Assembly: GCF_008087625.1 (NCBI RefSeq)
Contig: NZ_CP042997.1
Coordinates: 6,200,001 to 6,264,000 of the forward strand
DNA: 64,000 nt
Direction: 5' to 3'
Origin: Aquisphaera giovannonii
GTDB taxonomy: Bacteria; Planctomycetota; Planctomycetia; Isosphaerales; Isosphaeraceae
Shown here: one piece after another, positions 1-64,000 of the stretch
Layout of the letters: each line of letters opens with the position of its first letter
How positions within the stretch are numbered: the stretch's first letter is position 1
Program-made: the position numbers and the translations under genes
Notes under the pieces: model-generated
Told to the model about the DNA's origin: nothing
Database searches by the model: none
The model's input: only the letters and a program-made list of their open reading frames with translations

Positions 1-650
1 AGGCGTCGGCATCCCAGCGCCGCGACGCCGACGGCGAGCATGCCGATCGAGGACGGCTCGGGCACGGCGGCCCCGGAGATCGTGAACGAGAGGTTTCCGG
101 AGGTATTGAGCGGCGCGAAGTTGAAGCCCGTCTCGTTGGCGGCGTATTGATTCGCGCCGGGCGTCGGGTCGAACGCGATGGTCCCGCTGCCCGGGGCAAT
201 CGCCCTGAGCAGGAACGAGTAATACAGGCCGTTCAGCCCGATCGCCCCCGAATTGACGTTGGGAGACTCGGAGAAGTTCCCGACCGCGGCGCCGGCCGTG
301 AGCGAGGACTGGGCGTTGAAGTTGGCGACCTGCAAGGGGCCCTGGACGTTGTTGTCGAACACCGATCCGGGCGCGACGACCGCGGTGAGTCCCGAGGTGC
401 TGTTCGGGTCGGGGATCGCCTGGAACAGGGACGAGTCGAACAGGATCCTCGTGTTCACATTGAAGATGAAGTTGGTCAAGTTGGGGGACGGCAGGCCCGA
501 GATGCTCAGGTCGATCTCGACCTCCTGGCCCACGGTCAGCGCCGAGAGGTCGCTGGGCGACGACAGGGTGAAGACCACGCCCGCCCTCGCGGGGGCCGAC
601 ATCAACATCAGTGCGGAGCACGCGAACCAGATAACTTTACGAGAAAGCAT
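1..650 (-). CDS. PEP-CTERM sorting-domain secreted protein (3' end outside window)
   Basis: The frame reads leftwards from an ATG at 650 and runs off the window edge. The N-terminus MLSRKVIWFACSALMLMSAP followed by ARAG is a signal peptide. The middle is Ser/Thr/Asn-rich and resembles secreted cohesin-like or beta-sandwich proteins. Near the window edge it reads VPEPSSIGMLAVGVAALGCRR, the PEP-CTERM signature of a VPEP motif, a hydrophobic helix and basic residues. Proteins with this end are exported and processed by an exosortase. The function of the body is unknown. Because the C-terminal anchor is almost complete, only a few residues plus the stop should be missing. Confidence 0.85.
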   Translation of the reverse strand, partial: MLSRKVIWFACSALMLMSAPARAGVVFTLSSPSDLSALTVGQEVEIDLSISGLPSPNLTNFIFNVNTRILFDSSLFQAIPDPNSTSGLTAVVAPGSVFDNNVQGPLQVANFNAQSSLTAGAAVGNFSESPNVNSGAIGLNGLYYSFLLRAIAPGSGTIAFDPTPGANQYAANETGFNFAPLNTSGNLSFTISGAAVPEPSSIGMLAVGVAALGCRR

Positions 651-1359
651 GACCTCTCCGGGCGAGTTAGGAGTGCTGCCACAAGCGGTCGGAAACGCAT
701 GGAAGACCAGGGCAGGCTAACGGCTCTCCCCGCGGATTGCCAGCATGGGCCACCACGGATCGATTGGACTATGAGATCATGTTTCCAGGAAACACCATGG
801 CGGCAATCCTTCGGGAGTCGGGCCTGTTATGGACAAGGTTTGACCATTTAATGTGCCGCTTTTATGTCTATGTCGGCCGCGCGATGGGCCTGGCGATTGG
901 GGGTGCACGGGTCGCTGCGGATGGCGCCCGGCACGCGACGATCGGGCGGAAGCCGCCGGTCGGCGCGGGGCATGGCCCATCCTCGATGTGGCGGGGGGGG
1001 ACCCGGTCGCTGCGATGATGCCTCCGGCCGGCCTCGCCCGTGACGTCCTTCTCCTTGCACAAGTGTCGTTTCCCGCCAGGATCCTGCCCTCGTCCCCGCA
1101 ACAATTCGAGGCGGGACGCACGCCGGGCGACGTCCCGACCGCGGCCATCCGGCGCGAGGTGGAGCCGGATGCCCACGCCCTGCAAGGAGCTCGGCCCCGC
1201 CAGGTCGCGCTCGCGTCGGCATGGATCCGCCCCGGCCGCCGTGCTGACCGGCATCGTCTTCGGCGCCTACCCCGCCGGGTGTGCCGCGCTGCCGGGCCCG
1301 GCCGAGGCGATGCGGGCGGAATAGCGCGGGCCGCCCCTCCGCCGAAAGGGACGACCCGC
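651..1359. other. Intergenic region without a supported gene
   Basis: This 0.7 kb lies between the PEP-CTERM gene (leftward) and the BlaI promoter (rightward). Short open frames occur on both strands but have no recognisable domains, signal peptides or convincing ribosome sites. A small perfect inverted repeat, GTTTCC-A-GGAAAC, lies near 781-793. The region is expected to hold the promoter of the leftward gene, but I could not identify it with confidence. Confidence 0.5.
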
Positions 1360-1388
1360 TTGACATGGACAGACAGGTCGTCTTTAAT
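1360..1388 (+). promoter_or_regulatory. Sigma70-type promoter of the BlaI-M56 pair
   Basis: TTGACA at 1360-1365 is followed by a 17-base spacer and TTTAAT at 1383-1388. The -35 is a perfect consensus and the spacing is optimal. It lies 36 bases before the repressor start codon. BlaI-type repressors usually autoregulate by binding over such promoters. The spacer contains GACA and GTC half-site-like elements, but no clean operator palindrome is visible. Confidence 0.6.
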
Positions 1389-1424
1389 CGGTCCGTCGCA
1401 GCTCTTCGATCGGCGGGGCGATTC

Positions 1425-1826
1425 ATGGCGAAGCGGTCGGCGGACGTGACGGAGGCGGAGCTGGCGGTCCTCCAGGTGCTCTGGGAGGACGGCCCGGCGA
1501 CCGTGCGCCGGCTCGTGGAGCGGCTGTATCCGGCGGGCGGTCCCTCGGCGTCGCCCACGGTGCTGAAGCTGGTGGAGCGGCTGGAGGCCAAGGGTTGCGT
1601 CGCCCGGGACCGGGGCGGGCCGGTGCAGACGGTCCGCGCGACGGTGGGCCGCTCGGAGCTCATCAGCCGGCGGCTGAAGGGCCTGGCGGACGAGCTGGGC
1701 AACGGCACGCTGGCCTCGCTGCTGTCCCAGCTCGTGAAGGACGAGGGGCTAGGCCCGGCGGACCGCAAGGCGCTGCGCGACCTGGTGGACGGGTGGGACG
1801 AGCGTGGTCCGGGGCGCAAGGGCTGA
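1425..1826 (+). CDS. BlaI/MecI/CopY-family transcriptional repressor
   Basis: This 133-residue protein has the usual length of the family. It reads TEAELAVLQVLWEDGPATVR at its start, the first helix of the BlaI winged-helix domain, followed by SPTVLKLVERLEAKG as recognition helix and wing. The C-terminal part is helical and would mediate dimerisation. ATG at 1425 is chosen because the domain begins directly after it and a promoter lies just upstream. The M56 peptidase gene follows after 21 bases, so the two form the classical repressor/sensor-protease operon. In known systems the membrane peptidase triggers loss of the repressor; the inducing signal here is unknown. Confidence 0.92.
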   Translation: MAKRSADVTEAELAVLQVLWEDGPATVRRLVERLYPAGGPSASPTVLKLVERLEAKGCVARDRGGPVQTVRATVGRSELISRRLKGLADELGNGTLASLLSQLVKDEGLGPADRKALRDLVDGWDERGPGRKG

Positions 1827-1847
1827 CATCTCGCGGCGGAGCGTCCG

Positions 1848-4136
1848 ATGGAAGGCTTCCTGCAGGCGGTGATGGGCAACGCGGTGGCGGCGTCGATCCT
1901 GGCGCTGGCGGCGGCCGCCGCCGGGCGGGTGGACCGGAGGCCGCAGGTCGCGCACTGGCTCTGGGTGCTGGTCCTGCTGAAGCTGCTCACGCCGCCGCTG
2001 TTCGTCGTCCCCCTGTCCTGGCCGGAGGGCGAGAGGCGGCCCGCGGCGTCGGGGGCGGCCCGGCCGGACGCGAAGCCCGGTGAAGGCGCACGCCCCGAGG
2101 ACCAGGCGCAGGGAGCGAGTCCGGCCCCTGCGCCCGCGTCCGTCACGATGGGAGTCGGCCCGCGAGCCGTGCCGGCGGTGCCGGCCTCGGAGGACGTGCC
2201 CCGCCGGATCGTCGCGGGGGTGCCGCGAGGGCTCGAATGGTATGCGGCGATCGCGTGCCTCGGCGTCGCCGCCACGATCTGGCTGCGGATCGGCTCGCGA
2301 TGCCTCCGGTTCGGCCGCCTCATCGACGCCTGCGAGGCTGCGGGACCCGACGTGCATGCGGCGATCGCGGCGCTCGCGCGAGGGATGGGAATCCGCCGGC
2401 CGCCGGTCGTCCGCCTCTGCCCCGCGGCCATCTCCCCCTCGCTCTGGGGAGTCGTGACGATGCGCCTGGTCGTGCCTGCGGCCCTGTGGGAGGGCCTGGA
2501 ACCCGAGCGTCGCGAGCTGCTCCTGCTCCACGAGCTGGCGCACCTGAAGCGTCGGGACCACTGGGTCCGCGTCCTGGAGGTCCTGGCGATCGGCCTCTAC
2601 TGGTGGCACCCCGCGGCCTGGTGGGCGCGGCGGGCGGTCCGCGAGGCGGAGGAGTATTGCTGCGACGACGTGGTGCTCCGGATGGCCTCGGGCCGCGGGA
2701 AAGCCTATGCCCACACCCTGCTCGACGCGATCGATTCCCTTGCGGAAGCCCCCCGGCTCGGGCCGCAGGAGGCCATCGGCTTCGTGGAGGAGTCCCAGCT
2801 CCGGCGGCGCCTGGTCCGCATCCTCGGCGGCTCCGGCACCTTCCGCCTCTCGAGGGGCGGCTCGATGGCTCTGGCGGGGATTACGGCGGCGGCTCTCGGC
2901 TCCGGGCCGCACCTCCCCCCGTCGCCGCGGTGCTACCGAGCGCTCGACCTCGGCTCGCTCGGAGGCCGCCGGACCGAGGGCATCAAGTTCGGGGCCTCGG
3001 GGGAAGTCGTCGGGACCTCCGAGACGGGCGAGGTCGACCCCCGGATGGAATCCATGCCCATCGTGCACGGTTTCCGCACCTCGCCCGGACAGCCGATCGA
3101 CCCAAGGACCGACGACCTGGCCCCGCGGATGTTGGCCCAAGGCCCGCGATGGGTGACCGCCAGGCCGAACGGCATCAATGCCCGGGGCCAGATCGCCCTC
3201 AGCTTCGAGGAGCCGGTCCACGCCCCGCACTCGCACTACCATGGCTTCCTGCTCGACGGCGAACGGCTTGTGAAGCTGGCGTGGACCGAGGCGCAGGACG
3301 AGCAGCCCGACGCGATCGGCATCAACGACCGTGGGCAGATCGTGGGGATGGGGGGCCGGCTGCGGCCGTCGCCGCAGCCATGGAGCCAGCCTTCCCCCGG
3401 CATGGAGCGGTTCGCCTTCCGCGCGCCCTCGGGCCGGGCCATCGATCCCGCTCGCGACGACCTGGGCCACCTCGGAGGGCGAGACCTGAGCCGGGACGTC
3501 CTGCAGACGATGCCCTGGGCTATCAACGCGTCCGGCCAGGTCGTGGGCAACTCCCTGGCGCCGGACGGGTGGCCGCACGCCTTCCGAACCGGCCCCGATC
3601 GGCCGATCGACCCGGAGACCGACGACCTGGGAACGCTCGGAGGGAACGCCAGCGACGCGCGGGGGATCAACGATGCCGGCCAGGTCGTCGGGTCGGCGTC
3701 GATTGGAGGGGTGGAGACCCATGCCTTCCGCACGGGCCCGAATCGGCCGATCGACCCGGCTACGGACGACCTGGGAACGCTCGGGGGGTATTCCAGCGCG
3801 GCGCTCGCGATCAACAATCGAGGGGACGTCGTCGGCACCTCGTTCGCCGAGGACTGGAAGCCCCGGGCGTTCGTCTACTCCTCCGGCACGATGATCGACC
3901 TCAATCGACGCACGTCCCTGGAGGTCGGCTGGGTGCTCACCGAGGCCCGCGACATCAACGACCGGGGCCAGATCCTGGCCATCGCCGAGGACGGCCGACA
4001 TGACGACCCGACCGTCCTCCCTCGGCTCAGGACCTACGTCCTGACCCCCGTCCCCGACCCGGTGCCGATGGGCGTGGTGGGGCTGGGGATGGTCCTGACG
4101 GCATCCGGGATCGGCCTGTCGCGGATCAAGAAGTAA
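1848..4136 (+). CDS. M56 (BlaR1-type) membrane metallopeptidase fused to HAF repeats
   Basis: The 762-residue protein has two parts. Residues 1-330 form an M56 peptidase: hydrophobic segments (HWLWVLVLLKLL, IACLGVAATIWL), the zinc motif HELAH near residue 228, and a downstream EAEEYCCDD motif supplying the third ligand. From about residue 365 it holds a series of repeats containing GINDRGQIVG-, GHAF- and DDLGTLGG-like motifs, typical of the HAF extracellular repeat family. The end, PDPVPMGVVGLGMVLTASG then RIKK, is a hydrophobic helix plus basic tail that resembles a PEP-CTERM-like anchor. BlaR1 homologues usually carry a penicillin-binding-like or other sensor here. The frame is continuous, so this is a real fusion unless the assembly is wrong. 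Sensing by the repeat part is inference. Confidence 0.85.
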   Translation: MEGFLQAVMGNAVAASILALAAAAAGRVDRRPQVAHWLWVLVLLKLLTPPLFVVPLSWPEGERRPAASGAARPDAKPGEGARPEDQAQGASPAPAPASVTMGVGPRAVPAVPASEDVPRRIVAGVPRGLEWYAAIACLGVAATIWLRIGSRCLRFGRLIDACEAAGPDVHAAIAALARGMGIRRPPVVRLCPAAISPSLWGVVTMRLVVPAALWEGLEPERRELLLLHELAHLKRRDHWVRVLEVLAIGLYWWHPAAWWARRAVREAEEYCCDDVVLRMASGRGKAYAHTLLDAIDSLAEAPRLGPQEAIGFVEESQLRRRLVRILGGSGTFRLSRGGSMALAGITAAALGSGPHLPPSPRCYRALDLGSLGGRRTEGIKFGASGEVVGTSETGEVDPRMESMPIVHGFRTSPGQPIDPRTDDLAPRMLAQGPRWVTARPNGINARGQIALSFEEPVHAPHSHYHGFLLDGERLVKLAWTEAQDEQPDAIGINDRGQIVGMGGRLRPSPQPWSQPSPGMERFAFRAPSGRAIDPARDDLGHLGGRDLSRDVLQTMPWAINASGQVVGNSLAPDGWPHAFRTGPDRPIDPETDDLGTLGGNASDARGINDAGQVVGSASIGGVETHAFRTGPNRPIDPATDDLGTLGGYSSAALAINNRGDVVGTSFAEDWKPRAFVYSSGTMIDLNRRTSLEVGWVLTEARDINDRGQILAIAEDGRHDDPTVLPRLRTYVLTPVPDPVPMGVVGLGMVLTASGIGLSRIKK

Positions 4137-4403
4137 ATATTTGATATTCTTATGATCATTCGCCCGGGCGGCCTTCTCGGGGCCGCCGACGGCGACGCCC
4201 CGAGCGAGCCTCCGACGCGCGAACCCGGCCCGCGGCCGTCACGGCACGCCGCGGGGAACGGCCACCGTCCGCACACCGCCATCCCCCGGACGCCATGTCA
4301 CGCCCGCCCGGCTCGCGCCGGGCGGCGGGGATCGCGGTGCGCGCCGGGCGCCCGCCGGGTGGCGGGGCCCTCCCCTCCTTGGCTTGCCATCAGGAGTCTC
4401 ATC

Positions 4404-6149
4404 ATGCCGTCTCTCCCGAAGTCGAGGTCCCGCGCCCGGCTGGCCTTCCGGCCCGCGGTGTCGCCGCTGGAGGCGCGCCCGCTCCTCAGCACGCTGGTCG
4501 TCCGGAGCCTGGCCGACGCCGGGGCCGGCTCGCTGCGGGCCGAGCTGGCCGCGTCGGCCGACGGCGACACGATCCGGTTCGCGCCGGGGCTCTCGGGGAC
4601 GATCCATCTGACGAGCGGCCCGCTGACGGTCACGACGGGGGTCTCGATCGTGGGCCCGGGCGCCGATCGGTTGTCCATCGACGCGGGGGGCTCCGGCGGT
4701 GACCTCCTCGTCGAGAGCCCGTTGGGCGACCCGATGCCGCCGCCGATCATGGTGGGCCTCTCCGGCCTGACGCTCACCGGCGGGGGGAATTACGCCCCCG
4801 CCCTGACGAACTTCGGCGCGACGATGACGCTCTCCCGCGTCGCGGTGGCGGGCAACTCCGCGGGCGGGATCGCCAACTACGGCGCCATGAGCATCGTGGG
4901 TTCCACGATCGCGGGGAACACGGCCGGCGCGGGCTCCTCACTGGGCCTGGGAGCCGGCATCTTCAACAGCGGCGGCCTCGGCGGCGGCACGCTCAACATC
5001 TCCGGCAGCACCTTCACCGGCAACGTCGTCCAGGGCAGTACCGCGGTCGGCGGGGCGATCCTCAACACCTCCGGCGGCATCCTCGACGTCTCCGGGAGCA
5101 CCTTCAGAGATAACCATGCGATCGCCAGCTATCTCGCGTCCGGCGGTGCCATCCATGCTGATAATACCGACTTCATCAATCCCATCACGGTGGCCACGAT
5201 CACGAATTGCTCGTTCCTAGACAACACGGCCGAGAATGCCCCGGGCACGGTCGGCCTGACGCAGGGCGGGGCGGTGAACGCGGACGGGACGCTCACGGTC
5301 TCGAATAGCGACTTCGCGGGCAACTCGGCCCTGGGGGGATCCGCGGCCTTCGGCACCCAGGTCGTGGGCGGCCAGGCGTTCGGGGGTGCCATCCACACCG
5401 ACGGAGGGCCGGCGAGCATCACCGGGACGTCATTCACGGGCAACGCGGCGGTCGGCGGCAACGGCGGTGGGTGGGGCATCGGCGGGGCCATCTCCAGCGA
5501 GGGCGCGGCGGGCCTGACGCTGTCATCGTCCTCGTTCGTGGGCAACTCCGCGAGGGGCGGGGCGGCGGCGGGGGCAGCCCCCGGCCTCGGCGGCTGGGGC
5601 CTCGGAGGGGCGCTGGAGATCCTCTTCACGCCGGCCACGGTGACGAACGCCCAGTTCCTGGGCAACCGGGCCGTCGGGGGATCCGGCGTGGGCTCTGGCA
5701 CGACCGCGGGCCCGGCCTACGGCGGCGCGATCGAGGATAACGGGGCGACGGTGACCATCTCCGGAGGCCTGTTCCTGGGTAACGCGGCGACCGGCGGGTC
5801 CGGGGCCTCCGGCGCGACCGGGGCAAACGGCCAGGGTGGGGCCATCCACAGCGATGGCGGCGCGACCCTCGTCCTCACCGGGAGCGTCCTCTCCGGCAAC
5901 CTCGCCCGGGGCGGCTCCGGCGGCGGCAGCGGTTACGGCGGGGGCGTCTACTCGGGCGACTCGGCGACGACCCTGACCGACGTCGTGATCACGCTGAACG
6001 TCGCCGCGGGCGGCGCCGGCGGCGGGCAGGGGATCGGCGGGGGCCTGTACATAGCCGGCGGCACGACGACGCTGAAGGGCAAGACCCGCGTCGTCGGCAA
6101 CCTGGCCACGACCTCGAACGGCAACATCTACGGGTCGTTCAGCTCCTGA
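4404..6149 (+). CDS. Secreted right-handed beta-helix protein, LEPR-XLL type
   Basis: The protein has 581 residues. The start at 4404 follows a CAGGAG ribosome site. Near the N-terminus is SPLEARPLLSTLVVRSLADA, matching the LEPR-XLL-like motif found at the start of planctomycete exported proteins, then SLRAELAASADGDTIRF, typical of proteins related to the polymorphic outer-membrane protein family. The rest is Gly/Ser/Asn-rich coils repeating N-S-x-F-x-G-N-x-A and GGAI-type turns, as in a parallel beta-helix. No enzyme site is recognised. It probably sits at the cell surface or is secreted. It may be co-transcribed with nothing else, since a strong GC hairpin follows. Confidence 0.8.
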   Translation: MPSLPKSRSRARLAFRPAVSPLEARPLLSTLVVRSLADAGAGSLRAELAASADGDTIRFAPGLSGTIHLTSGPLTVTTGVSIVGPGADRLSIDAGGSGGDLLVESPLGDPMPPPIMVGLSGLTLTGGGNYAPALTNFGATMTLSRVAVAGNSAGGIANYGAMSIVGSTIAGNTAGAGSSLGLGAGIFNSGGLGGGTLNISGSTFTGNVVQGSTAVGGAILNTSGGILDVSGSTFRDNHAIASYLASGGAIHADNTDFINPITVATITNCSFLDNTAENAPGTVGLTQGGAVNADGTLTVSNSDFAGNSALGGSAAFGTQVVGGQAFGGAIHTDGGPASITGTSFTGNAAVGGNGGGWGIGGAISSEGAAGLTLSSSSFVGNSARGGAAAGAAPGLGGWGLGGALEILFTPATVTNAQFLGNRAVGGSGVGSGTTAGPAYGGAIEDNGATVTISGGLFLGNAATGGSGASGATGANGQGGAIHSDGGATLVLTGSVLSGNLARGGSGGGSGYGGGVYSGDSATTLTDVVITLNVAAGGAGGGQGIGGGLYIAGGTTTLKGKTRVVGNLATTSNGNIYGSFSS

Positions 6150-6160
6150 CCGCCCCCGAC

Positions 6161-6198
6161 GTCGCCCCCGCCGCGGCCGCGATCGCGGCGGGGGCGAC
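6161..6198 (+). terminator. GC-rich hairpin after the beta-helix gene
   Basis: A 15-bp perfect stem (6161-6175 with 6184-6198) encloses an 8-base loop and begins 12 bases after the stop codon. There is no T-tract, so it is either a terminator of the hairpin-only kind or an mRNA-stabilising structure. Confidence 0.4.
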
Positions 6199-6242
6199 GC
6201 GGGACACCAAGCTCTCGTCGTTAGGAATCATGTCCGACTCTC

Positions 6243-6502
6243 GTAGGGTGCGTCTCGACGCACCGGACCGCCGTGTCTTGAGGGCGATGCAGCGATAAGA
6301 GCGGACGCGTCCCCCCCCCCGTGCGAGACGGCCGGGGCCCGTCGCGGTGCCGAGCCGGTCTCTTGTAGATTGCGTCTCGACGCACCGGACCGCTGTGTCG
6401 CGCGGGGAGGGCACGGGCGGAGGAATGCGGCCCCGGTGTGCGGGGCAGCCGGGGCCGTTCGTGATGACGAGCCGGTCCGGTGCGTCGAGACGCACCCCAC
6501 AA
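6243..6502. repeat. Three copies of a GTGCGTC-TCGACGCAC hairpin repeat
   Basis: A roughly 33-base unit with the hairpin core GGTGCGTCTCGACGCACCGG recurs at about 6243-6276 and 6365-6398 (core slightly changed), and in opposite orientation at about 6474-6500. Sequence between the copies is also partly repeated (a GAGCCGGTC-containing stretch precedes copies two and three). This is a REP-like intergenic repeat cluster. Translations through it give Cys-Val-Ser-Thr-His-Arg strings in several frames, which are artefacts. Confidence 0.75.
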
Positions 6503-6652
6503 AAGAAGGGCCGGGGCGCTTTCCTTGCTGCGGTGAAATCCGGCCGACGAGGCCGCGGACCGTGTTGGGTAAAAGCTGCGAGGTACGCCCCGGCGCAATC
6601 CCGCGACGGCGGCGATGCCCGCGGCGACCTCACCCATCCGGAGGCCCGCCCG

Positions 6653-8245
6653 ATGATCTCCGACGCCAAGCTGGCCGCCAACCGCCGCAACGCGCAGCGG
6701 TCCACCGGGCCCCGCACCGCGGAGGGCAAGGCCGCCTCCCGCCTCAACGGCATGAGGCACGGCCGGCGCTCGAAGCTGCTCCCCATGCCGGCCCTGCCGC
6801 AGGAGGACCCCAGGGAGCTGGCCCTCTTCGTCGACCGCTTCGTCCGCGACGGCGACCCCGCCGACTCCATGGAGCGCTCGCTGCTGGAGCACGCCGCGCG
6901 GCTCACCCGGGCCATCGAGCGCTCCGATCGCGCCGAGTCCGCCTACCTCGCCGACGCCGTCAGGAAATCGGCCGTCGACCGGGCCGATCGCGAAGGCGCC
7001 ACCGAGGAGCGCAGCCGCCGCGTCACCCGCCTGGCCGCCGAGCTGTTCCACCCGCTCTCGCCCCACGAGTACCGCGACGCCGACTGGCGCGACGACCCGG
7101 CGGCGGCCCTCGCCGGCCTGGAGGAGACCGCCGAGGGCCGCCGCTGGCTGCTGGAGCAGTGGCGGAGCATCCGGGCCTACCTCGTCGCCGGGGGGGATAT
7201 GCCCGTCGGCGACTTCTACCGCTTCATCCGCCTGCACGGCCGGCGGGTGACGGACCTGTCGTGGGACCTGGACCTCAACGCCGTGATGGCGGCGGTGGAG
7301 GTGGCCTGGCCGTGGTGCGGCCGGGCGGTCTACAAGCGGTTCCTGGCCGAGCTGCACTCGGAGGACTGGCGGCTCTTCGAGCAGCAGCGGCAGTGGCGGA
7401 CCTTCGCGCCGTTGCCGGCGACGCCGGAGGAGGCGATGGCGGTGCTGCTGCGCGACGCCGAGTCGCAGATGGCCCGCCTGGCGGCCTTGCTCTGCGAGGA
7501 CGCCGAGGGCCCCGACCCGGACGCGGTGGCCTTCGCGGCGGAGCTGGAGCTGGGCGGCCACCGTCGTGCCGCCGCGGCGCGGACGCGGGAGCTGATGCAG
7601 GTGCTGGACCAGCTCCGCAAGCTCCGCAAGGACCGCGGCGCCGGCCCCCGCGGGCAGTCGGGCGAGCCCTCGCCCGCGGACGAGCCTGTAGGAGCCGCCT
7701 CCGTGCGGCGATCGGGCGAGCACTCGCCCGCGGACGCCCTTCCCGATGAAGATGGGAGCGATGAGCCGGGGCTCACCCGGTCGCCGCACGGAGGCGGCTC
7801 CCACGGGGAGGCGAAGATCGAGGCCGAGGCCGAGGCCGAGGCCGAGCCCGAGCCCGAGCCGGCCGCCGAGGCCGACCTGTGGGAACGCGCCCCGATCGTG
7901 ATCATCGAGGACGAGCCGGAGCCGCCGGTCCCGGAGGACGACGGCGAGGGGGTGCAGGAGCCGGAGGGGGAGCCGCCGGCGCCCGGGACGTTCGAGGCGT
8001 TCGAGCGGTGGTTCCTGGAGGCGAAGGCGGCTCGCGTGCCCGACGACCGAAGCCACGGCGAGACGCTGGCGCAGGCGGAGAAGCGGAAGTTCGCCGAGAT
8101 GCTGTCCATCGCCCTGGACACCCCCATGGGCCGCGCCCCGGACTACGGCAAGTACGAGCGCCGCCGGGCGAAGCAGAAGCAGAAGGAGAAGGAGCGGCAG
8201 GAGCAGAGGGAGGCGCAGCCCCCGCCGATGCAGGACGGTTCGTGA
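6653..8245 (+). CDS. Planctomycete-type conserved hypothetical protein (ISDAKLAANRRNAQRSTGPR family)
   Basis: The 530-residue protein begins ISDAKLAANRRNAQRSTGPR then TAEGKAASRLNGMRHGRR, a motif I associate with a large family in planctomycetes; its function is unknown. The N-terminal Asn/Arg-rich part could contact nucleic acid (inference). Residues about 60-330 are helical and charged. Residues about 335-385 are encoded by a repeat element with a 21-bp inverted repeat (see repeat entry), and a run of EAEAEAE/EPEPEP follows. The C-terminus is Lys/Gln/Glu-rich. ATG at 6653 is chosen because the family motif begins directly there. No partner gene is evident. Confidence 0.75.
   Translation: MISDAKLAANRRNAQRSTGPRTAEGKAASRLNGMRHGRRSKLLPMPALPQEDPRELALFVDRFVRDGDPADSMERSLLEHAARLTRAIERSDRAESAYLADAVRKSAVDRADREGATEERSRRVTRLAAELFHPLSPHEYRDADWRDDPAAALAGLEETAEGRRWLLEQWRSIRAYLVAGGDMPVGDFYRFIRLHGRRVTDLSWDLDLNAVMAAVEVAWPWCGRAVYKRFLAELHSEDWRLFEQQRQWRTFAPLPATPEEAMAVLLRDAESQMARLAALLCEDAEGPDPDAVAFAAELELGGHRRAAAARTRELMQVLDQLRKLRKDRGAGPRGQSGEPSPADEPVGAASVRRSGEHSPADALPDEDGSDEPGLTRSPHGGGSHGEAKIEAEAEAEAEPEPEPAAEADLWERAPIVIIEDEPEPPVPEDDGEGVQEPEGEPPAPGTFEAFERWFLEAKAARVPDDRSHGETLAQAEKRKFAEMLSIALDTPMGRAPDYGKYERRRAKQKQKEKERQEQREAQPPPMQDGS
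7658..7801. repeat. Repeat element inside the reading frame: direct and inverted arms
   Basis: A 21-bp stretch at 7691-7711 is perfectly inverted at 7781-7801. In addition, a 25-bp stretch at 7658-7682 recurs with one change at 7712-7736 (TCGGGCGAGC then CTCGCCCGCGGACG). The frame stays open through the whole element. The arms resemble intergenic palindromic repeats rather than protein-driven sequence. Confidence 0.8.
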
Positions 8246-8277
8246 TCGCTCGGCAGCCTCGACGCGGATCGAAGGGA

Positions 8278-10302
8278 TCAGCCCGGCGGCCGTCGGCCCG
8301 CGTCGGCGGTCTCGTCGAGCGGCCCGTCCCCCGTCGCGGCCGCGGGCCGGGCCGGGCGATCCGCGAGGTGCGAGGGGGGCGGCGTCGTCGCGGCTGGGTC
8401 GCGCCTCGGGGCGGGCGAGGTCGAGAGGTCCTCGGTCGGCGGCCGGTCGGGCTGGCCGAGCAGTCGCGCCAGCCCGTCCGGGATGCGGGCCAGGTGGAGC
8501 TCCTGCGTGGGGTAGGGGATCGCGATCCCGGCGGCCGCGAACCGGTCGTGGATCTCGGAGCCGAGCCGGTGCTTCACGCGGCCGGCGGCCGACGGGTCGG
8601 GGACGTACGCGTGCAGCACGAACTTCAGGGCCGAGTCGCCGAGCTCCTCCAGCAGGGCCGACGGCACCGGGTAGCGGAGCGCCTCGGGGTCGTCGCGGGC
8701 GATCGCCAGGAGCAGCTCCACGACCCGCTCCGGGTCGGTGCCGTAGGCGACCCCGACGCGGACGCTCACCCGGAGGATCTTGTCCTTGTGCGTCCAGTTC
8801 ACCAGGTTCCCGGTGATGAACTCCCGGTTGGGGACGATCATACTCTGATTGTCCCCGTTGATGATCGTCGTGGCGCGGATGTTGATGCGGTCCACCTTGC
8901 CGTTGGTCCCGCCGACGGTGACCACGTCGCCGATCCGGATCGGCCGCTCCAGGAGCAGGATGATGCCGCAGACGAAGTTGGAGACGATCTCCTGGAGGCC
9001 GAAGCCGAGGCCGACGCCCAGGGCCGCGAGCACCATGCCGATCTGCGCCGTGCCGACATGGATGGCCCCCAGCGCGGCGATCGTCGCCACGCCGAGCGCG
9101 GCGTAGCGGCAGAGCGTGACGATCGCGTAGCGGACGCCCGGGTCGTCCTGGATCCTCGGGAGCATCGTCACCGAGAGCAGGGGGCCCATGTGCCGCCAGG
9201 CGAGCCCGCCCAGCGACATGATCACGGCCGAGCGGACGAGGTCGCCGAGGGTGACCGGGTCGCCCGCGACCGACCAGAGGCGCTGGCCGGCCAGGAACCG
9301 GAGCAGGGCGATGTCCAGCTCCCAGACCCAGGCCAGCCCGAAGGCGAAGGAGGCCCCGACGGCCAGCCCGGCGAGCTGCCGGAGCCGCCCGGCCAGCTCC
9401 TCCGCGTCGTCGGCCTCGCCCTCGACCTCGTCCCCGGGCGCGGCCCCCTCCGCGACCCGCACGCGGCCGGCGGGCCGGAAGCGGGCGGCCGTCGTCAGGA
9501 CGCTCGCCCAGGCGCGGCCGCGGCGCGGCCGCAGGGCCCCCCGCGCGTGCCTGGCGAGGATGCGGCCCAGCCCGCGATGGGTCGCCCAGCAGGCCACGAA
9601 CAGGAGCAGCGACTCGGTGGCCCCGCTGGCGAGCCGGCGCGCCGTGAACCGGTAGCCGCGGGCGTCGAGCGCGAGGATCCCCGCGATCGAGGCCAGGATC
9701 GTCCAGGCGACGAGGGCCCGGCGCCGGCTGATCCAGGCGACGAGCGGGCCGGCCGCCCGCCCGGCCGGCGGCGGGGCCGCGGCGGCGGCGTCGGGCGGGC
9801 CCTCGAGGCCGGCGGCCGCCTCGGCCTCGCCGTCGCGGCAGTCGAGGTCGCACCACCGCATCAGGGGCGAGCCGCGGCGGAGCAGGGCGAAGGCGGCCCC
9901 CCAGACGGCGAGCTCGAAGGCCAGGACGAAGAGGCGGGCGAACGCCGGCGCGGCGACGGGCCGGCCGTCGGGGGCGATCTCCCCGGTGGTCAGCAGGTAG
10001 GCCGGGATCAGGCAGGCGGCCGCCGCGGCCGAGAGGAACTTGCCGGCGCGGTTGACCTGCCGGCAGACCGACGGGGGCACGTCCAGGAACCGCTCCGCCC
10101 AGCCGTCGCGGCGCGTGAGCCAGGAGACGACCGCGTGGATCAGGGCGCCGAGCGCCAGGCCGTGGAGCACCGTCGAGCCGAGGATGCCCAGGTTGCGCGG
10201 CCACGGGCCGAGCCTCGCCGCCTGCGCCAGCAGGACGAGGTAGGTCGGCCAGATCGAGACCCAGGCCAGCCCGAGGGCCAGCGACCGGAGGGCCCGCTTC
10301 AT
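8278..10302 (-). CDS. MscS/MscK-family mechanosensitive channel, membrane and pore part
   Basis: The 674-residue inner-membrane protein has many hydrophobic segments in its first 420 residues. From about residue 425 it has the MscS pore helix and beta domain: GVGLGFGLQEIVSNFVCGII, PIRIGDVVTVGGTNGKVDRI, NQSMIVPNREFITGNLVNW and GVAYGTDPERV. Such channels open on membrane tension and release solutes at osmotic downshock. It begins only 3 bases after the stop of the next feature, with a GGAGG ribosome site inside that gene's end, so the two are translationally coupled. Together they match the layout of MscK (periplasmic coiled coil, then multi-helix membrane part, then MscS domain), here divided into two polypeptides. 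The tail is Pro/Thr-rich. Confidence 0.9.
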   Translation of the reverse strand: MKRALRSLALGLAWVSIWPTYLVLLAQAARLGPWPRNLGILGSTVLHGLALGALIHAVVSWLTRRDGWAERFLDVPPSVCRQVNRAGKFLSAAAAACLIPAYLLTTGEIAPDGRPVAAPAFARLFVLAFELAVWGAAFALLRRGSPLMRWCDLDCRDGEAEAAAGLEGPPDAAAAAPPPAGRAAGPLVAWISRRRALVAWTILASIAGILALDARGYRFTARRLASGATESLLLFVACWATHRGLGRILARHARGALRPRRGRAWASVLTTAARFRPAGRVRVAEGAAPGDEVEGEADDAEELAGRLRQLAGLAVGASFAFGLAWVWELDIALLRFLAGQRLWSVAGDPVTLGDLVRSAVIMSLGGLAWRHMGPLLSVTMLPRIQDDPGVRYAIVTLCRYAALGVATIAALGAIHVGTAQIGMVLAALGVGLGFGLQEIVSNFVCGIILLLERPIRIGDVVTVGGTNGKVDRINIRATTIINGDNQSMIVPNREFITGNLVNWTHKDKILRVSVRVGVAYGTDPERVVELLLAIARDDPEALRYPVPSALLEELGDSALKFVLHAYVPDPSAAGRVKHRLGSEIHDRFAAAGIAIPYPTQELHLARIPDGLARLLGQPDRPPTEDLSTSPAPRRDPAATTPPPSHLADRPARPAAATGDGPLDETADAGRRPPG

Positions 10303-10305
10303 CCC

Positions 10306-12441
10306 TCACCTCCCCGCATCGGTGGTGCTCGCCGTGAAGTAGCCCGGGCCTTGCGGCCGGATCGTCGTCGCGGCCGGGGCGGCCGGCCCCGCCGCGTGGC
10401 CGTGCCCGTCGCCGTGCAGGTGGCTGGGGGGCAGCGCGTGGGCCACCCTGCGGCGGAGCAGGCGTCGGAGCCGGAAGAGGCCCAGCGGGAGGATCAGCGC
10501 CGCGACCGTGGCGCAGAGGAATTCGGTGGAGGGCGTGCCCCAGAGCTTGCGGTCGCCCGCCTCCTCGGCGAGGTGGAGGAGGCCGGCGGAGAGCCGGCGG
10601 ACCTCGCGCCCGGCCTGCGAGACGACCGTCGGACCGACCGGCTCCTGGTCGCGGACCCAGAAGATGTGCGTGCGGATGAAGCCGTACTCGTCCTCGAGCA
10701 CGCGGCGGCGGCGGAGGACCTGCTCCAGCGTCTGCGAGGCCCGGCCGACCAGGCCGGTGAGGGCCACGCGGCGGCGGAGCAGCAGGTCGCGCCGCCGCAG
10801 GTCGAGCGCCGCGAAGGCCTCCCGGGCCGAGGGGTGCCGCGACGGCTCGAGCCGCTCGAGGAGCGCGTCCCGCTCCGCCTGGTCGGCCTCCGCGTCCTCG
10901 ATCAGCTCGAGCTCCACGTTCGAGAGGCCGTTCTCGTAGAACTGGAGCTGGGCCTCGATCTGGGCCAGCTCGTTCCTCAGGAGCCGCTCCCGCTCCGGGC
11001 CGATGCGGCGGAAGTCGTTGGTGAGCCGGAGGGCGTCCAGCCGGCTGACGTTGTGGTCGTCCAGCAGCCGCTTGATCTCCTCGAAGTCGTCCAGCGCGCG
11101 GTCGGCCAGGGCCTTCTGCTCGTCGAAGTCGGGCTTCGTGCCGTCGGCGAGGGCCTGCTCGTTCCGGACGACGCGGGCCTCCAGCTCCAGCAGCTCGGAG
11201 AGCCGGCCGGCGCGGTAGCGGTCCAGGAGGTCGCCGGACTGGTGCGCGCGGGCCTCCTGGGTCTCCGCCTCGCGCTTGAGGTCGCGCTGCTGCGACTCGG
11301 CGAGGGTGCGGTAGCGGGCCTGCATCCGGTCGACGACCCGCCTCGAGGCGGCGGCGCGGGCCTCCTGCACGTGGAGGTTGAGCTCGCGGACCTCCGCCAG
11401 CTTCCGCTCGCGGTCGAGCCGGGCCTCGGCGATCTTCAGCCGGACCTCGGCGACGGCGGCCTTGAGCCGGTCGTTGGTCAGCCGCTCGCGGGCGAGCCGG
11501 CGGGCGTCCGGGGACGCGGCGGACGCGACGGCGGAGGACCGGTCCTGGGCGGCGGCGCGGAGGGCGGCGACCTGCTGGAAGAGGGAGTCCCGCTCGCCGC
11601 GGAGCGCCTGCTGGGCCGGCCCGGCCTTGGAGGCCTCGACGCGGGCCGACTCGAGCCCGGCCTGGGCGTCCTTCAGCTCGGCCTTGGCGGCCTCGATCGC
11701 CCGGGACATCTCCGCGCGGGCGGCGTCGGTGGTCCCGGCCGCGGCGTCGCGGAACGCGGCGGGCAGGGCGGGCTCGGCGGCCGCCTTCTCCCGGGCTCGC
11801 CGGAGCTCGTCGCGGGCGAGCTCCGCGAGCTGCTCCGGGCTGGCCTCGGGGTGCGTCAGCTCCCGGAGCGTCGCCTCGGCCTTCTCGTGCTCGTCGAGCC
11901 GGGCCTGCCGCTCCAGGAGGAGGTCGCGCGGGACCGGCGGCGGCGAGGCGGCCTCGGCCGCATGGCCCTCGGCCGCGGGCGGCGCGTCGATCGCCTTGAT
12001 GCGTTCCCGGGTCTCCGCCCGCAGGGCGGCGATGTCCAGGGGCGCGTCCGACGCCTCGGGCCGGGGTTGGGCCTCGACGGGGCCGGCCTGCGTTGCCCCG
12101 GGGCGGTCGCCGCGGGGCCGGGACGCCCGCTTCGAGGGCCCCGGCGGGGCGGCCTGCGCCGGCGGCCGGGGCTGGGGACGGGAGAGCTGCCCCGTCGGCG
12201 GGAGGGGCGGCAGGTCGGCCTGCGCCGGGGGGGGCGGAGGCGGCTGGCCCGGGGCCGGCTCCAGCGGGAAGGCCTCCGCGGCGACGGTCGCGGGGCGCGT
12301 GGCCCGGGCCCCGTCGCGGGGCTCGTCGGCCCGCCCGGGGGAGGCGGCGGGCGTGCCGCAGAGGAGCGCCAGCCCCAGGCCGCAGGCGGCCATCCGGGGG
12401 CCCCGGGGCCCGGGGCGATCGTCCGTCCCGCTCCGATCCAT
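10306..12441 (-). CDS. Periplasmic coiled-coil subunit of a split MscK-type channel
   Basis: The 711-residue protein from ATG at 12441 has a hydrophobic signal segment (RMAACGLGLALLCGTPAASP), a Pro-rich linker, and a long charged coiled coil at about residues 180-560 of the kind found in the porin-like periplasmic domain of MscK. Near its C-terminus is one membrane helix (FLCATVAALILPLGLF) followed by RLRRLLRRRV. The downstream gene supplies the remaining helices and the pore. In E. coli MscK all this is one chain. No in-frame remnant suggests a sequencing error, and the coupling site GGAGGTGAGGGATG looks purposeful, but a frameshift cannot be excluded by eye. The start could also be slightly internal. 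Confidence 0.8.
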   Translation of the reverse strand: MDRSGTDDRPGPRGPRMAACGLGLALLCGTPAASPGRADEPRDGARATRPATVAAEAFPLEPAPGQPPPPPPAQADLPPLPPTGQLSRPQPRPPAQAAPPGPSKRASRPRGDRPGATQAGPVEAQPRPEASDAPLDIAALRAETRERIKAIDAPPAAEGHAAEAASPPPVPRDLLLERQARLDEHEKAEATLRELTHPEASPEQLAELARDELRRAREKAAAEPALPAAFRDAAAGTTDAARAEMSRAIEAAKAELKDAQAGLESARVEASKAGPAQQALRGERDSLFQQVAALRAAAQDRSSAVASAASPDARRLARERLTNDRLKAAVAEVRLKIAEARLDRERKLAEVRELNLHVQEARAAASRRVVDRMQARYRTLAESQQRDLKREAETQEARAHQSGDLLDRYRAGRLSELLELEARVVRNEQALADGTKPDFDEQKALADRALDDFEEIKRLLDDHNVSRLDALRLTNDFRRIGPERERLLRNELAQIEAQLQFYENGLSNVELELIEDAEADQAERDALLERLEPSRHPSAREAFAALDLRRRDLLLRRRVALTGLVGRASQTLEQVLRRRRVLEDEYGFIRTHIFWVRDQEPVGPTVVSQAGREVRRLSAGLLHLAEEAGDRKLWGTPSTEFLCATVAALILPLGLFRLRRLLRRRVAHALPPSHLHGDGHGHAAGPAAPAATTIRPQGPGYFTASTTDAGR

Positions 12442-12648
12442 CGGAAGTCGCAGGCCTCGCCCGCCCTCGCGTCGCCGCACGCCCGATCGCGGGGGCCCGG
12501 CTCCGGCCCGGCCCCCCCGCGGCGGCGGGCAAGGTATCCCGGGCCGGCCGATCCCACAAGGCGAGATGCGGCCGCCCCGGCCGCGACCGGGCCGTCCGTG
12601 GCCTCCGGGTCGGCCCCGCGCACGCATCCGCGGGGGCCGGGCGGCGTC

Positions 12649-12676
12649 TTGACCTGGGTACGGCGGGCGCTATCAT
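12649..12676 (+). promoter_or_regulatory. Promoter of the CobB-like gene
   Basis: TTGACC at 12649-12654, a 16-base spacer and TATCAT at 12671-12676 form a good sigma70-type promoter on the plus strand in the divergent gap between the channel genes and the CobB-like gene. The expected transcript would have a leader of about 265 bases before the chosen start codon. Confidence 0.55.
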
Positions 12677-12948
12677 TGCGTACGTCAGGCCGTAGCCACG
12701 GCAGACAGTCCGCGAGGCTCGATGCCCCTTCGCTCCCCGGCCCTCACCGCCTCCTCCTCCCGGCCCGCAGCATGCATGTGGCCGGTCGTCCCGCCAAGGG
12801 TCGATCGGACGGCTGCCGATGGCCCGAGGGGCGTGGCGAGGGTGGCCGAGGCCCCGAGCTGACTCCGTGGCGGGTTCGGACCCCCGAAGGGGTGCGGCGC
12901 CTCGCCCCGTCCCAGGACGAGACCCGTCCCCCCGCATTCGGAACCGCG

Positions 12949-14322
12949 ATGATGGACGTTCCCCGGCTCGCCCTGGCCACAGCCGCTACAGGACCGGAGC
13001 CCTCGATGATGAGCCTCGCCTTGATGGCGGGGCTCGCCGGCTCCCATCGCAGGGTCCAGCACTTCCGGACCAGGGCATGCCCGACGGCGACGGAGCTGGT
13101 GGGCCAGGTCACCGGCCTGCCGGGCCGGCACCTGGATTCCTGGCTGATGCCCGAGCCCGTCTGCCGGGCCCTGTTCGCCGGCGGCTCGCGCGGGGCGCAG
13201 ATGTCGATCGTGGAGGGGACGCTGGATCCGGCGCTCGCCGGCCCGGCCTGCGGGTCGAGCGACCTGCCGGGGAGCCTGGAGGAGGTCGCCCGGATGCTGG
13301 ACCTCCCGACCGTCGCGGTGGTCGCCGCGCCGGACCGGCAGGCCGGCGTGCTGCACATCCCGAGGCTCCCGGACGGCATCGACGGCGTCCTCATCGACCG
13401 GCTGGCCGACCCGGAGGACCTGCCCCGCCTGCGGCGGATGATCCGCCTGGCGACGGGCGTGCCGGTCCTCGGCGCGCTCGAGGTCCTGCCGTCGGTCCGC
13501 CGGCTCCTGGAGGGCCCCTATCGGCCCGACTACCTGCCGGAGTCGGCCGTGGAGGCCCTGGCCCGGAACTTCCTGCGGCACTCCTCGCTGGAGGCGATCC
13601 GCGACGTGGCCGACGGCCGCGGGCCGCTCGAGGCGGCGGACCTCCTCTGCGCCTGCGGCCTGGCGGACTGCTGCCGCTGCTTCCGCGTCGCCTACGCCCA
13701 GGATGAGGCCTTCGGCCGGTACTTCCCGGACACCTTCGAGGCGCTGGAGGCCCTGGGGGCGGAGCTCGTCGAGTTCTCCCCCCTCCGCGACGAGGCCCTG
13801 CCCGAGGGGGTGGACCTCGTGATGATCGGCTGCGGCATCCCCGACGAGCACGCCGAGCGGCTCTCGTCCAACCTGAGCATGATGGCGGCCCTGCGGCAGC
13901 ACGTCTGCCGGGGCCACCGGATCTACACCGAGGGGGGCGGCACCGCGTACCTGGGCCGCTGGCTCGTCGTGGGCGGCCGGCCCTACCGCGGCGCGGCGAT
14001 CTTCCCGTTCACGGCCGAGCGGACCGCCGAGACGACCGCCCCCACGCCGGTCTCGCGGATGCTGACGCGCGACTGCTGGCTGGGCACCGCGGGGACCACC
14101 TTCCGGGGCTACCGGAGCGGCCGGTGGCGGCTGACCCCCAGTCACGAGCCGCTCGAGTGCCCGGGGTCGCTCGGGACGCTCTGCGAGGACGGCGACATCT
14201 ACTACCACCACCACGCCGTCGGCGGCCTGATCCACCTGCACCTGGGCTCGCTGCCGCAGGTCGTCGCGGCCTTCGCCAACCCCCACCGCCCGAGCCTCCG
14301 CCGCCCGTCGGTGCGGGGGTAG
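12949..14322 (+). CDS. CobB/CbiA-like protein lacking catalytic motifs (probable pseudoenzyme)
   Basis: The 457-residue protein aligns by eye with cobyrinate a,c-diamide synthase. Near the N-terminus it reads TELVGQVTGLPGRHLDSWLM, like the family's TAATGRPSRNLDSWM. It ends with a glutaminase-like domain, including RIYTEGGGTAYLG and the terminal GGLIHLHLGSLP. Two catalytic elements are missing. The N-terminal region has ATGPEPSMMSLALMAGL where the GxGKT nucleotide loop should be, and residue 329 is Gly where the family has the catalytic Cys (Y-x-E-C-G-G). A Cys-rich stretch CACGLADCCRC lies near residues 227-243. The protein may therefore bind a tetrapyrrole or act as a scaffold rather than amidate (inference). 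ATG 12949 is chosen from the homology boundary; the frame is open from 12772. Confidence 0.75.
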   Translation: MMDVPRLALATAATGPEPSMMSLALMAGLAGSHRRVQHFRTRACPTATELVGQVTGLPGRHLDSWLMPEPVCRALFAGGSRGAQMSIVEGTLDPALAGPACGSSDLPGSLEEVARMLDLPTVAVVAAPDRQAGVLHIPRLPDGIDGVLIDRLADPEDLPRLRRMIRLATGVPVLGALEVLPSVRRLLEGPYRPDYLPESAVEALARNFLRHSSLEAIRDVADGRGPLEAADLLCACGLADCCRCFRVAYAQDEAFGRYFPDTFEALEALGAELVEFSPLRDEALPEGVDLVMIGCGIPDEHAERLSSNLSMMAALRQHVCRGHRIYTEGGGTAYLGRWLVVGGRPYRGAAIFPFTAERTAETTAPTPVSRMLTRDCWLGTAGTTFRGYRSGRWRLTPSHEPLECPGSLGTLCEDGDIYYHHHAVGGLIHLHLGSLPQVVAAFANPHRPSLRRPSVRG

Positions 14323-14343
14323 GCCCGCCCGGGTGGGCCCGCC

Positions 14344-15216
14344 TCAACGCGGCTCGTCGGTGCCGATCTGGGCCTCCAGGACCTGGATGGCATCGCGGAT
14401 CGAGGCGCTGTGCGGCTGGACCTTGAGGGCGCGGCGGAAGGTCTGGAGTGCCTGGCGGGGCTCGCCGAGCTGGATCTGGCACTGGGCCAGGCCCGACAGG
14501 GCGCCGAAATGGTACGGATTGAGCTGGAGGGTCCGGGAGCAGTCCTCGGCGCTGTCCGCGAAGCGGCCCTGGAGGAAGCGGGCGATGGCCCGCTGGTTGT
14601 ACGCCTCGGCGAGCCGCGGCGCGCGGGCGATCAGCTTGGAGGCCAGGTCCGCCGCCTGCTCCGCGTTGTGGTCGTTGAGGAGCCGGCGGACGCGCTCCAG
14701 GACGCGGCCGTTCTCCTCCGAATCGGCGCGGAACCAGACGGCCCAGAGGGCGCTCTCCGCCATGTTCCGCACCACCGAATCGGCGTCGGCCAGCGCCCGC
14801 CCGAGCGGCTCGTTGCTCGCCTCGAAGTGGCCGAAGATGCCCAGGGCGAGCACGGCGCCGCGGCGGGCGAGGATGTTCGGGGAGGTGAGCAGGACGCGGC
14901 CGAGGGTGGCCTCGGCGTACCGGGCCATGACGCGGTCGCGGAAGTCGTCGATGTTGCGGTCGCGGAGGAAGGCCTCGTAGTAGTCGACCAGCAGCGAGCT
15001 CGCTCGGGATTCCCACATGCCGGAAGCCTCCCAGCCCAGGCGCGTCGGGTCGGGCCCGGCCGGACCCCGCGCGCGGGCATCGGACGACGTCGCGGCGTCC
15101 AGGGAGAGCCCGGCCGCGACGAGGAGCAGGGCCGACCAGCCCGGCCGGGGCGCACGACCGCCGCGGGTGGGGCGATCGGTCCGGCGGCGGGGCCGTCGGG
15201 GGCGGGGCCCGATCAT
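14344..15216 (-). CDS. TPR-repeat exported protein
   Basis: The start at 15216 follows a GAGGAG ribosome site. The 290-residue protein has an Arg-rich N-terminus, then a hydrophobic segment (WSALLLVAAGLSLDA), probably a signal sequence. The central part (ARRGAVLALGIFG, DADSVVRNMAESALWAVWF) resembles HEAT repeats. The C-terminal third has at least three TPR units, visible as AEAYNQRAIARFLQGRFADS, NPYHFGALSGLAQCQIQLGE and PRQALQTFRRALKVQPHSAS. Such repeats bind other proteins. No partner is evident; the neighbouring birA gene lies 235 bases upstream and may belong to another transcript. Confidence 0.8.
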   Translation of the reverse strand: MIGPRPRRPRRRTDRPTRGGRAPRPGWSALLLVAAGLSLDAATSSDARARGPAGPDPTRLGWEASGMWESRASSLLVDYYEAFLRDRNIDDFRDRVMARYAEATLGRVLLTSPNILARRGAVLALGIFGHFEASNEPLGRALADADSVVRNMAESALWAVWFRADSEENGRVLERVRRLLNDHNAEQAADLASKLIARAPRLAEAYNQRAIARFLQGRFADSAEDCSRTLQLNPYHFGALSGLAQCQIQLGEPRQALQTFRRALKVQPHSASIRDAIQVLEAQIGTDEPR

Positions 15217-15450
15217 CTGTCGATCTCCTCGCGAGGGCAGGTCGGGGCGTGGGAGGCGCTCGGGCTGTCGGCCCATCCCGGCGGGATGGGGGGGAGCTAT
15301 CCTCTGGGTGTCCGCGGTCGTCGTTCGGCGTGGAGGATTCGGCAGGAACGGGCTCGGGCGTGGACGGCCCCCGGGCACTCGCCCACCGGCCGTTTTCCGC
15401 GCTCAGTCTAGCAGCCCTCGACGCGCGATACCAGCACTTTCCCGGCGCGC

Positions 15451-16524
15451 TCACGCCGGATCGGAAAGCCCGAGCACGCACGCCAGCGGGACGGGCCGGA
15501 CGGCCGACTCGCCGGCGGGCCCGGCGTGCTCCAGGAGCAGCCCGCGCTCCAGGCTGAGCCCGAGGAGGCGGCCGGCGACGTCGCCGTCCGGCGTGGAGAC
15601 GCGGACGGCGCGGCCGAGGTGCTCGCTGAGCGCGGACCACGCGGCGGCGAGCCCGGCGGGCCCGGCCGAGGAGACCGCGTCGTACCAGCGGTCCAGGCCC
15701 AGGATCAGCTCGCGGGCCAGCTCCGAGCGGTCCGGGTCCGGCCCGGCGCCGAGCTCATCCAGGCTGGCGACGCGCGGGCGGAGCTCCTCCGGGAGGGCGC
15801 CCGCCGGGAGCGAGACGTTGAGCCCGACGCCGATGACGACGCCGCCGGGCCTGGCCGGCGAAGGGCCCCCGCCCGGGCCGGCCGGCGGGAGGGCCCGCTC
15901 GACGAGGATGCCGGCGACCTTCCGGCCGTCCACGCGGACGTCGTTGGGCCACTTGATCCGGGCGGGGCGGCCGGTGCACGCGGCGACGAGCTCGGCCGTG
16001 GCCACGGCGGCCAGGGCCGTCAGCCAGGCGTTGCCGGCCGGGCCCCCCGAGCCGTCCGGCCCGGAGGTCAGCCGCGGCGGCGGGAAGAGGAGGGCCGACA
16101 TGAGGATCGACGAACCCGCCGGCGCCGTCCACGACCGGCCCCGCTGGCCCCGGCCGGCGGTCTGCTCCTCCGCCAGGACCACCAGGCCGTCGTTGGCGGG
16201 CGAGTCCGCGGCGCGGGCGGCCACGTCGTTGGTGCTCGTCACCCGGTTCCAGACCGCGATCCGGCGGCCGATCCGCCGCGCCGGCAGCTCGTGCTCGATC
16301 TGGTCCGGGCAGAGCCGCGGCGACGGCCCCCGGTACGCGACGCCCAGGTACGGATGGTCCTCGATCTGGAACCCGAAGCGGCCGAGCGCCTCCAGGTCCT
16401 CCGCCACCCGCGCCCGGTCCCGGCCGAGCTCCGCGAGCGGCACGTGGCCGCCCGCCGCGGCCCGGAGCCGGCGGAGCAGGGGGACGTTCAGGGCCGGGCG
16501 GCCCGGCGGGGGGCTCGTCGCCAC
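15451..16524 (-). CDS. birA: Biotin--[acetyl-CoA carboxylase] ligase
   Basis: The enzyme activates biotin to biotinyl-AMP and attaches it to the carrier protein of acetyl-CoA carboxylase. Key motifs are VTSTNDVAAR, the biotin/ATP loop TAGRGQRGRSW near residues 117-127, KWPNDV near 188, and GVGLNV. The N-terminal 65 residues look like the helix-turn-helix domain of bifunctional BirA (VPLLRRLRAAAGGHVPLAEL), so it might also repress transcription. At 357 residues it is of usual size. The start is a GTG at 16524 with a GGAG seven bases before it; there is no ATG near the domain start. It follows nadC by 28 bases on the same strand, an arrangement suggesting an operon of cofactor genes. Confidence 0.92.
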   Translation of the reverse strand: MATSPPPGRPALNVPLLRRLRAAAGGHVPLAELGRDRARVAEDLEALGRFGFQIEDHPYLGVAYRGPSPRLCPDQIEHELPARRIGRRIAVWNRVTSTNDVAARAADSPANDGLVVLAEEQTAGRGQRGRSWTAPAGSSILMSALLFPPPRLTSGPDGSGGPAGNAWLTALAAVATAELVAACTGRPARIKWPNDVRVDGRKVAGILVERALPPAGPGGGPSPARPGGVVIGVGLNVSLPAGALPEELRPRVASLDELGAGPDPDRSELARELILGLDRWYDAVSSAGPAGLAAAWSALSEHLGRAVRVSTPDGDVAGRLLGLSLERGLLLEHAGPAGESAVRPVPLACVLGLSDPA

Positions 16525-16552
16525 GCGAAGGCTCCGATCGGTGTCCTCGTCC

Positions 16553-17473
16553 TCAACGACCCCCGGGCATGTCCAGGTCCAGGGCGACGTCCAGGGCCGG
16601 CGCCGAGTGCGTCAGGGCGCCGACGCTGATCCGGTCCACGCCCGACTCCGCCAGGGCCCGGATCGTCTCGAGATTGATGCCGCCGGAGGCCTCCAGCTCC
16701 ACCCCCGGCGCGGCGGCGTCCCGCCGGCGGACCGCCTCGGCGAGCGCCCCGGCGCCGAGGTTGTCCACGAGGATGATGTCCGGCCGGGATCGCAGGGCCT
16801 CGTCGAGCTGCTCGAGCGAGTCCACCTCCACCTCGACGAAGGCGGGGGCCGGCCGGAAGGCCCTCGCCCGGGCCACGGCCGCCGCGATCGCGCCGCCGGG
16901 CCGGTCGGCCCGCGCGCCCAGCCAGGCGAGGTGGTTGTCCTTGATGAGGATCGCGTCGTGCAGCCCCATCCGGTGGTTCTCGCCGCCGCCGCAGCGGACG
17001 GCGTACTTCTCCAGGGCCCGCCAGCCCGGCGTGGTCTTCCGGGTGTCCAGGACCCTCGCCCGCGTCCCCGCGACGGCGTCCACGAACCGCGCGGTGAGCG
17101 TGGCGACGCCGCCGAGCCGCTGGAGGAAGTTGAGCGCCGTGCGCTCGAAGGCCAGGATCGAGCGGACCGGCCCGGAGACCTCGGCGATCAGGTCGCCGGG
17201 GCGGAGCCGCTGGCCGTCGGCCATCCGGGGCCGCCAGCCCTCGCCGAGCCGGAAGCGCCCGGCGAGGAGGGCGGCGACGGGCATGCCGGCGAGCACGCCG
17301 GGGGCCCGCGCCACGAACCGGGCCGTCCCGGCGGCGTCCTCGGGGATGGTCGCGGCGGAGGTGATGTCCCCCGCCTCGCCGAGGTCCTCCCGGAGGGCCA
17401 GGCCGATGAGGGCCTCGGCGTCCCGGGCCTCGGCCGGGCCGAAGGCCGGCCGCCCCTGGTCTTGCTCGGCCAT
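16553..17473 (-). CDS. nadC: Nicotinate-nucleotide pyrophosphorylase (carboxylating)
   Basis: This enzyme makes nicotinate mononucleotide from quinolinate and PRPP in de novo NAD synthesis. The 306-residue protein has the family order: ALREDLGEAGDITS at the N-terminus, LNFLQRLGGVATLT, the DTRKTTPGWRALEKYAVRCG stretch near residue 143, GGGENHRMGLHDAILIKDNH, and the C-terminal barrel VEVEVDSLEQ, ILVDNLG, EASGGINLETI. All these are substrate-binding segments of the family. A strong AGG-rich ribosome site precedes ATG 17473. The lipoprotein gene ends 10 bases upstream and birA follows, so the three are probably co-transcribed. Confidence 0.95.
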   Translation of the reverse strand: MAEQDQGRPAFGPAEARDAEALIGLALREDLGEAGDITSAATIPEDAAGTARFVARAPGVLAGMPVAALLAGRFRLGEGWRPRMADGQRLRPGDLIAEVSGPVRSILAFERTALNFLQRLGGVATLTARFVDAVAGTRARVLDTRKTTPGWRALEKYAVRCGGGENHRMGLHDAILIKDNHLAWLGARADRPGGAIAAAVARARAFRPAPAFVEVEVDSLEQLDEALRSRPDIILVDNLGAGALAEAVRRRDAAAPGVELEASGGINLETIRALAESGVDRISVGALTHSAPALDVALDLDMPGGR

Positions 17474-17482
17474 GGCGGCCCC

Positions 17483-18625
17483 CTACCTGGAGGAGCCGGC
17501 CTTGGCCGGCTCGGTATACGCGCGGAACGCCCTGGGCTCGCCCGCCTTCGGGCCGGCCAGGTGGACGGGGATGATGAGCTCGGCGCGGGCCGGGGCCTGG
17601 CCGCGGGCGGTGGCCACGGCCACGCCGATGGCCTTCCGGAGCAGTCGCTCCTCCGAGTACACGGCGATCCCCGCCGCGTCGCCCGCCCTCGCCATGCTGG
17701 CGACGGAATCGGACGCGGCGTACCCGGCCAGGACGTACAGGCCCCGGTCCTTCTGGTCCTTGAGCGCCGCCAGGGCCGCGGCGGTCCCCCTGTCGTCGGG
17801 CGCGAGGACGAGCTGGATCTCGGGGTGGGCCTTGAGGGCCGCGTCCAGCTTCGGCTGCGCGTCGGCCAGCTCCCGGGCGAAGCGGACCTCCTCCACGCGG
17901 GAGACGCCGGCCTTGCCCAGCGCGTCGCGGAAGGCCTGGGCTCGCGCCGCGGAGAGGGCGTCGATGGTCGGGTCGACGAGCAGGATGGCCCCCGCCTCCG
18001 GCTTGTAGCCGGCGTTCCTGGCGGCCTTCAACGTCGCCTCGACGAGCTGGGCCGAGACGGTTTCGAAGGGCTCCGGGGCGACGAGGACGAGCGGGGCGGC
18101 CCCGGCGGGGGGCGTCGCGTCGCCGGCGGCCTTCTCGCGGGCCCCCGCGGGCAGGCCGATCAGGATGACGGGCGTCCCCTTGCCCCGGGCCGAGGCGATG
18201 GCGCGGGCGAGGTCCGCCGCCGGGGGCTCCGCCACGTCCAGCAGGATCGCCAGCGGCTTGCGACCGGAGGCCTCGTCCACGAGGGCCGCGGCGGAGGCGG
18301 CCGAGGCGCCGGCCGCGACGACCTCGACCCGGACCCCCTCCAGGCCGGCCTGGGAGCGGGCGATCCCGCGGATGGCCTCGGATTCCGGCTCGGAGATGGG
18401 CCGGGCCTCGACGACGATCAGCGGCCGGGCCGCCTCCGAGACGCCCGGGGCCGTCGGGACGTCGGCGCCGCCCAGCTCCGGCGGCCGGGGCGGCACGAAC
18501 GAGTCGGAGTCGCACCCGCCCGCGAGCGTCGCGAGGCCGACGAGGACCAGCCGCGGCAGCACGCCGGGCCCAACCTTCCCGAGGGCCGCCCGCGCGGAGG
18601 CCCTCACGCCAAGCAATCCGGACAT
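17483..18625 (-). CDS. Periplasmic-binding-protein-like lipoprotein
   Basis: The 380-residue protein has a lipoprotein signal ending LATLAGGC, with the lipidated Cys at residue 38. The mature part resembles type 1 periplasmic sugar-binding proteins: two Rossmann-like halves with IAVYSEERLL, VILIGLPAGARE, LVLAPDDRGTAAALAALKDQ and a domain rich in Ala/Glu. The substrate is not identifiable. No ABC transporter genes are adjacent, so it may be an orphan sensor or a diverged copy. ATG 18625 has GGGAG about 12 bases upstream. It is followed after 9 bases by nadC. Confidence 0.75.
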   Translation of the reverse strand: MSGLLGVRASARAALGKVGPGVLPRLVLVGLATLAGGCDSDSFVPPRPPELGGADVPTAPGVSEAARPLIVVEARPISEPESEAIRGIARSQAGLEGVRVEVVAAGASAASAAALVDEASGRKPLAILLDVAEPPAADLARAIASARGKGTPVILIGLPAGAREKAAGDATPPAGAAPLVLVAPEPFETVSAQLVEATLKAARNAGYKPEAGAILLVDPTIDALSAARAQAFRDALGKAGVSRVEEVRFARELADAQPKLDAALKAHPEIQLVLAPDDRGTAAALAALKDQKDRGLYVLAGYAASDSVASMARAGDAAGIAVYSEERLLRKAIGVAVATARGQAPARAELIIPVHLAGPKAGEPRAFRAYTEPAKAGSSR

Positions 18626-18797
18626 GATCGAATGACTCCCGCCCGCCGCGCCTCGCGACGCCCCCGCGGGGATGCGGGGGCCGTCGCCGTCGTCGCGCGG
18701 CATGCCGCGGCTCGAGGGCCGAGTGACCTGGACGCACGGGGGGCGGCCGTGGCGGGCCCGCCCCTCCCAATAGGCTACAGACTCGGCCGCGTTTCGG

Positions 18798-20858
18798 CTA
18801 GTTTCGCGCCCGCCGCCCGGCCCGGGCCTTCGCCTTGGCCTTGCCGCGGGCGCTCTGCCCCTGCGGCGAGGCCGAGGGCCGGCCCTTGCCGTCGCCGCCC
18901 CCGCGGAGCTGCTGGATCCGGTCGCGGAGCGCCGCGGCCCGCTCGAACTCGAGCTTCTCCGCCGCCTCAAGCATCTCCGCCTCGAGCGCCGCCAGGAACT
19001 CCTCGTTGGCCTCCGTGACCTCGTCCCGGCCGACCGCCTTGCGGACGACCTGCCGCGCCTGGATCTCCTCCTCGATCCCCCTCCGGATCGCCTTGCGGAT
19101 CGTCTCCGGGGTGATGCCGTGCTTCGCGTTGTACTCCAGCTGGAGCTCCCGCCGCCGCTTCGTCTCGTCGATGGCCCGCTGCATCGACGGCGTGACCTTG
19201 TCGGCGTAGAGCACGACCTCCGCGTTGACGTGCCGGGCGGACCGCCCGATCGTCTGGATCAGCGAGGTCTCGCTCCGCAGGAAGCCCTCCTTGTCCGCGT
19301 CCAGGATGCAGACCATGGAGACCTCCGGCAGGTCCAGCCCCTCGCGGAGGAGGTTGACGCCGACCAGGGCGTCGAAGGCCCCCTCGCGGAGCTCGCGGAG
19401 GATCGTCACCCGCTCGATCGCGTCGAGCTCGGAGTGCAGCCACTTGCACCGCAGCCCCTGCTCCTTGAGGTACCGCGTCAGGTCCTCCGCCAGCCGCTTG
19501 GTCAGGGTGGTGATGAGCACCCGCTCGCCCCTCTCGGCGCGGGCCCTCGCCTCGGCCAGCAGCGCGGGGACCTGGCCCCGGGCCGGCTCGACGCGGACGA
19601 TCGGGTCCACCAGGCCGGTCGGCCGGATCACCTGCTCCACGACCTCGCCGCCGGACATGGCGATCTCGTAGTCGGCCGGCGTCGCCGAGACGAACAGCCG
19701 GCGGTGGAACTTCGTCTCCCACTCGTCGATCCGCAGCGGCCGGTTGTCCAGGGCGCTCGGGAGCCGGAAGCCGTGCTCCACCAGGGTCAGCTTGCGGCTG
19801 TGGTCGCCGGCGAACATGCCCCGGACCTGGGGGACCGTCACGTGCGACTCGTCCAGGATCAGCAGGCTGTCCTTGGGGAAGAAGTCCAGCAGCGTGCTGG
19901 GCGTCTCGCCGGGCTTCCGCCCCGAGAGGTGGCGCGAGTAGTTCTCGATCCCCGAGCAGTAGCCCACCTCCAGGAGCATCTCCATGTCGTACCGGGTCCG
20001 GGCCTCGAGGCGCTGGGCCTCCAGCAGCTTGCCCTGCTCCTTGAGCTGCTGGAGCCGCTCGTCCAGCTCCTTGCCGATCGCCTCCACGGAGGACTGGATC
20101 CGCTCCTCCGGCAGCACGAAGTGCTTGGCCGGGTAGATGTACATCTCCTCGTGCGTCTCCAGGACGTTGCCGGTGAGGGCGTCGATCGTCGCCAGCCGCT
20201 CCACCTCGTCGCCGAAGAGCTCGATCCGGTAGCCGATCTCCTCGTAGGCCGGCCAGAGCTCGACCACGTCGCCGCGGACCCGGAACTTGCCCCGCTCGAA
20301 GCTCACGTCGTTGCGGTCGTACTGGATGTCGATGAACTTCAGGAGCAGCTCGTCCCGGTCCACGATGTCGCCCCTGGTGAGGCGGACCATCATCTTCCGG
20401 TAGTCGTCCGGCGAGCCCAGCCCGTAGATGCACGAGACGCTCGCGACGACGATCACGTCCTCCCGGCTCACCAGGGCGCTGGTGCTCGCCAGCCGGAGCC
20501 GCTCGATCTCCTCGTTGATCGAGGCGTCCTTCTCGATGTAGATGTCCCGCTGGGGGATGTAGGCCTCGGGCTGGTAGTAGTCGTAATAGCTGACGAAGTA
20601 GCGGACGGCGTTGTGCGGGAAGAACTCCCGGAACTCGGCGTAGAGCTGGGCCGCCAGCGTCTTGTTGTGCGACATCACCAGCGCGGGCTTGCCGTACTGG
20701 GCGATGACGTTGGCCATGGTGAAGGTCTTGCCCGAGCCGGTCACGCCCAGCAGCGTCTGGTTATCCCGCCCCTGGCGCAGGCCCTCCACGAGCTTCTCGA
20801 TCGCCTGGGGCTGATCCCCGGCGGGCCGGTACGGGCTGACGAGCTGGTAGGCGGGCAT
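18798..20858 (-). CDS. uvrB: Excinuclease ABC subunit B
   Basis: UvrB is the damage-verifying helicase-like subunit of nucleotide excision repair. The 686-residue protein shows [19 protein letters not shown] (nucleotide loop, near residue 40), the DNA-clamping hairpin [15 protein letters not shown] near residue 95, helicase motifs such as [10 protein letters not shown] and [15 protein letters not shown], and QTIGRSARH. The C-terminal UVR motif ([20 protein letters not shown]) binds UvrC. The last 30 residues are a Lys/Arg-rich extension. No clear ribosome site precedes ATG 20858. A LexA-like box lies 45 bases upstream, suggesting damage control. Confidence 0.97.
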
Positions 20859-20900
20859 CGCGCGCGGTCCTCACACCCCAAATCGATCTCCGACCCTGGA

Positions 20901-20920
20901 TGCTGTCATTATTTACAGTG
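20901..20920 (-). promoter_or_regulatory. LexA-like SOS box upstream of uvrB
   Basis: The sequence TGCTGTCATTATTTACAGTG contains CTGT-N8-ACAG with an AT-rich spacer, matching the gammaproteobacterial LexA consensus at all core positions. It begins 42 bases before the uvrB start codon in an otherwise GC-rich gap. That an organism of this type uses this operator form is inference. Confidence 0.6.
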
Positions 20921-21063
20921 CATCAAGGGCTGCCAAGCGGAATTCGCGCGCAAGGCCGCCGACGGTCCTCGCGCGGTCGACGGCCCGGCCGGGGGGATCG
21001 GCCCGGGCCGCCCCCCCCCCCCGGGCACCGGCCCCGCGGCAGGCCGCCCGCCCGCAGCGGCCC

Positions 21064-22248
21064 TCACTGCGACGGCGTCGTCCCCCCGGAGGTCGGGGCG
21101 GGGGGATCGCCCGCGGCCGGCGCGTCGGGCGGGCGCAACTCCTTGCTGCTGATGTTCTTGAGGAATGTCCTCCTGCGGCCCTGGAGCTCCTCACGCCGCT
21201 TCTTATCGGCGTCGGACGATCCCCGGATCTGGCCCAGCTCCTCGTCGATGCGATCGACCTCCTGGCGGAAGTGCAGGTCGTTGTAGACCTTGAGGGCATC
21301 GACCAGAGTGTCCAGGGGCCGCGACTGGCCGTCCCGCAGGCCGAAGAAGCGCGACAGGATGGCCGCGCTCGCCGCCGTGGGCGTGAAGCCGGCCAGGGCG
21401 TCGTCGCTCTTGCCATCGAGAGATATGATGATATAGGGGATCTCGCCGGCGTACTGCCGGCCCTGGTGGTCGACGAGCGTCCCGTCCTTGATCGAGTGTT
21501 TCCGGCGGAATCCCGGGGACTGGCGGTCGATGTCGCGGGGGGTGATGAGGGCGAATCCGGGCGGCGCCGGCACCTCGCCGGGCCAGTCGATGTGGATCGG
21601 CTCCGACGCTTCGAAGGCCGGCTTCCCGTCGAAGAGCGACTCCCCGATCCTCCCGGCGATCTTGACGATCGAGCCGGCCGCGATCAGGTAGGCGCTGGAC
21701 GTGAGGAAGATGGGCACGCCTGCCGTTGCGTTGAACGCATTCGACATGCCCTGGAACAACTCCTCCGGGAACGCATCGAACACCATGCTCAGGTCGAGCG
21801 TGAGGGACCGCTCCGTGAGGGCCGGGGAGTAGAACAGGATCGGGGTCCCGACGCTGGCTGCATCGGAGCTTCTCATCCGGGTCTTCGGGCTCACGCCTCG
21901 CGTGAGGAAATTCAGGGCCATGGGCTTGGCGGCATACGTGGCGACGCTCTTCACGGCCGAGGTGACGAGCATGTCCTTCCGGGCGCCCATCCACCACGGG
22001 ACGGCGGGGTGCTCCCCCGTGTAGACTTCCCGGATCGAGATCGTCAGCGGCAGTCCGATGCCGATCTCCTTGAACGGCACCTGGACCGCCTCGGGCGATT
22101 CGTCGGAAGACGATCCGGCCGCGCGGAGCTGGGCGGCCTCCCGCGAGGCGGCCTCGAAGATGTCACTCTCGGTGTAGATCCCGCGGCCGTTCTTGAACGC
22201 ATAGTAGATCATCGCGAGCTGGTCCCGCTGGAAGGGGAGCGATGTCAT
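21064..22248 (-). CDS. Unknown protein paired with the subtilase
   Basis: The 394-residue protein starts at ATG 22248, 41 bases after the subtilase gene ends, so the two form an operon. No family is recognised. The first 80 residues are helical (DQLAMIYYAFKNGRGIYTES). The middle contains beta-rich segments (LTISIREVYTGEH, TPILFYSPALTERSLTLDLS) and an amphipathic or weakly hydrophobic stretch, GVPIFLTSSAYLIAAGSIVK, near residues 170-190. A segment EIPYIIISLDGKSDDALAGF follows, and the tail is a charged coiled coil followed by a Pro-rich end. No signal peptide is visible. Association with the protease suggests it is a substrate, effector or regulator (inference). Confidence 0.75.
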   Translation of the reverse strand: MTSLPFQRDQLAMIYYAFKNGRGIYTESDIFEAASREAAQLRAAGSSSDESPEAVQVPFKEIGIGLPLTISIREVYTGEHPAVPWWMGARKDMLVTSAVKSVATYAAKPMALNFLTRGVSPKTRMRSSDAASVGTPILFYSPALTERSLTLDLSMVFDAFPEELFQGMSNAFNATAGVPIFLTSSAYLIAAGSIVKIAGRIGESLFDGKPAFEASEPIHIDWPGEVPAPPGFALITPRDIDRQSPGFRRKHSIKDGTLVDHQGRQYAGEIPYIIISLDGKSDDALAGFTPTAASAAILSRFFGLRDGQSRPLDTLVDALKVYNDLHFRQEVDRIDEELGQIRGSSDADKKRREELQGRRRTFLKNISSKELRPPDAPAAGDPPAPTSGGTTPSQ

Positions 22249-22289
22249 TGGGACGCCGGGGAGGGCCGGGGGGCCGGCCCCGATTCGAT

Positions 22290-24086
22290 TCAGTCGAAGG
22301 CCTTCACGAACTTCTCCGCATCCGGGAGCCCGTATCCTCGGCTCACGGTGAACTGGCCGGAGTAATGCTGGGTCAACTGAGTCAGGGCCGCGCGGACCTG
22401 CGCCGCATTCGGGAGCGTCGGGCTGCCCGGCTTCTTGGAGACCCGCGAGAGCAGCAGGGCGACCATCCCGGCCACGTGGGGGGCCGCCATGCTGGTGCCG
22501 GTCATCGCGATGGCCCCCGTCGGGTTCCCGGCCTCGGCGGCCATGATCGCCTCGCCGGGTGCGACGACATCGGGCTTCTCGCGCAGGTCGCGGGTGCGGC
22601 CGTAGGAGGACGACCTCGTATTCGTGCTCGGGAGGACCGAGTTGACGGCGCCCACCGCGATGACGCATCGGGCCGACCCGGGGATGCTCAGCGTCATCTC
22701 CTCGTTGAGGTGGGAGGTGAACGCGATGGCCCGGCTGTCGTCCCGCTCCACCCAGGCGTCCAATTGTCCCGCCGAATAGACCGTCCCGGACTCGACCTCG
22801 AGCTTCCAACCGCCCGGCTGGATCGAGGGCGCGACTCCCCTTCGGATGACCACCAGCAACTGGCTGTCGCCGTTGTCGACGTGGTAGCGGGAGTAGTTCA
22901 AGGAATAGGTGTTGCTTGAATTCGCAAATGTGCCGTTCGTGCCCGGGGCTGACCAGTCGACCCAGGCCGTAGGCGGGCTTCCCGCCGGATCATGGAGCCG
23001 GAACCTGAGCTCGTCGCAGGCCTTGAACCAGATCTCGAGGACATCCTCGTTGCGTGCGACGTTCGAGGCGTCCCACGTCAATTCATCCCGCGACATCGAT
23101 CCCAGGGAGAGCCTCGCATGGCCGTTCCGCCCCCGCTCGTTGCCGGCCGACTTCACGACGACCAGGCCGGGGAGGCGGCCCCCGCCGGAGAACTCGTCGA
23201 AGGCGAGTTCGAGGGGGGAGGTCCCGTCGTGGGCCCCGGCATTCTTCCCCAGGCTCACGTTGACCACGACCGGCAGCTTCCGCTTCGATGCCGCCTCCTT
23301 GATGTAGGCGAGGGCCTCGACGTGGCTACTCGAGTACCCGATGCTCGCCCTCGAAGTCATCCGGGGTATGACGACGAGGATCCCGGCCCGGGGGGCCACG
23401 CCTCCGGCGAAGGCCCCCGCCGCCCGGCCCGCCGCGATGCTGGCCACATGCGTCCCGTGCCGTCGCCTGTCCGCCCCGCCGCCGACGGGCGGCCCCAGCC
23501 AGGCGGGCAACGCGGCCGCACCGGTCGCGTACCCCCGGATCGAGGCGGCCGTGTGGACGGTCCCGTAATTCAACTTCAAGGAGGGGTAGATCGCCGCCGG
23601 GGCAGGGCCGGCCGGGTCTCGCTGGTCCCAGATCTCAACGATCCGGCTCACGCCGGACGCGTCCAGGAAACATTGATGCTCGACGTCGATCCCCGAGTCG
23701 ATGACCGCGACGAGCGCCCGGTCCCCCTCCTCGGAGATCGGCGCGGAATGGACCTGGTTGACCCGGAGGAATGGGATCGAGACGTGGCATTCCTCGACCC
23801 CCGCGTGACGGCTCGCCTCGACGCTGACCACCCGGGGATCCAGGTTGAGTTGCTGAAGACCTGGGAGCGTGCAGCGACCCGAAGCCACGTTGCCGACCCG
23901 GGCGTATTCCTCGAAGCCCGCGGGGGGGACCCACTCGTCCTGCCCGGCCAGTCGGATGACGACCGGGAGGGCGACCACCCCCTTGTCGGTCACGCTCTCG
24001 ATGTCGAGGTCATCGGCCCCCTGGTTCTGGATCTCCTGAAAAGTGTCCGGCAAGTAGGGATCGATCTTATTCAGGTGCGTGGGCAC
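22290..24086 (-). CDS. S8 subtilisin-like serine protease without signal peptide
   Basis: The catalytic triad is clear: Asp in VAVIDSGID (residue about 130), His in RRHGTHVASIAAG (about 213) and Ser in GTSMAAPHVAGMVALLL (about 531). Between His and Ser lies a long insertion of beta-rich sequence (ELTWDASNVARNEDVLEIW, DSQLLVVIRRGV), similar to a domain inserted in some large subtilases. There is no signal peptide, so cytoplasmic action is likely. The GTG at 24086 is chosen because GGAGG lies four bases upstream; an upstream GTG at 24149 is possible but has a poor leader. The first 110 residues could be a propeptide-like domain. The gene is followed by the unknown partner gene. Confidence 0.88.
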   Translation of the reverse strand: MPTHLNKIDPYLPDTFQEIQNQGADDLDIESVTDKGVVALPVVIRLAGQDEWVPPAGFEEYARVGNVASGRCTLPGLQQLNLDPRVVSVEASRHAGVEECHVSIPFLRVNQVHSAPISEEGDRALVAVIDSGIDVEHQCFLDASGVSRIVEIWDQRDPAGPAPAAIYPSLKLNYGTVHTAASIRGYATGAAALPAWLGPPVGGGADRRRHGTHVASIAAGRAAGAFAGGVAPRAGILVVIPRMTSRASIGYSSSHVEALAYIKEAASKRKLPVVVNVSLGKNAGAHDGTSPLELAFDEFSGGGRLPGLVVVKSAGNERGRNGHARLSLGSMSRDELTWDASNVARNEDVLEIWFKACDELRFRLHDPAGSPPTAWVDWSAPGTNGTFANSSNTYSLNYSRYHVDNGDSQLLVVIRRGVAPSIQPGGWKLEVESGTVYSAGQLDAWVERDDSRAIAFTSHLNEEMTLSIPGSARCVIAVGAVNSVLPSTNTRSSSYGRTRDLREKPDVVAPGEAIMAAEAGNPTGAIAMTGTSMAAPHVAGMVALLLSRVSKKPGSPTLPNAAQVRAALTQLTQHYSGQFTVSRGYGLPDAEKFVKAFD

Positions 24087-24149
24087 GGGACCTCCGGGGC
24101 GTTTCAACCCGGGATGTGCGGGAGGAGGACGACAGGCCTTGTTTCGCAC

Positions 24150-24598
24150 GCCGGATCCAAGGGCCGTGAATCTTAACTAATCTCATTGGACGCATCCAAA
24201 CCGAAACTGGAAGAAGAGAAATCCGTGTCCACGTCGGCGAAGATTGGTGGCCTTTCCGCTGGTGAAGCGTCTCGGATCGCCCGGCTCCCATCGAGCGACC
24301 GCGTCCTCCAGCCGTCGCACCCCGTCCCATCCTCTTCCCGTCGGTCGCCATGTTCCTGTCGAAAACTCGGCCGCGAGGAGGCCCGTGCGTCCTCCGCCCC
24401 GGCGCCGGCGGCAGGAAGCAGAAACACTTTTCTTGTAATGACTTGCAGGATGTTGCGGTTGTGGGATTCGGGGGCGAATTTCCGCACATGGGGCCCCGGA
24501 TGGGACGTAGGAAAGGGAGGCGGGCGGATTGGGCGACCCGCCGCGACGAGGCCCGCCCCGTTGGCCTCGACGGCCCTCCACGGCCAGAGGAGAACCTC
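24150..24598. other. Divergent intergenic region between subtilase and PDZ genes
   Basis: About 450 bases between divergently transcribed genes. It contains an AT-richer patch near 24173-24215 and another near 24425-24470 that could hold promoters for each direction, but no convincing -35/-10 pair was found. Open frames here have no recognisable domains. Confidence 0.4.
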
Positions 24599-25327
24599 AT
24601 GTCTAGAGTCGCATGCTCATCCGTCCCGCCTGTCGTCCGCCGAGTATCGAACCTGGTCCGGATCCTGTCCGCGACGGGCCTCGCCATCTGGCTCGTCGCG
24701 GGTGCCCCGGCATTCGCCAAGGGCGGGGGGGGCCACGGCGGCGGCGGCCATGGCGGGGGGGGCCACGGCGGCGGCCATGGAGGGGGACACGCCGGAGGCG
24801 GCCATGCCGGGGGCGTCCATCACGGCGGAGGAGGCTACTACCACCATCCGGGCCACGGCGGGTACTACGGCGGCTACGGCGGCTTCTACTACCCCGGGCT
24901 TCTCTGGGGCGGATATGGGGCCGGGTACGGCTATTCCGGCTACCCTTACGCGGCGAGCTATGGGTATTCCAGCGCGTATCCGACGTACGCCGCCGCGGCC
25001 GCTTACCCGTATGCCGCGGCGACCCAGCCGGCCGCCCCGTCGACGTATGCGACGATGCCCCAGGGCCCCTATCTGGGCATCGATGAGGTGCCGGTGGTGG
25101 ATGCCCGGGGGCAGGGGATGAGGGTGGAGCGGGTCTATCCGGGCTCGGCGGCCGAGCGCGCCGGCCTGCAGCCCGGCGACGTGATCCACGCGGCGAACGG
25201 CTACCTGACCCAGGTCCAGGGCAACCTCGCCTGGATCATCGCGCAGCAGGCGCCGGGGGGGCTGCTCAACCTGGACGTCCGGCGTGCCGACGGCCGGGAC
25301 CTCGCCATCGCCGCGCAGCTACCGTGA
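24599..25327 (+). CDS. Exported Gly/His-rich protein with C-terminal PDZ domain
   Basis: The 242-residue protein starts at 24599 after an AGAGGAGAA ribosome site. It has a signal peptide (ILSATGLAIWLVAGAPAFAK), then about 60 residues of GGGGHGG-type repeats, then Gly/Tyr-rich sequence, then an Ala/Tyr/Pro linker. The last 90 residues form a PDZ domain: GPYLGIDEVPV, VERVYPGSAAERAGLQPGDV, IHAANG, ending in LNLDVRRADGRDLAI. The His/Gly repeats could bind divalent metal or keep the domain at the surface (inference). No protease domain is present, so it is not a DegP-type enzyme. Confidence 0.82.
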   Translation: MSRVACSSVPPVVRRVSNLVRILSATGLAIWLVAGAPAFAKGGGGHGGGGHGGGGHGGGHGGGHAGGGHAGGVHHGGGGYYHHPGHGGYYGGYGGFYYPGLLWGGYGAGYGYSGYPYAASYGYSSAYPTYAAAAAYPYAAATQPAAPSTYATMPQGPYLGIDEVPVVDARGQGMRVERVYPGSAAERAGLQPGDVIHAANGYLTQVQGNLAWIIAQQAPGGLLNLDVRRADGRDLAIAAQLP

Positions 25328-25336
25328 CGGCATCTT

Positions 25337-25801
25337 CTACGGCCGATCCGGGCGGACCCGGGCGAGCCGGAGGGGCTCGGCCCGCCCGGCCCCGGCGACC
25401 GGTCCTTCGGGCGTGCGATCGATCCGAAGGTAGGGCAGGATGCGGGCGAGCGTGGCCGGGCCGATGCCGCGGACTCGCCGGAGGTCCTCGGCGGACAGGA
25501 ACGGGCGGATGGCACGCTGCTCGACGATCCGCCCCGCGAGGCTCGGCCCGACGTGCGGCAGGGCCTCCAGGACGCTCCTCGGGGCGGTATTGGGATCGAC
25601 CCGCAGCGCGATCGAGCCGGCGGGCGGCCCGCCCCCGGCCGGTGCCTCGCCAGAGCCGGCGGCCCTCAGGGCCACGCCGGCGGCGACGAGGATCGCCGCC
25701 AGCAGCGCACGGACGTCCGCCGGCCAGGCCCACGGCGCGCCTCCCGACGCGGCGCGGGCCGGCCCCGAGTCGTCCGGAGCGTGTTCCCGGTCGTCCGACA
25801 T
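25337..25801 (-). CDS. ComEA-like helix-hairpin-helix protein
   Basis: The 154-residue protein has a short cytoplasmic N-terminus, one membrane helix (VRALLAAILVAAGVALRAAG), a Pro/Gly linker and a C-terminal domain of two helix-hairpin-helix motifs: NTAPRSVLEALPHVGPSLAG and LRRVRGIGPATLARILPYL. This is the layout of ComEA, which binds incoming DNA on the outer face of the inner membrane during natural transformation. No other competence gene is nearby, so the role is from family likeness only. It converges with the PDZ gene, ending 9 bases from it. Confidence 0.85.
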   Translation of the reverse strand: MSDDREHAPDDSGPARAASGGAPWAWPADVRALLAAILVAAGVALRAAGSGEAPAGGGPPAGSIALRVDPNTAPRSVLEALPHVGPSLAGRIVEQRAIRPFLSAEDLRRVRGIGPATLARILPYLRIDRTPEGPVAGAGRAEPLRLARVRPDRP

Positions 25802-26098
25802 CCGCGTCCCGGCCCGTGATGGTCCTTCGCCGGTCGCGATCCGTCACGCGGCCGGCGGCGCCTCGATGCCCACCCGAGCCTACGTCCCGGACGCGGCCCC
25901 ATCAATACCGGGACGCCCGATCACATCCATGCCGGCAACGTCCGGCGACTCCGGGCCGCCGAAAGGGCTCCTCCTCGGGGGCTCCGGCCGCGGCTCGCGA
26001 GGAACTTCGGAGCCGGCCGCGGCGTGCCTGTGTAGAATGTCCTGGAGGGGAGATCACGCCAGGCCGGCGCCATCGCCGGTGGAGGAGACGAATTGACC

Positions 26099-29000
26099 AT
26101 GTCGATCGTGACGAGCCCCGCAACTCCGAGCTCGGACCCGCGCCTCGGCGCCGGCCGGGACGTCGGCGACGGGGCGGCCATCGAGGAGCGGACCCGGGAG
26201 ATCGGCCGCGACCTGTTCCGGCGGATCGGTCGGGGGCCCAGGCCCTGGCAGAGGGGCTGGTGGGACGACCGCCTGATGGACAACACGCTCAGCGACCCCC
26301 AGGTCCGCGTGCAGCTCTTCCGGTTCATCGACGCCCTCCCCGCGCTCCGGGCCCCGGCCTCGGTCCGCACGCACCTGGAGGAATACCTGGCCGAGGCCGG
26401 CGACCGCGTGCCGGCCTGGCTGCGGCTGGCCGTCCGCCTGGCCCCGCCCGGCACCGAGCGCGAGGCGATGCTCGCCTGGTCGGCCCGGACCGCGGCCGGC
26501 GTGATGGCCCGCAAGTTCATCGCCGGCTCGACCCCGGAGCAGGCCGCGCAGACGGTCATGGCCCTGCGGAGGAAGTCGGTCGCCTTCACGGCCGACCTGC
26601 TGGGCGAGGCCGTCATCAGCGAGGCCGAGGCCGACGTCTACCAGCGGACCTGCATCGAGATCCTCGAGGGCCTCTCCGGGCCGCTTGCCGCCGCGCCCGA
26701 GGTCCCGCTCATCGACCGCGACGACCGCGGGCCGATCCCCCGCGTGAACCTCTCGCTCAAGCTGTCCAGCCTGACGACGCACTTCGACCCGATCCACGCC
26801 GAGGCCACGATCGACGCCGTGGCCGCGCGGCTGCGGCCGATCCTCCGGACGGCCCGGAAGCTCGGCGCCTACGTCCACGTGGACATGGAGCAGTACTCCT
26901 ACCGGGCCCTCAGCTACGACCTCTTCCGCCGCGTCTTCGGCGAGCCCGAGTTCCGCGACTGGCCGGACGTCGGCATCGTCGTCCAGGCCTACCAGCCGGA
27001 CGCCGAGTCCGAGCTGGAGATGCTCCGCGACTTCGCCCGGTCCCGCGGCGCCCCGATCACGATCCGCCTGGTGAAGGGGGCCTACTGGGACTACGAGGTC
27101 CTGATGGCCCGCCAGCTCGGCTGGCCGGAGCCGGTCTACCTGCGCAAGTGGGAGACCGACGCCTGCTACGAGCGCTGCTCCCGGTTCCTGATCGACCACC
27201 ACGAGACCCTCCGCCCGGCCTTCGCCGGCCACAACGTCCGGAGCCTCTCCTACGCGATGGCCCTGGCCGAGGCCCGCGGCCTGCCGAAGGGCGCGATCGA
27301 GCTCCAGACCCTCTACGGCATGGGCGACGCCATCCAGGACGCCCTCGTCGCCCGCGGCCAGCGCGTCCGCGTGTACACCCCGTACGGCGCGATGCTCCCC
27401 GGCATGGCCTACCTGGTCCGCCGGCTGCTCGAGAACACCTCCAACGAGTCGTTCCTGAAGGCCAGCTCGGCCCGGGACGTCCCCGTCGAGACCTTGCTCC
27501 GCAATCCCGAGGAGATCGGCTCCATGTCCCTTCTCAGCCGCAAGGCCGCCCCGCCGGCCGCCGCCCCCCCGGCGGGCGAGCTGCCCCCGTTCCGGAACGC
27601 CCCCACGGCCGACTTCGCGAAGGCCGAGAACCGCCGGGCCATGGTCGAGGCCCTCGCGCAGGTCCGCGGCCGGTTCGGCAAGGACTACCCGCTCCTGATC
27701 GACGGCCGGGAGGTCATGACCGAGTCCAGGATCGACTCCCTCGACCCGGCCCAGCAGACCCGCGTCGTCGGCCGCTCGGCGTCGGCCGACGCGGGGCACG
27801 CCGAGGCCGCGATCGCCGCGGCGAAGAAGGCGTTGAAGGCCTGGTCGGCCCGGAGCCCCCGCGAGCGGGCCGACGTGCTGCTGAAGGCCGCGGCGCTGAT
27901 CCGCGAGCGCCGGTTCGAGCTGATCGCCTGGATGGTCTACGAGTGCGGCAAGCCCTGGCGCGAGGCCGACGGCGAGCTCGTCGAGGCGAGCGACTTCTGC
28001 GAGCTCTACGCCCGCGACATGATCCGGATCGCCGAGCCCCGCCGCCGCGACGTCCCGGGCGAGACGAACGCCTGCACGCCCATCCCGCGCGGGGTCGTCA
28101 GCGTCATCGCCCCCTGGAACTTCCCGCTGGCGATCTCCTGCACGATGGTCGCCGGCGCGCTCGTCGCCGGCAACACGGTCGTCTACAAGCCCTCCGAGCA
28201 GTCGCCGGTCGTCGGCTGGCACCTCGTGAAGATCCTCCACGAGGCCGGCGTGCCCGCCGGGGCCCTGAACTACCTGCCCGGCGTCGGCGAGGCCGTCGGC
28301 CCGACCCTGGTGAAGCATCCCGACGTGAACATGGTCGCCTTCACGGGCTCCCGCGACGTCGGCCTGCTCGTCAACCGCCTCGCGGCCGAGACGCCGCCGG
28401 GCCAGGACCACGTCAAGCGCGTGATCGCGGAGATGGGCGGCAAGAACGCGCTCATCATCGACGACGACGCGGACCTGGACGAGGCCGTCGTGGGCGTGGT
28501 GAACGCGGCCTTCGGCTACTCGGGCCAGAAGTGCTCCGCCTGCTCGCGGGCGATCGTCCTGGACGGCGTCTACGACGCGTTCCTGGCCCGGCTCGTCGAG
28601 GCGGCGAGGTCCGTGAAGGTCGGCCCGGCGGAGGACCCCGAGACGCTCGTCGGCCCGGTCATCGACGCCGACTCCCGGAGGAAGATCCTCTCCTACAAGG
28701 AGGTCGCCCGCCGGGAGGGCCGCGTGGTGCTGGACACGGACGTGGCCGAGAAGGCCGTCGTCGGCACCTACGTCGGCCCGATGATCGTCGCGGACGTCCC
28801 GCCCGATGCCCGGGTGGCGCAGGAGGAGATCTTCGGCCCGCTGCTCTCGGTGATCCGCGCCCGCGACCTGGACCATGCCCTGGAGATCGCCAATGGCACG
28901 CCGTACGCCCTGACCGGGGGCATCTACTCGCGGAGCCCGGTGAACATCGAGCGGGCGCGGCGGGAGTTCCTGGTCGGCAACCTCTACATCAACCGCGGCA

Positions 29001-29197
29001 ACACCGGCGCCATGGTGGACCGCCAGCCGTTCGGCGGCTTCAAGCTCTCCGGCATCGGCACCAAGGCCGGCGGCTCGGAGTATCTGTACGAGTTCCTGAT
29101 CATGCGCAGCATCACCGAGAACACGATGCGTCGGGGCTTCGCCCCCGAGGACCCGGCCGCGCCGGAGCCGGCGGCCGCGGCGAGCGGGAGGCTGTGA
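26099..29197 (+). CDS. putA: Bifunctional proline dehydrogenase / L-glutamate gamma-semialdehyde dehydrogenase
   Basis: This 1032-residue enzyme oxidises proline to pyrroline-5-carboxylate (FAD) and then to glutamate (NAD+). The first half is the proline dehydrogenase barrel (VNLSLKLSSLTTHFDP, YVHVDMEQYSYRALSYDLFR, ITIRLVKGAYWDYE, ELQTLYGMGD). The second half is an aldehyde dehydrogenase: SVIAPWNFPLAISCTMVAGA, FTGSRDVG, EMGGKNALIIDDDADLDEAV with the catalytic Glu, and GYSGQKCSACSRAIV with the catalytic Cys near residue 810. The ribbon-helix-helix DNA-binding end of E. coli PutA is absent, so it is a short, purely enzymatic type. ATG 26099 follows GGAGGAG; a TTG at 26093 is an alternative. Confidence 0.96.
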   Translation: MSIVTSPATPSSDPRLGAGRDVGDGAAIEERTREIGRDLFRRIGRGPRPWQRGWWDDRLMDNTLSDPQVRVQLFRFIDALPALRAPASVRTHLEEYLAEAGDRVPAWLRLAVRLAPPGTEREAMLAWSARTAAGVMARKFIAGSTPEQAAQTVMALRRKSVAFTADLLGEAVISEAEADVYQRTCIEILEGLSGPLAAAPEVPLIDRDDRGPIPRVNLSLKLSSLTTHFDPIHAEATIDAVAARLRPILRTARKLGAYVHVDMEQYSYRALSYDLFRRVFGEPEFRDWPDVGIVVQAYQPDAESELEMLRDFARSRGAPITIRLVKGAYWDYEVLMARQLGWPEPVYLRKWETDACYERCSRFLIDHHETLRPAFAGHNVRSLSYAMALAEARGLPKGAIELQTLYGMGDAIQDALVARGQRVRVYTPYGAMLPGMAYLVRRLLENTSNESFLKASSARDVPVETLLRNPEEIGSMSLLSRKAAPPAAAPPAGELPPFRNAPTADFAKAENRRAMVEALAQVRGRFGKDYPLLIDGREVMTESRIDSLDPAQQTRVVGRSASADAGHAEAAIAAAKKALKAWSARSPRERADVLLKAAALIRERRFELIAWMVYECGKPWREADGELVEASDFCELYARDMIRIAEPRRRDVPGETNACTPIPRGVVSVIAPWNFPLAISCTMVAGALVAGNTVVYKPSEQSPVVGWHLVKILHEAGVPAGALNYLPGVGEAVGPTLVKHPDVNMVAFTGSRDVGLLVNRLAAETPPGQDHVKRVIAEMGGKNALIIDDDADLDEAVVGVVNAAFGYSGQKCSACSRAIVLDGVYDAFLARLVEAARSVKVGPAEDPETLVGPVIDADSRRKILSYKEVARREGRVVLDTDVAEKAVVGTYVGPMIVADVPPDARVAQEEIFGPLLSVIRARDLDHALEIANGTPYALTGGIYSRSPVNIERARREFLVGNLYINRGNTGAMVDRQPFGGFKLSGIGTKAGGSEYLYEFLIMRSITENTMRRGFAPEDPAAPEPAAAASGRL

Positions 29198-29552
29198 GAG
29201 GCGATTCCGTCAGTCCCCGATCTCCCACGGCCGTCCCTTCGCTAACCCCCGAACAGGGCCGCTTCCTTCCGGTCCCCTCCCTCGCGGTGGCGGCAGGGGA
29301 CCGGGAGGCCCACTCGACTCGAGTGGTGGGTAACGATAGGCCCACGGTGGGGGAGGGGACCGGAGCGGCGGCCGCGCTGGGCCGAGGGCGGCAATTCGCC
29401 GCGCGGAGGGGGCTCTCACTGAGAACCTGTCCCATAAGCGACGCTTCCTGGAAGCCTTGCGAAGAAGGCCGGCCGATCCCGGTGGCATCATCCCAAATGA
29501 CCGGGGAGCCATCACGGGGAGGTTGACGGTTGGCACCGCCCTGCATGTGCGG

Positions 29553-29746
29553 GTGACCACGATCGCCGGATCGTGGTTCGGACGGGCGAAGCCTCCACCC
29601 TCGCACGTCAGTGCGACCCGGGACGCGGGGGCATCGGGGCGAGGACGAGGCTCCTCCCGCGGGCCGAGGCCGGCCCCCCAGGTCCGGCTGACGCCGGAGG
29701 CTGGAGGCTTCGCCCGTCCGAACCACCCGCTCACGCGGGTGGTCAC
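29553..29746. repeat. Large compound inverted repeat (possible MITE or structured RNA)
   Basis: A perfect 24-bp inverted repeat pairs 29574-29597 with 29702-29725. Outside it, GTGACCAC (29553-29560) pairs with GTGGTCAC (29739-29746). Two small hairpins sit between inner and outer arms: ACGATC-GCCG-GATCGT on the left and CCCGC-TCAC-GCGGG on the right. About 105 bases of GC-rich sequence form the centre. No transposase gene is near. Confidence 0.8.
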
Positions 29747-29814
29747 GTGTTCATAAATTACCCGGCGAAGTGTCAAGTTGGGGCTCCAGCCTCTGGGACG
29801 ATCCCATCCCGGTT

Positions 29815-29906
29815 CTCCCCCTTACGAAGGGGGAGTCGGAGGGGGGGTATTGGTCCAGCCGAGGCGATCGAACTCACCCCCTGTATCCCCCCTTCGTAAG
29901 GGGGAA
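29815..29906. repeat. Pair of inverted CCCCCTTACGAAGGGGGA palindromes
   Basis: The palindromic unit CTCCCCCTTACGAAGGGGGAG at 29815-29835 recurs in the opposite orientation at 29886-29906, giving a larger hairpin with a loop of about 50 bases that itself contains complementary G-run and C-run segments. This looks like a bacterial intergenic palindromic repeat and lies downstream of both flanking genes, where it could also act as a bidirectional terminator. Confidence 0.7.
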
Positions 29907-29979
29907 GCGGATTCGGCCCTCGGCGATGACCGGGGCACTTCGAAGGAGTCAGGGGCCTCGGCGCGGGCTTGTGAGACCG

Positions 29980-31206
29980 TCACTGAGTCGCGGCGCCGTC
30001 GCGGGCGTCAGTCTCGCCCGCGGCCGGCGTCGGCTCGGCCGGCTGCCTCGGCATGATGAAGCCGAAGGTGGAGCCGCGGCCGGGCTGGCTCTGGCACTCG
30101 ACGCGGCCGCCGTGGAGCTCGACGAAGGCCTTGACCAGGCAGAGGCCCAGGCCCATCCCCCGCTTGCAGAACTGGAAGTCGCCGGAGGAGTGGTGGAGGG
30201 TGTCGAAGCCGGTGAAGAAGGGCTCGAAGAGGTAGGGCTGCTCGCCGTCCCGGATCCCGACCCCCTCGTCCTCGACGGCCACGCGCGTCCAGCCCTCCGG
30301 CCGGCCGGCGTTCTCGATGCGGATGCGGATCGTGCCGCCGTCGGGCGTGAACTTGATCGCGTTGGCGATCAGGTTGATCATCACATCCATGAGCTTGGAA
30401 GAGTCCCCCGTGACGTCCTTCGCGGCGGGTTCCGCGCGGACGTCGGCCCACTGGCCGCGGCCCTCCAGGTGGGGGGCGAGGGTCTCCACGGCCTCGAGGG
30501 CGATCCGCCCCAGGTCCACCTCCTCGCGTGCCATGGTGCGGCCGAAGGACCGGGTGTCGACGAGGTCGAGCATCCGACGGACGTTGCGGCCCAGGCGGTC
30601 CGCCGCGGCGCCGATCCGGTCGACCCACTGCCGCTCCTGCTCCGTGGCCCCGGCCCCCATGGAGAGCTTCCAGAGGTCGGCGAGGCCGAGGATCACGGCC
30701 ACCGGCGTGTTCAGCTCGTGGCTGGCGACCTCGAGGAAGGCGCTCTTGAGACGGTTGGCCTCCTCCAGGCGCGCGTTGCTGGCCTTCAGCTCGTCGAGGA
30801 GCCGGGCCTTCTCCACGATCAGGTCGTGCCGCTCCACCGCCTGCCGCAGCGCCGACTCGAGCTCGCCGGGCTCCCACGGCTTGGTGATGTAGCGGAAGAC
30901 GTTCCCCTCGTTGATCGCGTCGACGACGGCGTGGATGTCCGAGAAGGCGGTGAACAGCAGGCGCGTGGCGTCGGGGCGGATGGACCGGGCCCGGCGGAGG
31001 ACCTCCACGCCCGTCATCCCGGGCATCCGCTGGTCGGTCAGGATCACCGCCACCTCGGGGTCCTCGCGGAGGACGTCCAGGGCCGCGGGGCCGTCCTCGC
31101 GGGTGACGACGCGATAGGACCGCCGCAGCAGGGCGTGGACCGAGCGGAGCACGTCGGCCTCGTCGTCGACCACCAGCACCTTGGGGCGATCCTGCACGGT
31201 TGGCAT
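29980..31206 (-). CDS. Response regulator-histidine kinase fusion protein
   Basis: The 408-residue soluble protein has an N-terminal receiver domain (LVVDDEADV, phospho-acceptor Asp58 in LTDQRMPGM, Lys109 in YITKPW) followed by a coiled linker and a histidine kinase core. The H box reads EVASHELNTPVAVI with His163. The ATPase part shows NLIANAIKFTPDGG (N box), VEDEGVGI, and GMGLGLCLVKAFVELHGGRV. There is no membrane segment or input domain, so it receives phosphate through its receiver and passes it on. It lies 73 bases after the next gene on the same strand, which encodes another receiver protein, suggesting a phosphorelay pair. Confidence 0.92.
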   Translation of the reverse strand: MPTVQDRPKVLVVDDEADVLRSVHALLRRSYRVVTREDGPAALDVLREDPEVAVILTDQRMPGMTGVEVLRRARSIRPDATRLLFTAFSDIHAVVDAINEGNVFRYITKPWEPGELESALRQAVERHDLIVEKARLLDELKASNARLEEANRLKSAFLEVASHELNTPVAVILGLADLWKLSMGAGATEQERQWVDRIGAAADRLGRNVRRMLDLVDTRSFGRTMAREEVDLGRIALEAVETLAPHLEGRGQWADVRAEPAAKDVTGDSSKLMDVMINLIANAIKFTPDGGTIRIRIENAGRPEGWTRVAVEDEGVGIRDGEQPYLFEPFFTGFDTLHHSSGDFQFCKRGMGLGLCLVKAFVELHGGRVECQSQPGRGSTFGFIMPRQPAEPTPAAGETDARDGAATQ

Positions 31207-31279
31207 CGGCCTGTGGCCCTCGAGCCCGATCCCTCGGGAGGCGTCGGCCCGCGGGGGCGGGGCCGGGGCGGTCCCGCCT

Positions 31280-32119
31280 TCAGGAGGCCTTGGAGGGGGC
31301 GAACCTCTTGATCAGGGTGACCTCGTTGCCCTGCTCGTTGTGCCGCATCTCGTCCACCATGCCCTGGCAGATGAGCAGGCCGAAGCCCCCCGCGCGGAGC
31401 CCGAGCTGCTCGCGGACGTCCAGGTGGCTGAACGGGTCGTCGGGCATCGCGGCGTGCGGCAGGTGGCTGCGGTCGAAGCCCGCGCCCTGGTCGCGGACGG
31501 TGATCTCCAGGTAGTCGTCGTGGATCCGGTAGGTGATCTTCACGGGGCGGTCGGGCTGGTGCTGGTTGCCCCACTCGATGGCGTTGTGGGCCATCTCCAT
31601 CACGGCCTGCCGGAGCTGCATCACCTGCTCGTCGGTCAGCGGCGTGGCCTGGCAGACGTGCATGAGGAAGTCGTTGAGGTCCTTCAGCAGCGAGATCTCG
31701 CTGTTCAGCTCGACGCTGACCTCGCCGTGGAGGGCCCGCTGGTGGATGCTGTTCCGCCAGGCGCGGGCCGCGGAGATGGCGTCGAGCAGCTCCTCGACGC
31801 CGTAGGGCTTGGTCACGTAGGCGTTGGCGCCGACGCGGAAGCCGTGGACGCGGTGCTGCATGTCGTCGAGGGCCGTGAGCATGACGACGGGGATCAGCAT
31901 CGTCGCGCGGTCGAGGCGGAGCTGCCGGCAGACGTCGAAGCCGTTGATGTCCGGGAGCATCAGGTCCAGCAGCAGGACGTCCGGGACGTGCTTGCGGGCG
32001 AGGCGCAGGGCGGTCGTGCCGTCCTCGGCGACGAGCGGCTCGAAGTCGCGCATCCGCAGGATCCGGGCGACGAGCGCCGCCTGGTCCGGATGATCTTCCA
32101 CGATGAGCGCCTTAGCCAT
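31280..32119 (-). CDS. Response regulator with RsbW-type anti-sigma kinase-like ATPase domain
   Basis: The 279-residue protein begins MAKALIVEDHPDQAALVARI, a receiver domain with Asp52 in LLLDLMLPDI and Lys in YVTKPYG. The second half is an ATPase of the anti-sigma factor type rather than a histidine kinase: MEMAHNAIEWGNQ (N box), VRDQGAGFD and GGFGLLICQGMVDEM, with no phospho-accepting His box. Such domains bind and inhibit sigma factors or phosphorylate anti-anti-sigma proteins. Here the switch would be controlled by receiver phosphorylation (inference). The GTPase gene ends 14 bases upstream and the receiver-kinase gene follows. Confidence 0.9.
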   Translation of the reverse strand: MAKALIVEDHPDQAALVARILRMRDFEPLVAEDGTTALRLARKHVPDVLLLDLMLPDINGFDVCRQLRLDRATMLIPVVMLTALDDMQHRVHGFRVGANAYVTKPYGVEELLDAISAARAWRNSIHQRALHGEVSVELNSEISLLKDLNDFLMHVCQATPLTDEQVMQLRQAVMEMAHNAIEWGNQHQPDRPVKITYRIHDDYLEITVRDQGAGFDRSHLPHAAMPDDPFSHLDVREQLGLRAGGFGLLICQGMVDEMRHNEQGNEVTLIKRFAPSKAS

Positions 32120-32133
32120 CGATCGGTACCCCG

Positions 32134-33129
32134 CTAGGCGACGTGCAGCTCCACGACGTCGCCGTCCTGCAATTCGTGGTCGCGCTTGACCGTCTGCCCG
32201 TCGAAGACCCCGCTGCCCCAGACCCGGGCCGACTTCAGGCCTTGCTCGAAATCCCGGTGGATCTCCCGGGCCAGGTCGAGCACGGTGCTGCCGAACGGCA
32301 GGGTGAACGGCCGGGAGCGATCGACGGGCTTGCCGGGGATTTTCGTGTAGACGCGAAGGACTCCTAATAGATGGTATGCGGCGTCCCGCACCGATTCCAG
32401 CCCTTGCCCGCCCTCCGCCGACGCCGGGATGACGGGGAATGCCGGCTCGAAGAACTCGCGGACCACCGCCAGCCGGTCCCCGGCGCCCGGGTCGTCCTGC
32501 TTGTTGGCGATCATCGCCGTCTTGACGTGCCGGAGCGACTCGTCGTGGTCGTCGAAGGGGAGCGTGCCCACCAGCTCGGTCTTCGTGGCCGCGAGCCGCC
32601 GGAGCATCGCGTCGACGGCCTCGACCACGTCGTCGCTGCCCAGGTCGGCCACCAGCAACGCGGCGTCGGCCGAGCGGACGACGCCGGGCACCCAGGGCTC
32701 CAGGAACTCCGGGGAGATGGGGGGCAGGTCCACGAGCTGGACGGGCACGTCCTGCCACATCATGATGCCGGGCTGGGGTGCCCTCGTCGTGAACGGGTAG
32801 GCGGCGACCTCCGGGCGGGCGTTCGTGAGCGCGGCCAGCAGGGCGCTCTTGCCCGCGTTGGGCGGCCCGACGAGGACCACCTGGCCGGCGCCCTCGCGGG
32901 GCACCGCGTGGCTGACGCCGCCCTTCTTCGCCCCGGCCTTGCCCCCCTCGATCTCGTCCTTCTGCCGGCTGATCTTCTGCTTCAGGTCGGACTGGAGCTT
33001 CTCCGTCCCCTTGTGCTTGGGGAGGAGCCGGAACATCTCCCGGAGCTTCTCGAGCCGATCCGCGGGCGTGGAGGCGCGCCGGAATTCCTCCTCGGCCTTC
33101 AGGTAGGGCGGCGGCAGGTTGGCCGGCAT
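32134..33129 (-). CDS. DRG/Obg-like GTPase with C-terminal TGS domain
   Basis: The 331-residue protein has an N-terminal helical region (YLKAEEEFRRASTPADRLEK), then a GTPase domain with VVLVGPPNAGKSALLAALTN (phosphate loop near residue 95), switch sequence YPFTTRAPQPGIM and ANKQDDPGAGD as the guanine-specificity motif. The third motif reads VDLPP where the usual form is DxPG. The last 70 residues are a TGS domain (FGSTVLDLAREIHRDFEQGL, DGDVVELHV), as in DRG and ThrRS proteins, which bind RNA or ribosomes. A role in translation or stress is inferred from the family. It is first in an apparent operon with the two receiver proteins. Confidence 0.9.
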   Translation of the reverse strand: MPANLPPPYLKAEEEFRRASTPADRLEKLREMFRLLPKHKGTEKLQSDLKQKISRQKDEIEGGKAGAKKGGVSHAVPREGAGQVVLVGPPNAGKSALLAALTNARPEVAAYPFTTRAPQPGIMMWQDVPVQLVDLPPISPEFLEPWVPGVVRSADAALLVADLGSDDVVEAVDAMLRRLAATKTELVGTLPFDDHDESLRHVKTAMIANKQDDPGAGDRLAVVREFFEPAFPVIPASAEGGQGLESVRDAAYHLLGVLRVYTKIPGKPVDRSRPFTLPFGSTVLDLAREIHRDFEQGLKSARVWGSGVFDGQTVKRDHELQDGDVVELHVA

Positions 33130-33248
33130 CGCGGCGACTCTCCACGGCGGATCGGGACGCAACCCTAAGAACCGTATCGAGTGCCGTCGGGCATTGCAAG
33201 GGCCCGCGCCCCCGCGGGATGCCCTCCCGCCACGCCGGCCGCGGCGTC

Positions 33249-34286
33249 TCACGACTCCCCCGGGGCGACCTCGTTGTTGCGGCGGGCCGCCGCCTCGGTG
33301 AGGGCGGTGATCCACGACGGCGACATGCGCGAGGTGCTGTCCTTGCCCAGGGCCGCCCGGGTGCCGATCCCGCCGGGGCCGGGCAGGAGCGCGTTGACCG
33401 CCCCCAGCAGGTCGGCCGTGACGCCCGGGAAGAGGCCGTGGAACACGGCCGCGACCTTCGCCGGCAGGGAGACGATCAGCTCCGGGTCGCCGTGCTCCAT
33501 CGCGCCGACGATGGCCCTCGCCGCGGCCTCGGCGCCGATGGAGAGCCCCGGCAGGGAGTCGCCGATGCTGAACCAGGCGTACTCGGCCCGGTGCCGGCCC
33601 TTGAACTGCGCGTTGCGGGGGCTGCCGGTGCGCATCAGGCCGGGGAGGACCGTGGTCACGTGGATGCCGTCCTTGAGCAGCTCCGCCCTCATCCCCTCGG
33701 AGAGGCCCCGCAGCGCGAACTTGCTCGCGGAGTAGGGGACCAGGTGCGGCACGCTGACCGCCCCGCCGATCGACGAGATGTTCACGATCCGCCCGGACTT
33801 CCGGGCCCGCATCTCCGGGAGCACCTCCATCGTCGTGTAGAGCGGGGCCCAGAAGTGGGTCTTGAGCGCGTCCTCGTAATCCTGGAGCGTGGTGACCTCG
33901 AGCGGGCCGGCCTGGATGACCCCCGCGTTGTTGATCACCGCGTCGATCCGCCCGCAGGCCTCCCGCGCGAGCCGGACCATCCGCGCGACGTCCTCGCGGT
34001 CGGTCACGTCGCAGGGGATCGCGACGACCCGGGCGCCGCGGCCGCTCAGCTCCTTGCTGGCCCGGTCCAGCTCGTCCGCGTCGCGGGCGCAGAGGACCAG
34101 GCGGGCGCCCCGGGCGGCGAGCTCCCGCGCGAGGACGAGCCCCAGCCCCCGCGAGCCGCCCGTCACCAGGACGACGCGGCCCGCCAGGTCGATCCTCCGC
34201 CGCCACCGGAGCAGCTCGCGGCCGGCGAGGGCCGCCCCGGCGCCGGCCGCGGCGGCCAAGAGGGCGTTGCGCACGACTCGATTCAT
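33249..34286 (-). CDS. Short-chain dehydrogenase/reductase, membrane-anchored
   Basis: The 345-residue protein has an N-terminal hydrophobic segment (NALLAAAAGAGAALAGRELL) followed by a classical SDR fold: VVLVTGGSRGLGLVLARELA (cofactor loop), CDVTDREDVARMV, VINNAGVIQAG, IVNISSIGGA, and the catalytic YSASK with upstream Ser. The substrate is unknown. The C-terminal extension of about 80 residues beyond the core (EAAARAIVGAMEHGDPEL onward) is common in the DltE-like subgroup. It is transcribed in the same direction as the GTPase gene but separated by 119 bases. ATG 34286 is chosen at the start of the hydrophobic segment. Confidence 0.9.
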   Translation of the reverse strand: MNRVVRNALLAAAAGAGAALAGRELLRWRRRIDLAGRVVLVTGGSRGLGLVLARELAARGARLVLCARDADELDRASKELSGRGARVVAIPCDVTDREDVARMVRLAREACGRIDAVINNAGVIQAGPLEVTTLQDYEDALKTHFWAPLYTTMEVLPEMRARKSGRIVNISSIGGAVSVPHLVPYSASKFALRGLSEGMRAELLKDGIHVTTVLPGLMRTGSPRNAQFKGRHRAEYAWFSIGDSLPGLSIGAEAAARAIVGAMEHGDPELIVSLPAKVAAVFHGLFPGVTADLLGAVNALLPGPGGIGTRAALGKDSTSRMSPSWITALTEAAARRNNEVAPGES

Positions 34287-34495
34287 GGCCTTCTCTCCTC
34301 TCCCGATCCTTCCCCCGTTCCCCGATGTCCCAGGGCAGGGGGAAGGCAAATGCCCTGCCGTGCCCGCGGCCCGGCGGCCCGAGGGGTCCTCGCCGCATCG
34401 GAACGGGAGTTGCGTAACGTCCGGCCATGGCCCCGCCCCGCGGGGTCGACCCGACTTCCGCAACAGGCGAGCTACCTTCCCGAAGGAGATCCCCG

Positions 34496-34819
34496 ATGAG
34501 TCGCATGACGAACACCGCCGGCACGGCCCAGAACCTGGGCAACCACCCCGGCCACCCCGCCCGCACCGACCACACCGAGGGCGTCGTGGCGAGGACCATC
34601 GAGGAGCAGACCGCGAAGCTGCCCTCGGACATCTTCCTGTGGGCCGCCGGCGCGTCGATCCTCGGCTCGCTGACCCTGAAGGCGACCGGGCGTGCGCACG
34701 ACGCCCTCTTCGTCGGCCAGTGGGCCCCGACGTTCCTGCTGCTGGGCATCTACAACAAGATCGTCAAGGTGGCGGGCTCGGACGCCTTCTCGGCGGGCTA
34801 CCAGGGCGGCCCGCGTTGA
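34496..34819 (+). CDS. Small membrane protein of unknown function
   Basis: The 107-residue protein starts at 34496 after AAGGAGAT. The first 45 residues are polar (His/Thr-rich), then two probable membrane helices, LPSDIFLWAAGASILGSLTL and APTFLLLGIYNKIVKVAG, separated by a short polar loop. No family motif is recognised. A GC hairpin (about 34835-34861) follows the stop codon. It may share a stress-related role with the downstream pyridoxamine-oxidase-like gene, but this is only from position. Confidence 0.75.
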   Translation: MSRMTNTAGTAQNLGNHPGHPARTDHTEGVVARTIEEQTAKLPSDIFLWAAGASILGSLTLKATGRAHDALFVGQWAPTFLLLGIYNKIVKVAGSDAFSAGYQGGPR

Positions 34820-34834
34820 TCCGAGACGTCGCGC

Positions 34835-34861
34835 GGCCCCCTCGCCCCCGGGCGAGGGGCC
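34835..34861 (+). terminator. GC hairpin between the small membrane gene and the PNPOx-like gene
   Basis: GGCCCC(C)TCGCC pairs with GGCGAGGGGCC around a CCCG loop with one bulged base. It has no T-tract, so termination would be inefficient or factor-assisted. Confidence 0.35.
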
Positions 34862-34907
34862 GTCGCGAGCCGCCCCGCCGCACGGCCCACGGAGCAGGGA
34901 CGACGCC

Positions 34908-35384
34908 ATGCTGACGACCGAGCAGGAAGTGAACATGAAGAAGCTGGCGAGCATGATCCGCGGGATCAAGGTCGCCATGCTGACGACCCAGGGCCGCGAC
35001 GGCGTGCTGCACAGCCGGCCGATGGCGACGCAGGACGTGGAGCTCGACCGGATCCTGTGGTTCTTCACGGCCGCGCATTCGGACAAGGCCGACGAGATCC
35101 GGCAGCATCCCCGGGTGAATGTCAGCTACGTCTCCGCCCAGGACCACTTCTACGTGTCCCTGGCGGGGCGTGCGGAAATCGTGAGGGACAGGGAGAAGAT
35201 GGCGGAGCTGTGGAGCCCGGCCCATCGGGCCTGGTTCCCGAAGGGGCTCGACGATCCCGACCTCGCGCTGCTGCGGGTGGAGGTGGAGTCCGCGGAGCAC
35301 TGGGACATGCTCTCCTCGGCGATGGTCCGCCTCGTCGAGCTGCATCCCGAGCCGCAGGAGGAGCTGGAGGCCCGCATGCTCTGA
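34908..35384 (+). CDS. Pyridoxamine 5'-phosphate oxidase-like / general stress protein 26 family
   Basis: The 158-residue protein has the split-barrel flavin-binding fold of this family: MIRGIKVAMLTTQGRDGVLH, SRPMATQDVELDRILWFFT, NVSYVSAQDHFYVSLAGRAE and KGLDDPDLALLRVEVESAEH. Members bind FMN, FAD or F420 and many are stress-induced; they are usually not true pyridoxamine oxidases. The length fits the general stress protein subgroup. ATG 34908 is at the start of the conserved helix and lies shortly after a GGAGCAGGGA stretch that could serve as ribosome site. Confidence 0.88.
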   Translation: MLTTEQEVNMKKLASMIRGIKVAMLTTQGRDGVLHSRPMATQDVELDRILWFFTAAHSDKADEIRQHPRVNVSYVSAQDHFYVSLAGRAEIVRDREKMAELWSPAHRAWFPKGLDDPDLALLRVEVESAEHWDMLSSAMVRLVELHPEPQEELEARML

Positions 35385-35467
35385 TGACCCCCGCCCGGCA
35401 CGCCGGCCCGCCCGCGGGCAAGCCGGCAGCCGGTGGAGTCGTCCCGGCGGCTCGCGTCACGCGCCGC

Positions 35468-35827
35468 TCACTCGGCCTTCTTCTTCGCCACGGCCTCGAT
35501 CTTCGAGGCCACGCCGTCCTCGTGCGTGATCTTGGCCATGATCCCCTTCCGCCCCCGCTCCTTGGCCTTCTCGATCCCCTTCTCGACCTTCTCGAAGTCG
35601 ACCTTGCCGCTCCCCTTCTTGGTGACGTACTCGGTCTTGTCGGTGACCTTGACCTTGACCTCCTTGTCGGTGTCCTTGGCCACGACGGTGAGGGTCTTGG
35701 ACTCGGCGTCGGCCTTGATGATGGTGCCGAGCAGCTCGTCGGCGAAGGCGGCTCCGACCACGAACAGCAGGCCGGCGAGGCCGGCCGTCAGCTTGACGAT
35801 GATTCCGCGGCGGGTCTGCAGGGGCAT
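35468..35827 (-). CDS. Small exported hypothetical protein
   Basis: The 119-residue protein has a signal peptide (KLTAGLAGLLFVVGAAFADE) followed by a compact Lys/Asp/Glu-rich domain with GTIIKADAESKTLTVVAKDT and KTEYVTKKG, possibly a small beta-barrel of OB-like type. Repeated short proteins of this sort occur in planctomycetes, but I do not recognise a named family. A GAGGAG ribosome site supports ATG 35827. Confidence 0.75.
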   Translation of the reverse strand: MPLQTRRGIIVKLTAGLAGLLFVVGAAFADELLGTIIKADAESKTLTVVAKDTDKEVKVKVTDKTEYVTKKGSGKVDFEKVEKGIEKAKERGRKGIMAKITHEDGVASKIEAVAKKKAE

Positions 35828-36146
35828 GGTGGGCTCTCCTCGATCGTTGCCATGGTGACCCGGCCGCGGGTCGTGCGCGGCTCCGCCTCGGGGCCTGCAT
35901 GCGATCGACCTCTCATCCGGCCGGGCGATGGCTCAACTCAGGTGGGCGACAAATCGGGCAGGGAAGGCCGGGAAATCGCGGACGACCCCGGCCCCGACGC
36001 AGTTTAATCTGGCCACCGCCCGTTGCAAGCGGCCAGGGGCGGATTCCCGGTCGGTGCTCGCCCGCGGCTCGCCGTCGCGGTATAACCGCCTCGCGGCCGC
36101 GCCGTCGCGGCCGCCCTTCGTTCGCCTCCGGTGAAAGGATCGAGAG

Positions 36147-36893
36147 ATGCGAGTGATTCCCCTGCGTGTCTTGAGCCTGGGCCTCCTCGCGGGCCTGACG
36201 ATCGTTGCGTGGGCGCCAGGCGTACCCCCCGCCTTCGGCGACGATCTGATCCCGGCGGCGACCATCGACGGCGAGGGGCCGGGCTGGCGAGCCCTCGGCC
36301 CCGAAGACTTCGAGGACGTCAATCTCGGGGCCGACGCCTGGACGTGGAAGGACGGCCTGGGCCACTGCCGAGGCACGCCGGTCGGCGTGATCCGGACCAG
36401 GAAGCAGGTCACGAACTTCGAGCTGGTGGCCCAGTGGCGGCACCTGGCGCCGGGCGGGAACTCCGGCATCTTCGTGTGGGCCCCGGCGAAGGCGCTCGAG
36501 GGCCTCAAGCCGGGCCACCTGCCCCCGGGGGGGATCGAGGTCCAGGTCCTGGACAACGGCTACACCGAGCAGTTCGAGAAGCAGACCGGGAAGAAGGCCG
36601 ACTGGTTCACCACCCACGGCGACGTCTTCCCGGTGGGGACCTCGAAGATGAATCCGTTCCCGCCGCTGTCGCCGGACGGCTCGCGGAGCTTCCCCCGCGA
36701 GCGGAGGTCGCTGGGGGTCGGCCGTTGGAACCACTACTACGTCCGGGCCGTCAACGGCGAGATCCGCCTCTGGGTCAACGGCAAGGAAGTCTCCGGCGGC
36801 GACCGCTGCGAGCCGGCCTCCGGGTTCCTCTGCCTGGAGTCCGAGGGCTCGCCCGTCGAGTTCAAGGGCCTGCGGATCCGCGAGCTGCCTTGA
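36147..36893 (+). CDS. DUF1080 / 3-keto-disaccharide hydrolase-like exported protein
   Basis: The 248-residue protein has a signal peptide (LGLLAGLTIVAWAPGVPPAFG) followed by one jelly-roll domain of the DUF1080 family: WTWKDGLGHCRGTPVGVIRT, NFELVAQWRHLAPGGNSGIFVW, GGIEVQVLDNGY, NHYYVRAVNGEIRLWVNGK and the terminal GFLCLESEGSPVEFKGLRIRELP. The family is very abundant in planctomycetes; some members hydrolyse 3-keto-glycosides, others only bind sugar. It stands alone here, with its own spacing to ribBA of 170 bases. Confidence 0.93.
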   Translation: MRVIPLRVLSLGLLAGLTIVAWAPGVPPAFGDDLIPAATIDGEGPGWRALGPEDFEDVNLGADAWTWKDGLGHCRGTPVGVIRTRKQVTNFELVAQWRHLAPGGNSGIFVWAPAKALEGLKPGHLPPGGIEVQVLDNGYTEQFEKQTGKKADWFTTHGDVFPVGTSKMNPFPPLSPDGSRSFPRERRSLGVGRWNHYYVRAVNGEIRLWVNGKEVSGGDRCEPASGFLCLESEGSPVEFKGLRIRELP

Positions 36894-37063
36894 GCCGACC
36901 CGCGGGGGCTGGGTGCGTGCGTGGCGGCGCCTGCCGGGAGGCGGCACGGGGCCCGGGATTCCCCCCTGCTGTACAATGACACGGATCGACGCGCGGCCCG
37001 AGGGCGGGGGATGAACCCGGCGGCCCCGGGCCGCCCGACGGAGCCGACAGCGAGGCCGGGCCC

Positions 37064-38335
37064 ATGACCGACGAGTTTTCGAAGATCGAGGAGGCGATCG
37101 CCGCCCTGAAGGAAGGGCGGCTGATCATCGTGGTGGACGACGCCGACCGCGAGAACGAGGGGGACTTCGTCGTCGCCGCGGAGAAGGTCACGCCCGAGAT
37201 CATCGCGTTCATGATCGCGGAGGGGCGCGGCCAGGTCTGCATGCCGATCCTGCCCGAGGTCGCCGATCGCCTCCGCCTGCCGATGATGGTGGACCACAAC
37301 ACGGCCCTGCACAAGACCTCCTACACGGTCCCCGTCGACCACGTCAGCAGCGGCACGGGCATCAGCGCCGAGGCCCGCGCGATCACGGTCCGGGCGATCA
37401 TCGACCCGGCGACGAAGCCCGGCGACCTGACCCGCCCGGGCCACATGTTCCCGCTCGTGGCCAAGGAGGGGGGCGTGCTGCGCCGGGCCGGGCACACCGA
37501 GGCGGCCGTGGACCTGGCGCGCCTGGCCGGGCTGACGCCCGCGGCCGTGATCTGCGAGATCACCGACGGCATCCGCATGGCCGGCCGCGAGAAGCTCCGC
37601 GAGATCGCCCGCCGGCACGGCCTGCCGATCGTCTCCATCGAGGCCCTGATCAAGTATCGCCGACTCCGGGAGAAGCTCGTCACCAGGGCCACCGAGGCCG
37701 ACCTGCCCACCCGCTACGGCAACGGGCGGATCATCGCCTACACGGTCCAGCACGAGCCCGGCAACGAGCCGGTGGCCTTCGTGATGGGCGACCTGTCCTC
37801 GGCCGAGGCGCCGCTCGTCCGGCTCCATTCGTCGTGCTTCACCGGCGACCTGCTGGATTCGCTCCGCTGCGACTGCGGCGACCAGCTCCACATGGCGCTG
37901 GCGATGATCGGCGAGGAGGGCGCCGGCGCCCTGATCTACCTGCCGCAGGAGGGCCGGGGCATCGGCCTGATCGAGAAGATCCGGGCGTACAACCTCCAGG
38001 ACGGCGGCATGGACACGGTCCAGGCGAACCTCGCCCTGGGCCACCGGGCCGACCTCCGCGACTACGGCATCGGCCTCCAGATCCTCAAGGACCTGGGGCT
38101 GACGAAGGTCCGCCTGCTCACGAACAACCCCAAGAAGACCGACGCCTTCGTCTACTACGGCTACGACCTCGCGGTCGTGGACCAGGTCCCGATCATCGCC
38201 CCGGTCGTCGCCGAGCGTCGGCGCTACCTGGACGCCAAGCGCGACAAGATGGGCCACGTCCTGCCGACCCGCCCCTGCTGCGGCGAGGGGGCCGAGGCGA
38301 CGAACGGCTCGCCCCAGGGGCTGCGCGCCGATTGA
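37064..38335 (+). CDS. ribBA: Bifunctional DHBP synthase / GTP cyclohydrolase II
   Basis: The 423-residue enzyme supplies both precursors of riboflavin. Residues 1-205 are the 3,4-dihydroxy-2-butanone 4-phosphate synthase domain: VVDDADRENEGDFVVAAEKV with the acidic metal site, HTEAAVDLARLAGL, and CEI. Residues 206-400 are GTP cyclohydrolase II: VRLHSSCFTGDLLDSLRCDCGDQL holds the three zinc Cys, then GAGALIYLPQEGRGIGL and ADLRDYGIGLQILKDLGL with the catalytic Tyr/Arg region. No FMN riboswitch is visible upstream; a TACAAT at 36972-36977 may be the -10 element of its promoter, without a clear -35. Confidence 0.97.
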   Translation: MTDEFSKIEEAIAALKEGRLIIVVDDADRENEGDFVVAAEKVTPEIIAFMIAEGRGQVCMPILPEVADRLRLPMMVDHNTALHKTSYTVPVDHVSSGTGISAEARAITVRAIIDPATKPGDLTRPGHMFPLVAKEGGVLRRAGHTEAAVDLARLAGLTPAAVICEITDGIRMAGREKLREIARRHGLPIVSIEALIKYRRLREKLVTRATEADLPTRYGNGRIIAYTVQHEPGNEPVAFVMGDLSSAEAPLVRLHSSCFTGDLLDSLRCDCGDQLHMALAMIGEEGAGALIYLPQEGRGIGLIEKIRAYNLQDGGMDTVQANLALGHRADLRDYGIGLQILKDLGLTKVRLLTNNPKKTDAFVYYGYDLAVVDQVPIIAPVVAERRRYLDAKRDKMGHVLPTRPCCGEGAEATNGSPQGLRAD

Positions 38336-38409
38336 GCGGGGTGGACCGCGCGGGACGGACGATGCGGGCTCGAGGCGGAGCCCTTCGCTTTGGTAACGAG
38401 GACACGGCC

Positions 38410-38655
38410 ATGCAACTGATCTGGTTCGCACTCATCGGCCTCGCCGCCGGCTGGCTGGCCGGTCAGATCATGAAGGAAGGCGAGCGGGGGCTCGTCGGCA
38501 ACCTCGTCGTCGGCGTGATCGGCGCGATCCTCGGGGGATTCCTGATCGGGATCCTCGGGTTCGCGGCCACCGGGCTGCTCGGCAGCCTCATCACCGCGAC
38601 GCTCGGGGCGGTGGTCCTGCTCTCGGTGCTGCGGCAGGTCCGGAAGCGATCCTGA
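38410..38655 (+). CDS. GlsB/YeaQ/YmgE-family stress membrane protein
   Basis: The 81-residue protein consists of three Gly-rich membrane helices: LIWFALIGLAAGWLAGQIM, GLVGNLVVGVIGAILGGFLI and LLGSLITATLGAVVLLSVL, with a short basic C-terminus. This is the transglycosylase-associated protein family, small envelope proteins linked to stress in other bacteria. The length and layout are typical. It follows ribBA by 74 bases on the same strand. Confidence 0.9.
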   Translation: MQLIWFALIGLAAGWLAGQIMKEGERGLVGNLVVGVIGAILGGFLIGILGFAATGLLGSLITATLGAVVLLSVLRQVRKRS

Positions 38656-38832
38656 CCGACCCGGCCCCGATGGCGGGGGCCCGCACGCGAAATCCGCGCG
38701 GTTTTTCTCGCGGGGCACGCGCGATCGATGTCGATGGAAGGTCTGCTCGTTCGACCAGGTGCGGGGCGGACCCCGCCCGCGGCCGATGGGGCCGCACGGA
38801 CCCGCGCGATCCCGTATCCCGGAGGAACGAAG

Positions 38833-39261
38833 ATGACCGGCATCTCCATCACGCCTTACCTGTTCTTCGGCGGCCGTTGCGAGGAGGCCCTCGCGTTCTA
38901 TGGCAAGGCGATCGGGGCCGAGATCGACATGCTGATGCGGTACGACGAGAGCCCCCAGCCGGCCCCGCCCGGCAGGCTCCAGGCGGGATTCGAGAAGAAG
39001 GTCATGCACGCGTCCTTCCGCGTGGGGGACGTGCCGCTGATGGCGTCCGACGGCTGCGACGACCGGACGAATTTCGGGGGATTCCAGCTGGCCCTCTCCG
39101 TCCCGTCGGAGGGGGCGGCCCGCGAGGCGTTCGGGGCCCTAGGGGAGGGCGGCAGCGTCGTGATGCCGCTCTCGGAGACCTTCTGGTCGCCCTGCTTCGG
39201 GATGCTCACGGACCGCTTCGGCGTGACCTGGATGGTGTCGGTCCCCGGGGCGGCCGGGTGA
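38833..39261 (+). CDS. VOC-fold protein of PhnB/3-demethylubiquinone-type
   Basis: The 142-residue protein starts after GGAGGAACGAAG. It has the glyoxalase-like fold of the PhnB group: ITPYLFFGGRCEEALAFYGK at the N-terminus, VMHASFRVGDVPLMASDGC in the middle and MPLSETFWSPCFGMLTDRFG then VTWMVS at the end, all diagnostic of the subgroup often annotated as 3-demethylubiquinone-9 3-methyltransferase-like. Biochemical role is unknown. It converges with the glycosyltransferase gene, ending 13 bases away. Confidence 0.9.
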   Translation: MTGISITPYLFFGGRCEEALAFYGKAIGAEIDMLMRYDESPQPAPPGRLQAGFEKKVMHASFRVGDVPLMASDGCDDRTNFGGFQLALSVPSEGAAREAFGALGEGGSVVMPLSETFWSPCFGMLTDRFGVTWMVSVPGAAG

Positions 39262-39274
39262 GCCCGGGGCCCGG

Positions 39275-40921
39275 TCAGGGGGCCGGGGGCGCGGCCGCGG
39301 CCGGCTTCCCGGCCTTCCGGGCCAGGATGTCGATCTCGGCCGGGAAATAGGTGAGGGTATGGCCCTCTTCCTCGAGCACCCAGCCCGGGGAGGCCTTGAG
39401 GCGGCTCGCGACGGGGCCGTCGCCGAACTCGCGGTAGCCTCCGTGTAGCTGCGCGATCAGGTCATCCGCGTTGATCGACCCGCAGCGAACGACGATGAGC
39501 TCCTCCGCGGGGATCGAGTCCGGGTCGATCGGTCCGTCGCCCTTCGGATATCCACGCACCCGGACGCCGTCCGCGGCCGGCTGGTCCCGGATATACTGAC
39601 GCAGCCGGCCCCGATACCGATAACGGAGCGGGGCATAGAGCTGCCAGGCCGCTTCGGGGTCGGTCTCGTCGAAGACGACGGCCACGCGGTCCACCCCCAG
39701 CCGCCGGACGGCGTCATCGAGGAGGGCGAAGCCGGTGTGTGCGAAGTCGTCGCCGCGGGTCGCGAGCACGACGTCGCCCCAGAGCATCGAGGCGACGAGC
39801 AGCGAGACCCCGGCCGCTGTCGCCCACCTCGCGGCGGGCAGCCGCGAGGCCAGGCCGCTGCCGAGGATGAGGGCCGTCGCGGGGTACATCCAGACGTTGT
39901 AGCGCGAGGCGAGGACGTCGAGCGGCGTGACGAAGGCGGACGCCAGGACCACGAGGGTCCCCGAGGCCCAGGCGACCCAGAGCCCCAGCCTCGCCTCCCG
40001 CCCCCGCGAGGTCGACGGGAGGCACGCGAGGGACGCCAGGACGAGGCCAAGGGCCCCGGCCGCGGTCGCGACCCGGCTCGTCCGCATCGCGGCGTGGAAG
40101 ACGAGCCGGTAGGCGAGCCTGGCGACGGCCTTGACGCTGATCGAGGGCCGCACCGCGGCCGGCTCGCCCGCGACCGAGGCCGCGTCGAGGCGCCTGACGG
40201 CGACGGACACGAACGGCCACAGGCCGCACGCCGCGATGCCCACCACGAGGCAGGCCGCCAGGACGGGGACGAGGCGGCCGCCCCGCATCGGCACGAGGAT
40301 CAGGGCGGCCAGGAAGGCGGCCCCCGCCGCCACGAGCCCGAAGAAGTGCAAGTAGGCGCCGGCGATCGACCATGCCGCCATCGCGGCCAGCCATCGCGCC
40401 CCCCGCTCCGGCGGGTCGTCCAGGAGCCGGACGAGGGAGTGGAACAACCCGGCCGAGCTCAGGACGAACAGCGGGTAGGTCCGGATCTCCACCGCGGTCC
40501 CCACGATGTTCGGCGACGCCCCCAGCAGCAGGGCCGCGGCGGTGCCCGCGCCCAGGCCCCATGCCCGCGTGCCGGCCGCGAAGACCAGGGCCGTCGCGGC
40601 CGCCACCGCGACGACGCCCAGGCTCCGCATCGAGGCCTCGCCGAGCCCGAAGAGCCGCGACCACGCCCAGCCGATCCAGTAGCTGAGCGGGGGCATGCGG
40701 TCGTCCGACACCCCGAAATCGTGCCGCTCCATGCCGGCGAGCCAGTACGCCTGGGAGGCGGGGCTGAGCGACAGGCCCGAGAGCTGGGTCGCCTCGTCGT
40801 TCCAGAGGCTCTGGTGCGGCAGGAAGGCGGCCGCCGCGGCGACGGCCGTGGCCACGCACAGGGCGCCCAGCGACAGGGCCAGGGCCCGCGAGCGGTCCCG
40901 ATTCGTCTCCGGGTCGGTCAT
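39275..40921 (-). CDS. GT-C type membrane glycosyltransferase (PMT/ArnT-like)
   Basis: The 548-residue protein has about ten to twelve hydrophobic helices and the first-loop signature of lipid-linked sugar transferases, SLWNDEATQLSGLSLSP, where Asp and Glu would bind the metal and sugar-phosphate. A second loop, SDDRMPPLSYWIGWAWSRLF, also matches ArnT/PMT-type enzymes. The last 150 residues are a soluble domain (VDRVAVVFDETDPEAAWQLY). The acceptor and donor are unknown. ATG 40921 is preceded by GGGAG. It is not in an obvious operon. Confidence 0.85.
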   Translation of the reverse strand: MTDPETNRDRSRALALSLGALCVATAVAAAAAFLPHQSLWNDEATQLSGLSLSPASQAYWLAGMERHDFGVSDDRMPPLSYWIGWAWSRLFGLGEASMRSLGVVAVAAATALVFAAGTRAWGLGAGTAAALLLGASPNIVGTAVEIRTYPLFVLSSAGLFHSLVRLLDDPPERGARWLAAMAAWSIAGAYLHFFGLVAAGAAFLAALILVPMRGGRLVPVLAACLVVGIAACGLWPFVSVAVRRLDAASVAGEPAAVRPSISVKAVARLAYRLVFHAAMRTSRVATAAGALGLVLASLACLPSTSRGREARLGLWVAWASGTLVVLASAFVTPLDVLASRYNVWMYPATALILGSGLASRLPAARWATAAGVSLLVASMLWGDVVLATRGDDFAHTGFALLDDAVRRLGVDRVAVVFDETDPEAAWQLYAPLRYRYRGRLRQYIRDQPAADGVRVRGYPKGDGPIDPDSIPAEELIVVRCGSINADDLIAQLHGGYREFGDGPVASRLKASPGWVLEEEGHTLTYFPAEIDILARKAGKPAAAAPPAP

Positions 40922-41320
40922 CGAGCTGCTCCCAGGTGTCGTCGCGGGGGGCGGCGCCTCGCCCGCGGGCGGTCGCCGGGGCGGCCCGCGGCGCGATCCA
41001 TCGGCCGGCGATGCACCCCGGCGGGCCCCGCGGGCGAGTCTGCCATAACGCGCCGGCGATCGCAACGGCGATCCCGGGGGCGGCCCCCACGGCGAGGCGT
41101 GGACGCGACGCGGCGGCCCGCGGGCGGCGGCGGAGCCACGCTCGCCCGGGCCTTTCGCCGGGCGGGCTCCGCGCGGAATCACGCGGGACGACTGGACCGA
41201 CCACGGGGTCCGCCCCTTAGAATGAATCCGTCGCCGATCCCGTCGGCGGCGACGGTCGGGCGAGCAATCGGCTCCGCGCCCGGTCGCGAGTCCCGGCCCC
41301 CTTGCTGGAAGGATGCGTCC

Positions 41321-42742
41321 ATGTCGCCATCGTCCCTCATCCCGGCACCCCGCCGCAAGGGCGCCGCCCTGCTCGCGGGCGCGTTGGCCCTCGCGGCGGG
41401 CACCGTCGTCTGCCTGCGATCGTCCATCCTGGCCCAGCCCCCCGGCGTGGAGCCGAAGGCGAAGGCCGCCGCCGGGGACAGGCCGGCCGACCCCAAGGCC
41501 AAGGCCCTCCTCCTGGACGTGGCGAAGGCCTACAAGGCGCTGGGCGCCTACTCGGACGAGGGGCAGTTCGTCGCCGCGATGACTATCGGCGGCAAGGCCA
41601 ACAAGCAGGAGCAGTCGCTGAAGATCGCCTTCGTCCGGCCCAACAAGCTGGACATCGACGCGGGGCCCGTCCACATGGTCAGCGACGGCAAGACGATGAC
41701 CACCGCCGTGGCGCCGCTGAAGCGATACACCGCCGTCCCGGCCCCCGAGGCGATCAACTTCGAGACCTTCCGCCAGGGCCCGACCGGGTCCGTCCTCTTC
41801 GGCGGGATCACGGGCGCCCCGATGTTCATCGTGCTGAACATGCTGACGGCTGACGACCCGGTCGCGGCGCTCGACCAGCTCGGCGGCTCGCTCCAGCTCG
41901 ACCCGAAGTCGCCCGGGAACCTTCTGATCGACCAGCAGGATGCCCCGGACCTGAAGCTCGTCATCGACCCGGCCACGAAGCTGCTCTCGCGGATCGACTT
42001 CGACGTCGACCCGAAGCTGCTCGCCCGCAACGCGCCCGAAGGGCAGGCCGTGACGATCGACCGGTTCGGCTGGGCCGCCGGCGCCGTCAAGACCGACGCG
42101 GCGAAGGACCACAAGTTCGCCCTGGAGATCCCCAAGGGCTACTCCAAGGTCGACGACCTGCGCCAGGGGCAGGGGGGCGGCGAGGAGGAGCAGAAGTACG
42201 CGGTCAGCGAGAAGGTCGGCAGCCTCGCCCCCGACTTCACCCTGACCGTGCTCGACGGCCCCGGCAAGACGAAGACCGTGACCCGGTCGGAGCTCGCCGG
42301 GAAGGTCGTCGTGATCGACTTCTGGGCGACGTGGTGCCCGCCCTGCATGGCCGAGCTGCCGGAGATCCAGAAGCTGATCGAGTCCCTGGCCAAGGACAAG
42401 AAGAACGTGGCGGTCGTGGCCCTCAGCGAGGACTCGGACCCGTCCGAGCTGGGCGAGGTCCGCAAGCTCGTGGAGAAGACGCTCGCCGGCAAGAAGATCA
42501 CCCTCACCGGCAACGACGTCGGCCTGATCGCGCTGGACCCGAGCGGCACCATCGCCAAGGCATTCGACATCGAGGGGTTCCCGACGCTCGCCATCCTCGA
42601 CGCCAAGGGCGTCGTGCAGTCGGTCCACGTCGGGTTCAGCCCGGACATCCGCCAGAAGCTGGAGGCCGAGATCGACGCGCTGCTGGCCGGCAAGCCGCTG
42701 GCCAAGGGGGCCGAGAAGAAGGCCGCGGCCGCCAAGGACTGA
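41321..42742 (+). CDS. Exported TlpA-type thioredoxin with N-terminal DUF2092-like domain
   Basis: The 473-residue protein has a signal peptide (GAALLAGALALAAGTVVCLR), then about 220 residues resembling the lipoprotein-carrier-like DUF2092 fold (YKALGAYSDEGQFVAAMTIG, VRPNKLDIDAGPVHMVSDGK). The C-terminal 150 residues are a thioredoxin domain of the TlpA/ResA group: GSLAPDFTLTVLDGPGKTKT, VIDFWATWCPPCMAELPEI with the redox pair CPPC, and EGFPTLAILDAKG with the cis-Pro. It probably reduces or delivers electrons to periplasmic proteins. This two-domain arrangement is common in planctomycetes. A GGAAGGA site supports the start. Confidence 0.92.
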   Translation: MSPSSLIPAPRRKGAALLAGALALAAGTVVCLRSSILAQPPGVEPKAKAAAGDRPADPKAKALLLDVAKAYKALGAYSDEGQFVAAMTIGGKANKQEQSLKIAFVRPNKLDIDAGPVHMVSDGKTMTTAVAPLKRYTAVPAPEAINFETFRQGPTGSVLFGGITGAPMFIVLNMLTADDPVAALDQLGGSLQLDPKSPGNLLIDQQDAPDLKLVIDPATKLLSRIDFDVDPKLLARNAPEGQAVTIDRFGWAAGAVKTDAAKDHKFALEIPKGYSKVDDLRQGQGGGEEEQKYAVSEKVGSLAPDFTLTVLDGPGKTKTVTRSELAGKVVVIDFWATWCPPCMAELPEIQKLIESLAKDKKNVAVVALSEDSDPSELGEVRKLVEKTLAGKKITLTGNDVGLIALDPSGTIAKAFDIEGFPTLAILDAKGVVQSVHVGFSPDIRQKLEAEIDALLAGKPLAKGAEKKAAAAKD

Positions 42743-42794
42743 CCCCCGAAAGCTCGCGACGCGCCCGCCACATCCCTCCCCGCGGCCCGGCCGA

Positions 42795-45155
42795 TCAGTC
42801 GGGCCGCGGGAGCGTCGGGACCGCGAAGTCGGAGGTGAAGACGAGCATCGTCGAGCCCCCCTTGGCGGGCCGGACGGTCCCGGAGAGCAGCCGCATGGCC
42901 AGCGGATCGCCGTGCGGGGTGTTGAAGGTGTAGACCTCGCTGGCGGACCAGTCGTAGTCGATGATCCGGATCGTGACCGGGTCGCCGTACTTCCAGGCGA
43001 TCGGCCGGGGGAAGGTGTAGTCCCAGATCGGCCGGTGCGAGTCGCGGATCACCGGCGACGGGCCGTAGGTCACTCCCCCCACGTCGAGGACGACGCCCAG
43101 GTCCGGCGCACCCCCCGAGAGGTACTTGCCCACCTTCGGCTCCACCTCGCCGCGGCGGAGTGTCACCCGGTACTCGCCGGGGACCGAGATCCTGTCCCAC
43201 CACTCCAGGTAGGCGCGGGCGTCGGCGACGAAACGGCCGTCCGGATGGTCGCGGAGGTAGTCGCGGAGGCGGCGGGCGACCTCCGGCACGTCGTCCGGGT
43301 GGGCGACCGCGTGGTCGTAGGCCTGCCGGTAGGCGTAGGCGTCCCATTCGCCGAGGATCCGCTCCCTGGCCTCGGAGGCCTCGCCCAGGAACAGGCCGCC
43401 GGCCTGGTGGGCCTTCAGGTAGTCCTGGAACCGCTCGATGCGGGTGGCGAAGTTCGTCGGATAGCGCCGGGAGTACTCGCGGGCCCGCTCGATGTCGCGC
43501 CCGTCGAGCCGGCGGACATAGTCGTCCAGCTTCGCCCGGACCTCGGACTGGTAGCCGCTGTCGGGGTGGTCGGCCAGGAACTGGCGGGCCTTCTCGATGA
43601 GGTCCGGGAGCGAGGCGTTGGGGAGCGACTCCGAGCGCGCCAGGTCGTCCACGAGCTTCCGCTCGGCGGCCGACCGCCGCGAGGCGGCGTGCGCCTTGAG
43701 CGTCCTCGCCAGCTCCATGACCTCCGCCCGCCTCGGCGTGTCGGGGAACTCGCGGACGAAGGCGTCGAGGTCGGCGAGCGGGCCCTCGGGCTCGTCGACG
43801 GCGGAGAGGGACAGCGCCGCGGCGCGGACCTCCTTCCAGCGCATCTCCTGGCGGGACTGCTCGCGCGCCTCCTCGACCCTGCGGATCGCCGGGGCGAGCT
43901 GCGGGGCCTGCTCCTTGATCCCCCGGAGGTCCCGCTCCAGGTCCGCCGGCGCCGTGCCGACGGCCACCTGGGTGTCCGCGGCCTTCACGGCCCACTCCGC
44001 CTTCCGCAAGGCCGCCTGGCGGGCCAGCGACGGGAAGAAGAACGGCAGCAGCGGGTGGTCCTGGGCCAGTTGCGTCCACCGCCGGGCGATCGAGGGGGGC
44101 GAGTTCCCGGCCTGCCGCTCGAACGCCTCGGCGCGGCGGTATCCCCAGAAGTCGTAGCCGGCCGCGAGCACGGCCAGGCCCGCGGCGGCGACCGCGACGC
44201 GGGCGAGCCGCGCCCGCCCGCGGCGCCGCGCGAGGGCCTTGAGCCGGCCGCGGAACTCGTACGACCGGTTCGATCGCGGATACCGCCGCTCGTAGGCCGC
44301 GACGCACCGTTCGAGCCGCGGCACGTCCCTCGGGGCGATCTCCCAGAGCCACTCCATCTGGGCCCGGTCGCGCTCCTCGATCCGCTCCGCCAGCCAGGCG
44401 AGCGGCCCCTCCAGCCCCATCGGATGCAGGGTGGCCGGGGGCCGGTTCCCGGACGAGCCGGGTCCGTACGAGCTCACCCCGAAGATCGCGCTGTCGGGCG
44501 CATGCTGACGGAGCGCGTGGCGGGTCATCCCGTACCGCTCGTCCACGATCCGCTCGACGTACGCCCCGGAGAGGACAGGGGGCTCATCCTGCCCTTCGCG
44601 TCGGGAATGCTCCGCGAGCACCCGGTCGAATTTCGTCAGCAGCAGGGCGACGGGCCGGTCGGTGCTGAGGTCCTCGGAGCGTTCGATGTAGCGCTCCAGG
44701 AGGTTCTCCACCTCCTGCTGCCGCCTCCTCCGCTCGGACGGGTCCGCGGAGCCCTCGGGGTCGAGGCAGAAGAGCACGGCGTCGCAGCCGGCGAAGAACT
44801 CCTGGATCGGCTCGTCCGTCCCGAGCGTGACGTGCTCGCCCTGGTAATCCTTGAGGATGATGTCGAACCGCGCGGGGCCGTGATAGAGCCGCAGGTGCAG
44901 TTCCGTCTCCGCGAGCGTCCCGGCCATCGGCTGGCCGGACTCGATCTGGGCGATCTTCTCCGCGAGGTACTCCGCGCTCTGGGCATCCGCCGCCGCGAGC
45001 CTCACGCCCGGCACCTGCCCGCTCGCCGCCTCGCGGTAGAGCATCGCCAGCAGCGTCGTCTTCCCGACGTTCCGATGCCCGAACAGCGCGATCCTCTTCG
45101 GCCCCGTGAGCCGGGCCTCCAGCGCGTCCAGCCGTGTGTTCCGCCGCTCCGTCAT
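42795..45155 (-). CDS. Membrane GTPase with C-terminal C2-like domain
   Basis: The 786-residue protein begins with a GTPase/ATPase domain: RIALFGHRNVGKTTLLAMLY (phosphate loop at about residues 26-33), LKDYQGEHVTLGTDE as third motif region, and LLTKFDRVLAEH as specificity motif. One membrane helix (LARVAVAAAGLAVLAAGYDF) lies near residue 330, so the GTPase is cytoplasmic and the rest is likely periplasmic or membrane-facing. Next is a long helical region with repeated motifs of the type REFPDTPRRAEVMELA and YSRRYPTNFATRIERFQDYL. The last 120 residues (GVVLDVGGVTYGPSPVIRDS, PVTIRIIDYDWSASEVYTF) look like a C2 beta-sandwich. Function unknown; possibly linked to the envelope proteins at 46.4 and 52.6 kb. 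Confidence 0.8.
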   Translation of the reverse strand: MTERRNTRLDALEARLTGPKRIALFGHRNVGKTTLLAMLYREAASGQVPGVRLAAADAQSAEYLAEKIAQIESGQPMAGTLAETELHLRLYHGPARFDIILKDYQGEHVTLGTDEPIQEFFAGCDAVLFCLDPEGSADPSERRRRQQEVENLLERYIERSEDLSTDRPVALLLTKFDRVLAEHSRREGQDEPPVLSGAYVERIVDERYGMTRHALRQHAPDSAIFGVSSYGPGSSGNRPPATLHPMGLEGPLAWLAERIEERDRAQMEWLWEIAPRDVPRLERCVAAYERRYPRSNRSYEFRGRLKALARRRGRARLARVAVAAAGLAVLAAGYDFWGYRRAEAFERQAGNSPPSIARRWTQLAQDHPLLPFFFPSLARQAALRKAEWAVKAADTQVAVGTAPADLERDLRGIKEQAPQLAPAIRRVEEAREQSRQEMRWKEVRAAALSLSAVDEPEGPLADLDAFVREFPDTPRRAEVMELARTLKAHAASRRSAAERKLVDDLARSESLPNASLPDLIEKARQFLADHPDSGYQSEVRAKLDDYVRRLDGRDIERAREYSRRYPTNFATRIERFQDYLKAHQAGGLFLGEASEARERILGEWDAYAYRQAYDHAVAHPDDVPEVARRLRDYLRDHPDGRFVADARAYLEWWDRISVPGEYRVTLRRGEVEPKVGKYLSGGAPDLGVVLDVGGVTYGPSPVIRDSHRPIWDYTFPRPIAWKYGDPVTIRIIDYDWSASEVYTFNTPHGDPLAMRLLSGTVRPAKGGSTMLVFTSDFAVPTLPRPD

Positions 45156-45273
45156 GGTCCGCCCGGCCCCCCCAGGGACCTCCCCGGTCCGCTCCCGCCG
45201 CGATGGGTCAAGCAATCGGATCGATCAGCGAAGATGTGCGGTCGCGCCGGCCGCCCTCGGCGGGGCGCATCGT

Positions 45274-45894
45274 TCAAGGATTCGGCAGCGAGGCGATCCA
45301 GCCCAGAGCATTTCTCGCGTCCGGGAAGTATTTCGCGATCCCCGCTTTCGCGAGCTCGCCACGAATTTCGGGGGAGCTGAAGTCGTTCGTGTTGCCGCTC
45401 AGGAAGGCTTTGTTGCCGGAAGACTCGCCCCGGGCATGCTCCAGGATGCATTGCAGGATTAGGTTGTCGGTCGGATCAGAGATCAGAGGATGCTTGTACG
45501 CCGACCGAATGACGGTCCTCGATACCGGGATGAGCTGGGCGTTCCTGGTCACGACCCGAATCGCCTTCCTGAGTCGACGATCGGTATCCTCAACGAGCTT
45601 ATCATTATGCAGCCTCGCCTGGATCAGGAGTTGCCATAGGGCTCGCGCATTGCGGGAGGTGATATCCCGCCTCAATTGGCCGACCTGGAACGCCAGAGTG
45701 TTCTCGAACTGGTTCCTGTCCCGATGGATGTCGTTCAGGACGGCGAGGGCCTCCAGGAGACAAACCTGGGGGACGGCCAGGCGGACCGCCACTCCCCGCC
45801 CCGCGAGCAAGGAGGCCGCGGACGGGTCTCGACCCGTCGCGATGCTCATCAGGAAGTTCGTCTCAATGTAGAGGAGCGATCCCGACGGTGACAT
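45274..45894 (-). CDS. PIN-like domain protein
   Basis: The 206-residue protein has the order of a PIN nuclease: an N-terminal strand LLYIETNFLMSIATGRD (Glu replaces the usual first Asp), a conserved Glu in VPQVCLLEALAVLND, a central Asp in ISDPTDNLILQCILEH, and a final AFLSGNTNDFSSPEIR. PIN domains are RNases and often toxins. The start ATG at 45894 lies inside the upstream gene's 3' end, an overlap of 32 bases. That overlap suggests translational coupling and a two-component cassette, with the neighbour as the natural partner. Codon use is less GC-rich than in the flanking genes. Confidence 0.8.
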   Translation of the reverse strand: MSPSGSLLYIETNFLMSIATGRDPSAASLLAGRGVAVRLAVPQVCLLEALAVLNDIHRDRNQFENTLAFQVGQLRRDITSRNARALWQLLIQARLHNDKLVEDTDRRLRKAIRVVTRNAQLIPVSRTVIRSAYKHPLISDPTDNLILQCILEHARGESSGNKAFLSGNTNDFSSPEIRGELAKAGIAKYFPDARNALGWIASLPNP

Positions 45895-46327
45895 CTCGTT
45901 TCGTCATACCCCCCTCGAGGCGGCGCAGGAATTCGGTGCCGGCCAGCTCCGAGCTGCCCGGAGGTTCCTCGGACTTCCAGTGGAACGCGAGGTCCTGGAG
46001 CCACACCTCGACGAGCGTCGTGAGGTAATCGCCGAAGATGAGCTTGGTCCCGTAGGTCGAATGCTTCCCCCGGAAATCCGGGTCGTACCGACCGAGCATC
46101 GTGCGGGCGTCGAGGCGGCATAGTGGCATGGCCCCCTCCTCACCGTCCCGGCCCAGCAAGGTGATCCATTCGAGGTCCGCATAGATGCCGAACGGGAGTG
46201 GGGGCTGCATGTCGAGAAATCGGGCCACGAACCGGTCGAAGCGAATGTCATCGTGAACGCTGACGTCAACCTCGACGATCAGGAACGGCTCGTCGTTGCG
46301 ATCATAGCCGATGACATCCGCATTCAT
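45863..46327 (-). CDS. Partner of the PIN protein; restriction-endonuclease-fold-like
   Basis: The 154-residue protein begins MNADVIGYDRNDEPFLIVEV, which resembles the core of HSDR_N/PD-(D/E)xK proteins (Asp in a first strand, then hydrophobic strand and E-x-K), but the expected Lys after the Glu is Asp here, so nuclease activity is doubtful. The remainder includes FVARFLDMQPPLPFGIYADL and LIFGDYLTTLVEVWLQDLAF. ATG 46327 is chosen because CGGAG lies seven bases upstream. The frame is open further upstream and encodes a plausible extra strand RIEIS, so a longer TTG-started form is possible but would overlap the gene before it. Likely regulator or antitoxin of the PIN protein (inference). Confidence 0.65.
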   Translation of the reverse strand: MNADVIGYDRNDEPFLIVEVDVSVHDDIRFDRFVARFLDMQPPLPFGIYADLEWITLLGRDGEEGAMPLCRLDARTMLGRYDPDFRGKHSTYGTKLIFGDYLTTLVEVWLQDLAFHWKSEEPPGSSELAGTEFLRRLEGGMTKRDVTVGIAPLH

Positions 46328-46349
46328 GGCATGGCTCCGGGTGCTGATT

Positions 46350-47357
46350 TCAATGCGAGGAGCGGGCCCCCGCGAGGCTCTTGGAGAGGCGGTGCACAAT
46401 TCCAAGGCCGGCCGTGAAGGGCCGCACCATGATGCGGAGCGGGAGGCCCACCAGGACGAGCAGGGCCCCGATGGCGACGAGGCTCGCGAGGGCCATTCCC
46501 ACGGTGCGGAAGGCGGGATGGTCCAGGCCGCGGGCGGCGAGGGCCTGACCGAGGGACGATTCCAGGCCCTGCGCGGCGCCGCTGCCGACGGCGGCCGCCA
46601 GGCCGATGCCGGCGCGGGCGAACTCGCGGGCGGCGTACTCGGTGGCCTGGCCGGCGTAGTCCACGAACTTGTCGGGATCGGCCAGGAACGCGGCGAGGAC
46701 GCCGGCGGCGAGGAGCTTCTTCTTGTGGGGGAGGACCTGGCCGGTGAAGAATTCCCAGCCCCCGCGGCCGGTCTTGCGGAGGACGTTCAGGCTCTCCGTC
46801 CCCTCCTTCGCGATCACCTCGGCCACGTCGTCGCCGAAGACGCGGACCGCCGTCAGGCCCTCCGGGCCGAGCTGCCGGGCCATCGCCTCGGCCTCCTGGG
46901 GATGGCGCCTGGCCAGCCGCTGCGCGGCCTCGCCCATCTCGACCACGAGCCGCTTCTCGGCCGGCCTCAGGGCCTCGAACGATCGGACCGCGTCGGCGTC
47001 ATGGCCCAGCAGGCGGGTGAACCGGCCCTGGAGGAGGGCCTCCGACGGCTGCTCGATCTTCCGGCCGGCACGCGCCAGGTCGTCGGACCGCTTCACGAGC
47101 TGCTCCAGCCCCTCCTCCGCGTCGTGGCGGAGGAACAGGCGCCCCGCGCCCCTCGCCTCGGCCCGCGCGGCCTCGCCGCCGCGGGCCAGGGCCTTGCCGC
47201 CGGACTTCGTCTCGGCGATGACCTCTCGCACCACGTCGTCGAGCCACGAGAGCTTTCCGGCCCGGGCCGTCCCGCCGGTGCTCAGCAGCATCGCGACCCC
47301 GCAGGCGCCCAGGAACGCGCCGGACCGGCGTCGCAATATCGAGGAGAGAGATCGCAT
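46350..47357 (-). CDS. Exported/membrane protein of planctomycete type, unknown function
   Basis: The 335-residue protein has a signal peptide (GAFLGACGVAMLLSTGGTAR) and a helical body rich in Ala, Arg and Glu: ARAEARGAGRLFLRHDAEEG, KRLVVEMGEAAQRLARRHPQ, QLGPEGLTAVRVFGDDVAEV. Two hydrophobic helices follow (KKLLAAGVLAAFLADP and VGMALASLVAIGALLVLVGL). Its body resembles, by eye, segments of the 659-residue protein at 52.6-54.6 kb (repeated GEAG/GPE-type helices with similar spacing), so the two may be related parts of one envelope system. The AT-richer island lies between them. No enzyme motif is visible. Confidence 0.75.
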   Translation of the reverse strand: MRSLSSILRRRSGAFLGACGVAMLLSTGGTARAGKLSWLDDVVREVIAETKSGGKALARGGEAARAEARGAGRLFLRHDAEEGLEQLVKRSDDLARAGRKIEQPSEALLQGRFTRLLGHDADAVRSFEALRPAEKRLVVEMGEAAQRLARRHPQEAEAMARQLGPEGLTAVRVFGDDVAEVIAKEGTESLNVLRKTGRGGWEFFTGQVLPHKKKLLAAGVLAAFLADPDKFVDYAGQATEYAAREFARAGIGLAAAVGSGAAQGLESSLGQALAARGLDHPAFRTVGMALASLVAIGALLVLVGLPLRIMVRPFTAGLGIVHRLSKSLAGARSSH

Positions 47358-48053
47358 GCCCTTCGCCTCACTTTCGGGACCAGGAAAGGCGCACTCGACG
47401 ATTGATACGGTCGTCGAGGGTGGTGAGTTCGGCGGATTGAGGTCGTCTCGGGTGACGCGGAGCGGCGGCGATTCGCGGCTGCGGTCAGGTCCCGCGAGGC
47501 CGCCGGGAGGCCATGTGCTCCTCCATTTTCTGGATTGGATGGTCATTTCTTAACTGTATTCTGGGGAAACCTTTACGTTGATTCCTTTGGTGGTGACGCA
47601 GCGTTTTTGCAGGGAAACTAGGTGATCTACAGAGGTTTGTGGCAATCCATGGAACGCTTCAACGTCCATTATGCGCCCCGGGGCGAGGTTCCGCGTGGGT
47701 TTTCGGCGGTGGCCAAGGAAAGTTCAATCTAGAAGGCTGGCACGCCGGTTGATCTGGTACCCCCCCAACAATCCCCCACCACCGCCGAATTACTTTCGGA
47801 CCTTCAACGGGGCTGAGCCCCAGGTGCGTCTTTTGCAATCCATTTTGATGTAGGGCTCTTTTGCTTCCCGATCGCGCCCGGATCAACCCTCCCCACTTTC
47901 GCTTCGGCGGGAGCTGTGCACTCAATCATGGGTGCGGTGCAAGGAGCCTCGACTCATGGTCAGTGAAAAACCTAAACTTCGGGGGAGAAGATTCGGAAGC
48001 CGGTAGCCATACGGACGAAGGGGAGGGGCAACTCTCCCCCTTTCTCTTGCGCA
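47358..48053. other. Intergenic boundary of the AT-richer island
   Basis: About 0.7 kb with lower GC than the rest of the window. It contains a perfect GGGGCTGAGCCCC palindrome at 47809-47821 and runs of C and T, but no convincing gene. An 88-codon frame on the minus strand (47659-47925) has no recognised family and no good ribosome site. The left edge near 47540, where composition changes, may be an insertion boundary. I found no integrase, transposase or clear direct repeats. Confidence 0.5.
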
Positions 48054-48082
48054 TTGATCGCTGTCTCCACTCACGTTATAAT
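48054..48082 (+). promoter_or_regulatory. Strong promoter of the tRNA-like RNA
   Basis: TTGATC at 48054-48059, a 17-base spacer and a perfect TATAAT at 48077-48082. Transcription would start near 48089, five bases before the first base of the tRNA-like acceptor stem. This is the best promoter match in the window. Confidence 0.75.
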
Positions 48083-48088
48083 AGTCGC

Positions 48089-48234
48089 AGGGCGGGCCTG
48101 TGAAGGAACGGCAGACGTAGGGAATTGCCCCGTGGCTCTCTTCGGAGGATCATAGGGAATGCCTGGTCCGAAAGGCGTGAGGGTCCAAATCCCTCCAGGC
48201 GTACTTCAGACCCCGATCTTCCAGTCGGGGTTTT
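48089..48234 (+). ncRNA. tRNA-like small RNA without a canonical anticodon arm
   Basis: A roughly 146-base transcription unit with its own promoter and terminator. By hand, 48094-48100 (GGGCCTG) pairs with 48196-48202 (CAGGCGT) with one mismatch, leaving A at the discriminator position. GAACGGCAGA resembles a tRNA-Leu D-loop. A long variable arm reads GCCT-GGTCCGAA-AGGC, strongly tRNA-Leu-like. A T-arm follows, GAGGG-TCCAAAT-CCCTC. In place of the anticodon arm is a long imperfect hairpin, CCCCGTG...CATAGGG, with an inner stem capped by a C(TTCG)G tetraloop. No CCA is encoded. An alternative pairing of 48161-48165 with the 3' end is possible. It could be a diverged tRNA, a tRNA-mimic regulator or part of a mobile element. 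Confidence 0.6.
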
Positions 48235-48235
48235 A
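48208..48235 (+). terminator. Rho-independent terminator of the tRNA-like RNA
   Basis: The stem CCCCGA/TCGGGG (48211-48216 with 48225-48230) encloses an eight-base loop and is followed by TTTT, with further A-T pairs below. It begins five bases after the predicted acceptor end. Confidence 0.8.
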
Positions 48236-48333
48236 TGTTGCGCACGTCCTTCATGTTCCATCTGTTCATGTGTGCATTTTCCGGTCGGTCGCGGCGCGAT
48301 GCTATTGAGATGTGATTATCAGGAGGGCCGGCA

Positions 48334-48867
48334 ATGGATCACAGGAGTTTCGGCGTGGACTGGGGCGACGAACGGTATCCGAATCCAACACGACAGGGCT
48401 ACGACGTAGCCCAAGTCTGTATGAATGGCCACATGATGAACAGTGCTTCTCGAGGAATGCCCGACGGTAACAAGTCGTTTTGCGACCGGTGCGGCGAGAA
48501 GACGATCACATCATGCCCCTCTTGTAATAATTGTATTAGTGGACTTGATTGGGATGGCCCATCGCCGGAACCTGAGCCAGCTCTCCACTGCGAACATTGC
48601 GGCAAGTCCTACCCCTGGACCGAGCGTAAGAAGGCGGCGGCGCTGGAGCTGTTCGCCGAGCTACTTGACCTGGATAACAAGCAGAAAGAACAGCTAAGCC
48701 AGGACCTGGACGCGGTGGCCTCGGACGTGCCACGAACGAAGGTCGCCGCTGTGAGGATCGATACGTTGCTGGCCAAGGTGAAAGACCAAGGCGCCGATAT
48801 GCTCAAGGGCGTGCTGGTCGAGGTTATGAGCGAGTCGGCCAAGAAGATGATGTGGCCGAATCAGTGA
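48334..48867 (+). CDS. DUF2321 zinc-ribbon protein
   Basis: The 177-residue protein has the hallmark of the DUF2321 family: YDVAQVCMNGHMMNSASRGM, then a zinc ribbon built from SFCDRCGEKTITSCPSCNNC and a second pair in LHCEHCGKSYPWTERKKAAA. The C-terminal half is helical (LFAELLDLDNKQKEQLSQDL) and probably mediates interaction. The family's molecular role is not known to me. The gene starts after an AGGAGGG site, 100 bases after the tRNA-like RNA's terminator. Its codon use is less GC-rich than that of the surrounding house-keeping genes, consistent with an acquired island. Confidence 0.85.
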   Translation: MDHRSFGVDWGDERYPNPTRQGYDVAQVCMNGHMMNSASRGMPDGNKSFCDRCGEKTITSCPSCNNCISGLDWDGPSPEPEPALHCEHCGKSYPWTERKKAAALELFAELLDLDNKQKEQLSQDLDAVASDVPRTKVAAVRIDTLLAKVKDQGADMLKGVLVEVMSESAKKMMWPNQ

Positions 48868-48913
48868 GGGGCAGCTGGCTGACCTTGGGATGAATCTTGT
48901 CGGAGGTACGAGG

Positions 48914-49156
48914 ATGAGTGTCCCGGAGAGCGCGGTTCGACTACTTGTTGAGGGGGTTTATCAGAAGGAGCAGGAGCAACAGGAAGCCACAATCCAGCAG
49001 CTTGCTGGCCATTTTGGTAGTGACCCGGACTTAGCCGTTCAGAGCGCCATCCGGGTGGCAGAAGAATGCAAGAGTCGCAAGCTGCTCAGTGTGCCGATCA
49101 ATTATCAGGGATTGACGACAACGACAGCTGGGCGAGCTTACATCGGCAAGCCTTGA
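48914..49156 (+). CDS. Small winged-helix-like protein
   Basis: The 80-residue protein begins at 48914 after GGAGGTACGAGG. It starts SVPESAVRLLVEGVYQKEQE, continues TIQQLAGHFGSDPDLAVQSA as a likely helix-turn-helix, and ends LLSVPINYQGLTTTTAGRAY, which looks like the wing and final strand of a winged-helix domain (compare the LTxxG endings of such regulators). It follows the DUF2321 gene by 46 bases and is probably in its operon. It may be a transcriptional regulator of the island, which is inference. Confidence 0.65.
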   Translation: MSVPESAVRLLVEGVYQKEQEQQEATIQQLAGHFGSDPDLAVQSAIRVAEECKSRKLLSVPINYQGLTTTTAGRAYIGKP

Positions 49157-49211
49157 ATCCCAGTCAGAACATGCGAGCATACTACCCCGGCTTTACCGCT
49201 GGTTAATAAGA

Positions 49212-49240
49212 GCCGGCCTTCTGTTGCTGGCTAGGCCGGA
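49212..49240 (+). terminator. Possible terminator after the small winged-helix gene
   Basis: CCGGCC pairs with GGCCGG across a 16-base loop, followed by AATTT. It separates the DUF2321 pair from the DUF262-HEPN pair. Confidence 0.35.
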
Positions 49241-49369
49241 ATTTGCACGAGCGTAGACGACTGGCATGTCATGACGGTTGACGTGGATGGTTGGCGGACG
49301 TTCCACGCGATCGTCTGAGTGGCAAGTATGCTGGACAATATCTAGCCCGTCCGCTTGAGGGAGTCCAAG

Positions 49370-50473
49370 ATGGGTCTTCAGGAAGAGATCGACGAGAAAA
49401 GGAAAGAGATTTACACCAACAAGTATAGCATCTCTATCGGCGAACTCCTCCATCTTTACGCCGATGAAGAGTTGGATGTCCATCCAGAGTACCAGCGTTT
49501 CTTGCGTTGGACGGACCAGCAGAAGACGGACCTAATCGAATCGATTGTGTTGGGTATCCCAATCCCTCCGATATTCGTTGCTCAACGCGCGGATGGCGTT
49601 TGGGATATTATAGATGGGCTTCAACGTATGGGGACCATCTTGCAATTCATCGGTGTAAAGCGCGATGAAAAAGGACGCAGGTTGCAGCCCCTCGTTCTCA
49701 GAGCGACCAAAGCCCTTCCTTCGCTTGAGGGGATGAAGTGGGAAAACCTCGACGATCCGACCGATGAAAAGGTTTTTTCAAAGGCGCAGCAGCTCCTCAT
49801 TAAGAGATCATCACTGGATATTACAATTGTATTGAAAGAGAGTGACGAACAGAGCAAGTACGAGCTCTTCATGCGGCTGAATACTGGTGGATCTCTAGCG
49901 TCGCCCCAAGAAGTTAGAAACTGCTTGCTCATCTCCATTAACCGCGATTTTTTCAAATGGATGGAGTCCCTCCGCGAAGACAGAGACTTTCGCGAAACAA
50001 CGGCGCTGACCGACCGCAAGGAAAATGAGCAATATGCAATGGAATTGGTTCTTCGCTTCGTCACTCTAAGGAATCTTCCGGAAGAGAGGCTGTCTGGCTT
50101 GGGCTTAATTGGCGACTTTCTCACAGACCGAATGATCGATCTCGCGCGTGCAAATTCGCTTGACTACGACAGGGAGGCCAACGCGTTTCAAAGCACCTTC
50201 AGGCTACTCAACCAGGCCTTGCGTGACGACGCGTTCAGGAAGTGGGATGGAACACGGTTTACAGGTGGATTCTCAATCTCCGCCTTCGAGGGCGTTGCTC
50301 TTGGAATCGGACACAATGTCGACAAGGAGGGCTTCAACGGGGATCAACTTCCCGAGAAGGTCAAGGCTCTTTGGGAAGCCCCCGAGTTTAGGCAGTGGAC
50401 CGGCGTAGGCAAACCGGCCGGCTCGCGTATTCCGAGAACCGTAACGATTGGAAGGAATCACTTTAAACCATGA
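49370..50473 (+). CDS. DUF262 (ParB/GmrSD-like) protein
   Basis: The 367-residue protein has the DUF262 core: SIGELLHLYADEELDVHPEY and QRFLRWTDQQKTDLIESIVL (the Tyr-Gln-Arg substrate element), GIPIPPIFVAQRADGVWDII and DGLQRMGTIL, where Asp82-Gly and Gln-Arg match the DGxQR catalytic signature of ParB-like NTPase/nuclease domains. ELFMRLNTGGSLASPQEVRN is the usual second motif. The C-terminal half is helical. DUF262 proteins occur in phage-defence systems such as the type IV restriction enzyme GmrSD. The stop overlaps the next start by ATGA, so the two proteins are made together. ATG 49370 follows GAGGGAG. Confidence 0.85.
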   Translation: MGLQEEIDEKRKEIYTNKYSISIGELLHLYADEELDVHPEYQRFLRWTDQQKTDLIESIVLGIPIPPIFVAQRADGVWDIIDGLQRMGTILQFIGVKRDEKGRRLQPLVLRATKALPSLEGMKWENLDDPTDEKVFSKAQQLLIKRSSLDITIVLKESDEQSKYELFMRLNTGGSLASPQEVRNCLLISINRDFFKWMESLREDRDFRETTALTDRKENEQYAMELVLRFVTLRNLPEERLSGLGLIGDFLTDRMIDLARANSLDYDREANAFQSTFRLLNQALRDDAFRKWDGTRFTGGFSISAFEGVALGIGHNVDKEGFNGDQLPEKVKALWEAPEFRQWTGVGKPAGSRIPRTVTIGRNHFKP

Positions 50474-51120
50474 TGTTCAATAGAACCGATGGTGACGAGG
50501 CTTTCCACGATTGGCTCGATAGCGAATTCAGCTGGCGTCGCATCGAATTATCCTATTATGAGAGAGCGGTTCGCGCTGCCAATCCGGGAGCCGAAGCGAT
50601 GACGGTCCGAGGTGCCATACCGATCCTCTATGCACATTGGGAAGGCTTCGTTAAATCATTAGGCACGGCGTACCTGGAGTTCGTGCTGTCGCGTAATAAG
50701 AATTTCGACAACCTCAAACCTAACTTTTTAGCTCTTGGTATGAAGAAGCATCTCCATGATGCGACATCAACTCTCAAGGGCAGAGTTTTTGTGGAAGCAT
50801 GCGATCTTATCCTGGCCAAGCGCTCGACCCGGGCATACTTCTTGACACTTGACGCTGTGGAGACTGGCTCAAACCTAGGATATGATTTGTTTGCTAATAT
50901 ATTACACATTGTAGGCCTTCCATTTAGGCCGGAATATGAGACCGCCAGGAATACAATAATCGAACCACTCAGACAATTTCGTAATACGATCGCTCACGGT
51001 AAAGAACTAGTAGTGAACACCGTGAGGTACAATGAGCTCCACCAGAAAACCTTTGCCTTGCTAGCCTTGCTCCGCGACGATCTGGACAATGCCGTAACGC
51101 TCAAATCTTACTTAGCTTAA
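50470..51120 (+). CDS. MAE_28990/MAE_18760-like HEPN nuclease
   Basis: The 216-residue helical protein has the HEPN signature R-x4-H in QFRNTIAHGKELVV (Arg171, His176), the RNase active site of the superfamily. Upstream, AIPILYAHWEGFVKSLGTAY and LDAVETGSNLGYDLFANILH match the MAE_28990/MAE_18760 group. Overlap of 4 bases with the DUF262 gene shows the two are co-translated. HEPN proteins act as toxin RNases in defence and toxin-antitoxin systems. In this pair the HEPN protein would be effector and the DUF262 protein sensor or neutraliser (inference). AT-richer codons mark it as probably acquired. Confidence 0.85.
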   Translation: MMFNRTDGDEAFHDWLDSEFSWRRIELSYYERAVRAANPGAEAMTVRGAIPILYAHWEGFVKSLGTAYLEFVLSRNKNFDNLKPNFLALGMKKHLHDATSTLKGRVFVEACDLILAKRSTRAYFLTLDAVETGSNLGYDLFANILHIVGLPFRPEYETARNTIIEPLRQFRNTIAHGKELVVNTVRYNELHQKTFALLALLRDDLDNAVTLKSYLA

Positions 51121-51527
51121 GAGGATTGGCTTCGATTTCATGTGGGTACGCGTGAATATTTATTCCTCTACGGGCCGCTATGCCCGCACGCAGTCGCGTC
51201 CATTGTTGCTTTATTCTGCAAATAACGCTTGACTGTTATCGCGTTCCGCACTGGCATCCAAACGATTGGGGCATTTTGTCGGACGGCGAGGAGAGGCAAC
51301 CTACGGCTTAAGCTCTTACTCCGATGAGCGAGGGCGATTTGGTGTTCATCTGTGATTCGCTCCGCGACGAGCGCGGCACAGGTCGACAAAGCTCGCCCGC
51401 ATGATCGAGCGGTCGCCACGAACCATACGCCGCAAGCTGGCGCTGAAGAGCAAGGCCGCTCTATAAAGTGAACGTGCGATCAAGAAAGTTTCTTGAATCG
51501 GCGATTGGCCTGAAAAACGGGCAAAAA
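51121..51527. other. Intergenic region between convergent HEPN and DUF4145 genes
   Basis: About 0.4 kb of mixed composition between two genes that face each other. Two overlapping minus-strand frames (51168-51419 and 51346-51531) show Arg/Leu/Ala-rich sequence but no recognisable domain or ribosome site. They may be relics of an older gene. No inverted repeat strong enough for a terminator was found. Confidence 0.4.
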
Positions 51528-52253
51528 TCAAAGCATCGGCTTCTGTCCCGCAGCCTTCAGCTTTGCATTGAAGGCATCTCGACGGGCCTGACTTTCCGGC
51601 AGGTCAACGTAGTAGAACGTCATGAGAGCCCTCAATACCTCTAACGTCCACTCCGCTTCTCCGGGCTGAACGTCGATGATATCGCCGGTGCTTTGATCTT
51701 TCTGCTGATGTGCGGCGAAATTGCCGACATTTCGGATGGCATCAAGGTCTATTGCGAGATGCGAGGGAATCTTATTCAGAGCAAGTAGTTTCTTGACTTG
51801 ATCAATCAAATTCCGCTCTGAGAATCCCTCTTTATCTTGGATAATCGTTTGAAGGCACCGACGACTGAGCGCAGCGCTCGCCTTCGGAGATATCGGCAAT
51901 GCATCATGAGCTTCCCTGAAATCAGAAGCCAATGGTTCAGGGACTCCTGTAGGAACATGGCAGAGAGGGTGCTTTGGCCATAAAAGAGTGATTGATTTTA
52001 TTGTAGACATGTGATGGTCGCCGATTCTACTGTTCTCGATCTCGTTCAGCCAGATGATCTTACCCTTGCAAGAAGGGCATAGATGGTTTGTGGAACTATA
52101 AGATATATACACATCTGGCGAAACAAATCTTGAGGGGCCTCCGCCTGGGGTGAATCGTTTGAAGTTGAAGATCGAATGTTCGGCGTTCACCCCTTCAAGG
52201 CTGAAAATGATGCCGCAATAAGGGCATTCTTTGGTCTCGTGAGGGTTGCTCAT
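51528..52253 (-). CDS. DUF4145 protein with N-terminal zinc ribbon
   Basis: The 241-residue protein has an N-terminal zinc ribbon (ECPYCGIIF and LCPSCKGKIIWL), then the DUF4145 domain: SPKASAALSRRCLQTIIQDK, LDAIRNVGNFAAHQQKDQST, and DVQPGEAEWTLEVLRALMTF. DUF4145 belongs to the HEPN-like helical class; the Arg-Asn-x-x-x-x-x-x-His stretch in IRNVGNFAAHQ corresponds to the usual active-site segment. Many members are fused to or sit near restriction and defence proteins. ATG 52253 follows GGAG-type sequence. A TTGACC/GTTAAC pair at 52293-52298 and 52270-52275 could be its promoter. Confidence 0.85.
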   Translation of the reverse strand: MSNPHETKECPYCGIIFSLEGVNAEHSIFNFKRFTPGGGPSRFVSPDVYISYSSTNHLCPSCKGKIIWLNEIENSRIGDHHMSTIKSITLLWPKHPLCHVPTGVPEPLASDFREAHDALPISPKASAALSRRCLQTIIQDKEGFSERNLIDQVKKLLALNKIPSHLAIDLDAIRNVGNFAAHQQKDQSTGDIIDVQPGEAEWTLEVLRALMTFYYVDLPESQARRDAFNAKLKAAGQKPML

Positions 52254-52596
52254 ACTCCAGTCTCCGAAAGTTAACCTGCTTGCGTTAATTCAGGTCAACA
52301 TGGCGGCTGTTGCCTAGGATGCCGCCTCTGTGCAATTTGCATCACATGTCGGCCTCCGCTCTAGAGACTTCGAGGTTGAAGCTGGCGCCCCGGCACCGCA
52401 TGGGGCAAGCTAAGAGCAAGTCGCTAGTTAGGGAATCCGATAAGCTGGCGATCCTCCGTGCCGTGGACGGAGAGTGACATCCGTTTGTCACCTGCATATC
52501 CTAATTCGACACTGCAGCAAATTCGCAGAAAATGAGAAAAAGCCAGGTGTTTTGCTGGCCGTATATTTAACGTAGGCACCAAGATTGTTAAGCTTG
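52254..52596. other. Right boundary of the AT-richer island
   Basis: About 340 bases upstream of the DUF4145 gene and downstream of the 659-residue envelope protein gene. It is AT-rich near 52500-52600 and ends where GC-rich coding sequence resumes. It holds the presumed DUF4145 promoter and otherwise nothing I can identify. No repeat matching the left boundary near 47.5 kb was seen. Confidence 0.45.
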
Positions 52597-54576
52597 TTAG
52601 GGTTGTAAGTCGCTATGGGGTAGTGTTTTAGGTCTGCGGCTGGCCAAGTGCTCTTCGATCTTCTGGATCCCCACGACGCCGACGGAAGCCTGGAGGACCT
52701 GGGCGCCCAGGTACTTCAGGCCCTTGCGAGGGGGGATCTGGAAGACGACCGTCGCGCCGTCGCGGAGCAGCCGGACGGGCTTCCAGGCGCTCAGACGCAG
52801 CCCGGCCTTGGCGCACAGGGGGCGGCCGATGGCGGCGACCTGCTCCAGGCTCATCTTCGGCAGGGCCTCCGGCAGGCGCTCGAGGATCCGGAAGAATCCG
52901 CCCGCCGAGCGGACCGCCCACCATTGCCCGAGCTTCCGCGAGGCCGCCTGCGCCGCCGCGGAGCCGGCGGCCTTGCCGGAGCCGACGGCGCCGGCCTCGG
53001 CGAGGTCCCGGCCGACGGATCGGGAGCCCTCGCGGACGGCCGCCTTCACCTCGGCCCGGGCGAGCTCGGCCGCGGCCGCGCCCTCGGGCTGGATGGCCGC
53101 CAGGCTGAGGACGTCGGCGACGACGAAGCAGCCGTCCACGAGCGCCCAGGTCATCTCGCCGGAGGTCGGCGTATGGCCGCTCGCCAGGACGTTCGCCAGG
53201 TGGGTCACGTCGTAGAGCGGCAGGAACTGGTAGAACCGGACCTGGTTGCTGGCCAGGCTCTCCACCCGAGACAGCCCGTCCTCCTTGATGGTCCGGATGA
53301 CGGCCTGGCCGTTGTCGCCGGTCGCCAGGAGGGCCAGCTTGGCGAGGGACTCTCCGAGCGTCCGCTTCTCCTTGGCCTGGAGGTAGGCCAGCGCCTCCGG
53401 GCCGGTGTCGGCGGCGGCCACGGGCGGGATCACGGCCGGGCCGTAGGCCTTGAGGATCTGCTGGAAGTCCGGGTCGGTCGCGTACTTGTCCAGGATGACC
53501 AGGGCCATCGCGCCGTGCTCCCCGAGCGCCGCGACGGCCCGGGGGCGCAGGGCCGGGTCGGAGTAGGCGGAGAAGACCACGTCCGCGGCGTCGGGCCCGG
53601 CCTTCTCCAGGGCCCGCTCGCCGGCCTCGCCGAACTCGACGGCCAGCCGCAGGGCGTTCGGGCTGCTCCCCGCGGCCGCGACGAGCCCGCGTGCGGCCAC
53701 GTGGCCGAGGTGCCCCGCGACCGTCTCCGGCCGGTGGGTGCGCAGCAGCTCGTCCACGTACTCGGAGTTGACCTGGAGCAGGATGAGGGCCTGGTCCAGC
53801 GGCGGGGAGCCCCCGGCGGCCTCCAGGACCGGCCCGTATAGGCCCACCAGGGCGAAGCCCTCCAGCCCTTGCACGCGGAAGGCCTCGAGCGCCAGGGAGC
53901 GGTGGTTCTCGACCGTCCGGACGGCGGAGCGGAGGTCGGAGGCCCCGTTCTCCAGGCTGATCAGGCTGAGCAGCGTCAGGGCCTCCCCCAGGTCCCGCTC
54001 GTCGTCCCGGAAGCTCTCCACGAGGTCGGCCAGGCTGGAGGAGTCGGCGAGGATCAGGGGCAGGGCGTTCGGATACCGGGCCGCCAGCTTGCGCTGCGAG
54101 GCGGAGAGGCCAGCCAGCTCGGCGATGAGGATGCCGCGATCGGTGTCGTCGGCCCGCTTGAGGCCGAAGTATTCCCGCCAGTGGAGCAGCACGTCCGCCG
54201 CGGCGTCGTCGTCCAGGATGTCGCGGAGCCGGCGGAACTCCGCGGGATGCTTGTCGTAGAGGTAGACCGCCTCCAAATCCAGGCGATCGAGCAGGCGGAG
54301 GCCGCGCAGGCCGTCGGTCCGCTCGACGGAGACGGCCGTCTGGCGGAACCGGTCCGCGACCCGGGCCACGAGCTCCCGGTCGCCGGCCGGGCTCGCCTGG
54401 TACTTCGCGGCGAGCGTCGCCCGGATGTCCGCCGGCCCCGGCGATTGCGCCGGCCCGGCGGCCGCTCCCGGCTCGCCGGGGGCGGGCTCGGGGCGGGCGG
54501 GCCGGTCCTTGAGCGTGAGCTTGCTCAGGACCCCCAGGGCGGTCAACAGGACGACGAGGGCGAACGTGCGCTTCAT
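52597..54576 (-). CDS. Large exported planctomycete protein of unknown function
   Basis: The 659-residue protein starts at ATG 54576 with an N-terminal membrane anchor or signal (RTFALVVLLTALGVLSKLTL), then a Pro/Gly linker, then an all-helical body of repeated units, for example ALTLLSLISLENGASDLRSA, PDFQQILKAYGPAVIPPVAA and FGEAGERALEKAGPDAADVV. The C-terminal 130 residues are more varied (LRDGATVVFQIPPRKGLKYL). Similar helical units occur in the 335-residue protein at 46.4 kb. The family is not named to me. By position it was probably next to that gene before the island inserted. Confidence 0.7.
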   Translation of the reverse strand: MKRTFALVVLLTALGVLSKLTLKDRPARPEPAPGEPGAAAGPAQSPGPADIRATLAAKYQASPAGDRELVARVADRFRQTAVSVERTDGLRGLRLLDRLDLEAVYLYDKHPAEFRRLRDILDDDAAADVLLHWREYFGLKRADDTDRGILIAELAGLSASQRKLAARYPNALPLILADSSSLADLVESFRDDERDLGEALTLLSLISLENGASDLRSAVRTVENHRSLALEAFRVQGLEGFALVGLYGPVLEAAGGSPPLDQALILLQVNSEYVDELLRTHRPETVAGHLGHVAARGLVAAAGSSPNALRLAVEFGEAGERALEKAGPDAADVVFSAYSDPALRPRAVAALGEHGAMALVILDKYATDPDFQQILKAYGPAVIPPVAAADTGPEALAYLQAKEKRTLGESLAKLALLATGDNGQAVIRTIKEDGLSRVESLASNQVRFYQFLPLYDVTHLANVLASGHTPTSGEMTWALVDGCFVVADVLSLAAIQPEGAAAAELARAEVKAAVREGSRSVGRDLAEAGAVGSGKAAGSAAAQAASRKLGQWWAVRSAGGFFRILERLPEALPKMSLEQVAAIGRPLCAKAGLRLSAWKPVRLLRDGATVVFQIPPRKGLKYLGAQVLQASVGVVGIQKIEEHLASRRPKTLPHSDLQP

Positions 54577-54827
54577 CCGTTTCCCCGGCTGCCTCGGCCC
54601 GGCGGGACCGCCCGGCCCGCGACGCGGGCCACCCATAGAGTATACTCGCATCTCCCGCCCCGTCATTGCGGGAGTTACCCATTCTCGTCACTTATGTGGT
54701 TGTGAAGATTGGGCTTGGAGGAGTTGGCACGGGTTTCCCGCCGGCATCGACGCCGGTATCATAGCCGCCGACGCGGTTCCCAGGGAGGCCGCGTTCACCC
54801 GGATGCATGACGGAGTCTCCTCCATCC

Positions 54828-56330
54828 ATGACCGACTCTTTCCTCGAGCCCCTCGCCCAGGTCCGCACGAAGATCGTCGCCACCCTGGGGCCCGCCTCAC
54901 GCAGCCCCGAGATCATCCGCAAGTTGATCGATGCCGGCGTGGATGTCTTCCGCCTGAACTTCTCGCACGGCAGCCACGACGACCATACCGAGTCGCTCCA
55001 TCGCATCCGCGCGATCTCCGACGAGATGCAGAGGCAGGTGTGCATCCTGCAGGACCTGTGCGGGCCGAAGATCCGCCTGGAGGACGTGCCCGGCGGCGCG
55101 GTCGAGTGCGACTTCGGCGCCGAGTTCGTCCTCGCCCGGGAGCCGGGGGGGGAGCATGATCCCCGCGAGCTGACCTGCACCTACAAGCAGCTGGTCGACG
55201 ACCTGGAGGTCGGCCAGTCCGTCCTCTTCGCCGACGGCACCGTGGCGATGGACGTGATCGAGAAGGCGAAGGGCCGGGCGCGGCTGAAGGTGACCCTGCC
55301 GGGCCGGATCCGCTCGCACCAGGGGATCAACGTCCCGAGCGCGGCCCTGAGCGTGGAGGCGCTGACGGAGAAGGACCTCGCGGACCTCGACTGGACGGCG
55401 ACGCACCAGGTCGGCTACGTCGGCCTCTCGTTCGTGCGGCGGCCGGAGGACGTGACGCGGCTCCGCGAGGAGCTGAAGAAGCGCGGCTGCCGGTCGCGGA
55501 TCGTCGCCAAGATCGAGAAGCCGCAGGCGGTGGCCAACCTGGAGGCCATCATCGACGAGGCCGACGCCGTGATGGTGGCCCGGGGCGACCTCGGCGTCGA
55601 GATCGACGTGGAGAAGGTGCCGTCCGTCCAGAAGCAGATCATCGACGCCTGCCGCAAGGCGAGGGTGCCGGTGATCACGGCCACCCAGATGCTCAACAGC
55701 ATGGAGACCTCCAGCCGGCCGACGCGGGCGGAGGCCTCGGACGTCTTCAACGCCGTGCTCGACGGCACCGACGCGGTGATGCTCTCCGGCGAGACGGCCA
55801 TCGGCGCATACCCCGTCGAGGCCGTCTCCACCATGAGCCGGATCTGCCGCGAGGCGGAGACCCTGATCTTCTCCCGCAATTCCGGCGGCGTCCCCTTCAC
55901 CTGCTGCGCGGTGCGGGAAGCGGGCAAGGCCGGCGGGAAGGATGCCGTCGCCCGCGTCAGCCAGGTCCTCCCGGTGACCGACGCGATCGTGGATGCCGCC
56001 AGCACCGTCACGCGCAAGCTCAAGGCGGCCCTGCTGGTCGTGGCCACGCACTCCGGCCGCACGGCGCTGGCCGTCTCCAAGCACCGCAACGCCACGCCGA
56101 CGCTCGCCCTGACCGACGACGTCGACGTCGCGCGGGCGATGTCCCTCTACTGGGGCGTGACGCCGCTCCACATCCCGGAGCTCTTCCAGACCGGCCAGGT
56201 CCTCGCCTGGGCCGACGAATGGTGCCGCACCCACGACCTGATCCAGTCCGGCGACTACCTGGTCGTCGTCCGCGGCGTCATCCCCAACAACCCCAACCAC
56301 AACGCCCTCCTGGTCCACGAGGTGGAGTGA
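54828..56330 (+). CDS. pyk: Pyruvate kinase
   Basis: The last glycolytic enzyme, making pyruvate and ATP from phosphoenolpyruvate and ADP. The 500-residue protein shows RTKIVATLGPASRSPEIIRK, DVFRLNFSHG, the domain B insertion, IVAKIEKPQAVANLEAIIDE with the catalytic Lys, VMVARGDLGVEIDVEKVPSV, and VITATQMLNSMETSSRPTRA EASDV as substrate site. The C-terminal regulatory domain (VTRKLKAALLVVATHSGRTA) is present. The ATG at 54828 is preferred from homology to the family start; one at 54807 would add seven residues. Confidence 0.96.
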   Translation: MTDSFLEPLAQVRTKIVATLGPASRSPEIIRKLIDAGVDVFRLNFSHGSHDDHTESLHRIRAISDEMQRQVCILQDLCGPKIRLEDVPGGAVECDFGAEFVLAREPGGEHDPRELTCTYKQLVDDLEVGQSVLFADGTVAMDVIEKAKGRARLKVTLPGRIRSHQGINVPSAALSVEALTEKDLADLDWTATHQVGYVGLSFVRRPEDVTRLREELKKRGCRSRIVAKIEKPQAVANLEAIIDEADAVMVARGDLGVEIDVEKVPSVQKQIIDACRKARVPVITATQMLNSMETSSRPTRAEASDVFNAVLDGTDAVMLSGETAIGAYPVEAVSTMSRICREAETLIFSRNSGGVPFTCCAVREAGKAGGKDAVARVSQVLPVTDAIVDAASTVTRKLKAALLVVATHSGRTALAVSKHRNATPTLALTDDVDVARAMSLYWGVTPLHIPELFQTGQVLAWADEWCRTHDLIQSGDYLVVVRGVIPNNPNHNALLVHEVE

Positions 56331-56368
56331 CCGGGAAGGGCCGATCCCTCATCCGGAGCCGTCCCGCC

Positions 56369-58081
56369 ATGCGAGCGTCCCTCTCCCGCCCCTCGCTTGC
56401 GGCCCTCGTTGCAGCCGGCCTGGCCCTCGCCACCTCGGCCCGCGGGGAGCCGGTCGTGAAGTCGAAGGGCGAGGCGAACCGGGTGGTCGAGGTCGCGCTC
56501 GACGCGGGCCATCCGATCGCCGACCCGTTCCGGTCGGTCGAGCTGGACGCCACGTTCACGACGCCGTCCGGGAAGGCCGTCAAGATCCCGGGCTTCTGGG
56601 CCGGCGGCAACACCTGGAAGATCCGCTACGCGTCGCCGGAGGCCGGCGTGCACCGGTTCGTCACCGCGTGCAACTGGGCCGACGAGCGCGGGCTGCATGA
56701 GGCGAGAGGCGAGGTGGAGGTCGTCCCGGCGACGGGGGCGAACGCCCTGTATCGCCGCGGGCCCATCCGCGTGGCCGCGGATCGGCGGCACTTCGAGCAG
56801 GCGGACGGGACGCCGTTCCTCTGGCTGGGCGACACCTGGTGGATGGGCCTCTGCGACCGCCTCCGCTTCCCCGACGAGTTCCGTACGCTCGCGGCCGACC
56901 GCCACGCCAAGGGCTTCAACGTCGTCCAGATCGTCGCGGGCCTCTACCCGGACATGGCCGCCTTCGATCCCAGGGGCCGGAACGAGGCCGGCTTCCCGTG
57001 GACGGAGAAGTACGAGACGATCCGCCCGGAATACTTCGACCGGGCCGACGAGCGGCTGGACGAGCTGGTCGAGCATGAGATCGTCCCCTGCGTCGTCATG
57101 GCCTGGGGCTATCACCTCCCCTGGACGGGCATCGACGCCATGAAGCGGCACGTCCGCTACGTCATCGCCCGCTACGGCGCCCTGCCGGTCGTCTGGTGCT
57201 TGGCCGGCGAGGTCAACCTGCCGTACTACCTGGAGAAGGGCTTCCCGAGGGGGGGAGAGAAGCAGACGAGGGACTGGGAGGAGGTCATCCGCTACGCCCG
57301 GTCGATCAACGGCCTGGGGCGGCTCATCACCGTCCACCCGACCGGCATCGAGCCCCTGAGCGGCCGGCTCCTCTACGCCGACCAGGGGCTGTTCGACTTC
57401 GACATGCTCCAGACCGGCCACGGCAGGCGTGAGGTCCTGGCGCCGACGATCCACGCCCTGCGGGCCTCGCTGGACGCCCGGCCGATCATGCCGGTGGTCA
57501 ACGGCGAGGTCGCCTACGAGGCCCTGATGGGGACCATCCCCGCCGACGTCCCCCGCGCGATGTTCTGGAGCTGCATGCTCTCCGGGGCCGCCGGGCACAC
57601 GTATGGCGCCAACGGGATCTGGCAGCTCAACCGCCGCGACCGGCCCTACGGCAAGTCCCCCCACGGCGGCACGTACGGCCCGATCCCCTGGGACGAGGCC
57701 ATGCGCCTCCCCGGCTCCGGCCAGATCGGCCGCGGCAAGGCGTTCCTCGAGCGCTATCCGTGGCAGCGCCTCGAGCCCCACCCGGAATGGGCATCCTGGG
57801 CCGGGAGCGAGGGCCACCTCCCGGCCGAGGTGCCGTACACCGCCGGCATCCCCGGCGGCGTCCGGATCACCTACTCTCCGCTCCCCCGGGCTGTCGCCCT
57901 GGAGGGGCTCGATGCGGGCCGCGACTATTCGCTGCGATACTTCGACCCTTCGCAAGGCCACACCACCGAGGGCAAGTCCTTCCGCCCTGATCCTGGCGGA
58001 GCGGCCCGGGTCGACCCTCCCCAGAACGCGACGGGCGACTGGGTGCTCGCAGTGAGACCGGAGCCGACGGGCCCCCGTTGA
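56369..58081 (+). CDS. DUF4038/DUF5060 glycoside hydrolase (GH140-like)
   Basis: The 570-residue protein has a signal peptide (SLAALVAAGLALATSARGEP), an N-terminal DUF5060 beta-sandwich (VELDATFTTPSGKAVKIPGF, GNTWKIRYASPEAGVHRF) and a TIM-barrel DUF4038 domain (DGTPFLWLGDTWWMGLCDRL, FNVVQIVAGLYPDMAAFDPR, VWCLAGEVNLPYYLEKGF, MPVVNGEVAYEALMGTIPAD). The family includes apiosidases that act on pectin rhamnogalacturonan II. The last 125 residues are duplicated 2 kb downstream, where a diverged copy lies after an inserted gene. Only 38 bases separate it from pyk, though co-transcription is uncertain. Confidence 0.9.
   Translation: MRASLSRPSLAALVAAGLALATSARGEPVVKSKGEANRVVEVALDAGHPIADPFRSVELDATFTTPSGKAVKIPGFWAGGNTWKIRYASPEAGVHRFVTACNWADERGLHEARGEVEVVPATGANALYRRGPIRVAADRRHFEQADGTPFLWLGDTWWMGLCDRLRFPDEFRTLAADRHAKGFNVVQIVAGLYPDMAAFDPRGRNEAGFPWTEKYETIRPEYFDRADERLDELVEHEIVPCVVMAWGYHLPWTGIDAMKRHVRYVIARYGALPVVWCLAGEVNLPYYLEKGFPRGGEKQTRDWEEVIRYARSINGLGRLITVHPTGIEPLSGRLLYADQGLFDFDMLQTGHGRREVLAPTIHALRASLDARPIMPVVNGEVAYEALMGTIPADVPRAMFWSCMLSGAAGHTYGANGIWQLNRRDRPYGKSPHGGTYGPIPWDEAMRLPGSGQIGRGKAFLERYPWQRLEPHPEWASWAGSEGHLPAEVPYTAGIPGGVRITYSPLPRAVALEGLDAGRDYSLRYFDPSQGHTTEGKSFRPDPGGAARVDPPQNATGDWVLAVRPEPTGPR
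57713..57880 (+). repeat. Left copy of the DUF4038 3'-end duplication
   Basis: About 165 bases here match 59752-59919 with about five mismatches (offset 2039 bases). Similarity falls sharply after the CTAC at about 57873, in the codons preceding the C-terminal tail, so the two tails have diverged although the shared block has not. Confidence 0.85.
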
Positions 58082-58342
58082 AGGCCCACTGGGCCAGCAG
58101 AACGTCGATCGCGAAGTCCCCGCCTCGCGGCTCGCTCCGGGGCCCGAGCCTCGTTGATGTGATGAACAACAAGGTCAGTGCCGGTCCTGGCCGTTGTCCT
58201 CGCCAATACGCTCGACTCTGTCACGTGGGCAGGCTCTCCGGCCCTCGCCGTAGCCGAGCAGTGGGGCACGGCTAGGGGCTTACCCAGACTATCAGCGGTA
58301 TCGGGTCTGGAGTGCAGAAAAGAGGGATAAGGAGCCGGCGTC

Positions 58343-59635
58343 ATGGGCTTCATTCGGAGACGATTCACCAAGGAGCAGCGACAACGCCTTCGCGGCATCA
58401 TCGCGGATGCGTTCACCCGGGCCGACCTTAATCAGCTCGTTGAGGACGCCTTCGACGAAAAATTAGAGAACATTGCGTCTCCCGGCAACATGTTAGAGGT
58501 TGTACGTGAATTGATCCTATGGTCGAGCAAGCGGGGCAGAGAGAATGAATTGTTGTGCGCGCTGCGAGCGGCCCGTCCGTCAAGGGCCGACGTCCAGGCG
58601 ATTGCAGGAGAACTACTGCCCGAAGATTACGATTGCTTGAAATCGCGGGACTCGTCCGATCAGGCCATAACCGAGCTGCCTCTTGGCGTGCTTGCGCACT
58701 ACAAGCCTTGGACGGGGATGTCGGGGATCGAATCGGCGACATGGCTGGTCCTGGTTCTTTCCTTGTTCGCGCTTGGTCTTGCCTCCAGGTCGGAAATCCT
58801 GCGTCAGCAGAACAAGGAGCCGGAAAAGTCACTGTCCGAAATCGACCGAGTCCGGGGCCGCCTTGAGGTCAGGCTCGATGCACGCGAGCGTCCCCTGTTC
58901 AAATTCCACGGAGGGGGCCTCCCTGTTGCAGACGGGAGGCCGGGCATGGTGGCCCACGACCCCGAGATCGAGCGCCTGTCGAAGGACCTGAGTACTCTCC
59001 TTGATATATTCGATCGCGCTATAGGATCGGCGGGATTGTCCGAGCGGGATCAACTTCGGCTCGACCTGGCCGAGACCGCCCTGAACTGGAAGAACCGAGC
59101 TGGGACGGCCCTGAGCTGGGGGAACCAATACAGCATCAGTGACCTCCTAAAGGACCGCTGCCTCATGCCCGCAGCGAGGGACATCGACCCCGGCATTAGT
59201 CTGTCCAGTTTGCTCGCCCCGGGCAACGATTGTGGCCGATTTGATCCCCTGAGAGCCGCCTCCATCGAGGGATACGTCGTCGCTGTGAGGGACGGAGACC
59301 TCGTCGGGCTTGTGCGCCATTTTCATCATCCCAGGCCATTACCGGTCGAGACGATCATCGAGATATCCCTCACGAAGAATGCTCAACCCAACAAGCGAGT
59401 TAGGGCGATCCTCACCCCAAGGAGCCGCGCACTGAGCAGCATCCGAGGGGACGTCTGGGAGAGCGCCAGTCTGAAGAAATCCCTGGTAGGTCACCGCGTG
59501 CGATTGGTTGGTTGGGTGGTCTTTGATCCGGTTGCATCCTCCGAATCCGAGAATACCAATCCGGGCAATACGCAGAACTCGGCTGCGACGGCGTGGCGTA
59601 TTTGCCCCGTGTCTCAGATCCGCATAGGGCCGTGA
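58343..59635 (+). CDS. Effector-associated domain 1 (EAD1)-like membrane protein
   Basis: The 430-residue protein begins FTKEQRQRLRGIIADAFTRA, DLNQLVEDAFDEKLENIASP, then NMLEVVRELILWSSKRGREN and ELLCALRAARPSRADVQAIA. This is the helical effector-associated domain EAD1 of NTP-dependent biological conflict systems, where it recruits partner proteins carrying the same domain. A membrane helix (ATWLVLVLSLFALGLAS) follows near residue 130, then a charged coiled region and a C-terminal domain (SIEGYVVAVRDGDLVGLVRH, VRLVGWVVFDPVASSESEN) of unknown fold. A second EAD1 protein would be its partner; none is in the window. It lies exactly between the two copies of the DUF4038 gene end. Confidence 0.8.
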   Translation: MGFIRRRFTKEQRQRLRGIIADAFTRADLNQLVEDAFDEKLENIASPGNMLEVVRELILWSSKRGRENELLCALRAARPSRADVQAIAGELLPEDYDCLKSRDSSDQAITELPLGVLAHYKPWTGMSGIESATWLVLVLSLFALGLASRSEILRQQNKEPEKSLSEIDRVRGRLEVRLDARERPLFKFHGGGLPVADGRPGMVAHDPEIERLSKDLSTLLDIFDRAIGSAGLSERDQLRLDLAETALNWKNRAGTALSWGNQYSISDLLKDRCLMPAARDIDPGISLSSLLAPGNDCGRFDPLRAASIEGYVVAVRDGDLVGLVRHFHHPRPLPVETIIEISLTKNAQPNKRVRAILTPRSRALSSIRGDVWESASLKKSLVGHRVRLVGWVVFDPVASSESENTNPGNTQNSAATAWRICPVSQIRIGP

Positions 59636-59742
59636 GCTCGTCCGTCCGCTCCAGTCCCAGCCGGGCCGCCGCCCGTCGCCACTGCGGGCCCAACGCCCCG
59701 TCCGCGGTGAAGAGGCGACGCTCGGCCCGGCCGTCGTGGCAT
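59636..59742 (-). pseudogene. Short fragment of an unidentified coding sequence
   Basis: On the minus strand this stretch encodes RAERRLFTADGALGPQWRRA followed by AARLGLERTDEL, which reads like a piece of a GC-rich coding sequence, unlike the surrounding plus-strand genes. It sits between the EAD1 gene and the duplicated DUF4038 end. The source gene is not recognised. It marks a junction of rearranged DNA. Confidence 0.4.
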
Positions 59743-60120
59743 CGCCTGCCCGGCTCCGGCCAGATCGGCCGCGGCAAGGCATTCCTCGAGCGCTATCCGT
59801 GGCAGCGCTTCGAGCCGCACGCGGAATGGGCATCCTGGGCCGGGAGCGAGGGCCACCTCCCGGCCGAGGTGCCGTACACCGCCGGCATCCCTGGCGGCGT
59901 CCGGATCACCTACGCGCCGCTCCCCCGGGCGATCACAGTGGATCGGCTCGATCCGGGCGGCGGCTACTCGGTGCTCTATTTCGATCCGACCGAGGGGACG
60001 ACCCTCAAGGGCCAACCGCTCCGGGCCGACGCGTCCGGGAAGGCTCGCGTCGAGCCGCCGAACGCCCCCGGGGGAGACTGGGTCCTCGTCGTCGACCCGG
60101 AGCCGGCCGGCCCCCGGTGA
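59743..60120 (+). pseudogene. 3' fragment of a DUF4038 (GH140-like) gene
   Basis: This frame encodes about 125 residues from RLPGSGQIGRGKAFLERYPW to VVDPEPAGPR and stop. It matches the C-terminus of the full DUF4038 gene 2 kb upstream and lacks the signal peptide and catalytic barrel, so it cannot function alone. The first part is nearly identical to the upstream copy, the last 60 residues are clearly diverged (VDRLDPGGGYSVLYFDPTEG here, EGLDAGRDYSLRYFDPSQGH upstream). It is either a displaced original gene end or a remnant of a second paralogue. Confidence 0.85.
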
Positions 60121-60170
60121 CCGGCCGGGGCGAGGCCATGGGGCCGGCTCCGCATCCGGCATGGGTCGCC

Positions 60171-62126
60171 TCAGGGCACGGGGGGCTTCCAGCGGTAGAG
60201 GAGGTTCTTCCCTCGCCAATCTTCCTCGACGAGGACGAGGTACTCGCCGTCCCTACGCCGGATGGCGTCCATCGAGTAGGGCATGTCCAGCCAGCCGGCG
60301 TTGCCGCCGACTTCCGGGCCCGGGACGAACGAGCCGACGTACCGGGCGTCGTCGGTCCGCAGGATGTGGACGTGCTGCTTGCCCTCGTCCGGCTTGACCA
60401 TACCCGCGAACACGTAATCGCCCGCGAAAGCGAGGGAGCTCGGCGACAGGGGCTTGCCGGGGCCTTCGCCCTCCGGATTCACCGGCAGTTTCGTCGTCCA
60501 TCGGTCCTTCCGGGGGCCCTTCGCCCAGCCGTCGATGCGGCGTAGGGTCTTGCCCGCGACGCCCCAGGAATCGATGGATTCGCCCTTCAGGTAGCCGCTC
60601 AGGTAGAGCGTGTCGGCCGCCGCCTCGTAGTGGACCCGTCGGACCAGCTCGAAGTCCTCGGGCCAGGGCCAGGACTCGGGCTTCGCCGTCTCGAACCGGG
60701 GCCGGCCGTCGGCGTCCCAGCCGAGGAACGCGTGACGGCGGATCGTCCGGTTCGGGGCGTCCCCGTGCCAGACGTCCCCGTTCGCCGCGACCTGCCAGGC
60801 CCAGGTCTCGCCCTCGGCCGTGACCTTCCCCGCGGGCCTCGCGAGGTGGGCGTCCGGCCCGTCGAAGGTGAAGAGCTGGAACCCGCCCCCGTACTGGCCG
60901 ATCCCGTAGAGGAGCCGCCGGCCCCGGAGGTGGCGGATCTGCACGCTCATCGCCGTGCTCGCGCGGACGTCGGCCGGGAAGGTGACGTGGTCGACCGTGG
61001 TGGCCCGCTGCCGCCACGGGGGCCAGGCCGTCGCGTCCGCCTCGACCTCGAAGATCGCCGTGCGGCTATAGACGACGCGGCCGTCGGACTCCGGGTCGAA
61101 GCCGTAGGTGTCCACGAACGCGTGATTGGCGAGCTCCCATCGCAGCGCCCCCTTGGGGTCGAAGGACCGGAGCACGAGGGTGCCGACCGGGGCCCCGTTG
61201 AACCCGAGGGCGAGGTACAGGTTCCCGTCCGAGTCGGTGCCGGCGCCCCGGGGCGAATACAGCTTCGCCGGCCGGGATTCGCCGGGCGTCCCGGCGCGGA
61301 GCCCGCCCTTCTCGCCGAAGGTGGCGACGAGCCTGGGCCGGTCGCCCGACACGTCGAAGGACTTCACCTGCTGGTCCGGCCCGTCGTCGCAGACGATGAG
61401 CCGTCCGTCGGCGCCGAACGCGATCGCCGAGGGCCTGCCGACCCCCTCGCAGGGCCCGACCGGGCCCGCCGGGCCGAGCTTCCCGACCGCGTCCCCGGCG
61501 AGGATCCAGGGCGTCCCGTCCGGTGCCAGCGCAACATCCTTGAGGCCCGGGACGGTTGCCTCCCGGATCAGCGTCGCGTTGCGGGCGTCCCTCACCTCCA
61601 GCCTCCCGGCATAGGCGATGGCGATCCTGCCACCGCGGGCGCTCAGGCCGACGGCCTCGGCGGGGAGCCCGCGCTCGTCCGCGAACGAGGCCGAGTCGAT
61701 GTCCCCCGGCTTCCAGGTGAAGTGGAGGAGCCGCTTGCCCTTGTTGGCGACGTAGATGTCCGGCCCGTCCACCGCCAGGGCGCCGTTGCCGGTGTTCCAG
61801 CCCCAGGCGGTCTCCTTCACGCCGGGCCCCTCCTGCTTGAGGAGCACGCGGTTGACCTTGCCATCCCGGTACAGGCCGACGCAACGCCCGGCCTCGTCCC
61901 AGTCGGTTCCGGCCAGCACCGTCCCGTCCGGCGTGACCTCGACCTCGTCGGCGCCGTTCTGCACCCAGTAGCCGAGCCCGTTCGGCCCGCCGTCGCCCGG
62001 GAAGGAATTGCCGACCCAGCTCGTGCGATAGCCGCCCGGCGGCGGCTTGACCTCGTCGCGGCGGTCGGCGCCCGCGGCCAGCAGGGCCGCCGCGAGCAGC
62101 AGGCCCATCGTCCCCGTCGTCCCCAT
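60171..62126 (-). CDS. Exported beta-propeller (NHL/SMP-like) protein
   Basis: The 651-residue protein starts at ATG 62126 after GGAGGGG and has a signal-like segment (TMGLLLAAALLAAGADRRDE). The body is built of repeated four-strand blades with ends such as VEVTPDGTVLAGTDWDEAGR, IAIAYAGRLEVRDARN, VALAPDGTPWILAGDAVG, AFGADGRLIVCDDGPDQQVK and RGAGTDSDGNLYLALGFNGA, typical of NHL-like or SMP-30-like propellers. The catalytic residues of gluconolactonase are not evident. A role in carbohydrate use is suggested by the neighbours. It is transcribed away from the GntR gene, and the operator lies in the gap. Confidence 0.82.
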   Translation of the reverse strand: MGTTGTMGLLLAAALLAAGADRRDEVKPPPGGYRTSWVGNSFPGDGGPNGLGYWVQNGADEVEVTPDGTVLAGTDWDEAGRCVGLYRDGKVNRVLLKQEGPGVKETAWGWNTGNGALAVDGPDIYVANKGKRLLHFTWKPGDIDSASFADERGLPAEAVGLSARGGRIAIAYAGRLEVRDARNATLIREATVPGLKDVALAPDGTPWILAGDAVGKLGPAGPVGPCEGVGRPSAIAFGADGRLIVCDDGPDQQVKSFDVSGDRPRLVATFGEKGGLRAGTPGESRPAKLYSPRGAGTDSDGNLYLALGFNGAPVGTLVLRSFDPKGALRWELANHAFVDTYGFDPESDGRVVYSRTAIFEVEADATAWPPWRQRATTVDHVTFPADVRASTAMSVQIRHLRGRRLLYGIGQYGGGFQLFTFDGPDAHLARPAGKVTAEGETWAWQVAANGDVWHGDAPNRTIRRHAFLGWDADGRPRFETAKPESWPWPEDFELVRRVHYEAAADTLYLSGYLKGESIDSWGVAGKTLRRIDGWAKGPRKDRWTTKLPVNPEGEGPGKPLSPSSLAFAGDYVFAGMVKPDEGKQHVHILRTDDARYVGSFVPGPEVGGNAGWLDMPYSMDAIRRRDGEYLVLVEEDWRGKNLLYRWKPPVP

Positions 62127-62165
62127 GGCCCCCTCCGTCTCCAGAAGGCAAGTCTTTGACATGCC

Positions 62166-62179
62166 ACTGGTATACCAGT
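62166..62179. promoter_or_regulatory. GntR-type operator palindrome
   Basis: ACTGGTATACCAGT is a perfect 14-bp palindrome in the divergent gap between the propeller gene and the GntR-family regulator. Its core TGGTATACCA matches the operator of FadR-type GntR regulators such as ExuR/UxuR of E. coli. The site is 40 bases before one start and 59 before the other, suited to autoregulation and control of the propeller gene. Confidence 0.75.
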
Positions 62180-62237
62180 AAGATTCCAGACATCGTAGTT
62201 GCCTCGGCGAGGCGTGGGCAAGTGGGGATCCGGCGAC

Positions 62238-62921
62238 ATGGTGTGGGACCACGAGTCATCGAGGCCGGGCCCGGTCCCGGACGAGCCCGGCTCCCTCGCG
62301 CACCGGGCCTATGAGGACCTGAGGGGCCGGATCCTCTCCGGGCGGCTGGCCCCGGGGGCGATGCTCTCGGAGCGCCGGCTCGCCGCCGAGATGGGGATGA
62401 GCAAGACGCCGGTGCATGCCGCGATCGAGCGGCTGGCGGCGGACGGCTTCCTCTCCGTCGCGGCCCAGCGGGGCATCGTGGTGCGGGAGGTCTCGGTCCG
62501 GGAGATCGCCGACCATTTCGAGGTCCGCGAGGCGATCGAGCCGTTCCTCGTCGCGAGGCTCGCGGGCCGCCTCGGCGCCGACCATCGGAAGCGGCTCTCG
62601 TGGAACGCGAGGGAGCACCGCCGCGTGGCCCGGGCCGGGGACGTCGCGGCCGTCGTGGATCGCGACGCCGAATTCCACCTCCTGCTCGCGGAATTCCAGG
62701 GGAACCGCGAGTTCGCCCGGCTGATGGCCCAGGTCCGCGACAGGGTGCGCGCCTCGATCCACGAGCTGTCGACTCGGCATCCCGAGCGGATGTTGCAGTC
62801 GGTTGAGGAGCACGACCGGATCGTCGAGGCCCTCGTCGCGGGGGACGGGGCCGCCGCCGCGGAGCGGATGAGGGAGCACATTCGGTGGGGGATGCAGCGG
62901 CTCTGCGACCGCGGCTCGTGA
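62238..62921 (+). CDS. GntR-family (FadR subfamily) transcriptional regulator
   Basis: The 227-residue protein has an N-terminal winged helix (AHRAYEDLRGRILSGRLAPG, LSERRLAAEMGMSKTPVHAA, IERLAADGFLSVAAQRG) and a C-terminal FCD ligand-binding domain (VREIADHFEVREAIEPFLVA, EFHLLLAEFQGNREFARLMA, EEHDRIVEALVAGDGAAAAE, MREHIRWGMQ) with the conserved Asp and His residues for metal or sugar-acid binding. Regulators of this kind often sense uronates or other sugar acids. An exact palindromic operator lies 59 bases upstream. Start ATG 62238 has GGGGA upstream. Confidence 0.93.
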   Translation: MVWDHESSRPGPVPDEPGSLAHRAYEDLRGRILSGRLAPGAMLSERRLAAEMGMSKTPVHAAIERLAADGFLSVAAQRGIVVREVSVREIADHFEVREAIEPFLVARLAGRLGADHRKRLSWNAREHRRVARAGDVAAVVDRDAEFHLLLAEFQGNREFARLMAQVRDRVRASIHELSTRHPERMLQSVEEHDRIVEALVAGDGAAAAERMREHIRWGMQRLCDRGS

Positions 62922-63223
62922 CATCGAAGGCCACCCCGGCGGGCGACGCGCCTGCCACCGTCGCGGTGCTACGTCACGGCTCGGATCTCCTGCCTCGCCC
63001 TCCCGGAATCATGTCGCCACGAGACGCCGGCCACGCGGGGGTTTGCCATGGCCCGTGCCGGAGCGCATGGCCCCCTCGTCGTCAGGGGGCATCCCCTTCC
63101 GCAGCCCCCCGACACAAGCTTTAATGTGGGGGCCGGCCCAGGTCGGCCACCCGCCCCCCGCGCCGAGCTTCCGGACGATCCCGGGGCGCGTCGCGACGAT
63201 GCCACGGAAAGGACGATCCTCCC
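62922..63223. other. Intergenic region before the GH127-like gene
   Basis: About 300 bases of GC-rich sequence. No operator matching the upstream palindrome, hairpin terminator or small gene is evident. An AT patch near 63116-63125 (AGCTTTAATG) could hold the -10 of the GH127-like promoter, without a clear -35. Confidence 0.35.
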
Positions 63224-64000
63224 ATGCGAGCCCACCGAAGCGGAATGATCCATGCGCAGGCCTGTGCGGCCTTCTTCGGCCTGGCCGCCTGGGCGTCCCT
63301 CACCTTCCCGGCCGGGGGCGCCGCGGACCTCCCCACGCCGGACGCGGTGAAGCCCGCGGTGGGCCTGAAGGCCGTGCCGTTCCCGCTCGAGGAGGTCCGC
63401 CTGCTCGACGGACCGCTTCACCATGCGATGGAGCTGGACGAGAAGTACATCCTGGCCCTCGACGTCGATCGGCTCCTGCACGCCTTCCGGGTCAACGCGG
63501 GCCTGCCCAGCGCGGCGAAGCCGCTGGGAGGGTGGGAGGCGCCGAAGGTGGAGGTCCGCGGCCATTTCGTGGGCCACTACATGAGCGCGTGCGCCCTCCT
63601 CTACGCCAGCACGGGAGACCCGCGGTTCAAGGAGAAGGGGGATAGGCTCGTCGCCGGCCTCGTCGAATGCCAGGAGAAGATGGGCACCGGCTATCTCGGC
63701 GCCTTCCCCGAGGAGTTCATCGACCGCGTCGAGGCCCGCAAGCCGGTCTGGGCTCCCTATTACACGCTGCACAAGATCCTCGCCGGGTTGCTCGACATGA
63801 ACACATACTGCGGCAATGCCGAGGCGCTCGGGGCGGCGAGGAAGTTCGCCGACTGGATCAAATCTCGATGCGACCGGCTGAGCGACGCCCAGATGCAGGG
63901 GATGCTGGGCAATGAGCACGGCGGGATGAACGAGGTGCTCGCCAACCTCTACGCCCGCACCGGCGAGAAGAAGTACCTGGAGCTGTCCGAGCGGTTCAAC
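63224..64000 (+). CDS. GH127-like (beta-L-arabinofuranosidase family, DUF1680) exported protein, partial
   Basis: The frame starts at 63224 with a signal-like segment (ACAAFFGLAAWASLTFPAGG) and continues to the window edge, so the gene is incomplete here. Family features are PFPLEEVRLLDGPLHHAMEL, DRLLHAFRVNAGLPSAAKPL, GWEAPKVEVRGHFVGHYMSA, LVAGLVECQEKMGTGYLGAF and WAPYYTLHKILAGLLDMNTY, which match the N-terminal part of DUF1680 (GH127) enzymes. These release L-arabinofuranose from plant glycans; the catalytic Glu and Cys residues lie further on, outside the window. Together with the DUF4038 gene it suggests pectin-type sugar use. Confidence 0.88.
   Translation, partial: MRAHRSGMIHAQACAAFFGLAAWASLTFPAGGAADLPTPDAVKPAVGLKAVPFPLEEVRLLDGPLHHAMELDEKYILALDVDRLLHAFRVNAGLPSAAKPLGGWEAPKVEVRGHFVGHYMSACALLYASTGDPRFKEKGDRLVAGLVECQEKMGTGYLGAFPEEFIDRVEARKPVWAPYYTLHKILAGLLDMNTYCGNAEALGAARKFADWIKSRCDRLSDAQMQGMLGNEHGGMNEVLANLYARTGEKKYLELSERFN

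Follow-up and report, generated by a model that had tools for sequence, protein, structure and literature searches.

Near the left end of a small, recently acquired island in the chromosome of Aquisphaera giovannonii lies an element that, judged from its sequence, descends from a tRNA-Leu and in which the anticodon arm has been replaced by another segment, with a promoter-like site upstream and a terminator-like hairpin downstream. Our first choice, held tentatively and at somewhat under even confidence, is that it specifies a transcribed, non-decoding RNA derived from tRNA-Leu, carried as cargo of the island. The window is the whole stretch of 64,000 nucleotides that was analysed (positions 6,200,001 to 6,264,000 of NZ_CP042997.1), and all coordinates of the element and its island are positions in this window.

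Layout of the putative RNA gene and its tRNA-Leu-like body

By its signals, 48020-48235 on the + strand looks like a single small transcription unit, composed of a hairpin, a promoter-like site, an RNA of ~115 nt and a terminator. The promoter TTGATC-17-TATAAT named in the original prediction is present at 48054-48082 (+) and agrees with the consensus at 10 of 12 positions; taken alone it is within chance and not significant (1 found per 1.5 kb vs 0.5 in shuffles), and its spacing would place the start of transcription near 48089-48090. A terminator-like hairpin upstream of it (48020-48039, +; 4 such sites per 1.5 kb vs 1.6 expected) possibly insulates the RNA gene. Downstream, an intrinsic-type terminator hairpin followed by TTTT (48208-48233, +; -15.1 kcal/mol) is the only strict site on both strands of the 64-kb window in our own scan, in which it appears in two adjacent registers and for which the control gave 0.35 strict sites per shuffled window on one strand. 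A stock terminator scanner has no entry for 48208-48233, probably as a result of extending the stem into the T run. The Rho-independent terminator had been predicted directly after the discriminator base; hairpin and T run are there, but only after a gap of 5 nt.

The acceptor stem is built from GGGCCTG (48094-48100, +) and a 3' strand that ends with the discriminator A (48196-48203, +). As predicted, it contains one mismatch: six of the seven pairs form between 48094-48100 and 48196-48202, with G-U at 1:72 and G-G at 2:71. Positions 8 to 26 (48101-48119, +) retain U8, A14, G18 and G19, and the D stem consists of an A10-U25 pair, an A11.G24 mismatch and a G12-C23 pair. A class II variable arm (GCCU/AGGC, 48161-48176, +) and a T arm (48179-48195, +) follow, the latter with 5/5 bp, a 7-nt loop and a C at position 55 (48185). 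The D-loop, long variable arm and T arm were thus correctly recognised as tRNA-Leu-like, and our own scanner for a tRNA-Leu-like body finds the element as the only such place on both strands of the window (control: 8 matches in 200 shuffled windows, one strand each). Together with the promoter-like site and the terminator, these arms confirm the central proposal of the original prediction: a separate RNA gene, tRNA-Leu-like in its body, whose anticodon arm has been replaced.

The absence of an encoded CCA had also been stated correctly. None follows the discriminator A, which is usual in this genome and therefore unremarkable, since only 2 of 30 host tRNA loci checked show an encoded CCA, both in one array. 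The host chromosome contains dense tRNA arrays, L072 (C1:3084554-3087568) with 22 and L073 (C1:6718288-6721009) with 19 ARAGORN genes; in L073 the CCA is encoded on most genes shown, unlike in the other loci checked.

At several positions the element is worn. For comparison, 62 distinct tRNA-Leu sequences were taken and 4 dropped because their T arm was not located, which left 58, 7 of them read with a one-base shift at the 5' end. Position 55 is C in the element vs T in 58/58 of these, position 10 is A vs G in 55/58, and position 11 is A where all 58 have C, T or G. The full 7-bp acceptor stem of a tRNA (6/7 pairs here) and the T54 T55 C56 of its T loop (C55 here) are lacking, the D stem is broken, and no hairpin with a 5-bp anticodon stem, a 7-nt loop and an anticodon was seen in the element. 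Leucine identity of E. coli tRNA-Leu is described as depending crucially on A73 and not on the anticodon, with G18:U55 also important (PMC9976931). The element keeps A73, whereas G18:U55 is broken by C55; given that importance in E. coli, weaker leucine charging should be expected by analogy.

Recognition tests, ancestry and search for relatives

ARAGORN calls neither a tRNA nor a tmRNA on the element, and Rfam gives nothing over the gathering threshold (without threshold, four matches with E 0.47 to 7.2). In the comparison with known families that had been suggested as a check, the element thus proves not to be a normal tRNA and falls in no known Rfam family. A tmRNA is rejected for lack of an ARAGORN or Rfam match, and a Y RNA (YrlA) is rejected for want of an Rfam match, an exclusion that holds only if Rfam contains a YrlA model.

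A covariance model built from the element sequence alone (R1) matches ordinary tRNA genes end to end, the best other matches having E 2.9e-8 and 5.4e-8 per genome. Among 392 genomes of the phylum, 135 have a match at E <=0.1, the best besides the element reaching 49.5 bits (E 2.9e-8), and the matches listed, element aside, are 79-94 nt long. In the 41 genomes of the family the best match, at 49.5 bits, is an ordinary tRNA-Leu. When 58 loci with R1 matches were examined by ARAGORN, a tRNA-Leu was found at the place in 47 and a tRNA-Arg in one, ten loci with short flanks being unconfirmed; 16 of 20 loci taken from BLAST matches are tRNA-Leu(UAG). It is because a single-sequence model matches tRNA-Leu end to end (49.5 bits) that we consider the element to be of tRNA-Leu descent. 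The host genome has tRNA-Leu genes with all five usual anticodons (UAA, CAG, GAG, CAA and UAG), and the element is therefore not needed for decoding.

No full-length relative of the element was seen in its own genome, in the 41 family genomes or in the 392 phylum genomes (the element's genome included), the R1 searches of the latter two sets being run with stricter filters. BLAST against the own genome and 99 relatives likewise gave no relative, nor did pattern scans of 392 and 45 genomes, in which matches were judged on at most 80 bases each; blastn of the element against plasmids and phages yielded short tRNA-type matches alone. Viral scans for the element's unusual features gave 10 loci for a D arm with A10 A11 and 9 for a T loop with C55, and R1 matches none of them at E <=0.1. 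As no homologue was found, there is no sign of selection on the element. Six longer R1 matches in the family (108 to 139 nt) comprise a tRNA-Arg that contains additional sequence, two tRNA-Leu(UAG) 3' halves and three places at which ARAGORN sees no tRNA. The 3' halves (L151, G000:C1:1910984-1911057, in the host; L150, G002:C297:21031-21163) have an integration-like setting: L151 lies ~21 kb from the whole gene and L150 ~4 kb from the best R1 match in its genome.

The segment that replaces the anticodon arm

Between D arm and variable arm, a segment of 41 nt (48120-48160, +) takes the place of the anticodon arm. Its part 48124-48160 can pair into a 14-bp hairpin with interruptions and a UUCG loop, around which lies an 8-nt direct repeat, TAGGGAAT (copy 1 at 48118-48125, copy 2 at 48153-48160, +), of a length that 12 of 500 shuffles reach. 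The variable-arm loop contains a complement of the presumed tetraloop UUCGGA (48141-48146, +), UCCGAA (48167-48172), so that a pseudoknot between the two is possible. The imperfect stem with a C(UUCG)G loop of the original prediction can form, its loop having this second complement. The energy minimum of the RNA (-40.4 kcal/mol) is not the cloverleaf, and the RNA is no more stable than its shuffles (z 0.31). Forcing the acceptor and the T arm costs ~2 kcal/mol, and the full fold as predicted (acceptor, T arm, variable arm and hairpin) has -29.9 to -32.7 kcal/mol, i.e., 8 to 10 kcal/mol above the minimum. A pseudoknot with the stem order a-V-a'-V' obtains a score that 6% of the element's own shuffles reach.

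The island and its neighbouring genes

The acquired island (47537-52645) stands out by its GC content, which is 48-57% from 47.5 to 52.5 kb as against ~63-75% around it. The two other genomes of the genus have the flanking genes side by side, with no counterpart of 47537-52645 at this site; in two genomes of other genera these genes are likewise near neighbours. This 5.1-kb island of defence type is situated at the 3' end of a conserved gene and has imperfect border repeats: 47513-47536 and 52646-52669 are alike at 19 of 24 positions, both also resemble the intact site, and the best 24-mer identity between the border regions (20) is reached in 0 of 100 shuffles. No integrase was recognised among five island proteins searched. 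The island encodes, by domain match, a DUF2321 zinc-ribbon protein (48334-48867, +), followed by an 88-aa protein (48890-49156, +) without Pfam, PADLOC or NCBIfam match, a DUF262 (GmrSD_N) protein similar to the NsnA and PD-T4-2_A models (49355-50473, +), a HEPN protein of the MAE_28990 type, again by domain match (50470-51120, +), and a DUF4145 protein weakly like PD-T7-4 (51528-52253, -). With the RNA gene near the left end and defence-type genes behind it, the earlier description of an element heading an island of acquired genes is accurate. Elsewhere in the window, 58343-59635 encodes a protein with the effector-associated domain EAD1, of conflict-system type.

A link of the RNA to the DUF2321 or HEPN genes, also part of the original prediction, is not borne out. 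DUF2321 relatives occur in 3 others of 45 family genomes, with no DUF262-HEPN pair beside them in the stretches examined (7.7 to 18 kb). HEPN relatives (E <=1e-10) occur in 2 others of 148 genomes of the class, each paired with DUF262 and without DUF2321. At these three DUF2321 and two DUF262-HEPN loci R1 has no match at E <=1; the upstream side is visible in four of the five, one DUF262-HEPN locus (L601) stopping at a contig edge where the upstream genes would be. On this absence of conserved adjacency at five loci, four of them visible on the upstream side, we reject the idea that the RNA belongs to a DUF2321 or DUF262-HEPN system. The RNA is cargo of the island, and a partnership with the island genes gets no support from the related loci.

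Viral RNAs with a tRNA-Leu body and a replaced anticodon region

RNAs of a similar plan were found in viral contigs. The scans of these contigs looked for tRNA-Leu D-loop and T-loop motifs set too far apart; the counts are lower bounds. A strict rescan requiring 7/7 acceptor pairs and 5/5 T-stem pairs was applied to 292 loci, 253 of them viral (2.29 Mb) and 39 from a genome-contig scan, and gave at least 161 matches vs 0 on the reversed sequences. There are 24 matches of ordinary length and 137 long ones, 134 of which, all viral, are not called by ARAGORN; the 24 and the three long matches with an ARAGORN tRNA were left out of the viral count, and the 39 further loci from the genome-contig scan hold no class members. 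What remains is a class of at least 120 loci with 134 matches, 121 distinct sequences, 50 acceptor strands and 108 non-redundant inserts. That this is a set of real RNA genes is well supported, both by the variety of its paired acceptor stems and by the absence of matches in the reversed control.

Since the viral loci had been picked by their D-loop and T-loop motifs, these motifs and the two inner T-stem pairs are uninformative, while that choice has no bearing on acceptor pairing, the outer T-stem pairs, positions 8-14 or the features of the inserts. The acceptor strand AGTCAGG is common to 61 of the 121 distinct sequences. A73 is present in 97/121, U8 in 121/121, C11 in 117/121 and A14 in 119/121, and A10 occurs in 6/121 and A11 in 0/121; a CCA is encoded after 8 of the 134 matches. 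From the D-loop motif to the T stem there are 48-109 nt in the viral RNAs, 62 in the element and 33-38 in four ordinary tRNA-Leu controls. Within the inserts, a stem next to the T arm scores 12.3 on average vs 9.4 in shuffles (z 7.4). The excess grows when a second stem is added in the order a-V-a'-V' (22.1 vs 17.6, z 5.9) and does not when that stem is nested as in a normal tRNA (17.5 vs 14.7, z 2.7), both scores including the variable-arm stem. In a looser viral set (142 inserts), the upstream part has >=6 nt of complementarity to the variable-arm loop in 19.6% vs 6.7% expected.

In the strict count each viral locus has at most four class members (L330, L503, L481, L437, L482 and 115 others); three loci carry three or four, and some members lie inside phage tRNA clusters. 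A phage GroEL gene is also found in L502 (5626-7239), where it adjoins the RNA, and in L481 (5278-6912). Rfam on 12 viral loci gave tRNA calls, some of them class members at 32-38 bits, and one RT-17. BLAST against phages found no relatives of L330, and D-arm matches alone or nothing for two other class members, in searches that also took in plasmids. Bacteroides phage BS-TP2 contains a class member at 19550-19657, between a DUF2303 gene and a NinG-type gene, at a place with no annotated feature; all 108 bases are identical in a human-gut phage record, and the RNA is also present in four IMG/VR loci. Of 90 pattern matches in 80 loci listed from the genome-contig scan and 10 loci from a viral scan, 76 were called tRNA-Ser. 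Within the open-access papers searched, we found no description of anticodon-replaced viral tRNA-Leu-like RNAs.

The element shares with this class the tRNA-Leu-like D-loop, the 5-bp T stem, A73 and the over-long middle; it departs from it in the acceptor (6/7 instead of 7/7 pairs) and in the D stem, which is not intact (A10, A11).

Explanations for the element

If the element gives rise to a working RNA, the tRNA ends (acceptor stem, elbow and T arm) would act as a chassis, with host tRNA enzymes trimming and protecting the molecule, and the segment in place of the anticodon arm would be a free working domain that most likely pairs with or binds a partner. We infer such transcription, tRNA-like processing and function from several features. 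In favour count the RNA's own promoter-like site and terminator and the terminator-like hairpin upstream; the tRNA-Leu ancestry seen with R1; the host's full tRNA-Leu set, which makes the element dispensable for decoding; the retained T stem (5/5), A73, U8, A14, G18 and G19; the site of the island being empty in two congeners; the occurrence of the same plan in at least 120 viral loci with 50 acceptor strands; and the precedent of an island pseudo-tRNA, tRNA-Other of Bacillus cereus (PMC3399842). On the other side count A10, A11 (found in none of the 121 viral sequences either), C55 and the G-G at 2:71, the fold z of 0.31, the lack of a homologue, and the absence beside relatives of DUF2321 and DUF262-HEPN.

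Nearly as likely, and a serious rival not named in the original prediction, is that a tRNA-Leu gene carried as cargo of the island is decaying: a small duplication or insertion would have changed its anticodon arm, and it would now be drifting with no function. Such decay would account for the departures at positions 10, 11, 55 and 71, for the repeat around the hairpin and for the element being a singleton. An ordinary tRNA-Leu(UAA) in the phylum has the same acceptor strand, GGGCCTG, and no selection is therefore needed to explain why the stem still pairs once the arm has gone. Yet the terminator, the only strict one found in the window, is intact and the promoter-like site, though not significant alone, is present; in addition, the altered segment, at 41 nt, is no simple copy, and, as read from the sequence, removing one repeat unit would leave no anticodon arm. 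The choice of a non-decoding island RNA over decay is thus a close one, in which the worn core speaks for decay and the control signals speak against it.

The other explanations are much less probable. Some HEPN nucleases cleave tRNA anticodon loops, and an RNA with elbow and acceptor and without a cleavable anticodon could be a decoy or substrate for the HEPN (or DUF4145) nuclease of the island or for another tRNA-directed enzyme. We consider this unlikely: the RNA, HEPN and DUF262 genes do lie together on one 5.1-kb island, but R1 has no match near the five related loci with DUF2321 or DUF262-HEPN genes, one of which is truncated on the side that matters, and C55 should weaken the elbow. The decoy, sensor or regulatory roles of the original prediction are guesses. 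Still more improbable is that a phage or phage satellite imported a member of the viral class that does the same job here as in phages. Plan and length range are alike (73 nt from G18 to G53 vs 58-120 in long viral members), and so is the possible stem order a-V-a'-V', though the element's pseudoknot score is within reach of its shuffles. R1, moreover, scores ordinary tRNA-Leu of the family at 49.5 bits and the best of 22 viral loci at 37.8, from which a probably separate origin of the element, from a bacterial tRNA-Leu, follows. Hardly any weight falls on an intron-bearing or attachment-site copy of a working tRNA: the genus does carry tRNA-Leu(UAG) 3' halves elsewhere, as integration leaves them, but the element has both tRNA ends, its segment shows no anticodon loop, the island borders lie elsewhere and the host tRNA-Leu set is full. 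We have rejected both forms, the intron-bearing tRNA and the attachment-site half, on the two ends, the missing anticodon loop and the position of the borders.

Implications and comparison with known systems

Taken alone, the element is one more pseudo-tRNA at a genomic island, notable since the arm is replaced and not lost. A wider reading, which we regard as doubtful, would make it a functional, chromosomally encoded representative of a widespread and hitherto undescribed type of RNA, most evident in viruses, that combines a tRNA-Leu chassis with a variable, often pseudoknotted domain. For E. coli LeuRS, charging is reported to need A73 and the elbow and not the anticodon, while editing needs the anticodon arm (PMC9976931); given these requirements, such RNAs could carry leucine, would not decode, and would perhaps escape LeuRS editing. 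If so, they would mimic tRNA in being stable and chargeable, and would dock through the variable arm on a target specific to the phage or island. As the search prompted by the element shows, tRNA-Leu bodies with replaced anticodon regions are present in many viral contigs, are missed by ARAGORN and are unannotated in a cultured Bacteroides phage.

Among known systems, the ordinary class II tRNA-Leu of bacteria has the D-loop, variable arm, T arm and discriminator A in common with the element, which differs in having no anticodon arm, in C55, the 2:71 mismatch and the broken D stem, and in being unseen by ARAGORN and Rfam. tRNA-Other of B. cereus, described as a pseudo-tRNA that flanks a pathogenicity island, has no role in translation and is proposed to work inside a larger regulatory RNA (PMC3399842). 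By description, and not by sequence or arm, it resembles the element as a pseudo-tRNA at a genomic island; unlike in the element, its tRNA-like part sits within longer regulatory RNAs (PMC3399842).

RNAC and RNAD of phage T4 are small RNAs beside the T4 tRNA genes and are given as of unknown role (PMC3014915, PMC9697503). Within their region (NC_000866, 70908-71171), a 92-nt stretch of 70908-71046, stopping one base short of the RNAC 3' end, could fold into an acceptor of 7 bp, a T arm and a hairpin resembling a variable arm. The scan that picked it out recovered 5 of the 8 T4 tRNAs and had no match in RNAD. Unlike the element, RNAC has no tRNA-Leu D-loop, and its tRNA-like part is confined to the 3' portion. 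The viral class offers a comparative handle on the old question of what RNAC, RNAD and similar RNAs by phage tRNA genes do. Its members are like the element in their tRNA-Leu body and over-long middle and unlike it in having kept the acceptor stem, of which 7/7 pairs were required for the count, and the tRNA core. The artificial tRNA scaffold for RNA production in cells carries a payload in place of the anticodon stem; that scaffold is man-made, and the element would be a natural version of it.
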